Source: Candidatus Blastococcus massiliensis AP3
GTDB lineage: Bacteria; Actinomycetota; Actinomycetes; Mycobacteriales; Geodermatophilaceae
Direction: 5' to 3'
DNA length: 64,000 bases
NCBI RefSeq assembly: GCF_000582785.1
Contig: NZ_HG931175.1
Coordinates: forward strand, 587,791-651,790
Shown: piece after piece, positions 1-64,000 of the stretch
How the letters are laid out: the number at the start of each line of letters is the position of its first letter
Position numbering within the stretch: the stretch's first letter is position 1
Program-made: the position numbers and the translations under genes
Notes under the pieces: model-generated
The model's input: only the letters and a program-made list of their open reading frames with translations
Database searches by the model: none
What the model was told of the DNA's origin: nothing

Positions 1-788
1 GTGCGGGCGGACGCGGCTCGCTCGGCGGCGGCCCGCTCCCCCACCAGCGTCGTCAGCTGCTGCTGGGCGACGACGAGTTCGGCCTGCACGCTCGCCTGCT
101 GGATGACGAGCTCCTGCTGCTGGGCGCGAGCGCTCACCTCGGCCGTGCGGGCGACCTCGAGCGACTGCTGCGCCTCTTGCTGCAGGTTGTCGGCCTCGAC
201 CGACGCGGCGCGGGCCACGACGTCGGCCGCCGTCGCCTGCTCCTGGAGGACCGTGACCCTGACGAGGACGTCGGTGCGGTGGCTGCCGGCCGCCTCGAGC
301 AGCGCGGCGCGCTCGATCAGCTGCGCCGGGCTGCCTGCGGTGAGCAGCGCCGCGGCGCCGGGGCTGGTGCTGCCCTCCATGTAGGTACGGCGGGCGAAGG
401 CGACGAGGTCGTCGCGGGCGACACCGAGCTCCGCGGTCGTGGCGGCGGCGGTGGCCGCTGCTGCCTCGGCGTGGGCGCGGGCGGCCTCGGCGGCGGCTTC
501 GGTGGCCTGGAACTCGTCGAGCGCGATGAGGGCTTGGGTGCGGGCGTCGTCGACGACGGCCTCGGCGTCGGCCAGCTCAGCGTTGAGGGCGCCGATGCGC
601 TGGGCCACGGCGTCGGCCTGGGCCTTCGCGCCGGCGATCTCGCTGTCGGAGGGGCGGCGGGGGGTGGCGTCGGCGACGGCCGGCGTCAGCCCGAGGAGGA
701 TCGCGGCGGCGACGGCCGTGCCACCTATGCGCAGCGCTGCACGGCGCCGTGCCGACCACGCGTGCGTGTTCGGGGTTGCGCTGTCCAC
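1..788 (-). CDS. Secreted coiled-coil protein, probable NlpC/P60-type peptidoglycan hydrolase (N-terminal part; truncated by window edge)
   Basis: Read on the minus strand from a GTG at 786-788, with GGAAGAGG as ribosome site about 8 nt upstream; it runs off the window at position 1. About 262 residues are visible. An Arg-rich start is followed by a hydrophobic stretch and an ALA-type end (residues about 18-40), which is a classical signal peptide. The rest is almost entirely Ala/Glu/Gln/Arg-rich coiled coil. In Actinobacteria this arrangement usually precedes an NlpC/P60 (RipA-like) or similar cell-wall hydrolase domain. That catalytic domain would lie outside the window, so the enzyme assignment is inference. 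The protein should act outside the membrane in cell-wall remodelling. Confidence 0.7.
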   Translation of the reverse strand, partial: MDSATPNTHAWSARRRAALRIGGTAVAAAILLGLTPAVADATPRRPSDSEIAGAKAQADAVAQRIGALNAELADAEAVVDDARTQALIALDEFQATEAAAEAARAHAEAAAATAAATTAELGVARDDLVAFARRTYMEGSTSPGAAALLTAGSPAQLIERAALLEAAGSHRTDVLVRVTVLQEQATAADVVARAASVEADNLQQEAQQSLEVARTAEVSARAQQQELVIQQASVQAELVVAQQQLTTLVGERAAAERAASAR

Positions 789-831
789 GACGGGGACCTC
801 TTCCGGTCTGCTCGGCGATGGGCACCGGGGA

Positions 832-844
832 GTGGTGCCACCAC
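832..844. promoter_or_regulatory. Perfect 13-bp palindrome upstream of the coiled-coil secreted protein
   Basis: GTGGTG-C-CACCAC is a perfect 6-1-6 inverted repeat, 44-56 nt upstream of the GTG at 788. Position and symmetry suit a dimeric repressor site, or a short hairpin in the leader. No regulator can be named from the sequence. Confidence 0.3.
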
Positions 845-883
845 CGTGGAGATCGGTGTCACGGAGGACGTCGTTGAGCGCGC

Positions 884-901
884 CTCACCCCTCGGGGTGA
901 G
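884..901 (-). terminator. Hairpin downstream of the acyl-CoA ligase gene
   Basis: CTCACCCC and GGGGTGAG form a perfect 8-bp inverted repeat with a 2-nt centre, about 65 nt past the ligase stop codon at 966-968. There is no clear T-run, which is common for actinobacterial terminators. It separates the ligase gene from the secreted-protein gene on the same strand. Confidence 0.45.
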
Positions 902-965
902 ACGACACGACCAGGTGACGAGCCGGAGCGGCCACCCTTCAGGGGCCCGCGCCCGGGACGAGGCC

Positions 966-2501
966 TTAGTTGACCTGGCGCTCCGAACCGGCCCAGAACT
1001 CGTCGCGCAGCTTGAACTTCTGGATCTTCCCGGTCGCCGTCCGGGCCAGTTCGTCGCGGAACTCCACCCGCTTCGGGATCTTGTAGCCGGCGATCTTCCC
1101 GCGGCAGTGGGCGACGATGTCCGCCTCGGTCACCTGCTCGCCCTCGGTGACGACGACGATCGCGGTGACCATCTCGCCCCACTTGTCGTCGGGCACCCCG
1201 ATGACGGCGACCTCCGCCACCGCCGGGTGGGAGAACACGGCGTCCTCCACCTCGATCGAGGAGACGTTCTCCCCGCCGGTGATGATCACGTCCTTCTTGC
1301 GGTCGGAGATCGTGACGTAGCCGCCGTCGTCGATCGATCCGCCGTCGCCGGTGTGGAACCAGCCGCCTTCGAGCGCCTCGCCCGAGGCGTCCGGGTTCTC
1401 CCAGTAACCGGCCAGCACGGTGTTGCCCCGCGCCAGGACCTCCCCCGACTCGCTGACCGACAGGCGGGTGCCGAGCGCCGGCACGCCGGCCCGCGACAGC
1501 CGCTTCGCGCGCTCCTCGGCGTCCAGGCCGTCGTACTCCGCCCGCGGCCGGTTGATCGTGAGGAGGGGTGCGGTCTCGGTGAGGCCGTAGATCTGGTTGA
1601 ACTCCCAGCCGAGCTCCGCCTCGACCCGCGCGATGGTCTTCGACGGCGGAGGCGCACCGGCCACGATGATCCGCACGCGGTCCCTGCCGGGGATCTCGCC
1701 GTCCCAGTCGGCCGCGGCGTCGAGGACCGCGTTCCAGACGGCCGGGGCGCCGGCCATCAGCGTGACGCCGTGCTCCTCGACACGGCGCAGAATCTCGGGG
1801 CCGTCGACCTTGCGCAGCACGATCTGCTTCGCCCCGAGGCCGGCCATCGTGTACGGCAGCCCCCAGCCGTTGCAGTGGAACATCGGCAGCGTGTGCATGT
1901 AGACGTCGCGGTCGCTGACCTGCATGTGCATGCCGAAGGTGACGGCGTTGACCCACAGGTTGCGGTGGGTCATCTGCACGCCCTTGGGCCGGGCGGTCGT
2001 GCCGGACGTGTAGTTGATGGTGGCCGTCGCCTCCTCGTCCGGCTCGGCCCACGGGCGGGGCTCGGCGTCGAAGCGGAGCAACTGCTCGTACTCCTCGCCG
2101 GTGCCGAACCGGTGCTCGGCCTGCACGCGCTTGAGCGACGTCTCCAGCTCCGGGTCGACGAGCAGCACCCGCGCCCCGGAGTGGCCGACGATGTACTCGA
2201 CCTCCTCGGGCGACAGCCGAAAGTTGATCGGCACCGCGACCCGGCCCGACGACGGCACCGCGAGCAGCAGCTCGAGCAGCCGTGCGGCGTTGTGGCTGAC
2301 GATCGCCACGCGCTCGCCCGGCCCGATCCCCAGCGAGTCCAGCCCCGCCTGCAGCGCCCTGCCCCGCCGCGCCACCTCGCGGTAGCTGACCTCACCCAGC
2401 GACGGCGCCGGCTGCGCCGGTTCGTCGACGATGCCGACCCGGTCGCCGTAGACGAGCTCCGCACGGTCGAGGAAGTCGCGGGTGGTCAAGGGCACGCGCA
2501 T
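966..2501 (-). CDS. AMP-forming acyl-CoA synthetase (fatty-acyl/aryl-CoA ligase family)
   Basis: This 511-residue adenylate-forming enzyme activates a carboxylic acid to acyl-AMP and then to acyl-CoA. The phosphate-binding motif YTSGTTARPKG is at residues about 164-174. The GGENVSSIEVE hinge and a C-terminal domain ending in TATGKIQK follow, with the catalytic Lys at about 492. Length matches medium/long-chain FadD-like ligases; the substrate cannot be read. The ATG at 2501 has a GGGAG site 7 nt upstream. The usual Pro of the PX4GK acylation motif is Ala here (ARTATGK). The gene lies downstream of glutaminase and a sirtuin on the same strand, and sirtuins are known to deacylate this lysine in related ligases. 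Confidence 0.9.
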   Translation of the reverse strand: MRVPLTTRDFLDRAELVYGDRVGIVDEPAQPAPSLGEVSYREVARRGRALQAGLDSLGIGPGERVAIVSHNAARLLELLLAVPSSGRVAVPINFRLSPEEVEYIVGHSGARVLLVDPELETSLKRVQAEHRFGTGEEYEQLLRFDAEPRPWAEPDEEATATINYTSGTTARPKGVQMTHRNLWVNAVTFGMHMQVSDRDVYMHTLPMFHCNGWGLPYTMAGLGAKQIVLRKVDGPEILRRVEEHGVTLMAGAPAVWNAVLDAAADWDGEIPGRDRVRIIVAGAPPPSKTIARVEAELGWEFNQIYGLTETAPLLTINRPRAEYDGLDAEERAKRLSRAGVPALGTRLSVSESGEVLARGNTVLAGYWENPDASGEALEGGWFHTGDGGSIDDGGYVTISDRKKDVIITGGENVSSIEVEDAVFSHPAVAEVAVIGVPDDKWGEMVTAIVVVTEGEQVTEADIVAHCRGKIAGYKIPKRVEFRDELARTATGKIQKFKLRDEFWAGSERQVN

Positions 2502-2574
2502 GCCGGGCTCCCGAGGGTCGCGGCCGGCTGTCCCACCGGTCGCTCGACGTGGTGCCCGTCACGCTAGCCGCCGG

Positions 2575-3492
2575 CTACAGCAGCGACAGCCCCAGCCGCT
2601 CGCTGAGCATGTGCAGTGCCGCCCGCCCGGCCCGGGAATTGCCGGCCGAGTCCAGCGGGGGCGACCAGGCGGCGATGCCGAACCGGTTCGGGACGTCGCC
2701 CATCACCGCGCCGTCGACGCCGCTCTTGCAGGGGAAGCCCACGTCGTAGGCGAACTGGCCGGCCGCGTCGTAGGTGCCGCAGGTCATCATCACCGCGTTG
2801 ACCCGTCGCGCCAGCGGCTCGGTCAGCACCCGGTTCCCGGTCCTCGGGTCCACCCCGTCGTTGGCGAGGAACCGGGCGGCCCGGGCCAGCTGCCGGGTGG
2901 TCACCCGCAAGGCGCACAGCCGCGCGTAGACGTCCACGACCTCCTCGACCGGGTGCGTGAAGTTGTCGAAGGAGCTCATCAGGTGCCCCATCGCCAGGTT
3001 CATGGAGCTGCCGGCGCGCTCCTTCTCGACCGTCTCCTGGTCCGGCTCGAGCCGCTCCCCGACCAGGTCGGACAGCAGATCGGTCACGGCGGCCTGCGCC
3101 GCGTCCGCCGAACCGGTCGCCTCCACCAGCACGTCGGTCACGACGACCGCCCCCGCGTTGATGAACGGGTTCCGGGGCATGCCGTGCTCCCGCTCGAGCT
3201 GGACCAGCGAGTCGTAGGGGTCACCGGACGGCTCGACACCGACCCGCCGGAAGACCTCCTCCCCGACGTGCTGCAGCGCCGTCGCGAGCGCGAACACCTT
3301 GACCACGCTCTGCACCTCGAAGCCGACATCGGCGTCGCCGGCGACGTGCTCGGTGCCGTCGAGCTCGGACAGCGCCAGCGCGAATCGGTCGGGGCCCGCC
3401 CCCGGATCGGCCACCTGGTCGTCCTCGGCCAGCGGGCGGGCCTCGGCGGCCACCCGGTCGAGCACGTGGGTGAGGTCCTGGTCGTCTGCCAC
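2575..3492 (-). CDS. glsA: Glutaminase
   Basis: The product hydrolyses glutamine to glutamate and ammonia in the cytosol. It has about 305 residues, close to the 308 of E. coli YneH-type enzymes. Visible hallmarks are SVVKVFALATAL, holding the Ser-x-x-Lys catalytic pair of this beta-lactamase-like fold, followed by NPFINAGA, GSSMNLAM and the C-terminal GDVPNRFGIAAWSPPLD. I chose the GTG at 3490-3492 because it gives the family length and lies 5 nt after the sirtuin stop codon at 3498-3500, implying coupling. Longer frames upstream only translate sirtuin sequence out of frame. The gene ends in TAG at 2575-2577. Confidence 0.9.
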   Translation of the reverse strand: MADDQDLTHVLDRVAAEARPLAEDDQVADPGAGPDRFALALSELDGTEHVAGDADVGFEVQSVVKVFALATALQHVGEEVFRRVGVEPSGDPYDSLVQLEREHGMPRNPFINAGAVVVTDVLVEATGSADAAQAAVTDLLSDLVGERLEPDQETVEKERAGSSMNLAMGHLMSSFDNFTHPVEEVVDVYARLCALRVTTRQLARAARFLANDGVDPRTGNRVLTEPLARRVNAVMMTCGTYDAAGQFAYDVGFPCKSGVDGAVMGDVPNRFGIAAWSPPLDSAGNSRAGRAALHMLSERLGLSLL

Positions 3493-3497
3493 GCCGA

Positions 3498-4262
3498 TCA
3501 GCGTGCCAGGAGCCGCGGAAGCGACGTCCCGATCGGCTCGGAGACCACGAGCGAGGCGACGTCGTCGTACGGCGTCGGTTCGGCGTTGACGATGACGACG
3601 TGGGCGCCCGCCCGCGCCGCGACCTCCACCAACCCGGCGACGGGCCACACCTGCAGCGAGGTGCCGACGGCGAGGAAGACGTCGCAGTCGCGGGCCGCCT
3701 CGACCGCCGCATCGATGGTCCGGCCGTCGAGCTCCTGCCCGAAGCTGATCGTCGCGGACTTCAGCATGCCGCCGCACTCGAGGCAGGCAGGATCGGGCTC
3801 ACCCGCCGCCATCCGCTCGAGCGCCTCGTCCATCGTGGTGCGCGCCCGGCAGCCGAGGCACTCCACCTCGTGCACGGTGCCGTGCACCTCGACCACGCGC
3901 TCGGGCGAGGAACCCGCCGCCTGGTGCAACCCGTCGACGTTCTGCGTGACGATCGTGCGCAGCCGCCCCTGCCGTTCCAGGTCGGCCAGCGCGGCGTGCC
4001 CCGCGTTGGGCCGTGGCTGCAGTGCCCGCATGTCGCGCCGCATCAGCCAGGCCCGCCGCCGGATGTCCGGGTCGGACACGTAGTACGAGAGCGTCGCCAG
4101 CTTCTCGGCCTCGGGGTTCTTCGTCCACACCCCGTCGGGCCCCCGGTAGTCGGGGATGCCGCTGTCGGTCGAGATGCCCGCGCCGGTGAGCGCGGTGATC
4201 CGCTCGGCGGCGGTCAGCCAGGTGGGCAACGGTTCGGGGACGGCGCCGGTCACGCCGTCCAC
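3498..4262 (-). CDS. NAD-dependent protein deacylase, sirtuin (Sir2/CobB) family
   Basis: The product removes acyl groups from lysines using NAD+. With the GTG start at 4262 it has 254 residues, the normal bacterial sirtuin length. GAGIST is at about 27-32, TQNVDGLH at 106-113 and the catalytic His in VHG at 127. The zinc-binding pairs are CxxC at 135/138 and 160/163, and GTSLQVWP binds NAD. The start is uncertain: a second GTG at 4253 and an upstream frame to 4352 exist, but GGTGAGG lies about 12 nt before 4262. The gene leads a probable operon with glutaminase and an acyl-CoA ligase and is divergent from acnA. Confidence 0.9.
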   Translation of the reverse strand: MDGVTGAVPEPLPTWLTAAERITALTGAGISTDSGIPDYRGPDGVWTKNPEAEKLATLSYYVSDPDIRRRAWLMRRDMRALQPRPNAGHAALADLERQGRLRTIVTQNVDGLHQAAGSSPERVVEVHGTVHEVECLGCRARTTMDEALERMAAGEPDPACLECGGMLKSATISFGQELDGRTIDAAVEAARDCDVFLAVGTSLQVWPVAGLVEVAARAGAHVVIVNAEPTPYDDVASLVVSEPIGTSLPRLLAR

Positions 4263-4372
4263 GGTAAGGGTCGCCTCACCCGGTGCGTTGTTGCGTGAGC
4301 TGGGATGATCGGGGGTGGACACGAGCGCGACGAACCAGCCGCGACGAACCATCGAGGGGTAGGCGCAGAAGA

Positions 4373-7227
<2,855 letters not shown>

Positions 7228-7228
<1 letters not shown>

Positions 7229-7983
7229 TGGATCTGGGCCTGGGCGGTCGCGGCTACCTGCTCACCGGCGCGAGCCGGGGGCTGGGGTTCGCGACCGCCC
7301 GCGCCCTGGTCGACGACGGCGCCCGGGTGCTGATCAGCTCCCGGTCCGCCGAGTCGGTCGACGCCGCCGTCTCCTCGCTGGGGTCGGCGGCCTCCGGCGT
7401 CCCCGCCGACCTGGCCGACCCCGACGCGGCCGAGCGGCTCGTCACCGAGGCGCGCGAGCGGCTCGGGACCGTCGACGGCGTGCTCGTCTCGGTCGGCGGG
7501 CCCGCGCCCGGGACCGTGCTGACGACGCCGGAGGACGCCTGGCGGGCCGGCGTGGAGAGCGTGCTGCTCGGTCCGCTGCGGCTGGTCCGGGCACTCGTCC
7601 CGCACCTGGACGAGGGCGCGGTCATCGCCTTCGTGCTCTCCATCTCGGTGCGGCAGCCCATCGGTCACCTGGCGATCTCCAACGGCCTGCGCCCCGGGCT
7701 GGCGATGACCGCGAAGGCGCTCGCCGACGAGCTGGGACCGAAGGGCATCCGGGTCCTCGGCCTGCTCCCGGGAACGATCGCCACCGACCGGATCGCCGAG
7801 ATCGAGGCGGCCTCCGGCGACGCCGCGGCGGCGCGCGCCCGCACCGAGGCGGGCATCCCGCTGCGCAGGGTCGGCCGCCCGGAGGAGTTCGGCCGGGTCG
7901 CCGCGTTCGCCCTCTCCCCCGCCGCCTCCTACCTGACCGGGATGATGATCGCCGTCGACGGCGGCATGACCCGCGCCCTGTGA
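7228..7983 (+). CDS. SDR-family protein lacking the Tyr-Lys catalytic pair
   Basis: This 251-residue Rossmann-fold protein has TGASRGLG near the N-terminus for NAD(P) binding and a C-terminal VDGGM. Where active SDRs have Tyr-x-x-x-Lys, this one reads HLAISNGLRPGL, so Tyr aligns with Leu and Lys with Asn. I recall a subfamily annotated as 3-oxoacyl-ACP-reductase-like with this defect, so it is probably a real variant and not a decayed gene. Either the chemistry differs or it is a binding protein. The ATG at 7228 overlaps the acnA stop (TGATG), so translation is coupled to aconitase. The TGA is followed after 7 nt by repeat element A. Confidence 0.88.
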
Positions 7984-7990
7984 AAAAGGA

Positions 7991-8041
7991 CCCCCTCGCC
8001 CCCCACCACTCGCAGGCTCGCGGCGGGACACTGCGAGGGGG
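7991..8041 (+). repeat. Dispersed hairpin element, copy A
   Basis: Arms CCCCCTCGC (7991-7999) and GCGAGGGGG (8033-8041) pair perfectly around a 33-nt loop that contains CACTCGCAGGCTCGCG. It starts 7 nt (AAAAGGA) after the SDR stop codon. Three other copies in the window share the loop but not the arm sequence. The right arm supplies GAGGGGG, 7 nt before the GTG start of the next gene, so folding would hide that ribosome site. Read on the opposite strand, the hairpin is followed by TCCTTTTT. Confidence 0.8.
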
Positions 8042-8048
8042 CCGACCG

Positions 8049-8756
8049 GTGCTCATTGCCTGCGCGCACGGCACGCGCAACCCGACCGGCCGACGGCTGA
8101 TCGCCGAGCTGGCGCTGGCCGCGAAGCAGCTCCGGCCGGGCCTGGTCACCACGGCCGCGTTCGTCGACGTGCAGCCCCCCACCGTCGTCGACGTGGTCGC
8201 CGCACTGTCCGCCGAGGGCCGTCCCGCCGTCGTCGTCCCCCTGCTGCTGTCCGGCGGGTACCACGTGCACGTCGACATCGCGCAGGCCGTCGCCGGTGCG
8301 GACGGCACGGTCGCCGCCCGTCCGCTGGGTCCCGACCCGCGCCTGGCCGCGGTGCTGCTCGACCGGCTGGTCGAGGCCGGCGCCGACCCGGAGGACCCGC
8401 TCACCGCCGTCGTCCTCGCCGCGGCCGGGTCCAGCGACCCGCGCTCGGTCGCCGACGTCGAGAACACCGCAGACCTGCTCCAGCGCTCGTGGGCCGGCGC
8501 GGTGACCACGGGATATGGCTCCGCCGCGCAGCCGCCGGTGCCAGAGGCAGTGGCCGCGGCCCGCCGCGCCGGCGCCGAGCGGGTCGTCGTCGCCTCGTAC
8601 CTGCTCGCCCCCGGCCACTTCCACGACAAGCTGGCCGGCGCAGGAGCCGACGTCGTCACCGCTCCCCTGCTGCCCGACGAGCGGATCGCCGCCGTCCTGC
8701 TCGACCGCTACGACGCCGTCGTGGAGGGCCCCCGGCCCGACCAGGACCAGGCGTAG
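8049..8756 (+). CDS. Sirohydrochlorin chelatase/CbiX-like protein
   Basis: This 235-residue two-lobed protein is of the CbiX/SirB class-II chelatase family, whose members insert Co or Fe into tetrapyrroles. The N-lobe begins VLIACAHGTRN, with the metal-binding His at 7. The C-lobe carries SYLLAPGHFHDKL, a second His cluster. Length suits the double-domain form. The GTG start at 8049 is supported by GAGGGGG at 8035-8041, which is the right arm of element A. The last 49 nt overlap tail to tail with hmgA. No other tetrapyrrole genes are nearby, so the physiological metal and substrate are unknown. Confidence 0.88.
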   Translation: MLIACAHGTRNPTGRRLIAELALAAKQLRPGLVTTAAFVDVQPPTVVDVVAALSAEGRPAVVVPLLLSGGYHVHVDIAQAVAGADGTVAARPLGPDPRLAAVLLDRLVEAGADPEDPLTAVVLAAAGSSDPRSVADVENTADLLQRSWAGAVTTGYGSAAQPPVPEAVAAARRAGAERVVVASYLLAPGHFHDKLAGAGADVVTAPLLPDERIAAVLLDRYDAVVEGPRPDQDQA

Positions 8757-9921
8757 CGGCCGTCGTCCACCGCACGCCCGCCCTCACCGAGGGCCAACGG
8801 CCGGAACGTGTCGACCATGACGGCGAGCTCGTCGAAGCGCTCGGCGCCCAGCGACGCCTCGACAGCGGCCGGCTGCGGGCCGTGCGAGTGCCCGCCCGGG
8901 TGGACGGTGATCGATCCCTTGCCGATGCCGGAGCCCTTGCGCGCCTCGTAGTCGCCGTCGACGTAGAACATGATCTCGTCGGAGTCGACGTTCGAGTGGT
9001 AGTAGGGCACCGGCACCGCGAGCGGGTGGTAGTCAACCTTGCGCGGCACGAAGTTGCAGATGACGAAGTTCTGCCCCTCGAAGACCTGGTGCACCGGCGG
9101 CGGCTGGTGCACCCGCCCGGTGATCGGCTCGAAGTCCGCGACGTCGAAGGCGTACGGGTAGAGGCAGCCGTCCCAGCCGACGACGTCGAAGGGGTGCTCC
9201 GGCACGACGTGCACCGTGCCGGCGAACCCACCCGGCCCGTCGCCGCGGTGCTTCACGTACACCTCCACGTCGGCGCCCTCGGCCAGCAGCGGCTCGGCCG
9301 GCGTCCGCAGGTCGCGCTCGCAGTAGGGCGCGTGCTCGAGGAACTGGCCGTAGCGGGAGAGGTAGCGCCTGGGTGGCGCGATGTGGCTGCTCGCCTCGAT
9401 CGCGTAGGTCCGCAGCGGCTCGTCGCCTGTGGGCAGCCAGCGGTGCGTGGTCGCCCGCGGGAGGACGACGTAGTCGCCGGAGCCCACGTCGAGGGCGCCG
9501 AACACCGTCTCGACCGTCGCCGTCCCCCGCTCGACGAAGACGCACTCGTCGCCGGTGGCGTTGCGGTACAGCGGACTCGCCAGGCTGCTCATCGCGTAGG
9601 AGATGCGCACGTCGGCGTTGCCCAGCACCAGCCGCCGGCCCGTCACCGGGTCGGCCGCCTTGTGCTCCTCGCCCGGGAACAGGTCGTGCAGCTTCAGGTG
9701 CCGCGGGAGCAGCGGGCTGTTCGGCGTCGTCGCCTGGTCGGGCAGCTCCCAGGGACGCGCGTCGACCAGCGACGACGGGACGCCACGGTGGTACAGCAGC
9801 GAGGAGTCCGACGAGAAGCCCTCCTCCCCCATCAGCTCCTCGGAGTACAGCCGCCCGTCGGGCCGCCGGAACTGCGTGTGCCGCTTCTGCGGCACCTCCC
9901 CCACCTGCCGGTAGTGCGCCA

Positions 9922-9922
<1 letters not shown>
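8708..9922 (-). CDS. hmgA: Homogentisate 1,2-dioxygenase
   Basis: The product opens the ring of homogentisate to maleylacetoacetate in tyrosine/phenylalanine degradation, using Fe(II). It has 404 residues from ATG 9922, in the family range. The sequence shows the cupin-like HGO fold: YAMSSLASPLYRNATGDE, VVLPRATTHRW, GWDGCLYPYAFD, then YYHSNVDSDEIMFYVDG and HPGGHSHGP, which hold the His/Glu iron ligands. It overlaps the hpd stop by 1 nt (TGATG), so the two are co-translated. Its 3' end overlaps the convergent CbiX-like gene by 49 nt. Fumarylacetoacetase, needed later in the pathway, is not in the window. Confidence 0.95.
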
Positions 9923-11173
<1,251 letters not shown>

Positions 11174-11250
11174 CGGGCCCGGGGCCGCGCAAGAGCGACC
11201 ACTCTTCCTGGCACTCCTGCGCAACGGGGCTAGCAGTCTGGCGCCTGTGA

Positions 11251-11265
11251 TGTGCAGACTGCACA
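11251..11265. promoter_or_regulatory. Perfect 15-bp palindrome before the Lrp/AsnC gene
   Basis: TGTGCAG-A-CTGCACA is a perfect 7-1-7 palindrome, 28 nt upstream of the regulator ATG. Size and symmetry are those of Lrp/AsnC-family operators, so autoregulation is likely. With the repeat at 11147-11173 it may set up a looped complex over the divergent promoters. Confidence 0.5.
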
Positions 11266-11293
11266 GCTCCTGGACGATCAGCCGGAGGCCCCG

Positions 11294-11800
11294 ATGGCGG
11301 AGAAGCGCATCCTGGACACCCTCGACGTCGCGCTGCTCGACGCGCTCCGCGAGCACCCGCGGGCGGGCCTCCTGGAGATCGCGCGGATCGTGGGCGTCGC
11401 CCGCGCCACAGCCACGGCACGGCTGCAGCGACTGGAGGAGGCCGGCGTCGTCACCGGCTTCGGGCCCGACGTCGACGTCGCCGCTGCGGGCTTCGGCGTC
11501 CAGGCGTTCGTGACGCTGGAGATCGCCCAGGGTGCGCTCGAGGAGGTGCACGCCGAGCTCGCCGCCATCCCCGGCATCCTCGAGGCGCACGCGACGACCG
11601 GCAGCGGCGACGTCCTCTGCCGGGTCGCCGCCTCCTCGCACGAGGCGCTGCAGCAGATCCTCGTGGAGCTGAACCGCTCACCGTCGGTCGTGCGGTCGAC
11701 CAGCGTGGTCGCGCTGTCCTGCGTGGTGCCGTGGCGCACGCTGCCGCTGCTGCGTTCGGAGGCGGTCAGCGGGTCCGGCCGCGCGCCGGGATACCGCTGA
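11294..11800 (+). CDS. Lrp/AsnC-family transcriptional regulator
   Basis: This 168-residue DNA-binding protein has an N-terminal winged helix-turn-helix (about residues 10-55, LLEIARIVGVARATATARLQRLEEAGVV). A RAM effector domain (about 75-150) follows, with ALEEVHAELAAIPGILEAHATTGSGDVLCRV. I chose ATG 11294 because GGAGG lies 7 nt before it; a GTG at 11252 in frame would place the palindrome inside the gene. It is divergent from hpd-hmgA, so tyrosine or a related aromatic acid is the likely effector. That is inference from position. Confidence 0.92.
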   Translation: MAEKRILDTLDVALLDALREHPRAGLLEIARIVGVARATATARLQRLEEAGVVTGFGPDVDVAAAGFGVQAFVTLEIAQGALEEVHAELAAIPGILEAHATTGSGDVLCRVAASSHEALQQILVELNRSPSVVRSTSVVALSCVVPWRTLPLLRSEAVSGSGRAPGYR

Positions 11801-11855
11801 CCCGCGAGGGCAGCGGCCCGGGAACCGCCCGCCGGTGACCTACTGTGGGGCCACG

Positions 11856-12584
11856 ATGAGCGACCCCACCGGTGCGGTGCCCGAGGCCGCGACCACGCCC
11901 GACCCCGGCACGACGCCGTCGGGCGGCCGGCGCTGGAACCGCACGGTGTCCGGCATCGTGACGGCCGCCCTGTCGCTGGCGCTGGGCTTCGGCCTCGTCG
12001 TGCAGATCCGCAGCACCGGTGAGGCCGAGGAGCTCGCCGGCGCCACCGAGGACGACCTGGTGCGCATCCTCGACGACCTCGACACCCGCGAGGAGCAGCT
12101 CCGCGGGCAGCTCGCCGAGCGGGAACGGGCCGTCGAGGAGCTCAGCGACGGCCGTTCCCAGTCGGGTTCCGCCCTCGCCGAGGCGCAGCGCCGCGCCGAC
12201 GCCATCGGCGTCCTCACCGGCACCCTGCCGGCCCGCGGGCCGGGCCTGCGGCTGATGATCCAGGACCCGGAGGGCGCGGTCACCACGGCCGTGCTGCTCG
12301 ACGCGATCCAGGAGCTGCGCGGGGCCGGCGCCGAGGCGATCCAGGTGGACGGCGTCCGCGTGGTCGTCTCCAGCTACGTCGGCGGCACGCCCGGCGAGCT
12401 GACCGTGGACGGACAGGAGCTGAGCGCGCCCTACGAGATCCTGGCGATCGGCCCGCCGTCCGACCTGGAGGTGGCGCTCAACGTCTCCGGTGGCGTCGTC
12501 GCCGACGTCGCACGCGCCGGAGGGTCCGCCTCGGTCAGCCAGGTCGACGAGGTCGTGATCGACGCGCTGGTCCCCGGGAGCTAG
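11856..12584 (+). CDS. DUF881-family membrane-anchored protein
   Basis: This protein of about 242 residues has a short cytoplasmic N-terminus, one membrane helix (ISGIVTAALSLALGFGLV region, about 35-52), a coiled coil (about 65-115) and a DUF881 domain (VLTGTLPARGPGLRLMIQDPEG onwards). Family members cluster with cell-division genes in other Actinobacteria; here the gene stands alone. The ATG at 11856 is preferred over an in-frame GTG at 11835. A TACTGT hexamer sits about 10 nt upstream, which could be a leaderless -10. Its TAG stop shares the CTAG at 12581-12584 with the converging rhodanese gene. Confidence 0.85.
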   Translation: MSDPTGAVPEAATTPDPGTTPSGGRRWNRTVSGIVTAALSLALGFGLVVQIRSTGEAEELAGATEDDLVRILDDLDTREEQLRGQLAERERAVEELSDGRSQSGSALAEAQRRADAIGVLTGTLPARGPGLRLMIQDPEGAVTTAVLLDAIQELRGAGAEAIQVDGVRVVVSSYVGGTPGELTVDGQELSAPYEILAIGPPSDLEVALNVSGGVVADVARAGGSASVSQVDEVVIDALVPGS

Positions 12585-12590
12585 CGCTCC
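12577..12590. terminator. Bidirectional hairpin over two converging stop codons
   Basis: GGAGC (12577-12581) and GCTCC (12586-12590) flank TAGC. The palindromic CTAG provides the TAG stop of both the DUF881 gene (plus) and the rhodanese fragment (minus). The short stem could act in both directions; a T-run is absent. Confidence 0.35.
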
Positions 12591-12970
12591 GGGCCGGTCT
12601 CGACCGGGCGGTCGTGATCGGCCGACCACTGCGACCACGAGCCCGGCCACAACGCGGCGTCGATCCCCGCGACCGCCAGCGCCGCCACCTCGTGCGCCGC
12701 GGTGACGCCCGAGCCGCAGTAGACGCCCACCGTCGCGCCGGGCTCCGCGCCGAGCGCCGCGAACCGCCGCGCGAGCTCGTCGGGGTCGCGGAAGGTGCGC
12801 TCCGGCGTCAGGTTCTCCGTCGTCGGGGCGCTCACCGCCCCGGGCACGTGTCCGGCACGGGGATCGATCGGCTCGACCCCGCCGCGGTACCGCTCTCCCG
12901 CCCGCGCGTCGAGCAGCACACCACCGGACGTGGGCAGCGCGGCCGCATCGTCGGCATCGAGCACCGGCAT
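12581..12970 (-). CDS. Rhodanese-like sulfurtransferase, C-terminal catalytic domain fragment
   Basis: This is the second rhodanese domain of an SseA-type thiosulfate/3-mercaptopyruvate sulfurtransferase, 129 residues from ATG 12970. The active-site loop CGSGVTAAHEV holds the sulfur-carrying Cys, and RAGERYRGGVEP, GHVPGAVSAP and LWPGSWSQW are typical of the family. Just upstream in the same frame PGDVVLTGGG reads as the normal interdomain linker, so the ATG is probably an internal Met of a once longer gene. GGAGGGGGG directly before it could allow independent initiation. The N-terminal domain lies at 13119-13421 in another frame. Repeat element B and about 60 bp of unrelated sequence lie between. 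A free active domain or a dead remnant are both possible. Confidence 0.75.
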   Translation of the reverse strand: MPVLDADDAAALPTSGGVLLDARAGERYRGGVEPIDPRAGHVPGAVSAPTTENLTPERTFRDPDELARRFAALGAEPGATVGVYCGSGVTAAHEVAALAVAGIDAALWPGSWSQWSADHDRPVETGPER

Positions 12971-13060
12971 CCCCCCTCCGGTCAGGACGACGTCACCCGG
13001 GGACCCCTTCGACCTCGCCGACCTCGGCCGCCCTACCGGCCCCCGCCCCAGCGCCCATGG

Positions 13061-13111
13061 CCCCGCTGCAGGGACCCGCCACGAGCGTGCGAGTGGTGGG
13101 GGGCAGCGGGG
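13061..13111 (-). repeat. Dispersed hairpin element, copy B (inside a split rhodanese gene)
   Basis: In gene orientation, arm CCCCGCTGC pairs with GCAGCGGGG (13103-13111 with 13061-13069) around a 33-nt loop that differs from copy A at about five positions. A 7-nt AGAAGGA spacer separates it from the TGA at 13119-13121 that ends the N-terminal rhodanese domain. Together with 13001-13060 it occupies the place of roughly 45 codons expected between the two domains. Confidence 0.8.
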
Positions 13112-13118
13112 TCCTTCT

Positions 13119-13421
13119 TCAGGCGCGGGCCGCGGCCAGTCCCCCGGAGGCGTCGTAGGCGACGACCGGCACGTCCGCCCGCACGCCCCAGCGGCGCGCG
13201 GCTCCTTGCAGTCGCTGCAACGACGGCAACGGATGCCGCCCCTCCGCGGCCGACGGCGGCCCGGCGAGCTCGGTCTCGAGGTCGACGTACACCGCGCCCG
13301 GCAGGTGGCCGGCCAGGTAGTGCTCGCGACCGTGCGGATCGCCCAGCGCCCAGCGGACGTCGAGCAACGTGACCGGTCCGCCGGCGGCCAGCAGCTGCCC
13401 TGCGGACAGCAGCACGCTCAC
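13119..13421 (-). CDS. Rhodanese-like N-terminal domain, truncated by repeat element B
   Basis: This 100-residue fragment is the non-catalytic first domain of a two-domain SseA-like sulfurtransferase. It shows LLDVRWALGDPHGREHYLAGHLPGAVYVDLETEL and VPVVAYDASGGLAAARA, then a TGA. In intact family members that last motif is followed by a Trp-rich helix and the interdomain linker; here the element starts 7 nt after the stop. The GTG start at 13421 overlaps the TGA of the upstream SgcJ-like gene (GTGA). The piece has no catalytic Cys and is probably a relic of a disrupted gene. Confidence 0.72.
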   Translation of the reverse strand: MSVLLSAGQLLAAGGPVTLLDVRWALGDPHGREHYLAGHLPGAVYVDLETELAGPPSAAEGRHPLPSLQRLQGAARRWGVRADVPVVAYDASGGLAAARA

Positions 13422-13882
13422 GGGGAGGCCAGCAGGCCGCGCAGCTCCTCGGTCAGGGCGTCGCGGGCCTCGGGGTGCTGGTGCCACGCGGCGGGTGTCG
13501 CCTGGAGGAGCTGGATGCGCCAGCGGCCGCCGCCCTCGTCCACCGCGACGACCGTGTGCACCGTGTGGAACTGCGCCTCCACGTCGCCGGCGCCCGGCGG
13601 GATCATCCCGGCGTGGGCGACCAGCAGCGCCACCCCGGGCGCCATCGCGCGCACCGACCGGACGACCGCGATGTACGCGGCGGTCTGGTGGCTGCCGAAG
13701 ATCTGCCGCAGGTGCGCCGCGATGGCCAGCCGGCCGTGGTGGTGCGTGCCGTCGTACCCGATGATGTCGCCGTCGTCGGCGAAGCAGGCCGCGACCGCCG
13801 CGCCGCTGCGCCGGTTCCAACCGTCGAGGTAGGCACCGTAGAGGGCCTGGAGCTGGGCGTCGGACGGATGCGCGGATGTCAC
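13418..13882 (-). CDS. SgcJ/EcaC (SnoaL/DUF4440-like) family protein
   Basis: This 154-residue single-domain protein has the cone-like NTF2/SnoaL fold: an N-terminal helix (LQALYGAYLDGWNRRSGAAVAACFADDGDIIGYDG), AIAAHLRQIF, then a beta-rich half ending in WRIQLLQATPAAWH. Members of this family are often annotated as oxidoreductase or unknown; no reaction is established. The ATG overlaps the ABC exporter stop by 4 nt (ATGA), and its own stop overlaps the rhodanese fragment start. It thus sits in a coupled minus-strand operon. Confidence 0.82.
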   Translation of the reverse strand: MTSAHPSDAQLQALYGAYLDGWNRRSGAAVAACFADDGDIIGYDGTHHHGRLAIAAHLRQIFGSHQTAAYIAVVRSVRAMAPGVALLVAHAGMIPPGAGDVEAQFHTVHTVVAVDEGGGRWRIQLLQATPAAWHQHPEARDALTEELRGLLASP

Positions 13883-15792
13883 AGGAGTGACGGTAGTGCT
13901 CCGGCCGCGTCGGCCGGTCGACGCTCGCCGTCGGCGAACTGGGTGCGGTGGAGATCGGCGTACCGCCCACCGAGCGCCAGCAACTCAGCGTGCGTGCCCG
14001 ACTCCACGATGCGACCACCGTCGACGACGAGGATCCGGTCGGCGCTGCGCACGGTGGACAGCCGGTGGGCGATGACCAGCGCCGTCCGGCCGTCCAGCGC
14101 GGTGTCCAGCGCCTCCTGGACCGCGGCCTCGGACTCGCTGTCCAGGTGTGCCGTCGCCTCGTCCAGGATCACGATGCCGGGCGCCTTGAGCAGCACGCGG
14201 GCGATGGCCAGCCGCTGCTTCTCGCCACCGGACATGCGGTAGCCGCGGTCCCCGACCACCGTGTCCAGTCCCTGGGGCAGCGAGCGCACGAGCGCAGCGA
14301 TCCGGGCGCCCTCGAGCGCGGACCACAGCTGCTCCTCGTCGGCCTCCGGTCGGGCGTAGAGGAGGTTGGCGCGGATGCTGTCGTGGAACAGGTGCGCGTC
14401 CTGGCTGACCACGCCGATCGCGTCCCGGAGCGAGTCCAGCGTCGCCGACCGCACGTCGATCCCGCCGACCCGCACCGCTCCGCCGGTGACGTCGTAGAGC
14501 CGGGGCACCAGGTTGGCGATCGTCGACTTCCCGGCGCCGGAGTGCCCCACGAGGGCCACCAGCTGGCCCGGCTCGATCCGGAAGGAGACGTCGTGCAGGA
14601 CGTCGATCGGCCCCCCGTGCTCGGGCAGCGACACCTCTTCCAGTGACGGCAGCGACACGTCCTCCGCCGAGGGATAGCTGAAGGAGACGTTCTCGAACTC
14701 GACCGACCGGTCGTCGGCCGGCACGGCCACGGCGTCGTCGGCCTGGCGGATCATCGGCGGCAGGTCGAGCACCTCGAAGACCCGGTCGAAGCTGACCATC
14801 GCGCTCATGACGTCGACCCGGACGTTCGCCAGCGCGGTGAGCGGGCCGTAGAGGCGCGACAACAGCAGCGCCAGGGCGACGACGTCGCCGGGGCTCAGCG
14901 AACCGGTGAAGGCGAGCCATCCGCCGAGGCCGTAGACCAGCGCCGTCGCCAGTGCCGCGACGAGGGTGAGGGCGGTGAAGAAGAAGCGGCCGTACATGGC
15001 CGAGAGGACGCCGATGTCGCGCACGCGGGCGGCCCGGCCGCTGAAGGCGTCGGCCTCCACCCCCGGGCGGCCGAACAGCTTCACCAGGAGGGCGCCGGCG
15101 ACGTTGAACCGTTCGGTCATCGTCGCGTTCATCGACGCGTTGAGCTCGTAGGACTCCCGGGTGATCTCCTGCAACCGGCTGCCGATGCGCCGGGCGGGGA
15201 GCACGAACAGCGGCACGAGCACCAGCGAGAGCAGGGTGATCTGCCAGGAGAGCGTGAGCATGACGGCGCCGGTCAACACCAGGCCGATCACGTTGGAGAC
15301 GACGCCCGAGAGCGTCGAGGTGAACGCCTGCTGGGCGCCGACGACGTCGTTGTTGAGCCGGCTGACCAGCGCGCCGGTCTGCGTCCGGGTGAAGAACGCC
15401 ACCGGCATCTGCTGGACGTGCGCGAAGACCCGGCTGCGCAGGTCGTAGATGACGCCCTCGCCGATGCGCGCGGAGTACCAGCGGGTGGCCAGCGAGATGG
15501 CCGCGTCGACCACGGCCAGGCCGGCGATGAACAGGGCGATGCGGACGATGTCGCCGGTGGTGCCCTCGAGGCCGGCGATGCGGTTGACGATGTTGCCGGC
15601 CAGCAGCGGCGTGATGACGCCGATCAGCGACGACCCGACCACCAGGGCGAGGAAGAAGGACAGGTCGCGCCGGTAGGGCCGGGCGATCTCGATGATCCGC
15701 CGGACCGTGCCGGGCGGGAGCTTCCGCCCGACCACCGACGGGTCCCGCCGGAACGAGCGCATCGCCGCCATGGAGGTCATGGGCTGACTCAT
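13879..15792 (-). CDS. ABC exporter, fused permease-ATPase (multidrug/lipid type)
   Basis: This 637-residue half-transporter exports an unknown, probably hydrophobic substrate across the inner membrane as a dimer. Residues about 30-350 form a six-helix type-I exporter domain. The ATPase domain follows, with Walker A GHSGAGKST, Q-loop VVSQDAHLFHDS, signature MSGGEKQR, Walker B GIVILDEAT and H-loop IAHRLST. It starts at ATG 15792 and ends in an ATGA overlap with the SgcJ-like gene. A Pro/Glu-rich insert just before the nucleotide-binding domain (about 365-395) is longer than usual. Substrate cannot be inferred. Confidence 0.92.
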   Translation of the reverse strand: MSQPMTSMAAMRSFRRDPSVVGRKLPPGTVRRIIEIARPYRRDLSFFLALVVGSSLIGVITPLLAGNIVNRIAGLEGTTGDIVRIALFIAGLAVVDAAISLATRWYSARIGEGVIYDLRSRVFAHVQQMPVAFFTRTQTGALVSRLNNDVVGAQQAFTSTLSGVVSNVIGLVLTGAVMLTLSWQITLLSLVLVPLFVLPARRIGSRLQEITRESYELNASMNATMTERFNVAGALLVKLFGRPGVEADAFSGRAARVRDIGVLSAMYGRFFFTALTLVAALATALVYGLGGWLAFTGSLSPGDVVALALLLSRLYGPLTALANVRVDVMSAMVSFDRVFEVLDLPPMIRQADDAVAVPADDRSVEFENVSFSYPSAEDVSLPSLEEVSLPEHGGPIDVLHDVSFRIEPGQLVALVGHSGAGKSTIANLVPRLYDVTGGAVRVGGIDVRSATLDSLRDAIGVVSQDAHLFHDSIRANLLYARPEADEEQLWSALEGARIAALVRSLPQGLDTVVGDRGYRMSGGEKQRLAIARVLLKAPGIVILDEATAHLDSESEAAVQEALDTALDGRTALVIAHRLSTVRSADRILVVDGGRIVESGTHAELLALGGRYADLHRTQFADGERRPADAAGALPSLL

Positions 15793-15877
15793 CTGCGCCG
15801 CCTCCCTCCGTCAGGCCGACGTCGGAGTCGGCCCTCGGGCCAACACCGCCCGGGACGGCGCTTGTTCCGCGCGACGA

Positions 15878-16657
15878 TCAGCGCCCGCCGGCCAGTTCCC
15901 GCAGCCGCAGCACCTGCGCGGCCGCCTCGGCGGCGTCCTGGGTGTCGGGGTCGCTGCGCACCGCGGAGCGCACCAGGGCCGCGGTTGCCCGGCTGGCGCC
16001 GGCCGGCGGGCCCAGCAGCGCCTGGGTGAGCTGGGCGACGGCGTCGTCGAGCTGGTCCGCGGGGACGACCGCGTTGGCCAGCCCCATCGCGTGCGCCTCG
16101 GCGGCGCCGACCTTGCGGCCGGTCAGGCAGATCTCCATCGCCCGCGAGTAGCCGACCAGCTCGACGAGGTTGCTCGTGCCCGTCAGGTCGGGCACCAGGC
16201 CGAGCGTCGGCTCGGGCAGCCGGAGCTGCGCGTCCTCGGTGAGCACCCGCAGGTCGCAGGCGAGGGCCAGCTGGCAGCCGGCGCCGATCGCGTGCCCCTG
16301 GACGGCGGCCACCGAGACGATGCCGGGCTGCCGCAGCCACCGGAAGCCGCGCTGGTAGACGCGGATGCGCTGCTGGGCCTCCTCCGCGGGCGCCCGGCCC
16401 AGGTCGCCCAGCCCGCCGTCGTCGTTCGGCTCCGGGTTGAACAGGCTGCGGTCCAGGCCGGCGGAGAACGACCGCCCGGCGCCGCGCAGGACGACCACGC
16501 GCACGTCGTCGTCCAGGGACTCGCCGACCGCGGCCAGCGCCGACCACGTCGCCGGCGTCTGCGCGTTCAGCTGCTCGGGCCGGTCGAGGGTGACGGTGAG
16601 GACGGCGCCGTCGCGCGAGGTGCGGACGAACCCGTCGGGCGCGTTGTCTGAGATCAC
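15878..16657 (-). CDS. Enoyl-CoA hydratase/isomerase family protein
   Basis: This 259-residue crotonase-fold protein acts on acyl-CoA thioesters. The oxyanion-hole segments are GAGRSFSAGLDRS and QGHAIGAGCQLALACDLRVL. The catalytic-type Glu sits in LPEPTLGLVPDLTG, where hydratases carry the second Glu. The first Glu position of classical hydratases is not obvious, so an isomerase or another crotonase activity is possible. The GTG start at 16657 overlaps the TGA of the small HTH gene (GTGA), so the two are coupled. A gap of 85 nt separates it from the ABC exporter gene downstream. Confidence 0.9.
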   Translation of the reverse strand: MISDNAPDGFVRTSRDGAVLTVTLDRPEQLNAQTPATWSALAAVGESLDDDVRVVVLRGAGRSFSAGLDRSLFNPEPNDDGGLGDLGRAPAEEAQQRIRVYQRGFRWLRQPGIVSVAAVQGHAIGAGCQLALACDLRVLTEDAQLRLPEPTLGLVPDLTGTSNLVELVGYSRAMEICLTGRKVGAAEAHAMGLANAVVPADQLDDAVAQLTQALLGPPAGASRATAALVRSAVRSDPDTQDAAEAAAQVLRLRELAGGR

Positions 16658-16881
16658 GCCTTCTTACTATTCCGGTTGGCCCCACCCCGGCTGCGCAGGG
16701 TGGCACCCGACTCGGAGAGCAGCCGGTGGACGAAGCCGTACGAGCGCTTGGTCGACTCCGCCAGCGAGCGGATGCTCTCGCCCTCGTCGTACCGCTTGCG
16801 CAGCTCCTCGGCGAGCGTGCTCCGGTCGCCGCCGGTGATCCGCTTGCCCTTGCCCAGGTCGGTACTGCTCGAGTCGGCCAT
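16654..16881 (-). CDS. Small helix-turn-helix protein (conserved actinobacterial family)
   Basis: This 75-residue basic protein starts at ATG 16881 behind a good GGAGGGG site. Residues about 25-60 form a helix-turn-helix (LAEELRKRYDEGESIRSLAESTKRSYGFVHRLLSESG), followed by LRSRGGANRNSKKA. I recognise this as a widespread actinobacterial one-domain HTH family of unknown target, thought to bind DNA. Coupling to the enoyl-CoA hydratase by GTGA overlap suggests co-expression but not necessarily joint function. Confidence 0.88.
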   Translation of the reverse strand: MADSSSTDLGKGKRITGGDRSTLAEELRKRYDEGESIRSLAESTKRSYGFVHRLLSESGATLRSRGGANRNSKKA

Positions 16882-17105
16882 GGCTCCCCTCCGTGTCAGC
16901 CGCCGGCCGGACGCGTCGGGCCGACGCGCGCGTGCACGGTGTGGGCTGCTCCCCTGCGGCGCCGCCGTCCCGCTGACCGCGACCCCTTGGCAACACATGA
17001 TCACCCAGGCGCCGCACCCCCGCGACGCGAGCGAGGACCGTTGGCCGGACGCGGGAGCGAGTGCCGCTGGAAGGCCGGCCGGCGCCACCGGTTCGGATGA
17101 CCCGG

Positions 17106-17120
17106 CGCCTGGGTCAGGCG
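17106..17120 (-). terminator. Short hairpin over the ABC-F stop codon
   Basis: CGCCTG (17106-17111) and CAGGCG (17115-17120) form a 6-bp stem with a GGT loop that spans the TGA of the ABC-F gene. It is weak and has no T-run, but its position suits transcription termination before the HTH gene, about 230 nt further on. Confidence 0.3.
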
Positions 17121-18715
17121 AGTTCCACCAGGTCGGCGAGGTTCTCGCTCCAGGCGTCCTCGGTGCCGTCGGGCAGCAGGATGACCTTGTCGGGGTCCAG
17201 CGCACGGACGGCGCCCTCGTCGTGCGTCACCAGCACGATCGCACCGGTGTAGGTGCGCAGCGCCTCGAGCACCTGTTCCCGGCTGGCCGGGTCGAGGTTG
17301 TTGGTCGGCTCGTCGAGCAGCAGCACGTTGGCTCCCGAGGACACCAGCGTGGCCATGGCCAGCCGGGTCCGCTCGCCGCCGGACAGGGTGCCGGCCCGCT
17401 GGTCGACCGTCTCGCCGGAGAAGAGGAAGGCGCCGAGGATCCGCCGCAGCTCGGTGTCGGTGCTGTCGGGAGCCGCCGACCGCATCACCTCGAGCAGCGT
17501 GCGGTCCATGTCGATCGTCTCGTGCTCCTGGGCGTAGTAGCCCACCCGCAGCCCGTGCCCGGCCTTCACCTCGCCGGTGTCCGGGAACTCGGTGCCGGCC
17601 AGCATCCGCAGCAGCGTCGTCTTCCCCGCCCCGTTGAGCCCGAGGACGACGACCCGCGTCCCCCGGTCCACGGCCAGGTCGACGTCGGTGAAGATCTCCA
17701 GCGAGCCGTAGCTCTTGCTCAATCCCTCGGCCGTCAGCGGGGTCTTGCCGCACGCAGCGGGCGTCGGGAAGCGCAGCTTGGCGACCTTGTCCTGCACCCG
17801 CACGTCGGCGAGGCCGGCGGCCAGGCGCTCGGCGCGCTTGTCCATGCTCTTGGCGGCCTTGGCCTTGGTGGCCTTGGCGCGCATCTTGTCGGCCTGGGCG
17901 TTGAGCGTGTCGATCTTGCGCTCGGTGTTGGCCCGCTCCTGCTTGCGGCGGCGCTCGTCGGTCTCGCGCTGGGCCAGGTAGGGCTTCCAGCCGAGGTTGT
18001 AGACGTCGACGGTGGCCCGGTTGGCGTCCAGGTGCCAGACCTTGTTGACGACGGCGTCGAGCAGCTCGACGTCGTGGCTGATGACGATCAGCCCGCCCTT
18101 GTGGCCGGCCAGGAAGCCCTTGAGCCAGGTGATCGAGTCACCGTCGAGGTGGTTGGTCGGCTCGTCGAGGAGCAGCGTCTCGGCGTCGGAGAACAGGATG
18201 CGGGCCAGTTCGACGCGGCGTCGCTGGCCACCGGAGAGCGTGCGCAGCGGCTGGGCCAGCACACGGTCGGGCAGGCCCAGGTTGGTGCAGATGCGGGCGG
18301 CGTCGCTCTCGGCGGCGTACCCGCCGAGGGCGGCGAACTGGTCCTCCAGCCGGCCGTAGCGGCGGACCACCTTGTCGCGCTCGTCGTCGTCGGCCGGCTC
18401 GGCCATCGCGATCTGCGCCTTGACCATCTGGTTGCGCAGCACGTCGAGCCCGCGACCGGAGAGCACGCGGTCGCTGGCGCTGATGTCGAGGTCACCGCTG
18501 CGGGGGTCCTGCGGCAGGTAGCCGATCTCGCCGCTCACCTCGACCTTGCCGGCGTGCGGGATGCGCTCGCCGGCGAGCGTGGTGAGCGTCGTCGTCTTGC
18601 CGGCGCCGTTGCGCCCCACCAGGCCGATGCGGTCGCCGGGCTGCACCCGGAGGTCGGCCTCGCTGATGAGGATGCGGGCGCCGGCGCGCAGCTCCAGGCC
18701 CGTCGTGGTGATCAC
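17114..18715 (-). CDS. ABC-F family ribosome-associated ATPase
   Basis: This 533-residue protein has two ABC domains and no membrane segment, the pattern of translation factors or ribosome-protection proteins of the ABC-F class. Domain 1 has GRNGAGKTTTL, LSGGQRRRVELARI and LLLDEPTNHLD. A charged linker with many Lys/Ala (about 235-300) follows. Domain 2 has GLNGAGKTTLL, LSGGERTRLAMA and LLLDEPTNNLD. It starts at ATG 18715. The linker and C-terminus lack the long extensions of antibiotic-resistance ARE proteins, so a housekeeping role is more likely; this is inference. Confidence 0.93.
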   Translation of the reverse strand: MITTTGLELRAGARILISEADLRVQPGDRIGLVGRNGAGKTTTLTTLAGERIPHAGKVEVSGEIGYLPQDPRSGDLDISASDRVLSGRGLDVLRNQMVKAQIAMAEPADDDERDKVVRRYGRLEDQFAALGGYAAESDAARICTNLGLPDRVLAQPLRTLSGGQRRRVELARILFSDAETLLLDEPTNHLDGDSITWLKGFLAGHKGGLIVISHDVELLDAVVNKVWHLDANRATVDVYNLGWKPYLAQRETDERRRKQERANTERKIDTLNAQADKMRAKATKAKAAKSMDKRAERLAAGLADVRVQDKVAKLRFPTPAACGKTPLTAEGLSKSYGSLEIFTDVDLAVDRGTRVVVLGLNGAGKTTLLRMLAGTEFPDTGEVKAGHGLRVGYYAQEHETIDMDRTLLEVMRSAAPDSTDTELRRILGAFLFSGETVDQRAGTLSGGERTRLAMATLVSSGANVLLLDEPTNNLDPASREQVLEALRTYTGAIVLVTHDEGAVRALDPDKVILLPDGTEDAWSENLADLVELA

Positions 18716-18845
18716 TGATCCCAGGGTAGGCGCTCACGGGGCGACATCTCGACCGAAGACGGGGTGACATCGGCGGCATCGCCCGCTCGGGCGTGTTCTG
18801 CGGGGAACGGGTCTGCGCGTCGGGCCGGCACGCCAGGATGCGGCC

Positions 18846-20999
18846 ATGAACCCGCCCGGGGCGCCGTGGGTGCCGACCTGTCCCGTCTGCGGGCGCCCGG
18901 TGGGCGACCTCGGGCGCGGGCCGTGCCCGTCGTGCGGCCTGCCGGCCGCCGCCCAGGCCGGGTTGGTGATCGCGCGCATCGGGGCGACGATCGGCGAGCT
19001 GAACCGCGACCGCGACGCGCTGCTGGCGACGCTCCGGTCCGCCGCTCCCTTCGCCCCGCCCCCGGCCGCTCCCCCGATGACCCCGCGGGCCGCTCCCCTG
19101 GTGGCCCCGCCGGCCGCGGCCTGGTCGCCGCCGCCCCCACCACCACCGACTCCCCCGCCGACTCCGCCGACGTGGGCTCCTCCCGTCTCGGGGGCACCTC
19201 GCCCGGTCCGGCGGCTCAGCCCGCAGCAGGTCCTGCTCGGCCTCGGCGCGATCCTGGTGGTCGCCGCGGGCATCACCTTCGTCGCCGTCGGCTGGACCCG
19301 CTTCGGGATCGTCTTCCAGGCCGGCGCGATGCTCACGGCCACGGCGCTCGCGGCCGGCGTCTCCGCCTGGGTCGCCCGCCGAGGGCTGCGGGCCACCGAG
19401 GAGGCGCTGGCCGCTGCCGCCGCCGCGTTGCTCGCCGTGGACCTGGGCGCCGCTCGGGCCCTGGGCCTGTTCGAGCTGGAGGACGTCGGTCTCCGGCCCT
19501 GGTGGGCGATCTCCTGCGCGGTCGTCGTCGCGGTGTCGCTGGGCCTGGGCCGCCTGACGCGCAGCACCGCCACCTGGCCCCTGACCGCACTGCTCGCCGC
19601 TCAGCCGCTGCCCTTCCTGCTCCTCTCCGGCGAGCTGCTGACGGGGCCGGCGGGTGTCGCCGTCGCCCTCGGCCTCGCAGCCGCCGACGTCGTCGCCGCC
19701 CGCCGCCTGCGGCCGGGACTGCGCCCGGTCGCGGCCGTGCTGGCCGGCATCTTCGCGACCGTCGGCGTCCTCGGCGGCATGGGCACCGCATGGGGCGGGA
19801 GCGACGGCGACTCGTGGACGGCGACCGGACTGCTCGTCCTTGCCGGCGCCGGCGCCCTGGTGCTGGACCGGTGGACGCGGCAGACCGCCACGTCGCGCCG
19901 TTCCGCAGCCGCGGTGTCCGGGGCGGTCGGGGCTGTGGTGGGCATCGCGCTGGCGGGCTCCCTGCAGACCCTCGGGGCCGACGGATCGTGGGTCGCCATC
20001 GGTCTCGGTCTGGCCGCGCTCACCGCGGCGGTCCTCCTCGCCGACCGGGCGGCCCCGACGGCTGCACTGGTGACCGCGGGCAGCGCGCTGACCCTCCTGC
20101 ACGTCGCCCTCCTCGCGGACAGGGAACGGTTCGGCGAACTGGCCGTCGTCGCCCTGGCCGCGACGGTGCCCGCTGCCCTGGCCGCGCTGCGACTGAGCGC
20201 CCTGCGAGCCGCCGCGACCGCTGCCGCGCTGCTCGCCCCGGTGATCGCCGTCCTCCTGGCCCGCGCCGATGACGTGCTGACCCGGCCGGTGGCGGGCCTG
20301 CTCCTGGCACTGCTGGGCGCGACCGCGTTCGCCGTGGCGGCGCTGCGCGCCGGCCGGCCCGAGGAGTGGACGGCGGCCGCCTGCGGGCCGGTCGCCGGGC
20401 TGGCCGCGGCAGTCACGAGCGGAGCCGTGGGCGCCTGGGGTCAGACGGCGGTGCAGCTCGGCGTCGTCGGTGCCGCCGCCGGGGCGTACGCGATCGTGGC
20501 GTCCCGCCGCTGGGTGGGCGTCGTGGCCGTCGCCGACCTCGTGCTGGCGACCTGGATCGCCGTCGGGGGCGCGGGGATCGAGACGCCCGAGGCCTACACG
20601 CTGCCGGCCGCGGCCGGGCTGCTGGTGGTCGCGCTGCCCGCGCTCCGGTCCGGCGCCCCGTCCTGGGCGGCCGAGGGCGCCGCCGTGGGGGTGGCCCTCG
20701 TGCCATCCGCCCTGGTGGTGGTCGCGGCGCCGACCGGGCTCCGGCTGGTCCTCGTCGTCGCCGCGGCCGTCCTGCTCACCGTCGCCGGCACCCTGCGGCA
20801 CCGGCAGGCGCCGTTCGTGGTCGGCGCCGGGGTCCTGCTCGTCGTCGCGATCGGCCGGCTCGGCCCGTATGCGCCCGTCCTCCCCCGCTGGGTCACCCTG
20901 GGCGCCGCCGGACTGCTGCTGCTGGTCGTGGGTGCGACCTACGAGCGGCGGCGGCAGCAGGCCCGCGAGGCGGTGGCCTGGGTGGCGCAGATGCGCTGA
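18846..20999 (+). CDS. SCO7613-like polytopic membrane protein with N-terminal zinc ribbon
   Basis: This 717-residue protein of unknown function begins with a zinc ribbon, CPVC at 12-15 and CPSC at 27-30. A short helix (LNRDRDALLATLRSA) and a Pro-rich linker (about 75-120) follow, then roughly 500 residues of Ala/Leu/Val-rich membrane helices to the end, well over fifteen. This matches actinobacterial proteins named for the SCO7613 C-terminal domain. The ATG at 18846 follows about 130 nt of noncoding DNA. The next gene encodes a second, ribbon-less protein of similar build; they may be paralogues or partners. Confidence 0.85.
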   Translation: MNPPGAPWVPTCPVCGRPVGDLGRGPCPSCGLPAAAQAGLVIARIGATIGELNRDRDALLATLRSAAPFAPPPAAPPMTPRAAPLVAPPAAAWSPPPPPPPTPPPTPPTWAPPVSGAPRPVRRLSPQQVLLGLGAILVVAAGITFVAVGWTRFGIVFQAGAMLTATALAAGVSAWVARRGLRATEEALAAAAAALLAVDLGAARALGLFELEDVGLRPWWAISCAVVVAVSLGLGRLTRSTATWPLTALLAAQPLPFLLLSGELLTGPAGVAVALGLAAADVVAARRLRPGLRPVAAVLAGIFATVGVLGGMGTAWGGSDGDSWTATGLLVLAGAGALVLDRWTRQTATSRRSAAAVSGAVGAVVGIALAGSLQTLGADGSWVAIGLGLAALTAAVLLADRAAPTAALVTAGSALTLLHVALLADRERFGELAVVALAATVPAALAALRLSALRAAATAAALLAPVIAVLLARADDVLTRPVAGLLLALLGATAFAVAALRAGRPEEWTAAACGPVAGLAAAVTSGAVGAWGQTAVQLGVVGAAAGAYAIVASRRWVGVVAVADLVLATWIAVGGAGIETPEAYTLPAAAGLLVVALPALRSGAPSWAAEGAAVGVALVPSALVVVAAPTGLRLVLVVAAAVLLTVAGTLRHRQAPFVVGAGVLLVVAIGRLGPYAPVLPRWVTLGAAGLLLLVVGATYERRRQQAREAVAWVAQMR

Positions 21000-21075
21000 C
21001 CCCGGGTTGACCCGGGTCCGCGCGGGCATCCCCGCCCTACGGTGAGGGGCGCACAGGGGAAGGGGGGCGGCGGTC

Positions 21076-22851
21076 ATGGTGATCCCCGGGCGGACCCGCC
21101 CGCCACAGGTGCTGCTGGTCGTCGGCGCCGTCCTGCTGGTGTGTGCCGGGGCCGCGCTGACGTCCGCGTACGACGGCGCGCCGGCGAGGACCGCCGTCCT
21201 CGCCCTCGCCGTCGCGGCGGCGGTCCTGTCGGTGCGCGCCGACCGTGCGCAGCTGCGCAGCTCGGCCGAGACGTTCGCCGCCAGCGCGGCCGGGCTCGGG
21301 CTGGTCGGCAGCGACGTGGCCGGAGCCCCGGCCGACGGCGACCCGCTGCTCGCCCTGGGCCTGGCCGGCGCGTTCCTCGTCCTCCGTCGGGTCTCCCCCT
21401 CCCCCGCCGCGTGGCCGCTCGCCGCCTGGGTCGCCGTCCAGGTGGCGGCCCTCCGCTGGCTGGGCGCCGTCCCGGATGCCCTGCACGTCGAGCTGTTCCT
21501 GACGGTCTCGGTCGTCGGGCTCGCGACGGCGCTGTTCGGCCGGCCGCTGGTGGCCCGGCTGACCATGGCGACGACCGCGCCGTGGTGGGCCGCCGGCGTG
21601 CTGGGTGGGGTGACGGAGGCCTGGACCGCCGGGCCCGCGGAGCGCTGGCTGGCCGCGTTCCTGATGACCGCCGCCGCGGCCGGGCTGCTGGTGGCGCGTC
21701 TCCGCACACCGCTGGACGTGCTGCTGGGCCCGCCACGGCTCGTCCCGGCGGTCGCGGGCGCGGTGTCCGGTGCCGCCGTCGCCGGGGCCAGCTCCGCCGG
21801 CGGGCCGGTGACCGTGGCCGTGGCCGGGTTCGCGGGCGTGCTGGGAGCCACCCTCGCCGCCGGCGGGCTGTCGGGATGGCGGCGAGGCCTCTTCCTGCCG
21901 GTGGCCCTCAGCGGCGGCGTCCTGCTCGCCGTCCTCTCCGTCGGCCGGCTGCTCCTCGGCCGGCACTGGTCGGAGCTGGCGCTCCTGCTGCTGCTCACCG
22001 CCGCGCCGACGGTCTGGGTCGCGGCCTTGCGCCGTGCCGACCGTCCGGTCGCGGCACCGACCGCGGTCGGCTGCCTGGGTGGTGCGGCGCTGCTCGGTCT
22101 GCCCGACGGCTGGGCCGCACCGGCCGAGGTCGCGGTCCTGCTGAGCGCTCTCTACGGCGCCGCCCTGCTGATGGCCGCCGCTCTCGACCGCGACTCCCGG
22201 CGGGCGACCTCGGTGGCGGGCGCCGCCTGCGCCGCGGCGGCCGTGACCTTGCTGGGGGTGCACGGGGACCACGGGATGCTCGCCGCGCACCTGGCGGCGC
22301 ACGCGGTCGTGACTCTCACCTGGGCGTGGTGGACCGGCCGCGCAGGTTCCGATGCGGACGAGGACACCGACTCGGCCGCTGCCTGGCGGGTCGGCGCGAC
22401 CCAGGTGGTGCTCGCCGGATGGCTGGCAGCGGCGCTCGCCGGGCTCGGTGCCGTGGAGGCGTACACGGTGCCGGCGGCGCTGGGGCTGCTCCTCGCCGCG
22501 GGACGGGGGCTGGTGCGCGACCCGTCGCGTCAGGCATGGGGTCCCGGGCTGGTGGTGGCCGCGGTGCCCTCGACGGTCCTGGCGGTGACCGCGCCGGACG
22601 CCCTGCGCGCGGTGCTCGTGCTGGCGCTCGCCGCGGTCGCGATGCTGGCCGGTGCCCGGGCGGGCGTGCGTGCGCCGCTCACGATCGGGGCGGCGACGGC
22701 GGTGGCGCTGGCGCTGGGCCTGGCGGTGCGGGCGCTCCCCTGGCCGGTGGGCACGGCACTCGTCGTCGGCGTCGCGCTGCTGCTCGTCGGCATGCGGCGG
22801 GAGGGCCGGCCGATCGCCGGCTTCGCCGCCCGACTGGCCGACCTGCGATGA
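21076..22851 (+). CDS. Polytopic membrane protein (SCO7613-like, no zinc ribbon)
   Basis: This 591-residue protein is nearly all hydrophobic, with many helices from residue about 10 (VLLVVGAVLLVCAGAALTSA) to the end (GTALVVGVALLLVGMRREGRPIAGFAARLADLR). Helix spacing and terminal sequence resemble the upstream 717-residue protein, pointing to an old duplication that lost the zinc-ribbon head. The ATG at 21076 follows a GGGGAAGGGG ribosome site. Its stop overlaps the ATG of the GNAT gene (ATGA). Function is unknown. Confidence 0.85.
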   Translation: MVIPGRTRPPQVLLVVGAVLLVCAGAALTSAYDGAPARTAVLALAVAAAVLSVRADRAQLRSSAETFAASAAGLGLVGSDVAGAPADGDPLLALGLAGAFLVLRRVSPSPAAWPLAAWVAVQVAALRWLGAVPDALHVELFLTVSVVGLATALFGRPLVARLTMATTAPWWAAGVLGGVTEAWTAGPAERWLAAFLMTAAAAGLLVARLRTPLDVLLGPPRLVPAVAGAVSGAAVAGASSAGGPVTVAVAGFAGVLGATLAAGGLSGWRRGLFLPVALSGGVLLAVLSVGRLLLGRHWSELALLLLLTAAPTVWVAALRRADRPVAAPTAVGCLGGAALLGLPDGWAAPAEVAVLLSALYGAALLMAAALDRDSRRATSVAGAACAAAAVTLLGVHGDHGMLAAHLAAHAVVTLTWAWWTGRAGSDADEDTDSAAAWRVGATQVVLAGWLAAALAGLGAVEAYTVPAALGLLLAAGRGLVRDPSRQAWGPGLVVAAVPSTVLAVTAPDALRAVLVLALAAVAMLAGARAGVRAPLTIGAATAVALALGLAVRALPWPVGTALVVGVALLLVGMRREGRPIAGFAARLADLR

Positions 22852-23404
22852 GCGCCCCCGAGCCGTTCGCTCCGGTCGACCTCCCCCACGTCCTGGCCAT
22901 CTACGAGGAGGCGTTCCCGGCGAACGAGCGGGTGCCCGCCGCCGTCCTCGCCGAGGAGTTCGGCCGGAGCCGCAGCTGCCTGGTCCTGCGCTCAGGGGGT
23001 CGCGTCGTCGCGTTCGCCAGCCTCGTCCGGCTGGCACCGGACGCACAGTTCCTGGAGTACCTGGCCGTCCGCAGCGATGCGCGCGGAGGCGGTCACGGCG
23101 CCCGGATGGTGGAGCACCTCGGCGAACGAGGGGCGGGGTCCTGCTCGAGGTCGAGGACCCGGCCGAACCGGAGCTCACGCCCGACGAGGTGCGCGCCCGG
23201 GAGCGACGGATCGCCTTCTACGCGGCGCACGGCGCCGTCCCCGCCCCGTTCGGGATCAGCTACCGCCCGCCGTCCTTCGACGGCTCCCCGCCGCCGCGGC
23301 TACTGCTGTACGCCCTCGGCGCCCCGGACCGGTGGACGCTCGGCGACGTGCTCCACCGGCTCGCCACCGCCACGGAGGTCACCTACGCCACCGCGGCGGA
23401 CTGA
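22848..23404 (+). pseudogene. GNAT-family N-acetyltransferase gene with a frameshift
   Basis: The reading frame from ATG 22848 encodes FAPVDLPHVLAIYEEAFP and continues to VAFASLVRLAP, FLEYLAVRSDARGGGHG and ARMVEHL, the acetyl-CoA-binding core. Near 23130, in a G-rich run, the coherent protein switches to another frame: GGVLLEVEDPAEPELTPDEV, then RRIAFYAAHGAVPAPFG, ending ATAAD at TGA 23402-23404. The change equals a 1-bp loss. Both halves make sense as one GNAT enzyme of about 185 residues. It is either a true frameshift mutation or a sequencing error in GGGGCGGGG. It is coupled to the membrane-protein gene by ATGA. Confidence 0.75.
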
Positions 23405-23441
23405 CCGGAACCGCCGAGGTGACGTGCTGGAACGGCCTCGG

Positions 23442-23490
23442 CCCCTTGCCGGGTCCCAACGCGAGCCTGCGAGCGGTGGGGGGCAAGGGG
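23442..23490 (-). repeat. Dispersed hairpin element, copy C
   Basis: In gene orientation, arm CCCCTTGC(C) pairs with (G)GCAAGGGG around a loop containing CGCTCGCAGGCTCGCG. It begins 6 nt (GAAACT) after the sufT stop codon at 23497-23499. It lies between the converging GNAT and sufT genes. For transcripts from the GNAT side the hairpin is followed by AGTTTCT, a weak T-rich tail. Confidence 0.75.
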
Positions 23491-23496
23491 AGTTTC

Positions 23497-23907
23497 TCAG
23501 ACGCGGAAGCCGAGGGCGCGCAGCTGCTCGCGGCCGTCGTCGGTGATCTTGTCCGGGCCCCACGGCGGCATCCAGACCCAGTTGATCCGGATGTCGTCGA
23601 CGAGGCCGGGGCCGGGGCCGCCGGTCAGGGCCTGACGGGCCTGGTCCTCGATGACGTCGGTCAGCGGGCAGGCCGCCGAGGTCAGCGTCATGTCGATGAT
23701 CGCGACGTTGCTGTCGTCGTCGACGTCGAGGCCGTAGACCAGGCCGAGGTCGACGACGTTGACGCCGAGCTCCGGGTCGACGACGTCGCGCATGGCCTCT
23801 TCGAGGTCCTCGAGGAGCGCGGTCTTGTAGGCCGGCAGGTCGCCAGGCGCTCCGTCGGTCGCGGGCGTCGCGTTCGAGGTGTCGGCGTTCTCGGTGATCT
23901 CGCTCAT
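23497..23907 (-). CDS. sufT: SufT-like DUF59/MIP18 Fe-S assembly factor
   Basis: This 136-residue protein of the MIP18/PaaD/SufT family helps mature Fe-S proteins. After a variable N-terminus (about 30 residues) come LEEAMRDVVDPELGVNVVDLGLVYGL, IIDMTLTSAACPLTDVI with the conserved Cys, and INWVWMPPWGPDKITDDGREQL. The ATG at 23907 has GGAGG 6 nt upstream and overlaps the sufU stop (ATGA). It is the last gene of the suf operon and is followed at once by repeat element C. Confidence 0.93.
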   Translation of the reverse strand: MSEITENADTSNATPATDGAPGDLPAYKTALLEDLEEAMRDVVDPELGVNVVDLGLVYGLDVDDDSNVAIIDMTLTSAACPLTDVIEDQARQALTGGPGPGLVDDIRINWVWMPPWGPDKITDDGREQLRALGFRV

Positions 23908-24374
23908 GCGGTGCCTCCGGTCTGGGGTGTGGTGGACAGTGCCCGGGCGGAGGCGTCCTTCAACGCCATCCAGCTCATCAGGGCGCACTTGATCCGCGCG
24001 GGGTACTTGGACACGCCGGCGAACGCGACGGCGTCCTCCAGCTCGTCCTCGAGCTTCTCGGCCACGGCGGGGTCACCCTTGGCCTGCATCAGGGTCACGA
24101 AGTGCTCGCCGGTCTCGAGCGCCTGCGGCACGGTCTTGCCGATGACCAGGTCGTACATCGCCGAGATGGAGGCCTGGCTGATCGAGCAGCCCATCCCCTC
24201 GTAGGAGACGTCCGCGATCGTGTCGCCCTGGACGTGCAGCCGCAGGGTCACCTCGTCACCGCACGTTGGGTTGACGTGGTGCACCTCGGCCTCGAACGGC
24301 TCGCGCAGGCCGCGGCCGTGGGGGTTCTTGTAGTGGTCCAGGATGATCTCCTGGTACATCGACTCGAGCTGCAT
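23904..24374 (-). CDS. sufU: SufU, zinc-dependent sulfurtransferase/scaffold
   Basis: This 156-residue NifU/IscU-like protein receives sulfur from SufS. Zn/Fe-S ligands are visible at Cys38 (NPTCGDEV), Asp40, Cys63 (GMGCSISQAS) and Cys130 (RIKCALMSW). The 18-20-residue insert between the second and third Cys regions fits the Gram-positive SufU type. ATG 24374 is chosen because MYQEIILDHYKNPHGRG is the conserved N-terminus; upstream sequence in frame only mirrors sufS. It lies 10 nt after sufS and overlaps sufT. Confidence 0.95.
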   Translation of the reverse strand: MQLESMYQEIILDHYKNPHGRGLREPFEAEVHHVNPTCGDEVTLRLHVQGDTIADVSYEGMGCSISQASISAMYDLVIGKTVPQALETGEHFVTLMQAKGDPAVAEKLEDELEDAVAFAGVSKYPARIKCALMSWMALKDASARALSTTPQTGGTA

Positions 24375-24384
24375 CAGACGGACC

Positions 24385-26477
<2,093 letters not shown>

Positions 26478-26491
26478 TTCGCTTCTCTCTT

Positions 26492-26860
26492 TCACTCGCC
26501 GGCCGCGCCGGAAGGCTGGATGACGCTCGTCGCTGCGTTCACTTCGGTGTCGACGAGCACGTCCTCCCCTTCCACGCGGACCGGGTAGACGTCGACCGGC
26601 TCGGTGGCCGGCAGGTTGGTGGGCTCGCCGGTGCGCAGGTCGAAGCACGACCCGTGCAGCCAGCACTCGATGGTGGGGGCGCCGTGGAACGTCTCGACGT
26701 CGCCCTCGGTCAGCGGGACGTCGGCGTGCGAGCACTTGTCCTCGAGGGCGTAGACCTCGCCCTCGAAGCGGACGACCGCCACGTCGATGTCGGCGAGCTC
26801 CACCCGCAGGGACCCGTTCTCGGGGACCTCGGAGAGCGCGCAGACCCGCTCGAACGCCAT
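26492..26860 (-). CDS. Rieske-type [2Fe-2S] ferredoxin in the suf operon
   Basis: This 122-residue soluble protein is of the non-haem dioxygenase ferredoxin type. The cluster ligands are CSHADVPL (Cys-x-His) and CWLHGSCFD (Cys-x-x-His). It starts at ATG 26860 and has no membrane segment. Its place between sufD and sufC is conserved in many Actinobacteria as far as I know. It may donate electrons in Fe-S assembly, but that role is inferred from context. Confidence 0.93.
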   Translation of the reverse strand: MAFERVCALSEVPENGSLRVELADIDVAVVRFEGEVYALEDKCSHADVPLTEGDVETFHGAPTIECWLHGSCFDLRTGEPTNLPATEPVDVYPVRVEGEDVLVDTEVNAATSVIQPSGAAGE

Positions 26861-26863
26861 GGC

Positions 26864-28186
26864 TCAGGCCACCTCGACCGGCTGCTCGTCGAGGTCGGGC
26901 AGCGCGCCCAGGCGGGTCTCGATGATCCCCATGAGCCGGTCCTGCAGGGCGTCGATCCCGATGTGCTGGACGACGTCGGCGAAGAAGCCGCGCACGACCA
27001 GGCGGCGGGCGGTCTCGGCGTCGATGCCGCGCGAGCACAGGTAGAACAGCTGCTCGTCGTCGAACCGGCCGGTGGCGCTGGCGTGGCCGGCGCCGACGAT
27101 CTCGCCGGTCTCGATCTCGAGGTTGGGCACCGAGTCGGCGCGGGCGCCGTCGGTGAGCACCAGGTTGCGGTTCAGCTCGTAGGTCTCGGTGCCTGTCGCG
27201 GCCGGGCGGATGCGGACGTCGCCGATCCAGACCGTGCGTGCGCCCTCGCCCTGCAGCGCGCCCTTGTAGAGCACGTTGCTGGTGCAGTTCGGGACGGCGT
27301 GGTCGACCCAGAGCCGGTGCTCCTGGTGCTGCGTCTCGTCGGAGAAGTAGACGCCGAACAGCTCCGCGGAGCCGCCGGGGCCGGCGTACTGCACGTTGCT
27401 GACCAGGCGGACGAGGTCGCCGCCGAGGGTGACCACGACCTGCTTGAAGGTCGCGTCCCGGCCGACGACGGCGTCGTACTGACCGCCGTGCACGGCACCG
27501 GGGGCCCAGTCCTGCACGGAGACGAGCGTGACCTGAGCGCCGTCGCCGGCGATCACGGCGACGCCGCCGGCGTACTTCGCCAGGCCGGTGTGGTCGAGCA
27601 CGACCGTCGCCTTGGCGAACGCGCCGACCTCGACGACCAGCTGGCCCCAGACGACTGCGTCATCAGGGCTGTCGCCGCCGGTGCCGGCCAGGCCGAGGGT
27701 GACGGGCCGGTCGAGCTGGGCCTCCTTCGCCACGCGGACGACGGCGGCACCGCCGCTGCGCTGGCGGGCGAGCGCGGCCAACCGGTCGACCGGCTCGGGC
27801 AGGCCCTTGAGCAGCGGGTCGCCGGCCTCGACGCTGGTCAGCTCGACACCCTCGGGGAGGTCGGTCGTCCAGGTGAGGTGCGCCTCCGACGGGGCGCCGT
27901 CCAGGAGCGGCTTGATCCGCTTCATGGGCGTGAAGCGCCACGTCTCCTCACGACCCGTGGGGACGCCGAAGGCGTCCGGGTCGGTGGAGGTGAAGCGCTC
28001 CGCCGGCGATCCGGTCGGGGCAGGGCCCCCGTGCGAGTGCGCACCCGGAGCGGCCTGACCGGCGCTCCCGGTGCCCGCGGCCGGGGTCGTGGGCGGACCG
28101 GCCTGGGCGCCCACGCCGTCGGCGAAGAGCTCGCCGGCCAGCGTGGACGACTCCGTGGTGAGACCAGTCGTGTTCGAGTCGGTCAT
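26864..28186 (-). CDS. sufD: Fe-S assembly protein SufD
   Basis: This 440-residue beta-helix scaffold protein partners SufB in the SufBC2D complex. After a variable Gly/Ala/Pro-rich N-terminus (about residues 15-60) come GREETWRFTPMKRIKPLL, the core repeats, and the C-terminal TGRFDDEQLFYLCSRGID and RLVVRGFF typical of SufB/SufD. The ATG at 28186 overlaps the sufB TGA by 1 nt (TGATG). It ends 3 nt before the Rieske ATG. Confidence 0.96.
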   Translation of the reverse strand: MTDSNTTGLTTESSTLAGELFADGVGAQAGPPTTPAAGTGSAGQAAPGAHSHGGPAPTGSPAERFTSTDPDAFGVPTGREETWRFTPMKRIKPLLDGAPSEAHLTWTTDLPEGVELTSVEAGDPLLKGLPEPVDRLAALARQRSGGAAVVRVAKEAQLDRPVTLGLAGTGGDSPDDAVVWGQLVVEVGAFAKATVVLDHTGLAKYAGGVAVIAGDGAQVTLVSVQDWAPGAVHGGQYDAVVGRDATFKQVVVTLGGDLVRLVSNVQYAGPGGSAELFGVYFSDETQHQEHRLWVDHAVPNCTSNVLYKGALQGEGARTVWIGDVRIRPAATGTETYELNRNLVLTDGARADSVPNLEIETGEIVGAGHASATGRFDDEQLFYLCSRGIDAETARRLVVRGFFADVVQHIGIDALQDRLMGIIETRLGALPDLDEQPVEVA

Positions 28187-29622
28187 CAGCCGACGGCACC
28201 TTCCATCTGCAGTTCGATGAGCCGGTTGAGCTCGAGGGCGTACTCCATGGGCAGCTCGCGGGCGATCGGCTCGACGAACCCGCGCACGACCATGGCCATC
28301 GCCTCGTCCTCGGACAGACCACGGCTCATCAGGTAGAACAGCTGGTCGTCGCTGACGCGGGAGACCGTCGCCTCGTGACCCATGGAGACGTCGTCCTCGC
28401 GGACGTCGACGTAGGGGTAGGTGTCCGACCGGCTGATCGTGTCGACGAGCAGGGCGTCGCACTTGACCGTGGACTTCGAGCCGTAGGCGCCCTCGTCGAC
28501 CTGGACCAGGCCGCGGTAGGACGTGCGGCCACCACCGCGGGCCACCGACTTCGACACGATGGTCGAGGAGGTGTGCGGCGCGGCGTGCACCATCTTGGCG
28601 CCGGCGTCCTGGTGCTGGCCCTCGCCCGCGAAGGCGATCGAGAGCACCTCGCCCTTGGCGTGCTCGCCGGTCATCCAGACCGCCGGGTACTTCATCGTCA
28701 CCTTGGAGCCGAGGTTGCCGTCGACCCACTCCATGGTCGCGCCCTCGTGGGCCACGGCCCGCTTGGTGACCAGGTTGTAGACGTTGTTCGACCAGTTCTG
28801 GATGGTCGTGTACCGGCAGCGCGCGTTCTTCTTGACGATGATCTCGACGACCGCGGAGTGCAGCGAGTCGCTCTTGTAGATCGGCGCGGTGCAGCCCTCG
28901 ACGTAGTGCACGTAGGCGCCCTCGTCGACGATGATCAGCGTCCGCTCGAACTGGCCCATGTTCTCGGTGTTGATCCGGAAATAGGCCTGCAGCGGGATCT
29001 CGACGTGCACGCCCGGCGGCACGTAGATGAACGAGCCACCCGACCAGACGGCGGTGTTCAGCGCGGCGAACTTGTTGTCGCCGGACGGGATCACCGAGCC
29101 GAAGTACTCCTGGAAGATCTCCGGGTGCTCCTTGAGCGCGGTGTCGGTGTCGAGGAAGAGGACGCCCTGCTCCTCCAGGTCCTCGCGGATCTGGTGGTAG
29201 ACGACCTCGGACTCGTACTGCGCGGCGACGCCGGCGACCAGGCGCTGCTTCTCCGCCTCGGGGATGCCGAGGCGGTCGTAGGTGTTCTTGATGTCCTCCG
29301 GCAGCTCCTCCCACGAGGTGGCCTGCTTCTCGGTGGAGCGCACGAAGTACTTGATGTTCTGGAAGTCGATGCCGGAGAGGTCCGAGCCCCAGTCGGGCAT
29401 CGGCTTGCGGCCGAAGAGCTTCAGCGCCTTGAGGCGGCGCTCGAGCATCCACTCGGGCTCGCTCTTGCGGGCGGAGATGTCGCGGACGACGCTCTCGTCG
29501 ATCCCGCGGCGGGCGGAGGCACCGGCCACGTCGGCGTCGGCCCAGCCGTACTCGTAGCGGCCGAGCGCATCGATCTGCTCGTCCTGCGTCAGCGGCACGG
29601 CGGGCTGCTGGGTGCTGGTCAT
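28186..29622 (-). CDS. sufB: Fe-S assembly scaffold SufB
   Basis: This 478-residue main scaffold is where [4Fe-4S] clusters form. It contains [58 protein letters not shown] and VEGCTAPIY, with the conserved Cys of that last motif. The C-terminus reads [20 protein letters not shown] and VVRGFVEPI. No intein or homing endonuclease is present, unlike mycobacterial SufB. The ATG at 29622 overlaps the sufR stop by 4 nt, so the operon begins with its own regulator. Confidence 0.97.
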
Positions 29623-30437
29623 GCGGGCGTCCTCTCCCGGTGGTTCGTGGGGGTGGTGCTCGTGCTGGTGCGCGCGCCGGCGGGCGCCGCTCGCTCACCT
29701 AGTACAGGGCGCACGGGGGTCGATCTGTTCCCTGTGCGCGGAGATCTCGACTGCAGTGGACCGGGGATGTGGGTGGTGCAGATCCCGTCGCCGTGGGCGA
29801 TGGTCGCCAGCCGCTGCACGTGGGTCCCCACCAGCCGGCCGATCACCGCCGTCTCCGCCTCGCACAGCTGCGGGAACTCGGCGGCGACGTGCGCCACCGG
29901 GCAGTGGTGCTGGCAGAGCTGGCCGCCGCCGGAGATCGCCGAGGCCGTGGCAGCGTAGCCCTCGGCCGTCAGGGCCCCGGCCAGGGCCTGAGCCCGGTCC
30001 ACGGGGCGCCCGCCGGCGGCGCGCACGGCTTCCTCGACGGCGCTGGACGCGCGCACCTCGAGCCCGGCCAGCTGCTGCTCGGCGACGGCGCGGACCGCGT
30101 CGGGTCCGCCGGAGGCCGCGACGTAGCGCAGCGCGGTCAGGGCGAGGTCGTCGTAGGCGTGCGGGAACGAGGACCGGCCGGCGTCGGTGAGGTGGAACCG
30201 GCGGGCCGGGCGTCCGCGGCCACGGTGCGGGTCACGGGTCTGCCGCTCCTCGACGCGGCCGGCGGCGACCAGGGCGTCGAGGTGGCGCCGGACCGCGGCC
30301 GGCGAGACGCCCAGCCGGCCGGCGAGCTCGGTGGCGGTCTGGGGGCCGTGCTCCAGGAGGAGGGCGCTCACGCGGTCGCGGGTCCGCCCGTCGTCGGCCG
30401 GGGCCGACGTGCGGGGAGCTGTCGCGACTGTTTCCAC
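29619..30437 (-). CDS. sufR: SufR-like Fe-S-sensing repressor of the suf operon
   Basis: This 272-residue winged-helix regulator has an HTH at about 28-62 ([24 protein letters not shown]), a basic wing ([12 protein letters not shown]), and a C-terminal sensor. The sensor has Cys175, Cys179, Cys192 and Cys220 ([25 protein letters not shown]), which can bind a cluster. It starts with the GTG at 30437. The last 40 or so residues (Arg/Thr/Pro-rich) look like translated intergenic DNA and are not expected in relatives. A palindrome at 30449-30463 is a likely operator. It should repress suf when clusters are plentiful. Confidence 0.92.
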
Positions 30438-30438
30438 A

Positions 30439-30463
30439 ACACGAGTGTGTCCTATTTCAGGAC
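30439..30463. promoter_or_regulatory. Candidate SufR operator/promoter of the suf operon
   Basis: GTCCT-ATTTC-AGGAC (30449-30463) is a perfect 5-5-5 inverted repeat beside ACAC-GA-GTGT (30439-30448). Both lie just upstream of the sufR start at 30437. On the minus strand TAGGAC could serve as the -10, so a bound SufR would block the promoter. Autoregulation is inferred. Confidence 0.5.
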
Positions 30464-30510
30464 GCCTGCAAGCAAGGTCGCCCTAAGAAAGCCCCGCGGG
30501 GGACGCCGTC

Positions 30511-31536
30511 GTGAGCAGCCTCACGGCGCGACCACCCACCGGGGCCCGCCAGGAGGCCGCGAGCGCCCCCCGTGCTTCTAGCATCGGACCCGTGCCGGTC
30601 CTCTCCCCTGCCTTCTCCCCCGCCGTCATCTCGCGGGTGGCGCTGGCCAACGCCATCGCCAACGGGCTGATCGTCGTCACGGGTGGCGCCGTCCGGCTGA
30701 CCGGTTCGGGCCTCGGCTGCCCGACCTGGCCGCGCTGCACCGAGGACAGCTTCGTCGCGACCGAGGAGCTGTCGATCTACGGCGCGATCGAGTTCGGCAA
30801 CCGGCTGCTCACCTTCGTGCTGGCGATCGTGGCGATCGCGACCGTCGTCACCATCTGGCGCTCGCCGCGACGTGACCTGCGCCGGCTGGCAGTGATCACC
30901 TTCCTGGGGATCCCGGCGCAGGCGCTGCTCGGCGGCGTCACGGTGCTCACGGGGCTGAACCCGTGGACCGTGGCCGCTCACTTCCTCGTCTCCGCTGCGC
31001 TCGTCGCGCTGGCCACGACGCTGTGGTTGCGTTCCCGGGAGCCCGGCGTCGGCCAGCCGCTCCTGCGCCGGCCTTTCGTGCTGCTGACCTACGGCATCGC
31101 CGCCGCCACCGCCACGGTCCTGGTGCTCGGCACGATCGTCACCGGCAGCGGTCCGCACAGCGGGGACGTGGACCGGGACGGCGTCCCCACCGGCGACCGG
31201 ATCGGCGTCGACCCCCAGCTGATCAGCCAGGTCCACGCCGACGTCGTCTTCCTGCTGATCGGCCTGACCGTCGCTCTGCTCGTGGCGCTCCACGCGAACG
31301 ACTCCCCCGCCCGCGTGCGCCGGGCGGCCCGCGACCTGCTGATCGTGCAGCTGGCCCAGGGCGTCGTCGGCTACGTGCAGTACTTCACCGGGCTCCCCAT
31401 CGTCCTGGTGCTGCTGCACATGGCCGGCGCGGTGCTGACCACCGCGTACACGGCGCGGCTGATCTGGTCGGTCCGCGGCCCGGCGTCGGAACTGCCGGTC
31501 GGCACCGTCGCGGAACCGGCTGCCGCCACCCGCTGA
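30511..31536 (+). CDS. ctaA: Haem A synthase CtaA (COX15 family)
   Basis: This membrane monooxygenase oxidises the methyl group of haem O to make haem A for cytochrome aa3 oxidase. About eight helices follow the motif GSGLGCPTWPRC, with the Cys pair of the CtaA type. EFGNRLLTF, HFLVSAALV, QVHADVVFL and LLHMAGAVLTT supply the haem His ligands. The 341-residue form starts at GTG 30511. A GTG at 30592 (VPVLSPAFSPAVI) may be the real start, because a TAGCAT hexamer sits 7 nt before it as in leaderless genes. It is divergent from sufR. Confidence 0.93.
   Translation: MSSLTARPPTGARQEAASAPRASSIGPVPVLSPAFSPAVISRVALANAIANGLIVVTGGAVRLTGSGLGCPTWPRCTEDSFVATEELSIYGAIEFGNRLLTFVLAIVAIATVVTIWRSPRRDLRRLAVITFLGIPAQALLGGVTVLTGLNPWTVAAHFLVSAALVALATTLWLRSREPGVGQPLLRRPFVLLTYGIAAATATVLVLGTIVTGSGPHSGDVDRDGVPTGDRIGVDPQLISQVHADVVFLLIGLTVALLVALHANDSPARVRRAARDLLIVQLAQGVVGYVQYFTGLPIVLVLLHMAGAVLTTAYTARLIWSVRGPASELPVGTVAEPAAATR
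30579..30584 (+). promoter_or_regulatory. Possible -10 element for a leaderless ctaA transcript
   Basis: TAGCAT ends 7 nt before the GTG at 30592. This spacing is typical when transcription starts at the first codon. If correct, ctaA encodes 314 residues instead of 341. Confidence 0.3.
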
Positions 31537-31553
31537 CCCGACGGCGCCCAGCC

Positions 31554-31572
31554 CCTCGTTCGGGGAACGAGG
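31554..31572. terminator. Hairpin after ctaA, between converging genes
   Basis: CCTCGTTC and GAACGAGG form a perfect 8-bp stem with a GGG loop, 17 nt past the ctaA stop. The next gene converges from 31623, so the stem may stop transcription from both sides. Confidence 0.5.
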
Positions 31573-31622
31573 CATCCGATCCCGCCGTCAGACCCCTTCT
31601 TCCCGGCACGAGGGCCGTCCGG

Positions 31623-31907
31623 TCACTCGTGCCAGACGAGGACGACGGCGAGTGAGCCGTCCGGTGACTCCCAACGACCGGCGGTCACCGTCTCCCGCGC
31701 AGTGCGCGCGTCAGCCCACGCGGGCCAGGCGTCGTCCTCGTCGTGCCAGACCAGCCGCCCGCCCGCGAAGTAGGTCACGACCGGCGTCCCGGCTTCGATG
31801 AGCGCCCCGACCTCGGGCCGCTCGATCCGTGGCGCCGTCATGGAGTAGGTCCGCCGGTCGAGCCCGACGAACTGCCCCATCCGCGCATCGGCCAGATCAC
31901 CCCGCAC
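31623..31907 (-). CDS. Small conserved hypothetical protein
   Basis: This protein of up to 94 residues shows no domain I can name. It ends with RWESPDGSLAVVLVWHE and contains VVTYFAGGRLVWHDEDDAWPAW, a Trp/His-rich stretch. The GTG at 31907 would overlap deoC by 11 nt; ATG 31880 (85 residues, MGQFVGLDRRTYSM) is an equally good start 16 nt past the deoC stop. It follows deoC on the minus strand and may be co-transcribed. Confidence 0.6.
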   Translation of the reverse strand: MRGDLADARMGQFVGLDRRTYSMTAPRIERPEVGALIEAGTPVVTYFAGGRLVWHDEDDAWPAWADARTARETVTAGRWESPDGSLAVVLVWHE

Positions 31908-32580
31908 GGGTCCGGTCCTGCTCCGGCAGTTCGGCGAGGACGGCGAGGGTCGCGCTCAGGCCGAGGCGGGTCGCGCCCGCGTCGAGCATGCGCAGCGCCG
32001 TCGCCAGGTCCCGGATCCCGCCCGAGGCCTTGACCCCGAGGTCGGGGACCGTCTTCCGCATGAGCCGGACCGACTCGGTGGTCGCGCCTCCGGAAGGGTG
32101 GAAGCCGGTCGACGTCTTCACGAAGTCGGCGCCGGCATCCCGGGAGAGCAGGCAGCCCAGCCGGATCTGCTCGTCGTCCAGGGCGGCGGTCTCGAGGATC
32201 ACCTTGAGCAGCGCCCCATCGGGCACCGCCGCCCGTACCGCGGCGAGGTCGCGGGCCACCGCCTCGCGCTCACCGTCCCTCAGCAACCCGATGTCGAGGA
32301 CCACGTCGAACTCGTCGGCGCCGGCCGCGGCCGCCGCGTGCACCTCGGCAACCTTCGCCACGGTCGGCACGGCGCCGGAGGGAAAGCCGATCACCGTGCA
32401 GGCCCTCACGCCGGAGCCCGCCAGCCGACCGGCGACCCGACCCACGCGTGACGAAGCGACGCACGCCGCGGCGGCGCCGACGTCCAGCGCCTCCCGGGCC
32501 GCGGCGTCGACGTCGGCGGCGCGCGCCTCCGGCTTCAGGAGGGTGTGGTCGATCAGCCGCGCCAGCTCGCTGCGCTGCAT
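31897..32580 (-). CDS. deoC: Deoxyribose-phosphate aldolase
   Basis: The product cleaves 2-deoxyribose-5-phosphate to glyceraldehyde-3-phosphate and acetaldehyde in deoxynucleoside breakdown. It is a 227-residue TIM barrel. LIDHTLLKPEA opens the protein, EFDVVLDIG follows, and the Schiff-base Lys sits in DFVKTSTGF. GVKASGGIRD is the phosphate-binding segment. The ATG at 32580 lies 4 nt from the ctaB stop region, so it follows ctaB in the same transcript. Confidence 0.95.
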   Translation of the reverse strand: MQRSELARLIDHTLLKPEARAADVDAAAREALDVGAAAACVASSRVGRVAGRLAGSGVRACTVIGFPSGAVPTVAKVAEVHAAAAAGADEFDVVLDIGLLRDGEREAVARDLAAVRAAVPDGALLKVILETAALDDEQIRLGCLLSRDAGADFVKTSTGFHPSGGATTESVRLMRKTVPDLGVKASGGIRDLATALRMLDAGATRLGLSATLAVLAELPEQDRTRAG

Positions 32581-32584
32581 GCGG

Positions 32585-33535
32585 TCAGACGATGGCGTCG
32601 ACGACGATCGCGACCATGAGCAGCGCCAGGTACGAGATCGAGACGTGGAACAGCTGCATGGGCTTGGTCTCCCCGCCGGCGTCGATGCGGCGGAGCAGGC
32701 GGTGCGACTCCACGACGAACCAGGCACCGAGGAGCACCGCGGGGATCGTGTACCCGAGCCCGATGCCGTAGTCGGAGGCGACCGGCCAGAGCAGCAGGGA
32801 CACGGCGACGGTCACCCACGCCCAGGCGACGGTCTGCCGGCCCACCGAGACCGCGCTGGTGACCACCGGCAGCATCGGGACGTCGGCGCGGGCGTAGTCG
32901 TCCTTGAACCGCAGCGCCAGCGCCCAGAAGTGCGGCATCTGCCAGGCCCAGACGACGGCGAACACGACGACCGCCGGCCAGTCGAGCGAGCCGGTGACCG
33001 CGGCCCAGCCGATGAGCACCGGGGCCGCACCGGGGACGCCGCCCCACTCGGTGCTGCGCCGCGTGTGCCGCTTGAACACCATCGTGTAGAGGACGGCGTA
33101 GTAGAAGATCGCGCCGGCCGCGAGCGCCGCCGCCAGCAGCGTCGTCGTGGCCGCCAGCAGGGCGATCGACACGACCGTGAGCACGAACCCGAAGATCAGC
33201 GCCGCCCGCGGCGACACCTCGCCGGTGACCAGCGGCCGCTTCTGGGTGCGCTGCATCAGCCGGTCGATGTCGCGGTCGAAGTAGCAGTTGAAGACGTTCG
33301 CGGCTCCGGCGGCCAGGGTGCCGCCGACCAGCGTGGCGACCAGCACCGCCCACGACGGCCAGCCGCGGGCGGCCAGCATCATCGCCGGCACCGTGGTGAC
33401 CAGCAGCAGCTCGATGATGCGCGGCTTCGTCAGCGCGACGTAGGCGAGCACCCGGGCCCGCAGGGCCGACGGGCGGGACGCCGAACGGCGGGCCGGGTCG
33501 CGGCGGGCGGCGGAGCGCTCGGACAGCGCCGTCAC
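32585..33535 (-). CDS. ctaB: Protohaem IX farnesyltransferase (haem O synthase)
   Basis: This polytopic UbiA-type prenyltransferase of 316 residues attaches farnesyl to haem B, the step before CtaA. The first Asp-rich motif is NCYFDRDIDRLMQRTQKRPL. About eight to nine helices follow, with VGRQTVAWAWVTVAVSLLLW near the end. It starts with the GTG at 33535 and is divergent from tkt, an arrangement common in Actinobacteria. Confidence 0.95.
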   Translation of the reverse strand: MTALSERSAARRDPARRSASRPSALRARVLAYVALTKPRIIELLLVTTVPAMMLAARGWPSWAVLVATLVGGTLAAGAANVFNCYFDRDIDRLMQRTQKRPLVTGEVSPRAALIFGFVLTVVSIALLAATTTLLAAALAAGAIFYYAVLYTMVFKRHTRRSTEWGGVPGAAPVLIGWAAVTGSLDWPAVVVFAVVWAWQMPHFWALALRFKDDYARADVPMLPVVTSAVSVGRQTVAWAWVTVAVSLLLWPVASDYGIGLGYTIPAVLLGAWFVVESHRLLRRIDAGGETKPMQLFHVSISYLALLMVAIVVDAIV

Positions 33536-33875
33536 CGGTTGCCCTGGAGCGCGGTGACGCGCGGGCAGCGGGGCGCTGCAGGCCAGGCGAGAAGCACGAG
33601 GGGCCTACTCCGAACCGGGGATGGGAACGCGGCCCACTGTAGCCCGCGGCCTGATCGGCCATGGTCGCGGCAGGAGCGGCGATGACTAGGGTTGATCGCG
33701 TTGATGCCGGCGGTTGTGCGGGTAGGGCCGACGTCGACGAACGACGGAGCATCCCGGTCCAGCGGAGGAACGGGCGGCCCGCCGCGGGAACGCCGGACAC
33801 ACGCCGACCCCGGCCCCCCACCTGCCCGCGACACGCACGGCCATGACCAGGCCCACCGAGGGAGACGCAGGACAC
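33536..33875. other. Intergenic region between divergent ctaB and tkt
   Basis: These 340 nt separate the two start codons and should hold both promoters. A TAGGGT hexamer at 33687-33692 could be a tkt -10, but I see no convincing -35. GGGAGACGCAGGAC just before 33876 is the tkt ribosome site. No conserved small gene, RNA or repeat is evident. Confidence 0.5.
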
Positions 33876-36086
33876 ATGGACACGCGAAGCACCGAGGCCG
33901 AGGCGCCGGCCGAGGCCGCCACCGACTCGCCCACCGGCAGCCCGGCCCAGCCGAACCCCACGCTGCCCGAGGCCTTCGGCGACCTCGACCGCCGCGCGAT
34001 CGACACCGCTCGCGTGCTCGCCATGGAGGCGGTGCAGAAGGCGGGCAACGGCCACCCGGGCACGGCGATGAGCATGGCGCCGGCGGCCTACCTGCTGTTC
34101 CAGAAGTGGATGCGCCACGACCCGACGGACCCGAACTGGGTCGGCCGCGACCGCTTCGTCCTCTCGATGGGTCACTCCAGCCTGACGCTCTACGTGCAGC
34201 TGTACCTCTCCGGCTACGGCCTCGAGCTCGACGACCTCAAGGCGCTGCGGCAGTGGGGATCGCTGACCCCCGGTCACCCCGAGGTGAACCACACGCCCGG
34301 CGTCGAGACGACCACCGGTCCGCTGGGACAGGGCGTCGGCAACGCCGTCGGCATGGCCATGGCCGCCCGCCGCGAGCGCGGCATGCTCGACCCCGACGCC
34401 TCCGAGGGCGAGAGCCCGTTCGACCACACGATCTGGGCCTTCTGCTCCGACGGCGACCTCGAGGAGGGCGTCAGCGGCGAGGCGTCGTCCCTGGCCGGGA
34501 CGCAGCGCCTCGGGAACCTCGTCCTGGTCTACGACGACAACAGGATCTCGATCGAGGACGACACCACCGTTGCCTTCACCGAGGACGTCGGCAAGCGCTA
34601 CGAGGCCTATGGCTGGCACGTCCAGCACGTCGACGACGGCGAGGACCTCGCCGCTCTCGACGCCGCGCTCGCCGCCGCGAAGGCCGAGACCCGGCGCCCC
34701 TCCATCGTCGTGCTGCGCACGATCATCGGGTGGCCGGCGCCCAACAAGCAGAACACCGGCGCATCGCACGGCTCGGCGCTCGGCGAGGACGAGGTGCGGG
34801 CCACCAAGGAGATCCTCGGCTTCGACCCGGAGAAGACCTTCGACGTGGACGCCGAGGTGCTCGCCCACGCCCGCCGGGTCGTCGACCGCGGCCGCGCCTC
34901 CCGCGCCGAGTGGCAGGAGGGCTTCGCCGCCTGGCAGCAGGCCAACTCCGAGGGCGCCGCGCTGCTGGAGCGCATGACCACGCGCACGCTGCCCGAGGGC
35001 TGGGCCACGAAGCTCCCGAGCTGGGAGGCCGACCCGAAGGGCGTGGCCACCCGCAAGGCGTCCGGCGAGGTGCTGGCCGCCCTCTACCCGGCGCTGCCGG
35101 AGCTGTGGGGTGGGTCCGCGGACCTGGCGGAGAGCAACAACACCGCGGTCAAGGGCGAGCCGTCGTTCCTGCCCGCCGACCGCCAGACGAAGGCATGGTC
35201 CGGCGGCCCGTACGGGCGCAACGTGCACTTCGGCGTCCGTGAGCACGCCATGGGCGCGGTCATGAACGGCATCGCCCTGCACGGCGGCACCCGCATCTAC
35301 GGCGGCACCTTCCTCACCTTCTCCGACTACATGCGCGGTGCGGTGCGCCTGGCCGCCCTCATGCAGCTGCCGGTCACCTACGTCTGGACCCACGACTCGA
35401 TCGGCCTCGGCGAGGACGGCCCGACCCACCAGCCGATCGAGCACCTGGCCGCGCTGCGGGCCATCCCCGGCCTCGACGTGGTGCGCCCGGCCGACGCCAA
35501 CGAGGTCGCCGTCGCGTGGCGCACCATCCTCGAGCACAACGACCGGCCGGCCGGCCTGGCGCTGTCCCGGCAGAACCTGCCGGTGTTCGACCGGCAGGAG
35601 CTCGCCTCCGCAGAGGGCGTCGCCCGCGGCGCCTACGTCCTGGCCGAGGCCTCCTCGGGCACGCCCGAGCTGATCCTGCTGGGCACCGGTTCGGAGGTGC
35701 AGATCGCGCTCGCCGCGCGCGACCAGCTGGAGGCCGACGGCGTGCCGACGCGGGTGGTCTCCGTCCCGTGCGTCGAGTGGTTCGCCGCCCAGGACCGCGC
35801 CTACAAGGAAGAGGTCCTCCCGCCGTCGGTGCGCGCCCGCGTGAGCGTCGAGGCCGGCATCCCCCAGGGGTGGCGCGAGTTCGTCGGCGACGCCGGCCGG
35901 ATCGTCGGAATCGACCACTACGGCGCCAGCGCGGCCTACGGCGTGCTCTACGAGAAGTTCGGGTTCACCGCCGAGGCGGTGGTCGCCGCGGCCCGCGAGA
36001 GCATCGCGGCGGCGTCCACCGAGCCGTCCGGACCCCTCGGACCCGACGCGTCCGGCGTCCTGCACTCCCCCACCGGCGACCGCTGA
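33876..36086 (+). CDS. tkt: Transketolase
   Basis: This thiamine-diphosphate enzyme moves two-carbon units between sugars in the pentose phosphate pathway. It has 736 residues from ATG 33876, preceded by GGGAG and AGGA. An ATG at 33843 would add 11 residues. [12 protein letters not shown] and [22 protein letters not shown] are the ThDP/Mg motifs. [14 protein letters not shown] and the loop [19 protein letters not shown] belong to the Pyr domain. It leads the block tkt-tal-pgi-zwf-opcA-pgl. Confidence 0.97.
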
Positions 36087-36121
36087 GGACCCCGGCGCAC
36101 CCCACGAGAAGGGCACGAGAC

Positions 36122-37228
36122 ATGGCACAGAACGAGAAGCTGGCCGAACTCTCCTCGGCCGGGGTCGCCGTCTGGCTCGACGACCTGTCGCGCGACCGCA
36201 TCCGCAGCGGGAACCTGCAGGCACTCGTCGACGAGCACTCGGTCGTGGGCGTCACCACCAGCCCGACGATCTTCGCGGCGGCGATCAGCGGGTCGGAGTC
36301 CTACGACGACCAGTTGCACGCGCTGGCCGTGCGGAAGGTGAGCGTCGAGGAGGCGCTGCGGACGATCACGGCAGCCGACGTCCGCGACGCCTGCGACCTG
36401 CTCCGCCCCGTCGCCGACCGGCAGCCCGGTGACGGTCGGGTGTCCCTCGAGGTGGCTCCCGGCCTGGCGCACGACACCGACGCCACCGCGGCCGAGGCCG
36501 CCCACCTGTGGTGGCTGGTGGACCGGCCCAACCTCTACATCAAGATCCCGGCGACCGAGGCCGGCCTGCCGGCCATCCAGACGTCGATCCGGCGCGGCAT
36601 CAGCGTCAACGTCACCCTGATCTTCAGCCCCGACCGCTACCGCAAGGTCATGGACGCCTACCTGTCCGGTCTCGAGGAGCGGCTGGCCGACGACGCGGAG
36701 GCCGACCTCTCGGGCATCGGCTCGGTCGCATCGTTCTTCGTCTCCCGGGTGGACACCGAGATCGACAAGCGGCTGGACGCCGCCGGCGCGGACGCCTCGC
36801 TGAAGAGCAGGGCCGGCGTCGCGAACGCCCAGCTGGCCTACCAGGCCTACGAGGAGATCTTCTCCTCCGACCGCTGGAAGGCTCTCGAGTCCCACGGAGC
36901 CCGTCCGCAGCGCCCGCTGTGGGCCTCGACCGGGGTGAAGAACCCCGAGCTGCCCGACACCCTCTACATCAGCGAGCTCATCGCCCCCGGCACGGTCAAC
37001 ACCATGCCGGAGAAGACGTTGATGGCCTACGCCGATCACGGCACCCCCGGCACCCCGGTGCAGAAGGCCTACGACGACGCCGCCTCGGTCATGCAGGCCG
37101 TGCGCGACGCCGGCGTCGACCTCGACGACGTGTTCAGGGTCCTCGAGGACGAGGGCGTGCAGAAGTTCGTCGACTCCTGGGACGAACTCACCGAGTCGGT
37201 GCGCACCCAGCTGGAGGACAAGAAGTGA
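36122..37228 (+). CDS. tal: Transaldolase
   Basis: The product transfers a dihydroxyacetone unit between pentose-phosphate sugars through a Schiff base. It has 368 residues, the long actinobacterial form. The catalytic Lys is Lys141 ([11 protein letters not shown]). [11 protein letters not shown] and INVTLIF-like SVNVTLIFS are family signatures. GAGAAGGGCACG gives the ribosome site before ATG 36122. It ends in a GTGA overlap with pgi. Confidence 0.96.
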
Positions 37229-38829
37229 GTCTGGCGGTCAGCGTCGAGGGGCTCGACGTCCCTACCGACGTCCGCAGCCGGCTCACCGACGACGACGTCG
37301 CCGCTCGGCTCGCGCGCAAGGACGCGACCCTGTGGGGACCCGAGGCCGAGGACGAGGCGGCGATCCGGCTGGGGTGGCTGGACCTGCCCTCGACGTCCCG
37401 GTCGCTGGTCGACCAGCTGGCCGAGCTGCGGGAGCAGCTGCTGTCCGAAGGTCTGGACCGGATCGTGCTCTGCGGCATGGGCGGCTCCTCGCTCGCGCCC
37501 GAGGTCATCTGCCGGACCGCCGGCGTGCCCCTGGTCGTCCTGGACACCACCGACCCCGGCCAGGTCGCAGCGGCGATGACCGATCTGGAGCGGACCGTCG
37601 TGGTCGTCGCCTCGAAGTCCGGCGGGACCGTCGAGACCGAGAGCCAGCGGCGGACGTTCGTGGCCGCCTTCGCCGAGGCCGGCCTCGACGAGCAGCAGAT
37701 CGGCGGGCGCTTCGTCGTCGTCACCGATCCGGAGTCCCCGCTGGCCGAGACGGCGGCCGCCATGGGCGCCCGCGCGGTGTTCCTGGCCGACCCCACCGTC
37801 GGCGGCCGCTACAGCGCCCTGTCCGCCTTCGGGCTCGTCCCCTCGGCGCTGGCCGGCGCCGACGTCGGTGCGCTGCTCGACGAGGCCGGTGAGCTGGCCG
37901 AGCACCTCGCCCAGGGCGACAACCCCGCCTTCGAGCTGGGGGTCGTCCTCGGCGCCGCCGTCCTCCAGGGACGGGACAAGCTCGTGCTGGCCGACGCGGA
38001 GGGCGAGTCCGCGATCGAGGGCTTCGGCGACTGGGCCGAGCAGCTCGTCGCGGAGTCCACGGGCAAGGAGGGGCGCGGCATCCTGCCCGTGGTCGTGGAG
38101 TCCCCCACCGCCCCCGGCGCGACCGGTCCCGACACCCTGCTGGCCGTGGTGGGCACGGGGACGCCCGCGGGCTCCCCGTCGCTCGCGGTCGACGGCCCGC
38201 TGGGCGCGCAGTTCCTCGGCTGGGAGTACGCCACGGCGGTGGCCGGGCGGGTGCTGGGCATCAACCCGTTCGACCAGCCGAACGTCACCGAGAGCAAGGA
38301 GAACACCCAGGCCATCCTCGCCTCGGGGCTGCCCGACGAGCAGCCGGCGGCGACGATCGGCGCTGTGGAGGTGCGCGCCGGCGGCGGGCTCCTCGACGGC
38401 GTCGACCTGAGCGCGCACGACGGCGTCTCGCTGGCGATCGACGCCCTGCTGGCCGCCATCCCGCCGGGCGGCTACCTGGCGGTCATGGCCTACCTCGACC
38501 GGCTGGCCGACGCGAGTGCCGCGGATCTGCGCGCCGCCCTGGCCGCCCGCACCGAGTGCGCGGTCACGTTCGGCTGGGGCCCGCGGTTCCTGCACTCCAC
38601 AGGGCAGTACCACAAGGGCGGTCCTCAGGCCGGCGCGTTCCTGCAGATCACCGGGGGCATCGGCGAGGACCTCGCGGTCCCCGACCAGCCGTTCACCTTC
38701 GGGGTGCTGCAGGCCGCCCAGGCCGGCGGCGACCGCAAGGCGCTCGCCGACCGCGGCCGCCCGCTGCTGCACCTGCACCTGACCGACCGGGCCGCCGGGA
38801 TCGGCCAGCTCCTGGCGGCTCTGGACTGA
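37225..38829 (+). CDS. pgi: Glucose-6-phosphate isomerase
   Basis: The product interconverts glucose-6-phosphate and fructose-6-phosphate. This is a 534-residue divergent actinobacterial Pgi with SIS domains: [29 protein letters not shown], then [15 protein letters not shown] and [18 protein letters not shown]. The last holds the catalytic Lys/His region. The GTG at 37225 overlaps the tal stop. A 50-nt gap precedes zwf. Confidence 0.95.
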
Positions 38830-38879
38830 CCACCGACCCGAGGACGGACCATGGCTCTCAGCCCGCTCCGCGGCCCCCG

Positions 38880-40397
38880 ATGATCCCCAATCCACTGCGT
38901 GATCCCCGGGACCGACGGCTGCCGCGGGTGCCGGAGCCGTGCGCCCTGGTGGTCTTCGGGATCACCGGGGACCTCGCCCGCAAGAAGCTGCTGCCGGCGG
39001 TCTACGACCTGGCCAACCGGGGCCTGCTGCCCACGAACTTCGCGATGCTCGGCTTCGCCCGTCGCGACTGGGGCGACACCGAGTTCGCCGAGCTGGCGCG
39101 CGACGCCGCCCGGCAGAACGCCCGCACTCCCTGGCGCGAAGAGGTCTGGGAGCGCCTGGCCACCAGCGTGCACTTCGTCCAGGGCTCCTTCGACGACGAC
39201 GACGCCTTCGACGAGCTGGCCTCCGCACTCCACGAGCTGGAGGGCAGTCACGGCATCGGCGGGAACGCCGCGTTCTACCTGTCGATCCCGCCGGCGATGT
39301 TCCCGGTGGTGCTCAAGCAGATGCAGCGCACCGGCATGGCCGAGAGCACGGGCGAGCGGTGGCGGCGGGTCGTCGTCGAGAAGCCGTTCGGCACCGACCT
39401 GCCCTCCAGCCGGGAGCTCAACGAGCTGGTCGACTCGGTGTTCGGCGCGGACGACGTCTTCCGGATCGACCACTACCTGGGCAAGGAGACCGTCCAGAAC
39501 CTGATGGCGCTGCGGTTCGCCAACAGCCTGTTCGAGCCGGTCTGGAACGGACACCACGTCGACTCGGTGCAGATCACCATGGCCGAGGACGTCGGGATCG
39601 GCGGGCGAGCCGGGTTCTACGAGGAGACCGGCGCGGCCCGCGACGTGCTGCAGAACCACCTCCTGCAGCTGCTGGCGCTCACCGCGATGGAGGAGCCGGT
39701 CGAGTTCTCGGCCGAGCAGATCCGGATCGAGAAGCTCAAGGTGCTGCGGGCGATCTCGCTGCCCGACGACCTCCGGACCTTCGCCGTCCGCGGTCAGTAC
39801 GAGCAGGGCTGGCTGGCCGGCCAGCGGGCCGACGGCTACCGGCAGGAGGAGGGCGTCGACCCGGAGTCGACCACCGAGACCTACGCCGCGGTGCGGCTGG
39901 GGGTCGAGACCCGCCGGTGGGCCGGGGTGCCGTTCTACCTGCGCACGGGCAAGCGGCTGCCGCGCCGGGTCACCGAGATCGCGCTGGTGTTCAAGCGTGC
40001 GCCGCACCTGCCCTTCGCCGACACCGACACCGAGGAGCTGGGCAACAACCAGCTCGTCGTGCGGGTGCAGCCGGACGAGGGGGTCACCCTCAAGTTCGGC
40101 TCGAAGGTGCCCGGCAGCGTGATGGAGGTCCGCGACGTGTCCATGGACTTCCTGTACGGCGAACAGTTCACCGAGTCCTCCCCCGAGGCCTACGAACGAC
40201 TGCTCCTCGACGTCCTGCTGGGGGACGCCACCCTGTTCCCCCGCAACGCCGAGGTCGAGGCCTCCTGGGCGGTGATCGACCCGCTGGTGGAGTTCTGGGC
40301 CGGTACCGAGCCCTATCCGTACCGCGCCGGCGAGTGGGGGCCGCGCGCCGCCGACGAGATGCTCGCGGCGGAGAGCCGTCAGTGGCGACGGCCGTGA
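38880..40397 (+). CDS. zwf: Glucose-6-phosphate dehydrogenase
   Basis: The product makes 6-phosphogluconolactone and NADPH. It has 505 residues. The nucleotide-binding motif is FGITGDLARKKLLPA (about 26-40), and the catalytic site RIDHYLGKE is at about 195-204. VEKPFGTDL and FYLRTGKRLPRRVTEI bind substrate and the structural NADP. ATG 38880 is the first plausible start. OpcA, needed for activity in Actinobacteria, is two steps downstream. Confidence 0.97.
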   Translation: MIPNPLRDPRDRRLPRVPEPCALVVFGITGDLARKKLLPAVYDLANRGLLPTNFAMLGFARRDWGDTEFAELARDAARQNARTPWREEVWERLATSVHFVQGSFDDDDAFDELASALHELEGSHGIGGNAAFYLSIPPAMFPVVLKQMQRTGMAESTGERWRRVVVEKPFGTDLPSSRELNELVDSVFGADDVFRIDHYLGKETVQNLMALRFANSLFEPVWNGHHVDSVQITMAEDVGIGGRAGFYEETGAARDVLQNHLLQLLALTAMEEPVEFSAEQIRIEKLKVLRAISLPDDLRTFAVRGQYEQGWLAGQRADGYRQEEGVDPESTTETYAAVRLGVETRRWAGVPFYLRTGKRLPRRVTEIALVFKRAPHLPFADTDTEELGNNQLVVRVQPDEGVTLKFGSKVPGSVMEVRDVSMDFLYGEQFTESSPEAYERLLLDVLLGDATLFPRNAEVEASWAVIDPLVEFWAGTEPYPYRAGEWGPRAADEMLAAESRQWRRP

Positions 40398-40461
40398 CCC
40401 GCCCCCCGGGCAGACCGGACCCTGTCTGCCCCACCGCGGCACCCCGAGCAGAGGAGCGACC

Positions 40462-41481
40462 GTGACGACGCTGTGGGACACCACCGGCTCGGCCGTGGTG
40501 AAGGAGCTGGCCGCCCAGCGGCGCACGGGCGGCGCGGTCCTCTCGGGGGTCGCGCTCACGCTCGTGGTGGTGGCCGACGAGAGCCGGGTCACCGAGGCGG
40601 AGGAGGCCGCCACCTACGCGGCGGAGATGCACCCCTGCCGGGTGCTCGTCGTGGTGCGCCGCCAGATCGAGGCGCCGGTCCCCCGCCTGGACGCGGAGGT
40701 GCAGATCGGTGGGCGGCTCGGCCCGGGCGAGGCCGTCGTGCTGCGCATGTACGGGCGGCTGGCCCTGCACTCGGAGTCCGTCGTCCTGCCACTGCTGGCC
40801 GCCGACGCGCCCGTCGTCGCCTGGTGGCACGGCGATCCGCCGGAGCGGCTGGCCACCGACGCCCTGGCCGTCTTCGCCGACCGCCGGATCACCGACTGCT
40901 CCCTGGCCGAGGACCCGCGCGACGCCCTGCGCATCCGCGCCGAGGACTACGTGCCCGGAGACACCGATCTGACCTGGACGCGCAGCACCGCCTGGCGGGC
41001 GATCCTCGCCTCCACCGTCGACGCCGTCGCCGGCCGCCGCGGGGACGCCGTCCGCATCACCGGCGGACGGATCGAGGGCGATCCGCACAACGCCACCGCC
41101 CAGTTGGTGGCCGGGTGGATCTCCTCCCGCTGCGGCTGCGTCATCGACGTCGCCGAGGGCTCCCGGGGCGCCGGGCCCAGCGGTGTCGAGTCGATCGTGC
41201 TGCAGCTGGACGAGGGCGAGGAGGTGCGGATCACCGCCGACCACCGGGGCGGGGCGGTCATCACCCAGCCAAACCGCCCCGAGGGCACGGTCGCGCTGCC
41301 CGAGCGCGCGCTCGGCGAGCTGCTCAGCGAGGAACTGCGCCGGTTGGATCCGGACGAGCCCTACAGCGACGCGCTGGAGGCGGCGATCGGGATCAGCGGG
41401 CTGACCGAACGCTCCGCGGAGCGCGAGCACGTGTGGTTCGACCCCACGGAGGACGACAGCGCGGCCCGGAGCAGCTCGTGA
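40462..41481 (+). CDS. opcA: Glucose-6-phosphate dehydrogenase assembly/activator protein OpcA
   Basis: This 339-residue actinobacterial and cyanobacterial protein is needed for full Zwf activity. It has no catalytic motif. Recognisable segments are TLVVVADESRVTEAEEAATYAAEMHPCR, LPLLAADAPVVAWWHG and ITDCSLAEDPRDAL. The GTG at 40462 has GAGGAGCG upstream. It ends in a GTGA overlap with pgl. Confidence 0.95.
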   Translation: MTTLWDTTGSAVVKELAAQRRTGGAVLSGVALTLVVVADESRVTEAEEAATYAAEMHPCRVLVVVRRQIEAPVPRLDAEVQIGGRLGPGEAVVLRMYGRLALHSESVVLPLLAADAPVVAWWHGDPPERLATDALAVFADRRITDCSLAEDPRDALRIRAEDYVPGDTDLTWTRSTAWRAILASTVDAVAGRRGDAVRITGGRIEGDPHNATAQLVAGWISSRCGCVIDVAEGSRGAGPSGVESIVLQLDEGEEVRITADHRGGAVITQPNRPEGTVALPERALGELLSEELRRLDPDEPYSDALEAAIGISGLTERSAEREHVWFDPTEDDSAARSSS

Positions 41482-42242
41482 CCGCCGACCGGCCCGTCCC
41501 CGACGTCGTCGTCGAGCCCGACGTCGACCGGCTCGCGCGCGCCGTCGCCGAGGCCCTGGTGGCCCGGCTGGCCGCGGCTCAGGCGCTGCGCGGAACGGCG
41601 TCGGTCGTCCTGACCGGCGGCAGCATCGGCATCGCCGTCCTCGAACGCGTGGCCGCGCTGGCCGCCGAGCCGGTGCGCGAGACGGTGGACTGGGGGTGCG
41701 TCGACGTGTGGTGGGGCGACGAGCGGTTCGTCCCCGAGGACGACGACGAGCGCAACGAGAAGGCGGCGCGGCGCGCGCTGCTCGATCACGTCGGCGTGGA
41801 CCCCGCCCGCGTGCACGCCATGCCCGCCTCGGACGGCCGGTTCGCCGAGCCCGAGGACGCCGCCGCCTGGTACGCCGAGCAGCTCGTGGCGGCCGGCGGT
41901 GGGGCCGTACCCGCGTTCGACGTGCTGCTGCTCGGCATGGGAGGCGAGGGGCACGTGGCGTCCATCTTCCCGGACTCCCCCGCCGTCGGCGACGAGCGGC
42001 CGGTGTTCGCGGTCCGGGACTGCCCGAAGCCGCCGCCGACCCGCCTGAGCCTGGGCTTCGGCGCCATCGGAGCGGCCACCGAGGTGTGGCTCGTCGTGGC
42101 CGGCGAGGGCAAGGCCGAGGCGGTCGCCCGCGGGATCGCCGGGGCCGAGCCCCGCGACCTCCCCGCAGCCGGGGTGCACGGCACGCAGGCCACCCGATGG
42201 CTGCTCGACGCCGCCGCAGCCTCCCGGCTGCCCGCGGGCTGA
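41478..42242 (+). CDS. pgl: 6-phosphogluconolactonase
   Basis: The product hydrolyses the lactone made by Zwf. It has 254 residues from GTG 41478. VVLTGGSIGIAVLERVAAL, WWGDERFVP, LLLGMGGEGHVASIFPDSPA with the catalytic His, and RLSLGFGAIGAATEVWLVVAG are family blocks. It is the last gene of the block and ends only 17 nt from the converging rbpA stop. Confidence 0.95.
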   Translation: MTADRPVPDVVVEPDVDRLARAVAEALVARLAAAQALRGTASVVLTGGSIGIAVLERVAALAAEPVRETVDWGCVDVWWGDERFVPEDDDERNEKAARRALLDHVGVDPARVHAMPASDGRFAEPEDAAAWYAEQLVAAGGGAVPAFDVLLLGMGGEGHVASIFPDSPAVGDERPVFAVRDCPKPPPTRLSLGFGAIGAATEVWLVVAGEGKAEAVARGIAGAEPRDLPAAGVHGTQATRWLLDAAAASRLPAG

Positions 42243-42259
42243 CCGAGGTCGGTGGGCCG

Positions 42260-42601
42260 CTAGGCGCCGCGGCGGGCGCGCAGGCGGGTGAGCGCCTCCT
42301 CGAGGAGGGCGTCGCCGTCGGCGTCGGTGCGCCGCTCGCGCACGTAGGCCAGGTGGGTCTTGTACGGCTCGTTGCGCGGAGCCGGCGGCGGGTTGGTCTG
42401 GTCCTGCCCGGCGGGGAGCCCGCACCGCGGGCAGTCCCACAGCTCGGGGACGTCGGCCTCGTCGGCGAAGGCGATGCGGGTCTCGTGCCCGTGGGCGCAC
42501 CAGAACGGCAGCCGCCGGCGCGGTGCCGCCTCCCCGCGCTCCGCCTCGCCCATCGGACCTGCTCCGACCCGGCTCCCCCGGATCGCGTTGCCACCAGCCA
42601 C
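42260..42601 (-). CDS. rbpA: RNA polymerase-binding protein RbpA
   Basis: This 113-residue actinobacterial factor stabilises promoter complexes of the principal sigma factor. It has the N-terminal AIRGSRVGAGPMGEAERGE, the zinc-binding FWCAHGH and CPRCGLPAG pairs, and a C-terminal sigma-interaction helix. The GTG start at 42601 has GGGAG 6 nt before it. A TAGACT at 42655-42660 (minus strand) may be the -10; I see no good SigR-type -35. Confidence 0.97.
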   Translation of the reverse strand: MAGGNAIRGSRVGAGPMGEAERGEAAPRRRLPFWCAHGHETRIAFADEADVPELWDCPRCGLPAGQDQTNPPPAPRNEPYKTHLAYVRERRTDADGDALLEEALTRLRARRGA

Positions 42602-42733
42602 GAGCGCTCCCTGATCTCCGGTACCGACGTGTGGCAGATCACCACAGCGGCCGAAGTCTAGAGCCTGGAGAGCCGATCCCCGGTCACGATTTCGCTCCGG
42701 TCGGCGGAGGCCGAAGGTGACGGGATGGCACGG

Positions 42734-42784
42734 CCCTCCTGCAGGGGCCCGCCGCGAGCCTGCGAGTGGTGGGGGGCAGGAGGG
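42734..42784 (-). repeat. Dispersed hairpin element, copy D
   Basis: In gene orientation, arms CCCTCCTGC and GCAGGAGGG pair perfectly around a 33-nt loop identical in its core to copy A (CACTCGCAGGCTCGCG). It starts 7 nt (CAAAGGA) after the secG stop at 42792-42794 and separates secG from rbpA. Confidence 0.8.
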
Positions 42785-42791
42785 TCCTTTG

Positions 42792-43028
42792 TCAGTCGAC
42801 CTTGATGAGGATGCCGAGCGCGACGATGCAGACCGTCCAGATCAGCGCGGTGAAGACGGTCAGCCGGTTCAAGTTCTTCTCGACCACGGACGAGCCGGAC
42901 AGCGAGGCGGAGGCCGCGCCGCCGAACATGGAGGACAGGCCGCCGCCCTTGCCGCGGTGCAGCAGGATGAGCACCACGAGCAGCGCGCTGGACAGCACCA
43001 GCAGCACGTTCAGGACGACCTCGATCAT
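42792..43028 (-). CDS. secG: Preprotein translocase subunit SecG
   Basis: This 78-residue membrane protein assists SecYE in protein export. Two hydrophobic helices (VVLNVLLVLSSALLVVLILLH and VFTALIWTVCIVALGILI) flank GKGGGLSSMFGGA, the conserved loop of SecG. ATG 43028. It is normally next to tpiA; here a peptide-binding protein gene lies between. Element D follows. Confidence 0.95.
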   Translation of the reverse strand: MIEVVLNVLLVLSSALLVVLILLHRGKGGGLSSMFGGAASASLSGSSVVEKNLNRLTVFTALIWTVCIVALGILIKVD

Positions 43029-43099
43029 GACCTCTCCAGCCTCACGCCCGGCGCCGGGCGCCGGATCTCGGCCACGAGCCTAACCGACGTCCCCGGCGG

Positions 43100-44887
43100 T
43101 CAGCGGACGCCGGCCGTGGCGAGGTCGTAGCCGGCGTAAGGCCGCATCACCACGCCGTTGCGCAGCCGCTGGCCGGAGACCAGCTGGACCCGGGTCTCGG
43201 CGAGCGGCACGTAGGCGGCGGTCTGCTCCGCGGCGGCCGCCACCGCCCGCCACGCCTCGTGCGACTCGTCGCCGGCCCCCGCCGCACGGGCGGTGTCGAT
43301 CAGCGCCTTGATCTCCGGGTCGTCCAACCGCGCGTAGTTGGTGTTGCCGACGAGCCGGATGCTTCGCCCGTCGACCAGAGGCGTCAGCAAGGAGGCCGCC
43401 GTCGGGAAGTCGGGGGTCGACGTGGCCAGCACGATGCCGTAGCCCTTGGCGACGACGCTGTCGGGGTTGCCGACCTCCCGGGCGTAGAAGTCGGCCACGT
43501 CCAGCGGGCGGACGTCCACCTCGATGCCGACCTGCGCCAGCTGGTCGGCCACGGCGTCGGCGACCTGCACGCTGGTCCGGGCGTCGGGCACGGCGAGCAC
43601 GGTGGCGAAGCCGTCGGGCATCCCGCACTCCTCCAGGTGCGCGCGGGCGGCGTCCAGGTCAGGGCCGGGGTCGGCGTCCTCGGGGCCACCGCCCAGTGCC
43701 CGCGACCAGAGCCGCGAGGTGCGCAGGGCGTTGCCCTCGCCCAGCGCCTCCCGGACGGCGCCCCGGTCGATCGCGGCGGCCACCGCGGCCCGGCAGGCGA
43801 CGTCGTCGAAAGGGGCCACGTTCGTGGGCAGCGCCAGCAGGCGCAGTGCACCGGTCGTCACGTCGTCGACCCGGTCGCGCAGGTCCTCGTTGTCCTCGTG
43901 CGCGAGGCGGGCCAGCGTGGGGGGCTGGGCCCCGGAACCGGAGATGTCGAGGTCGGCCGAGCCGGCCAGCAGCGCCTGGTCGCGCTCCACGCCTGCGAGC
44001 CCCGTGCGGACGATCACGGTGTCGGGCAGGGCGGTGCGGACGTCGTCGGTCGCCGGGTCCCACTCGGGGTTCCGGTCCAGCCGGATCCCGGTCGCGACGT
44101 CGACGGAGGTGATGAGGTACGGCCCGGAGGACACCGGGTCGATCCCGTAGTTGCCCTGGGTGTCGGCCTCCTGCGGGACCGGGCTGCTGGAGGGCAGCGC
44201 CAGCACGTACGGCAGGTGGGCCGCCGGGGCACGCAGGCGGAACACGATCGTCCGCTCGTCCGGGGTCTCGACCGACACGAGGTCCGGGTCGTCCTCCTCG
44301 GCGGAGTAGGGCCCCGGGTAGGGATTGGCCGGGTCGTCGAACAGGTCGACGACGTAGGTGGGGCCACCGACGATGACGTCGGACGCGAACGACCGCTGGA
44401 TGCCGTACTTGACGTCCTGGGCGGTGATCGGCCGGCCGGTCTCGAAACGGACTCCCTCGCGCAGGGTGAACGTCCAGCTCAGGCCGTCCTCGGACAGCGT
44501 GCCGAGATCGGTGGCGAGGTCGGGCACGAGCTCGTGGGTGCGGCCCGGCTCGGAGGAGTACGTGACCAGGGTGCGGGTGTAGAGCCGCATCAGGTTCCAC
44601 ACGCCCGGCAGGTAGGAGCGCTGCGGGTCCAGGCTGTCCGGCAGCGGCGAGACGACGCGCAGCGTCCCTCCGGTCTCGTCGGAGGGGGCTCGCACGCCGT
44701 CGATCCCGGCGTCCGGCTCGCCCTCGACGACGGGGATGTCGGCCCGCCCGCCGGTCCCGCCCAGGCAGCTGACGGCGAGGACCAGGACCAGGAGCGCGAC
44801 GGCACCGGCGGCGAGGACCCGGTGCCCCGTCCGGCTCCGCGCCCACGCCGGCAGCCGGCGGGCGAGCCGTTCGAGGGTGTCGTTCAC
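43100..44887 (-). CDS. Peptide/nickel-type ABC substrate-binding lipoprotein (SBP family 5)
   Basis: This 595-residue exported protein binds a peptide-like ligand. A basic N-terminus and a hydrophobic helix (VLAAGAVALLVLVLAVS) end at Cys41, a probable lipobox. The family-5 core follows: GGTLRVVSPLPDSLDPQRSY, LSWTFTLREGVRFETGRPITAQDVKYGIQRSF, and ISGSGAQPPTLARL. It starts with the GTG at 44887. No permease or ATPase gene is adjacent, so it is an orphan binding protein. Its position between secG and tpiA suggests local insertion. Confidence 0.9.
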   Translation of the reverse strand: MNDTLERLARRLPAWARSRTGHRVLAAGAVALLVLVLAVSCLGGTGGRADIPVVEGEPDAGIDGVRAPSDETGGTLRVVSPLPDSLDPQRSYLPGVWNLMRLYTRTLVTYSSEPGRTHELVPDLATDLGTLSEDGLSWTFTLREGVRFETGRPITAQDVKYGIQRSFASDVIVGGPTYVVDLFDDPANPYPGPYSAEEDDPDLVSVETPDERTIVFRLRAPAAHLPYVLALPSSSPVPQEADTQGNYGIDPVSSGPYLITSVDVATGIRLDRNPEWDPATDDVRTALPDTVIVRTGLAGVERDQALLAGSADLDISGSGAQPPTLARLAHEDNEDLRDRVDDVTTGALRLLALPTNVAPFDDVACRAAVAAAIDRGAVREALGEGNALRTSRLWSRALGGGPEDADPGPDLDAARAHLEECGMPDGFATVLAVPDARTSVQVADAVADQLAQVGIEVDVRPLDVADFYAREVGNPDSVVAKGYGIVLATSTPDFPTAASLLTPLVDGRSIRLVGNTNYARLDDPEIKALIDTARAAGAGDESHEAWRAVAAAAEQTAAYVPLAETRVQLVSGQRLRNGVVMRPYAGYDLATAGVR

Positions 44888-44936
44888 GACGTGCTGTTCC
44901 GCCCCCGGGTGTACGGCCGGCGGCGGTCAGCGTGGA

Positions 44937-45767
44937 CTAGCTGACGCCGGCGGCGGTCCGACAGATCTGTGCGAACTCGTCGGTGTCCAGGCTGGCACCG
45001 CCGACGAGCGCACCGTCGATGTCCGGCCCGGCCAGGATCCCGGCCGTGTTCGAGGCCTTCACCGACCCGCCGTAGAGGATACGGACGCTCGCGGCCGTCT
45101 CCGGTCCGAATCGCTCGGCGAGCCGCGACCGGAGCGCGCCGCAGACCTCCTGGGCGTCCTCCGGGGTGGCGACCTCGCCGGTGCCGATCGCCCACACCGG
45201 CTCGTAGGCGAGAACGATCCCGCGGCCGCCGTCCGGGTTGACGGTGACCTGCTCGGCGGTCAGGCCCTCCAGCGCGGCGTCGAGCTGGGCTGTGGTGTGC
45301 GCGACGTGATCGCCCGCCTTCCGGACCTCCAGGCCCTCCCCCACGCACAGGATCGGGACCAGCCCGTGCCGCAGCGCCGCCTGGACCTTGTCGGCCACGA
45401 CGGCGTCGGTCTCGGCGTGGTAGGCGCGCCGCTCCGAGTGTCCGACGACGACGTAGGTGCAGGCCAGCGCGTTGAGCATGGCGCCGCTGATCTCGCCGGT
45501 GTAGGCGCCGGAGTCCTGTGCGGACAGGTCCTGCGCGCCGTACCCGATGTCCAGCTTGTCGCCGGCCACGAGGGTCTGGACGCTGCGCAGCGCGGTGAAC
45601 GGCGGCACGACGACGACCTCGGCGGCCTCCAGCTCGGTCGGCTTGAGGGAGAAGGCGACCTTCTGCACCAGGCCGATGGCCTCGAGGTGCGTCATGTGCA
45701 TCTTCCAGTTGCCGGCGATCAGTGGCCGGCGTCCCTCGCGCGCGGCGGGCTGCTCCTTGCGTGCCAT
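44937..45767 (-). CDS. tpiA: Triosephosphate isomerase
   Basis: The product interconverts dihydroxyacetone phosphate and glyceraldehyde-3-phosphate. It is a 276-residue TIM barrel. GNWKMHMT has the active Lys, VVGHSERR the His, [12 protein letters not shown] the catalytic Glu, and [11 protein letters not shown] binds phosphate. ATG 45767 lies 14 nt after pgk. Confidence 0.97.
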
Positions 45768-45781
45768 GCTGCGTCCCTCGC

Positions 45782-46980
45782 TCAGTCGGTGAGCACCGAG
45801 AGACCCGGCAGGTCCCGGCCCTCGAGGTACTCCAGCGACGCGCCGCCGCCGGTGCTGATGTGCCCGTAGGCCTCCTCGTCGAGGCCCAGCTGCCGGACCG
45901 CGGCCGCGGAGTCCCCGCCGCCGACGACCGACAGGCCGTCCACCGCGGCGACGGCCTGTGCCACGCCCCGGGTGCCGGCCTGGAAGGGCGCCAGCTCGAA
46001 GACGCCCATCGGGCCGTTCCAGAAGACGGTGCGGGCGCTCCCCAGCTCGGCGCCGAACACCTCGACCGTGCGCGGGCCGACGTCCAGGCCCATCTGGTCA
46101 TCCGGGATGTCCGCCACGGCGACGACGGTCGAGCCGGCGTCGGCGCTGAACTCCGGCGAGCAGACGACGTCGACCGGCAGCACGATCCGGTCGCCGGCCT
46201 CGGCCAGCAGGCGGCGGCAGGTGTCCACCTGGTCGGCCTCGAGCAGCGACTTCCCGACGCCGTGACCCTGCGCGGCCAGGAACGTGAAGCACATCCCGCC
46301 GCCGACCAGCAGCCGGTCGACCTTCGGCAGCAGCGCCTCGATGACCGCCAGCTTGTCGCTGACCTTGGAGCCGCCGAGGACGACCACGTAGGGCCGGTCG
46401 GGCTCGGTGGTCAGGCGGGTGAGCACCTCGAGCTCGCGGGCGACCAGCCGGCCCGCGTAGCACGGGAGACGCTGGGCGACGTCGAAGACGCTCGCGTGCT
46501 TGCGGTGCACGGCACCGAACGCGTCGTCGACGTAGACGTCGGCCAGGGCAGCGAACCGGTCGGCCAGCTCGCCGCGCTCGGCGTCGTCCTTGCTGGTCTC
46601 GGCCGCCTCGAAGCGGACGTTCTCCAGCAGCAGGACGTCGCCGTCGCCGAGGGCTTCGGCCTTCGCGCGGGCGTCGTCGCCGGCCGTGTCGGCGGCCAGC
46701 GGCACGGCGGTGCCCAGCAGCTCCCCGAGCCGCGCCGCGACGGGCGCGAGGGAGAACTGCGGGTCCGGCGTGCCCTTCGGGCGGCCGAGGTGCGCGGAGA
46801 CGACCACGCGGGCACCGGCCTCGCGCAGCGCCTGCAGGGTGGGCAGGCTGGCGCGGATCCGGCCGTCATCCGAGATGACCGGCGATCGAGTCGTGTGATC
46901 CAGCGGGACGTTCAGGTCGGTGCGCAGGAACACGCGCCGGCCGGAGACGCCCTCGGCGATGAGGTCGTCGACGGAGCGCA

Positions 46981-46981
<1 letters not shown>
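45782..46981 (-). CDS. pgk: Phosphoglycerate kinase
   Basis: This 399-residue enzyme makes ATP from 1,3-bisphosphoglycerate. [44 protein letters not shown] and the C-terminal [15 protein letters not shown] are classic. The ATG at 46981 overlaps the gap stop by 1 nt (TGATG). A much longer frame upstream only reads gap out of frame. Confidence 0.97.
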
Positions 46982-48018
<1,037 letters not shown>

Positions 48019-48132
48019 TCACCGGGTCGCGCGCAGCGCGCGACCTCGCTGCCGCAGACCCTATCTGCCGCGCTCCCCCTCGGCTCCCGGTCACCCGCTC
48101 GGGCGTCGGGCACCCGGGTGAGAGGGCGCTCA

Positions 48133-48197
48133 CCCCTCGCCCCGACGGCCCGGGACGACCCCGCGAAGGGGCCGTCGCCGAGGTACGGGGCGAGGGG
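48133..48197 (-). terminator. Nested hairpin between whiA and gap
   Basis: CCCCTCGCCCCG (48133-48144) and CGGGGCGAGGGG (48186-48197) form a 12-bp stem. Inside, GACGGCCC (48144-48151) and GGGCCGTC (48169-48176) can form a second stem. It starts 6 nt (GAGGAC) after the whiA stop. Layout copies elements A-D, but the loop sequence is unrelated. Confidence 0.6.
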
Positions 48198-48203
48198 GTC
48201 CTC

Positions 48204-49184
48204 TTACTGCGTGAGCATGTCGTCGGTGACGACGGACTCCGTGTCCGGGATGCCGAGGTCCTTGGCCCGCTTGTCGGCCATCGCCAGGAGACGTCGTATG
48301 CGGCCGGCGACCGCGTCCTTGGTCATGGGCGGGTCGGCCCGCTGGCCGAGCTCCTCGAGCGAGGCCTGGCCGAACTCCAGCCGCAGCCGCCCGGCGACGA
48401 GCAGGTGCTCGGGGGCGTCGCCCGCGAGGATCTCCATCGCCCGCTCGACCCGCGCGCTGGCCGCGACGGCGGCGCGGGCCGACCGGCGCAGGTTCGCGTC
48501 GTCGAAGTTGGCCAGCCGGTTGGCGGTGGCCCGGACCTCGCGGCGCATCCGCCGCTCCTCCCAGGCCATGACGGCGTCGTGGGCGCCCATGCGGGTCAGC
48601 AGCGCGCTGATCGCGTCGCCGTCGCGGACGACGACGCGGTCGGCTCCCCGGACCTCGCGCGCCTTGGCGGCGATGCCGAGCCGGCGGGCGGCGCCGACGA
48701 GGGCCATGGCCGCCTCGGGTCCGGGGCAGGTGACCTCGAGCGACGAGGAGCGCCCGGGCTCGGTGAGCGAGCCGTGCGCGAGGAAGGCGCCGCGCCAGGC
48801 GGCCTCGGCGTCGTTGATGCTGCCGGACACGACGGCCGGGGGCAGTCCGCGCACCGGGCGGCCGCGCTGGTCGACCAGGCCGGTCTGCCGGGCCAGGCCC
48901 TCGCCGTGCTTGGCGATCCGCACGAGGTAGCGCACGCCGCGGCGGATGTTCCCGCCGGCGAGGACGCTGACCCCGCTGGTGTACCCGTAGACCTCGCTGA
49001 TGTCGCGCCGCAGCCGCCGGGCCACGGAGCCGGTGTCCAGCTCGGCCTCGATCACCACCCGGCCGCCGACGATGTGCAGGCCGCCGGAGAAGCGCAGCAG
49101 CGCCGTGACCTCCGCCTTGCGCTCGGAGGTCTTCGTGCACTCCACCCGGGAGAGCTCGTCCTTCACCATGGCGGTCATCGCCAT
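48204..49184 (-). CDS. whiA: Developmental/cell-division regulator WhiA
   Basis: This DNA-binding protein, related to homing endonucleases, activates division genes with WhiB in Actinobacteria. It has 326 residues from ATG 49184 ([15 protein letters not shown]). [12 protein letters not shown] and the LAGLIDADG-like core lack nuclease function in this family. The C-terminal HTH is [30 protein letters not shown]. An in-frame GTG at 49199 would add five residues. It follows yvcK and rapZ in the usual order. Confidence 0.96.
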
Positions 49185-49318
49185 GTCGTCCACCCCCACG
49201 TACCCACGGGACTACCCGTCGTCGTCACTCGGGTCCTCGCCATGAGCGGCGTCCCCTCTTCCCCCTCGTACCGGCCGGGCTCGATCGTTGCGATACCCGA
49301 CCGCAGCCCGCTACTCGT

Positions 49319-50269
49319 TCAGCACCGCCCGGCCACGGAGACCAGGGCTTCGGACAGGCGCACGGGATCGTGCCGCGGCGCACCGTCGAGCTCGGCGACC
49401 GGGGCCAGCACGAGCTCGGCACCGCACCTGCGCACTGCAGACAGGAGACCACGGCGGTCAACAACCGAATCAGCGTCGGCGATCACGCTGTGCAATGGCA
49501 CTCCGCCCAGATGCTCCTGAAGCACCGCCACATGCTCCTCCGGTGAGAACCCGTCGGTCTCACCGGGCTGCGGCGCCAGGTTCAGCACGACGACCACCCG
49601 CGCCCGCGTGGCAGCCAGGGCCGCCCGCAACTGGGGCACGAGCAGGTGCGGCAGCACGGAGGTGTACCAGGACCCCGGGCCGAGGGAGACCACGTCGGCC
49701 TCGGCGATCGCGTCGAGCACGGCCTGGTTCACCGGCGGGTCGGGCGGCGCGAGCCGGATCTCGCGCACGCGGCCCGGGGTGGTGGCGATGGCCACCTGCC
49801 CGCGGATGGTCCGCACCTGCGTCCGGTCCTCGCGGTCGATCGGCTCCACGCGGGCGACGAGGTCCAGCGGCACGTCGGCCATGGGCAGCACCCGGCCCTG
49901 GGTGCCCAGGAGGCCGCACAGCTCGTCGAGCGCTCGCACCGTGTCGCCGCCGTGCAGCTCCACCAGGCCGGTGAGCAGGAGGTTGCCCACCGAGTGCCCG
50001 GCGAGCCCCCCGGTGCCGCCGAGGCGGTGCTGGAGCAGCGCGGCCAGGCCCTGTTCCCGCTCCCCCGCGCCGGCCAGGGCGCTGAGCGCCATCCGCAGGT
50101 CGCCGGGTGGCAGGACGGGCAGCTCGCGACGGATCCGGCCGGAGGAGCCGCCGTCGTCGGCGACGGTGACCACCGCCGTCAGCCGGGGGGTGATCCGCCG
50201 CCAGGCGCCCAGCGCAGCGGCCAGCCCGTGACCGCCGCCGAAGGCGACGACCCGTGGTTCGGTACCCAC
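49319..50269 (-). CDS. yvcK: Gluconeogenesis factor YvcK (UDP-GlcNAc-binding, CofD-like)
   Basis: This 316-residue CofD-fold protein links carbon metabolism and cell-wall synthesis in relatives. VVAFGGGHGLAAALGAWR, VTVADDGGSSGRIRRELPVLPPGDLR, GLAGHSVGNLLLTGLVEL and LGPGSWYTSVLPHLLV are the ligand-binding blocks. The GTG at 50269 overlaps the rapZ TAG by 1 nt, so the pair is coupled. A 119-nt gap precedes whiA. Confidence 0.95.
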   Translation of the reverse strand: MGTEPRVVAFGGGHGLAAALGAWRRITPRLTAVVTVADDGGSSGRIRRELPVLPPGDLRMALSALAGAGEREQGLAALLQHRLGGTGGLAGHSVGNLLLTGLVELHGGDTVRALDELCGLLGTQGRVLPMADVPLDLVARVEPIDREDRTQVRTIRGQVAIATTPGRVREIRLAPPDPPVNQAVLDAIAEADVVSLGPGSWYTSVLPHLLVPQLRAALAATRARVVVVLNLAPQPGETDGFSPEEHVAVLQEHLGGVPLHSVIADADSVVDRRGLLSAVRRCGAELVLAPVAELDGAPRHDPVRLSEALVSVAGRC

Positions 50270-51234
50270 TACTCGCGGCCCAGGTCGCGGTGGCGGGCGG
50301 CCGCGGTGAGCCCCTCGGCGGTGAGGCGCCGGGCGAACTCCTCGGCGATGGCCACGCTGCGGTGCTTCCCGCCGGTGCAGCCGACGGCGAGCGTGAGGTA
50401 GCGCTTCCCCTCGCGGCGGTAGCCGGGGAGGAGCAGCCGCAGCACGTCGGTGTACCGGTCCAGGAAGTCGGCGGCGTCGTCCTGGGCGAGCACGTAGGCG
50501 CTCACCTCCGGGTCCCGGCCGGTCTTCGGCCGCAGCTCGGGGATCCAGTGCGGGTTCGGCAGGAACCGGGCGTCGACGACGAGGTCGGCGTCGAGCGGGA
50601 GCCCGTACTTGAACCCGAAGCTCATGACCGTCGCGGTGAGGGGCGGGGTCTGCCCCTCACGGGCGAAGGCGTTCTCCAGTGTGGCGCGCAGTTGGTGGAT
50701 GTTGAGGTCGCTGGTGTCGACCCACAGGTCGGCGTCGCCGGCGATGCCCGTCAGCAGGTTCCGCTCGGTGGTGATGCCGTCGATCAGGGTGCCGTTGCCC
50801 TGGAGCGGGTGCTCGCGCCGATTGGACTCGTAGCGCCGGACGAGGACCTCGTCCCGCGCGTGCACGTAGATGACCCGGGGGCGGTTGCCTGCCTCGGCCA
50901 GGGTCTCGATGGCCTCCTGCAGGTCGCTGGAGAAGGCACGGCTGCGGACGTCGACGACGGCGGCGAAGCGCCGGACGTCGCCGCGGGCGCCCAGCTCCAC
51001 CATCGGCTGCAGCAGGGCCGGAGGGAGGTTGTCGACGACGAACCAGCCGAGGTCCTCCAGCACCCGGCCGGCGCTGAGCTTCCCCGCGCCGGAGAGGCCC
51101 GTCACGACGATGACCTCGAGCGGCTGGACCTCCGTGGAGGCCGGGTCGAGGCCAGGGGGGACGTCGCTCTGCGGTCCGGCCGGCCCCTCCGTGACGCTGG
51201 GCCGCCCCTCGGCGCCGTCGAGTTCCCGAGTCAT
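50269..51234 (-). CDS. rapZ: RNase adapter/nucleotide-binding protein RapZ (YvcJ)
   Basis: This 321-residue protein binds nucleotide and, in Proteobacteria, RNA. The P-loop reads [11 protein letters not shown]: the residue after GK is Leu, not Ser/Thr, a deviation from Walker [36 protein letters not shown] and the C-terminal [18 protein letters not shown] with its basic RNA-binding patch are normal. An N-terminal extension of about 35 residues precedes the P-loop. ATG 51234 overlaps the uvrC stop (ATGA). Confidence 0.94.
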
Positions 51235-53234
51235 GAGGCCACCCGTCCGACCTCGGCGGTCCGGCCGGCCTCGGTCTGCGGCGTGCCGCGCTCGGCGGGG
51301 CCGTGCGGAGCCGTCGTCGTCTCGACCGGCTCGGCGATGGCCGCCTGCACCGCCTCCGCGGTGCGCCGGCCGATACCCGGTACGGCCATGAGCTCCTCCA
51401 CGGTGGCGGCCCGCAGCCGCTTGAGCGATCCGAACTCCTTCATGAGCGCCTTTCGCCGCGTCTCCCCGAGACCGGGGACGTCGTCCAACAGGGAGACCAG
51501 CATCGTGGTGGACCGCTTCTGCCGGTGATAGGTGATCGCGAACCGGTGCGCCTCGTCGCGGACCCGCTGCAGGAGGTAGAGCGCCTCGGAGGTGCGCGGC
51601 AGGATCACCGGGTCGCTGTCGCCCGGGAGCCACACCTCCTCCATGCGCTTGGCCAGCCCGCAGACCGCGACGTCGACGACGCCCAGCTCCTCGAGGGACC
51701 GGGCCGCCGCGGCGACCTGCGGGGCCCCGCCGTCGACGACCAGCAGGTTGGGCGGGTAGGCGAACCGGCGCGGGCGCCCCTCCTCCGCGGCGACGCCCTG
51801 CTCGTCCTGACGGTCCTGCTCGTCCTTGAGGTGCCGGGCGAACCGCCGGCGGACGACCTCGGCCATGGCGGCGGTGTCGTCGGTGCCGTTCGTGACGGAG
51901 AAGCGGCGGTAGTCGGACTTCTTGGCCAGGCCGTCCTCGAAGACGACCATGCTGGCCACCACGTTGGTGCCCTGCACGTGGCTGATGTCGATGCACTCGA
52001 TGCGCAGCGGCGCGTCGGGCAGCTCCAGCGCCTCCTGCAGCTCGCTGAGGGCGAGGGAGCGGGCGGTGAGGTCGCTGGCCCGCTTCACGCGGTGCCGGGC
52101 GAACGCCTCCTTGGCGTTGCGCTCGACGGTCTCGAGCAGGCTGCGCTTGTCCCCGCGCTGGGGCACCCGGAGCGAGACCTTGCCGCCGCGGAGCTCCTCG
52201 AGCAGCTCGGTGTAGACGTCGGCGTCCTCGGGGAGCTCGGGCACCAGCACCTCGCGCGGCACCGCCTCCCCCGCCTCGCCGACACCGGTCTGCTCGTCGA
52301 TCCCGCCGTACACCTGGAGGAGGAACTGCTCCACCAGTTCGCCGGTGGAGACGGCCTCCACCTTGTCTACGATCCAGCCACGCTGACCGCGCACCCGGCC
52401 GCCGCGCACGTGGAAGACCTGGACCGCGGCCTCCAGTTCGTCCTGGGCGAAGGCGACGACGTCGGCGTCGGTGCCGTCACCGAGGACGACGGCCTGCTTC
52501 TCCAGCGCGCGCTTCAGGGCGCCGAGGTCGTCGCGGAGCCGGGCCGCCTTCTCGTACTCCATGGCCTCGGCCGCCACGGCCATCTCCCGCTCGAGCCGCT
52601 TGATCATCGACTCGGTCCGGCCGGCCATGAAGTCGCAGAAGTCGTCGACGATCTCGCGGTGCTCGTCGGCGCTGACCCGTCCCACGCAGGGCGCGGCGCA
52701 CTTGCCGATGTAGCCGAGCAGGCAGGGCCGGCCGATCTGGCCGGCGCGCTTGAAGACCCCGTTGGAGCAGGTGCGGGCCGGGAAGACGCGGGTGAGGGTG
52801 TCGAGCGTCTCGCGGATGGCCCAGGCGTGGGCGTAGGGCCCGAAGTACCGGACCCCCTTCTTCTTCGGTCCGCGCATGACCTGCAGCCGCGGGTACTCCT
52901 CGTTCAGCGTCACGGCCAGCGACGGGTAGCTCTTGTCATCGCGGTAGCGGACGTTGAAGCGGGGGTCGAACTCCTTGATCCAGTTGTACTCGAGCTGGAG
53001 GGCCTCGACCTCGGTGCCGACGACGGTCCACTCGACGGCGGACGCCGTGGTGACCATCTGGCGGGTGCGCGGGTGCAGGCCGGCGACGTCGGCGAAGTAG
53101 CTGTTCAGCCGCTGCCGGAGGCTCTTGGCCTTGCCGACGTAGATGACCCGGCCGCCGGGGTCGCGGAACTTGTAGACCCCGGGGCTCTCGGGGATGGAGC
53201 CGACCGCCGGGCGGTACGTCGAAGGGTCGGCCAT
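51231..53234 (-). CDS. uvrC: Excinuclease ABC subunit C
   Basis: This nuclease makes both cuts in nucleotide excision repair. It has 667 residues. The GIY-YIG domain (about 12-95) shows [30 protein letters not shown]. The Cys-rich [16 protein letters not shown], a UVR helix, the RNase-H-like domain ([35 protein letters not shown]), and a C-terminal double helix-hairpin-helix ([15 protein letters not shown]) follow. ATG 53234. It is upstream of rapZ-yvcK-whiA. Confidence 0.97.
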
Positions 53235-53361
53235 GCGTCCAGATTAGGTCGGGAGGGTGACACGCCGCCCAGGTCGGGGCCCGGGCGTCACAGCCGTCAC
53301 AGTCGGGAGCGGACAGCAGTCGTCCGGGGCACGCCTGCGCGGCCCCGGACGGTGGGAGCGA

Positions 53362-53667
53362 TCAGCTGACGGGCTGCGAACGCCGCACGGCGACGGTCGG
53401 CATCCGGCCGGCGACGGCGGACGCCGCGTGGACCGCCAGGCGGACGCCGCGACGGACGAGCAGGATCGCGGTGAGCACCGCGATCGGGGCGGCCACGTAG
53501 TCGAAGCGGTCGGAGACGGCGTGCGTGGCCACGACGAGGAGCGAGACGCCCAGGATCGCGAGCAGGACCGTGGCGGACAGGAGGCCCCCGCCGGGCCGGC
53601 TCTTGCCCTGCCACGGCTGACCGCAGTGGCTCATGTCGGGGTCGCAGTCGGGCGTGAGCGCGCTCAT
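53362..53667 (-). CDS. Small two-helix membrane protein of unknown function
   Basis: This 101-residue protein starts at ATG 53667 with an excellent AGGAGGTTGCG ribosome site. The N-terminus carries two Cys and a His (PDCDPDMSHCGQPWQG). Two membrane helices follow (LLSATVLLAILGVSLLVVAT and YVAAPIAVLTAILLV), then a basic tail. I cannot assign a family. Upstream CTGTCACACGAGGGTACCG may hold its promoter. Confidence 0.7.
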   Translation of the reverse strand: MSALTPDCDPDMSHCGQPWQGKSRPGGGLLSATVLLAILGVSLLVVATHAVSDRFDYVAAPIAVLTAILLVRRGVRLAVHAASAVAGRMPTVAVRRSQPVS

Positions 53668-53757
53668 CGCAACCTCCTAGCGGGCGCGCGGATGCGCCCT
53701 CGTGATGTCTGTCACACGAGGGTACCGGAGAGTGACGGCACTCACAAGGAACGCAGG

Positions 53758-54492
53758 TCAGAGCACGAGTCCGAGCCCGCCGTCGACGACCAGCGTCTGA
53801 CCGGTGGTGTAGCGGGAGCCGATGACGCCGACGCAGGCATCGGCGATGTCGTCGGGCGTCGCCACCCGCTGCAGCGGCGCCATCGCAGTCACCCCGTCCT
53901 TGATCTGGTCCCAGGTCTCGGTCCACGGCGTCGCCACCAGGCCGGGAGCCACCGCGTTCACGCGCACCCTCCCGCCGGCGTGCTTGGCCAGGATCGTGGT
54001 GAGGTGGTCGACGGCCGCCTTCGACACCGCGTACGGCAGCGAACTGCCGGTCTGGCGGATGCCGGCGATCGACGTGATGTTGAGGATCCACCCGTCCTCG
54101 GCCGCACGCAGCAACGGGAGCGCGGCCTGGGACACCAGGAACGTGCCCACCACGTTGACGCCGAGGACGCGGTTCCAGTGGTCGACCGTGACGTCGTCGA
54201 TGTTCGCGAGCGGCACGTCCGCGGTGACCGCCGCGTTGTTGACCAGCCCGTCGAGCCGCCCCCACCGCTCCCGTGCGGCATCGACCAGCGCGTGCGCCGT
54301 GGCGGGGTCGGAGATGTCCCCCTGGACGTAGCAGGCCTCCCCCAGTTCCCCGGCCAGTCGCTCACCCGCGTCGACGGAGGACGAGGAGTTGACGACGATG
54401 CGGGCGCCGGCGGCCGCCAGTCTGCGGGCGACGGCTTCGCCGATGCCGCTGCTCGAGCCGGTGACGATCACGACGTGGTCGGTGAGGTCCAT
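53758..54492 (-). CDS. SDR-family oxidoreductase
   Basis: This 244-residue NAD(P)-dependent dehydrogenase/reductase has [15 protein letters not shown] for cofactor binding, NNAAV, the catalytic Ser in [13 protein letters not shown], and Tyr-x-x-x-Lys in [11 protein letters not shown]. Length and motifs are of classical SDRs, and unlike the SDR at 7228 its active site is complete. It starts at ATG 54492 and ends in TVVDGG-type [11 protein letters not shown]. Substrate unknown. Confidence 0.9.
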
Positions 54493-54617
54493 GCGAGCAG
54501 TGTCCCGCCCGGATCCGACGGCGCATCAGCGGCCGACGGGGCCCGTCCCTGACCGGGTGCCCGGCGTGCGGGTCGACGGCGCCCGCCCCGGGGTGCGGGA
54601 CGGGCGCCGTCGCAGGC

Positions 54618-57509
<2,892 letters not shown>

Positions 57510-57650
57510 GTGATCCCTGTCGGTCGCTGGTGGATGTCGCGGTGGTGCGGTGCGGCGGTCGTGCTGAGTGGGGTCGCGAGCCGCCTCGCCGGCAGGTGCA
57601 ACGCCGGCCCTCGCCGCGGTCGTCCGCCCACGGGTGTGAGCTGCGCCCGG

Positions 57651-59222
57651 TCAGCCGGTGGCGGCCTGGGCCTCGGGCGCGGTGGGGTCGAAGACCGGCG
57701 CGTACCGGCGCCACGGGAGCCGGCGCTCCAGCTCTCCGGCGAGCCAGAGTAGTCGCCCTTCGGCACCCGGGGGGCCGACGAACTGGACGGCCACCGGCGG
57801 CCCGCCGGGGCGGCTGCCGCCCGGGAGGACGGTCGCCGGCAGCCCGGCGAGATTCCAGGCCGCGGTCCACGGAGCCCAGCGTGCGTTGGCCGTGATGTTG
57901 GCCAGGAACCCGCGCTCGTGCCAGGGTCGCGCGGCCAGCGGCGGGCCGGTGGTCACCGGGGTCAGCAGCAGGTCGACGTCGCCGAAGAACTCGACCATCC
58001 GCGCGCGGAACCGCTCCTGGGTGCTCGGCCGCACCAGGCCGAGCCGGCGGACCAGCCGGCCGAGGCGCGCGTGCGTGCGGCTGCGCGGCTCCAGGTCGTG
58101 GCGGTCGATGCCGAGGAACTCCGCGTCGTCCTCGGCCCCCGCCATCCAGCGGACCAGCGCACCGGCCGCCGCGCCCGGGGTGATCGGCGGGTTGCGGCGC
58201 ACGACGGTGTGCCCGGCCGCCTCCAGCTCCGCGACCACGGCGTCGACCGCCGCCCGCGTCGCGGCGTCGGCCCCGACGCCCGGGACGGGCGACCGGGTGC
58301 TCACCGCGATGCGCAGCGGGCGGGTGGGGGCCACCGGCGGCTCCGGCGCCTCCCCCGCGAGGACGGCGTGAGCGAGCGCCAGGTCGGCCACCGTGGTCGC
58401 CAGCGCACCGTTGACGGCCATGCCCGACCAGTCGTCGGCGCCGATGCCGCCGGGCACCACGCCGCGGCCGGGCTTCAACGTGACCAGCCCGCAGGCGGCG
58501 GCCGGCAGCCGCAGCGACCCCATGCCGTCGTTGCCGTGCGCGATGGGCACCGATCCCGAGGCGACGGCCGCGGCACTGCCCCCGGAGCTGCCGGCCGGCG
58601 AGAGCGCGGTGTCCCAGGGGTTGCGGCTGACGGTGCCCGGCCCGTCCGTGGCGGCGTAGAGACACAGCTCCGGCACGCGGGTGATGCCGACGACGACGGC
58701 GCCGGCCTTGCGCAGCCGCGTCACCACCGGGTGGTCCTTTGCCTCCGGGCCCCCGTGCCGCCCGGACGAGCCGTCGGTGCAGGTCTCCCCCGCCACCGCG
58801 ACGTTGTCCTTGATCGCGACGGGCACGCCGGCCAGCGGGAGGGCGAAGCGGGTGAGGCTGGAGTCGACGGCGGCGGCCTCGGCGAGCGCCGCCTCGCGCC
58901 GGACGACGCGGAAGGCACCCACCCGGGCGTCGACCTTCTCGATGTGGTCGAGGTGGGCGCGCACGACGTCGACCGCGGTCACCTCGCCGGTACGCACCAG
59001 CGCCGCGATCTCGGCAGCCGGCAGGCCGACCAGCGAGGCATCGCTCGGTGTCCCGTCCGGGACGGCCGTCGGCGCACCGGTCTGCGTCACCAGCTGCGCG
59101 ACCTTGCGCTCGGCCATCGGCGCCACCTTCCCGGCGTCCTTCCCGGCGTCCTTCCCGGCGTCCTTCCCGGCGTCCTTCCCGGCGACCTGCTCGGGCGGGC
59201 CGAGACCTCCGCTAGCGTCCAT
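57651..59222 (-). CDS. Amidase (amidase-signature family) with an N-terminal GKDA repeat
   Basis: This 523-residue hydrolase acts on carboxamides. The catalytic Lys is in AIKDNVAVAGE, the cis-Ser in SPAGSSGGSAAAVASG and the nucleophile Ser in GMGSLRLPAAACG (usually GGSxR). The C-terminal LPGGSRPGGPPVAVQFVGPPG is typical. The ATG at 59222 gives an N-terminus with (GKDA)4GK encoded by a 12-bp tandem repeat. ATG 59117, after the repeat, is a possible alternative. Natural substrate unknown. It is divergent from the MBL gene, 49 nt away. Confidence 0.9.
   Translation of the reverse strand: MDASGGLGPPEQVAGKDAGKDAGKDAGKDAGKVAPMAERKVAQLVTQTGAPTAVPDGTPSDASLVGLPAAEIAALVRTGEVTAVDVVRAHLDHIEKVDARVGAFRVVRREAALAEAAAVDSSLTRFALPLAGVPVAIKDNVAVAGETCTDGSSGRHGGPEAKDHPVVTRLRKAGAVVVGITRVPELCLYAATDGPGTVSRNPWDTALSPAGSSGGSAAAVASGSVPIAHGNDGMGSLRLPAAACGLVTLKPGRGVVPGGIGADDWSGMAVNGALATTVADLALAHAVLAGEAPEPPVAPTRPLRIAVSTRSPVPGVGADAATRAAVDAVVAELEAAGHTVVRRNPPITPGAAAGALVRWMAGAEDDAEFLGIDRHDLEPRSRTHARLGRLVRRLGLVRPSTQERFRARMVEFFGDVDLLLTPVTTGPPLAARPWHERGFLANITANARWAPWTAAWNLAGLPATVLPGGSRPGGPPVAVQFVGPPGAEGRLLWLAGELERRLPWRRYAPVFDPTAPEAQAATG
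59128..59184. repeat. 12-bp minisatellite in the amidase 5' end
   Basis: TTCCCGGCGTCC is repeated four times plus 9 bp of a fifth unit (59128-59184), all copies identical. On the coding strand it gives (GKDA)n. The unit is a multiple of three, so slippage changes linker length without a frameshift. Confidence 0.9.
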
Positions 59223-59271
59223 GACTGGACCGTAACGGCGCACGCCGACAGTTTTCGAACGGAGGCCGGGG

Positions 59272-59934
59272 ATGAGTTCCTACACCGGGGACGTGGAGGT
59301 CGGTGGGTCGCCCGACGTGCGGGAACTGCCGGGGCTGACGATCACCAAGCTGGCGGTCAGCGAGATGGCCAACAACGCCTATCTGCTGCGGTGCACCGCC
59401 ACCGGCGACGGGCTGCTCGTCGACGCGGCGGCCGATCCGGACGCCTTGTCGACGCTGATCGGCGACGCCGGGATCGGCACCGTCGTCACCACCCACGGGC
59501 ACTGGGACCACCACCGCGCGCTGCCCGAGGTCGTCGCGGCCACCGGCGCCGTCACGGTCGCGCACCCCGCCGACGCCGGCGACCTGCCGGTGCCCGTGCA
59601 GCGACCGGTCGAGCACGGCGACACGGTGACCGTCGGCGAGCAGTCCCTGGAGGTGGTGCACCTGCGCGGCCACACCCCGGGCAGCATCGCGCTGGTCTGG
59701 CGCGGCCCGGAGGGGGCCGGGACGCACGTCTTCACCGGCGACAGCCTGTTCCCGGGCGGGGTCGGCAACACCTGGGAGGACCCGGAGCGCTTCACGAGCC
59801 TCATCGACGACGTCGAGCAGCGCCTGTTCGCAGTCCTGCCGGACGACACGTGGGTCTACCCCGGCCACGGCGGGGACACGACGCTCGGCGCCGAGCGTCC
59901 GCACCTCGCGGAGTGGCGCGCCCGCGGCTGGTGA
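59272..59934 (+). CDS. MBL-fold metal-dependent hydrolase (glyoxalase II-like)
   Basis: This 220-residue beta-lactamase-fold hydrolase has the metal motif THGHWDHHRAL, a second His in LRGHTPGSIALVW, the bridging Asp in FTGDSLFPGGVG and the last His in YPGHGGDTTLG. It resembles glyoxalase-II-like thioesterases. The ATG at 59272 has GGAGG 6 nt upstream. Substrate unknown. It is divergent from the amidase. Confidence 0.92.
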   Translation: MSSYTGDVEVGGSPDVRELPGLTITKLAVSEMANNAYLLRCTATGDGLLVDAAADPDALSTLIGDAGIGTVVTTHGHWDHHRALPEVVAATGAVTVAHPADAGDLPVPVQRPVEHGDTVTVGEQSLEVVHLRGHTPGSIALVWRGPEGAGTHVFTGDSLFPGGVGNTWEDPERFTSLIDDVEQRLFAVLPDDTWVYPGHGGDTTLGAERPHLAEWRARGW

Positions 59935-60045
59935 CCGTCGGTCGGGGCGCTCGTCCCCTACCGGCGAGCTGCCCGGCTACCGGTCGCTGCCGCCGATCGA
60001 CCCCGCTGCCGAGGCTCGGGCGGACGTCCGCCCGTCACGCTGCGG

Positions 60046-60327
60046 TCAGGTCTCGTCGAAGGCGGCGACCAGCTCGTCGGCCGTGCCCGGGAGGTACAGG
60101 GGCAGGAGCGACACGGCCCAGTCGGGACGCCGCTGGTCCACGCCGATCGCCAGTTCCCACGCCGCCCGCGCGGTGAGGGGGCCGAAACAGCCTTCGTCCC
60201 CGTCCTCGCCGAGGGCGACCTCGACCAGCCACTGGTCGGAGAGGTCGGCGGCGAGCTCGGCGAAGTCGGGCACCGCCTCGTCGTCCGGCTCGGGAGCGTC
60301 CGACAGGACCGGGTAGATGAGGGCCAT
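60046..60327 (-). CDS. Small acidic hypothetical protein
   Basis: This 93-residue acidic cytosolic protein starts at ATG 60327 (MALIYPVLSDAPEPDDEAVPDF). It contains LSDQWLVEVALGEDGDEGCFGPLTARAAWELA and ends VAAFDET. I recognise no domain. It is divergent from the maltose acetyltransferase-like gene, with about 100 nt between them. Confidence 0.65.
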   Translation of the reverse strand: MALIYPVLSDAPEPDDEAVPDFAELAADLSDQWLVEVALGEDGDEGCFGPLTARAAWELAIGVDQRRPDWAVSLLPLYLPGTADELVAAFDET

Positions 60328-60433
60328 GCCTGAACCGTAGGGCCGATGCGCCCGGACTGCTGTCCCGGTCCGGCGCCGGCCTGCCCCGGGTCCGGGCAGC
60401 CAGCTCGGGCCGGCGACGTGGGTTCCGCCTAGC

Positions 60434-61054
60434 GTGACCGGCATGCCTGTCGACGGGGAGCTCACCGATCCGCGGACCATGGTCGAGCGGATGCTGGCCG
60501 GTGACCCGTACATCGCCGACGACCCGGAGCTCGCCGAGCGGAGCGCCCGGGCGCTCGACCTCGCGGCGGCCTACAACGCGACGTCGGTCCGGCAGGGACC
60601 GCTGCGCCGGCAGCTCCTCGAGGAGCTGCTCGGGTCCGTCGGCGAGGGCACGGAGCTCCGGCCGCCGCTCCACGTCGACTACGGGAGCCACCTCACGATC
60701 GGCGCCCGCTGCTTCGCCAACTTCGGGCTGGTCGCGCTCGACGTCGCTCCCATCACCATCGGCGACGACGTGCAGTTCGGACCGAACGTCCAGCTGCTGA
60801 CCCCCACCCATCCGGTCGAGCCGGAGCCGCGCCGACAGAAGTGGGAGGGAGCGCGACCGATCGTCGTCGGGGACAACGTCTGGCTCGGCGGCGGCGCGAT
60901 CGTGCTGCCCGGAGTGACCATCGGTGAGAACACCGTGGTGGGCGCGGGCGCCGTCGTCACGAAGGACCTGCCGGCGAACGTCGTCGCCGTCGGCAACCCG
61001 GCACGGGTCGTCCGCACCCTCGACCGCCCCGCGCCGTCGGCCCCCGGCGCCTGA
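60434..61054 (+). CDS. Maltose O-acetyltransferase-like hexapeptide-repeat protein
   Basis: This 206-residue sugar O-acetyltransferase of the Maa/NodL/LacA type uses acetyl-CoA. The N-terminal domain MLAGDPYIADDPEL and AYNATSVRQGPLRRQLLEELLG is diagnostic. The left-handed beta-helix follows, with YGSHLTIGARCFANFG, LLTPTHPVEP holding the catalytic His, and VWLGGGAIVLPGVTIGENTVVGAGAVVTKDLP. GTG 60434 or ATG 60443 could be the start. It ends 14 nt from the converging peptidase. Confidence 0.93.
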   Translation: MTGMPVDGELTDPRTMVERMLAGDPYIADDPELAERSARALDLAAAYNATSVRQGPLRRQLLEELLGSVGEGTELRPPLHVDYGSHLTIGARCFANFGLVALDVAPITIGDDVQFGPNVQLLTPTHPVEPEPRRQKWEGARPIVVGDNVWLGGGAIVLPGVTIGENTVVGAGAVVTKDLPANVVAVGNPARVVRTLDRPAPSAPGA

Positions 61055-61068
61055 GCCCGCTCCACCGA

Positions 61069-63126
61069 TCAGGGCACGCGGGTCGTCCGCACGCTCAGCG
61101 GCTCCGCTCCCCCGCCGTCCGGCACCGGCGACGACGTCGGTTCCCCGTCCGGTGCGCCGACCAGTTCGGCGGTGGCACCGGGGTTCTCCTCCGTGGGCAG
61201 CCAGCGGGCCCACCACCGCAGGATGTGCTCGAACCGGGCCAGCCGGTGCCGCGGCCGGCCCGACCGCGACAGCTCGTGGCCCTCGCCGGGGAAGAGCAGC
61301 AGCTCCGAGGGGACCCCGCGCCGCTTCAGCTCGACGTAGAGCCGCGTGCCCTGCTCCAGCGGGCAGCGCCAGTCGTGCTCGGAGTGGATCACCAGCGTGG
61401 GCGTCGTGATGGCCGAGGCCCCCGCGAGCGCGCTCTGGGCGGCTACCCGAGCCGGGTCGGAGCCGAGGTACTGGCCGGGGAACACCCAGCCGATGTCGGC
61501 CGAGCCGACGAAGCTGACCGGATCGTTGAAGCCCCGCTCGCTCACCGCGGCGGCGAACCGGTTCGTGCGACCGATGAGCAGCGTCGTCATGTACCCGCCG
61601 TACGAGCCGCCCAGGATGCCCACCCGGTCACCGTCGAGCGCCGGATCGGCGAGCGCCGCGTCGAGGAAGGCGAGGACGTCGTCGGCGTCCACCGTGCCGA
61701 AGGCGCCCCGGACCGCCCGCCCGTGCGCGGAGCCGTACCCCGAGGAGCCGCGCGGGTTGCACTGCACCACGGCGTAGCCGGCCGAGACGAGGACCTGCGT
61801 CTCGTCGAGCAGCGTCCAGCCGTACTGCGCGAACGGCCCGCCGTGCACCATCAGCAGCACCGGGTGCGGCCCGGGCCCGGCCGGGGTGGTCACCCAGCCG
61901 TGCACGGGATACCCGTCGGGTGCGGTCGCCGTCCGCTCCTGCATGCGGTGCAGCCGCCCGCACTCCCCCAGCTTCCGGCCGAACCGGGTGAGCAGCCGAC
62001 GATCGCCGGGGGTCAGCGCCATGAGTTCGCCGGCGGAGCGGTCGTGCGCCACTGTCGCGACCACCACCCCGCCCCCGGCCGCGACGCCGCGCACCGAGAA
62101 CGGGCCCTCGACGAGCGCCTCCGGCGGGCCGCCGTCCAGTGGCACCCGCAGCAGCTCGACCGCCCCGCGCCGCTCCACACCGACGAGGACCGCGTCGTCG
62201 ACGAGGACCGTCCGGGGGCTCTCGTCCCCGCGGTGGTGCTGCTCGGGATCCAGCAGCGGCTGCAACTCGCCGTCCGCGGAGACGCGGCACGGCACGGCCT
62301 GGCGGGCCACGAAGTCGATCCCGTCGGGCCCGAGGTCGGGCACGGCGGTGACGACCAGCGTGCCGTCGGGCCCGTAGGCCGGCCCGGCACAGTCGCCCTG
62401 CGAGGCGGTGACCCGCCGGAGGCCGGTCCCGTCCGCACCGACGACGTAGACGTCCCGCACCAGGTCACGGTCGGCCCGCGGGTGCCGGGCCGACACGAAG
62501 GCCAGCGCCGCGCCGTCCGGGTGCCAGGCCACGTCCGTGCAGTCGGCATCCCCGGAGGTGACCTGGACGGGCTCGGGCACGTCGCCGGCCTCGTCGACGA
62601 GACCGTCCGGCAGCTCGAGGACGAACACCTGGCTGCGCTGGTCGTGGAGGAACCCGACGTCGTCGAGGCGGTACTGCAACGTGGTGATCAGCCGGGGCGC
62701 CTCCGCCTCCGGCCCGACCCCCTCGACGGTGCCGTACCGTCCCGGCTCGGGCACCCGGGCGACGTAGGCCAGCCGGTTCGAGTCCGGTCCCCACACCGGG
62801 GCGCCCGCCCCCAGGTGGTGGTCGGTGAGACGACGCGGGTCGCCGCCGGCGGTGGGCAGCACGGCGACCTGTGGCCTGCCCCCGCGCTCGGCGGTCAGGT
62901 AGGCCAGCCACCGCCCGTCGGGCGAGAACGCCGGGGCGCTGTCGCGGAACCCGGTCGTGATGGCCCGCGCCGGCGCCGAGCCGTCCGTCGGGACGGCCCA
63001 CAGCTGACCGCGGTACTGGTCGGCCCCGAGGTCGAGCCGCTGCACCGCGACGACCGCCATCCGGCCGTCCGGGGACACTGTGGGCACGCCCGGCGTCCGG
63101 AGCAGTTCCAGGTCGTCAGGGCGCAT
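61069..63126 (-). CDS. S9-family (prolyl oligopeptidase/acylaminoacyl-type) serine peptidase
   Basis: This 685-residue peptidase has an N-terminal beta-propeller (about 1-400, with repeats such as FSPDGRWLAYLTAERGG) and a C-terminal alpha/beta-hydrolase. The catalytic Ser is in GILGGSYGGYMTT, the Asp in HSEHDWRCPLEQ and the His in PGEGHELSR. GPHPVLLMVHGGPFAQYGW forms the oxyanion side. No signal peptide, so it is cytosolic. ATG 63126. Confidence 0.94.
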   Translation of the reverse strand: MRPDDLELLRTPGVPTVSPDGRMAVVAVQRLDLGADQYRGQLWAVPTDGSAPARAITTGFRDSAPAFSPDGRWLAYLTAERGGRPQVAVLPTAGGDPRRLTDHHLGAGAPVWGPDSNRLAYVARVPEPGRYGTVEGVGPEAEAPRLITTLQYRLDDVGFLHDQRSQVFVLELPDGLVDEAGDVPEPVQVTSGDADCTDVAWHPDGAALAFVSARHPRADRDLVRDVYVVGADGTGLRRVTASQGDCAGPAYGPDGTLVVTAVPDLGPDGIDFVARQAVPCRVSADGELQPLLDPEQHHRGDESPRTVLVDDAVLVGVERRGAVELLRVPLDGGPPEALVEGPFSVRGVAAGGGVVVATVAHDRSAGELMALTPGDRRLLTRFGRKLGECGRLHRMQERTATAPDGYPVHGWVTTPAGPGPHPVLLMVHGGPFAQYGWTLLDETQVLVSAGYAVVQCNPRGSSGYGSAHGRAVRGAFGTVDADDVLAFLDAALADPALDGDRVGILGGSYGGYMTTLLIGRTNRFAAAVSERGFNDPVSFVGSADIGWVFPGQYLGSDPARVAAQSALAGASAITTPTLVIHSEHDWRCPLEQGTRLYVELKRRGVPSELLLFPGEGHELSRSGRPRHRLARFEHILRWWARWLPTEENPGATAELVGAPDGEPTSSPVPDGGGAEPLSVRTTRVP

Positions 63127-63164
63127 GACCGCTCACGCTAGCCCGTGCGGGAGCGGCGCCGGAC

Positions 63165-64000
63165 TCAGGTGTCGGAGCGCCCGTCGGTGCTGGTCACCGG
63201 TGCCGACGCGGGCTGCGGCGGGCCGTCGGCGCGGCCGACCCCGCCGTCCTCCCGCTCCCCCGGGGCGGCCACGTGCCTTCCCTGCTCGTCCGCGCCGGCA
63301 TCGGTCGCGTCCGTGGGGCTGGTGTGCCCCGCGGCCAGGTCGCGCTTGTTCTTGGCCAGGCTGGCGACGGTCGTGACGAGCAGGGTCACGAGGATGACCG
63401 AGAGGGACAGCCAGGTCGGGATCTCCGGGATCGCCGTCACGTGCTCCCCGCCGTTGATGAACGGCAGCTCGTTCTCGTGGAGAGCGTGGATGAGCAGCTT
63501 GATGCCGATGAAGCCGAGGATCACGGCCAGGCCGTAGGCCAGGTAGACCAGGCGGTCGAGCAGGCCGTCGATGAGGAAGAACAGCTGCCGCAGACCCAGG
63601 AGCGCGAACGCGTTGGCCGTGAAGACCAGGTAGGTCTCCTGGGTGAGGCCGAAGATCGCGGGGATCGAGTCGACGGCGAAGAGGATGTCCGCGCTGCCGA
63701 TCGCCACCAGCGCGATGGCCAGGGGCGTGATGTGCCGCTTGCCGCTGATCTTGGTGAGCATGCGGTCGCCGTCGTAGTCCGGCGTGGTCGGGACGGCCTT
63801 GCGGGTGAGCCGGAGGAAGAGGTTCTCCTTGAACTGCTCGTCGTCGTCGTGCCCACCGCTGCGCGCCTGCGCCCAGGCCGTGTAGATCAGGAAGCCGCCG
63901 AAGATGTAGAAGATCCAGCTGAAGTTGTTGATGGCCGCGGCGCCGATGAAGATGAAGATCGTCCGCAGGAACAGCGCGAAGGCGATGCCGAACAGCAGCA
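63165..64000 (-). CDS. TerC/Alx-family membrane protein (5' end beyond window)
   Basis: This is the C-terminal 277 or so residues of a polytopic protein of the TerC family, linked to metal ion (Mn) homeostasis or tellurite resistance. IFIFIGAAAINNFSWIFYIFGGFLIYTA, ALVAIGSADILFAVDSIPAIFGLTQ and RQLFFLIDGLLDRLVYLAYGLA are typical; the acidic residues in the helices are kept. A long hydrophilic tail (about 60 residues, Asp/Gly/Ala-rich) follows the last helix. The start lies past 64000. Confidence 0.9.
   Translation of the reverse strand, partial: LLFGIAFALFLRTIFIFIGAAAINNFSWIFYIFGGFLIYTAWAQARSGGHDDDEQFKENLFLRLTRKAVPTTPDYDGDRMLTKISGKRHITPLAIALVAIGSADILFAVDSIPAIFGLTQETYLVFTANAFALLGLRQLFFLIDGLLDRLVYLAYGLAVILGFIGIKLLIHALHENELPFINGGEHVTAIPEIPTWLSLSVILVTLLVTTVASLAKNKRDLAAGHTSPTDATDAGADEQGRHVAAPGEREDGGVGRADGPPQPASAPVTSTDGRSDT

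Follow-up and report, generated by a model that had tools for sequence, protein, structure and literature searches.

Hairpin repeats behind genes are usually read as terminators or as REP debris. In E. coli, REP hairpins act as decay barriers and affect translation when they lie near a stop codon. Short repeats at stop codons within operons are known in actinobacteria from the mycobacterial interspersed repetitive units (MIRU); these are tandem units with small ORFs and, by description alone, contrast with a covarying hairpin that has a constant tip. According to passages of PMC3733652, REP, REPIN and BIME sequences are high-copy imperfect hairpins, mostly found downstream of genes, between unidirectional or convergent ORFs; many REPs are plausibly transcribed, and GTAG REP ends often supply a TAG stop codon. 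That text contains no word beginning with 'actinobacter'. RNase R with PNPase targets REP-containing mRNAs, as stated in part of PMC12320835.

The hairpins described here come from a window of 64,000 nucleotides (C3:587791-651790 of the source genome, 3.87 Mb in 4 contigs). They share with REP a high copy number (at least 111 own-genome matches) and the location behind genes, since 75 of the 82 own copies with an exact GGACC/GGGCC anchor (82 of 94 could be anchored) are preceded by a stop codon at a distance of 0-8 nt. They differ from REP in length (56 nt versus 20-40 bp), in a strong sense bias, in a near-constant tip carried by a freely covarying stem, and in a distribution nearly restricted to Geodermatophilaceae. 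The GTAG and CGTC tags typical of the REP superfamilies are absent from the foot of the own copies, and the Y1 transposase domain PF01797 was found in none of 36 family genomes, compared with 3 of 24 others of the order and 5 of 14 control genomes. As neither of these two defining features was found, the element is REP-like but not a REP; a RAYT-driven REP was rejected on the lack of PF01797 in the 36 family genomes. The best reading is a REP-like, but stop-anchored and sense-biased, intercistronic RNA hairpin.

Intrinsic terminators have in common with the element a GC-rich hairpin 3' of genes, but the latter has no U-tract, a near-constant tip, a 4-nt stop spacing and positions between operon partners. 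Rfam families are likewise structured RNAs with covariation; the window has no Rfam match at gathering thresholds, and copy 1 with its flanks has none at E<=1. A literature search on repeats, hairpins and terminators in Geodermatophilus, Blastococcus and Modestobacter, with subscription papers largely outside it, gave nothing evident on this family; the same holds for the passages on three actinobacterial names in the stem-loop family survey PMC2267715. Thus the remark of a first-pass annotation that no named family matches agrees with Rfam and with the literature searched on Geodermatophilaceae repeats and terminators and on REP/RAYT in Actinobacteria.

That annotation had described four hairpins with near-identical loops and different, complementary arms; when the coordinates were re-read, all four were present where it had placed them (Table 1). 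The 21-base core matches each copy with no mismatch; in 100 shuffles the mean was 0.08 matches at up to three mismatches, and four matches were reached in none. The P1 arms of copies 1 to 4 are, in order, CCCCCTCGC/GCGAGGGGG, CCCCGCTGC/GCAGCGGGG, CCCCTTGC(C)/(G)GCAAGGGG and CCCTCCTGC/GCAGGAGGG.

Table 1. Hairpin copies in the window with their host genes, and copies lying between operon partners elsewhere (given by locus).
Feature	Position or locus	Strand	Remarks
SDR-type oxidoreductase gene	7228-7983	+	Pfam adh_short_C2
TGA of SDR-type oxidoreductase gene	7981..7983	+	copy 1 begins 4 nt on
Copy 1 hairpin	7988..8043	+	closing CC 8042-8043; 21-base core 8000-8020 (+)
Copy 1 GG	7988-7989	+	
Copy 1 bulged A	7990	+	
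Copy 1 P1	7991-7999 / 8033-8041	+	
Copy 1 internal loop	8000-8001 / 8028-8032	+	
Copy 1 P2	8002-8009 / 8020-8027	+	
Copy 1 tip loop (TCGCAGGCTC)	8010-8019	+	
Copy 2 hairpin, within disrupted rhodanese (sulfurtransferase) gene	13059..13114	-	TGA 13119-13121; 21-base core 13082-13102 (-)
Disrupted sulfurtransferase gene, whole extent	12581..13421	-	
Rhodanese N-half, end ..GGLAAARA-TGA	13122-13421	-	start codon assumed; Pfam Rhodanese
Rhodanese C-half (GDVVLTGGGMPVLDAD..), past copy 2	12997 to stop 12581	-	different frame
Copy 3 hairpin, behind iron-sulfur assembly (SufT-like, PF01883) gene	23440..23492	-	stop 23497-23499; 21-base core 23462-23482 (-)
Copy 4 hairpin, behind secG	42732..42787	-	secG 42792-43028, TGA 42792-42794; Pfam SecG; 21-base core 42755-42775 (-)
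rpoA-[element]-rplQ	L146		NCBIfam/Pfam both sides
mdh-[element]-icd	L150		NCBIfam/Pfam both sides
sucC-[element]-sucD	L157		NCBIfam/Pfam both sides
trpC-[element]-trpB	L159		NCBIfam/Pfam both sides
ilvN-[element]-ilvC	L169		NCBIfam/Pfam both sides
gyrB-[element]-gyrA	L170		NCBIfam/Pfam both sides
NAPRTase-[element]-nicotinamidase	L180		nicotinamidase match below its curated cut-off
gnd-[element]-recF	L223		NCBIfam/Pfam both sides, gnd Pfam-confirmed; copy scores 37.6 bits

The element is about 56 bases long and reads, from 5' to 3', stop codon, usually 0-5 nt, GG(A)CC, P1, CC, P2, tip, P2', NCCCT, P1', GGCC. P1 has 8-9 bp plus a bulged A and GG/CC; in the window copies it is extended at the foot as GG-(bulged A)-..CC, except in copy 3, which is without the GG(A) foot. 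The 33-nt loop of the earlier description is not open, because it contains a second helix, P2 (CCCACCRC/GYGGCGGG, with one A.C mismatch), capped by TCGCASGCTC, as RNAalifold predicted with no structure supplied. On 17 own copies aligned without structure the same program predicted two helices of 7 pairs each, and their fold energies range from -28.6 to -45.8 kcal/mol in 76-base windows.

The tip, TCGC-NN-GCTC (UCGC-NN-GCUC as RNA), is near-invariant: among 94 distinct own-genome rows its TCGC and GCTC positions are 94-100% conserved, and G36, C37 and GCTC reach 98-100% versus P1 positions that go down to 44-54%, figures obtained with core and model searches biased toward conserved tips and with a model built from copies partly picked for long P1. 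The bases between TCGC and GCTC vary, with longer forms such as TCGCTCCGCTC in 5 of the 94 rows, which would be compatible with a GC/GC mini-stem. In a subclass B, P1 is CCCCGTCC/GGACGGGG and P2 is, for example, CTCACCCC/GGGGCGAG. The foot consensus in own-genome copies is (A)GAA-GGACC and GGCC-G. After GGCC, 14 of 85 own copies (L151, L166, L193 and others) have a tail starting with GTTCCAG, in some cases GTTCCAGCACGTCACC-like, which may be a sign of younger copies or of a longer original element; at this frequency it was rejected as a constant part of the element.

Covariation was first evaluated on the 17 own copies, which had been chosen by the core alone, with stems not selected and an alignment made without structure. 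They score 0.208 for covariation, whereas 500 shuffles average 0.093 +/- 0.014 without once attaining that value and slid structures give at most 0.109; this supports the claim of the first-pass annotation that folding matters. The signal is less marked in two coarser measures, with 7 pairs changed on both sides versus 4.3 (13 of 500 shuffles reach it) and 15 further pair types versus 12.8 (61 of 500). In the 94 distinct own rows found with the covariance model, an alignment fitted to that model, the score is 0.374 against 0.110 +/- 0.007, slid structures stay at or below 0.098, and 13 of 18 pairs in P1 and P2 are changed on both sides (shuffles 11.0; 22 of 500).

Perfect 9/9 P1 pairing occurs in 12 of 17 own copies versus 11% after swapping arms between copies, and in 60 of 119 copies from other genomes versus 6%; pairing of at least 8/9 is found in 16/17 and 97/119, versus 45% and 41% after the swap. 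Since real arms pair far above swapped arms, core matches as a rule have complementary flanks; a general pattern of loop matches lacking such flanks, named beforehand as the contrary outcome, did not occur, yet 22 of the 119 copies in other genomes are below 8/9 pairs. The covarying stems could in part stem from hairpin-templated repair without selection.

The exact 20-base core is present 17 times in the own genome, and a reversed control pattern is absent. The covariance model R1 (65 positions, 18 pairs) was built from 60 sequences out of 117 with long P1 stems; in the own genome it gave at least 111 matches at E<=0.01, of which 102 exceed 40 bits. Because scoring covered 150 of 7,899 candidates, further weak copies may exist. 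At one mismatch or less the core was found in 44 of 57 same-family genomes, with 1 to 87 matches per genome (38 in the own genome), and, outside the family, in 1 of 40 genomes from the order; among the 13 family genomes with no match, G025 and G054 have at least 5 and at least 16 model matches, respectively. Model-based counts per genome are lower bounds and not copy numbers: within the order, 150 genomes gave at least one match in 20 cases (18 from the same family, plus G109 with 2 and G118 with 1), and a phylum-wide set of 198 genomes gave matches in 2, the own genome included. The core matches comprise 116 stretches, of which the 36 numbered L105-L140 entered the comparisons without a source name. 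Among the matches listed, which cover the other 80 stretches, are Geodermatophilus, Blastococcus, Modestobacter, Trujillonella, Goekera and two further Geodermatophilaceae, together with MAGs labelled Modestobacter or Frankiales; a taxonomy lookup places Trujillonella and Goekera in Geodermatophilaceae, a lineage of soil and rock bacteria known for desiccation and radiation tolerance. The family is thus almost confined to Geodermatophilaceae. The one or two model matches each in G109 and G118 (same order) and in G196 (same class) possibly reflect horizontal transfer or contamination. Phage or plasmid origin was rejected, as the exact 25-base core is absent from viral contigs and copy 1 has no match in plasmids.

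The own copies are spread over three contigs and form no arrays. This distribution bears on the idea that the element serves DNA binding or recombination, for example as an architectural protein site, in attC-like recombination or as an uptake signal; the bulged A, the asymmetric internal loop and the post-stop position resemble integron attC, but the scattering of the copies, and a sense bias and stop spacing that suggest constraint at the RNA level, make it very improbable. Close inverted pairs are rare, with one pair within 300 nt among 90 own-genome loci of about 3 kb each; this sole case, L142 (G000, C1:425298+ / 425494-, gap 132 nt), lies apparently behind two convergent gene ends.

Placement behind stop codons was analysed in 307 distinct contexts from many genomes. 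In 247 of them a stop codon lies within 12 nt after at least 30 open codons (TGA 183, TAG 43, TAA 21); the element begins 0-5 nt after the stop in 233 contexts, 126 of which have a gap of exactly 4 nt, and little conservation is seen upstream of the stop codon in the anchored own copies. For the window, the distance of 6-7 nt given by the first-pass annotation becomes a stop-to-GG spacer of 4 nt in copies 1, 2 and 4. A strict coding test, requiring 100 coding-like codons, was passed by 197 of 307 contexts in sense and 24 in antisense, against 30 of 6,140 random sites, so that the antisense rate too is above random; 86 contexts passed neither. The placement is therefore strongly sense-biased. 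Among gene ends close to an element, 16 of 68 in the own genome and 24 of 108 in other genomes have it on the opposite strand.

Several copies lie between operon partners (Table 1), cases hand-picked from 50 tandem neighbours and not a random sample; that these gene pairs form operons here is inferred from gene order. Elsewhere the downstream gene alone was identified (rbfA in L147, scpA in L171, hisG in L185). The next start codon follows 11-61 nt past the modelled element, an approximate distance given that the gene callers are simple GC-frame heuristics. In L223 (G000:C2, near 1059.8 kb) gnd is flanked by two elements, the second between gnd and recF.

These positions make a strong terminator implausible there. 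The element could be seen as an intrinsic terminator family with an unusual conserved loop, acting in sense or on antisense or converging transcription, because a stable GC-rich hairpin lies directly 3' of genes and a few copies have A-rich spacers. However, the longest T-run near the 3' foot is 2 or less in 96 of 98 own matches (94 distinct) and an A-run of 5 precedes the hairpin in 2 of the 98; the opposite-strand tract TCCTTTTT, on which the first-pass annotation had based termination of antisense or converging transcription, belongs to copy 1 only. Nor is there clear enrichment between convergent genes, as, counting both strands, the convergent arrangement accounts for 27 of 68 gene ends with an element versus 39 of 118 without in the own genome, and for 49 of 108 versus 171 of 440 in other genomes; the downstream gene is tandem or convergent in roughly the usual proportion. 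On these run counts, gene arrangements and operon positions, the antisense or converging terminator was rejected, and a terminator of any orientation is highly unlikely.

When a ribosome sits at a stop codon, its cover extends some 10 nt past the A site, and in E. coli the efficiency of a terminator fell from about 90% to less than 10% when the stop codon was moved to 5 bp upstream, a repression abolished by uncoupling translation (passages of PMC4824070). A terminator this near a stop codon was thus repressed by ribosomes in E. coli, which also speaks against reading the element as a terminator. The sense bias, the stop spacing, the operon positions and the conserved tip favour action at the RNA level, and since the P1 foot lies inside the ribosome-covered stretch, the simplest proposal is folding gated by translation. 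With moderate confidence, we consider the elements a lineage-specific dispersed family of structured intercistronic or 3'-UTR RNA hairpins, translation-gated, read at the tip and copied onto stop codons. Acting as RNA, the hairpin would have its P1 foot covered as long as a ribosome occupies the stop codon, and would close after release or when upstream translation is lacking. Once closed, it would separate the cistrons, blocking 3'-to-5' decay into the upstream one and acting as an obstacle to sliding or re-initiating ribosomes and perhaps to RNA polymerase, with tuned expression of the neighbouring genes as the outcome. A putative trans factor, protein or RNA, would recognise the constant tip and the internal loop. 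Spreading would occur by a copying process that needs no host Y1 (IS200/RAYT-type) transposase, and copies landing directly behind a stop codon would be retained. Family, structure and placement are direct results; the effect on expression and the tip binder are what we infer from them.

A wider, more speculative and rather unlikely extension is a genome-wide post-stop-codon RNA regulon, in which folding reports ribosome termination, the tip is read by a putative lineage-specific factor and the network grows by hairpin copying; if true, it would comprise dozens to about 100 genes in element-rich genomes, here including rpoA, gyrB, sucC, mdh and secG. One family joins mobility, post-stop placement, compensatory stem evolution at orthologous sites, a near-invariant tip and core-operon positions, and it offers a clean test of the idea that selfish hairpins can turn into widespread elements of RNA control; the constant tip is a handle for fishing out its binding partner.

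Retention is seen where the same gene carries a copy at different loci, in 78 copy pairs from 24 gene groups (pairs that are not independent; 28 are from SufT and 15 from secG, and 2 have less than 70% identity and are maybe paralogs). In L068, L137 and L160, with protein ends 78-81% identical, the tips are conserved and the 5' arms of the stems are CCCCACTGC, CCTCGCTGC and CCCCGCTGC; each is complemented by its 3' arm, apart from an A.C mismatch in L068. The complementary stems of L019 and L061 (72.5% identity) differ, although both copies share CCCCTAC, a rare internal loop. One and the same position, the stop of malate dehydrogenase (L060, L081, L150), carries either subclass A or subclass B. 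Some stem changes at orthologous sites may derive from recombinational replacement between copies. Since stems stay complementary at orthologous sites despite sequence change, old copies are not simply decaying.

Copies are also gained. The rhodanese gene broken by copy 2 is uninterrupted (..AAARAWWLLRW..) in the 13 displayed orthologs (L234-L245 and L248, out of L234-L249). For the 61 nt behind copy 2, the own genome holds no complete donor sequence, just a 27-base match inside another gene-like stretch; compared with the native rhodanese stretch these 61 nt score 39-48.5, with shuffled means of 34-38, and never above the shuffled maximum. With a similarity this weak, copy 2 may have arisen by insertion or by replacement with copied DNA. 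Copies nested in older copies are clearest in L035, L038 and L043, and are probably present in L099 and L134.

Occupancy of orthologous sites is patchy: the element lies behind 7 of 30 SufT-like loci and, by the model, 7 of 30 secG loci, with a further, decayed secG copy in L281 recognised on visual inspection; together with the family genomes empty of the core, this means that no copy looks indispensable. In L303, L298 and L309 the element is found between the SufT-like stop codon and another terminator-like hairpin shared with element-free relatives, a further point against a terminator role of the element itself. Such gains could be explained by a selfish, REP-like mobile hairpin, moved as folded single-stranded DNA by some enzyme that recognises stem complementarity and the constant tip, with stop-codon sites as harmless insertion spots. 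The disrupted rhodanese gene, the nesting, the patchy occupancy, the insertion ahead of the shared hairpin and the tandem partial copies described below are all in its favour; however, the lack of PF01797 in the family genomes searched, a sense bias unexpected for harmless sites, the spacing of exactly 4 nt in about half of the contexts and the complementary stems at orthologous sites leave this explanation possible but less likely than RNA-level hairpins copied onto stop codons. Of the two options left by the first-pass annotation, a functional loop or one spread by copying, both are favoured, as stems turn over around a tip that hardly varies, and the copies include newly gained and nested ones as well as ones retained at orthologous sites.

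Other arrangements were observed as well; those in L311, L314, L320, L297, L303 and L305 are behind or near the SufT-like gene. In L311 (G002), whose hairpin reads CCTCGCTGC-CCCCCA-GCAGCGAGG, and in L314 (G014), where it is short, a P1-like stem is present and P2 is absent, a state that would result either from P2 deletion or from an ancestral simple hairpin. In L320 the element is on the opposite strand. In L297, L303 and L305 a long inverted repeat, located around TCTGGGGTGTTC..GAACACCCCAGA and free of long T-runs, is conserved; it is possibly the real terminator behind this gene. Finally, L066, L087, L080 and L034 contain tandem partial duplications, in which P2 and P1' are repeated and the 5' arm is not, as if half-elements had been copied by hairpin-induced slippage.
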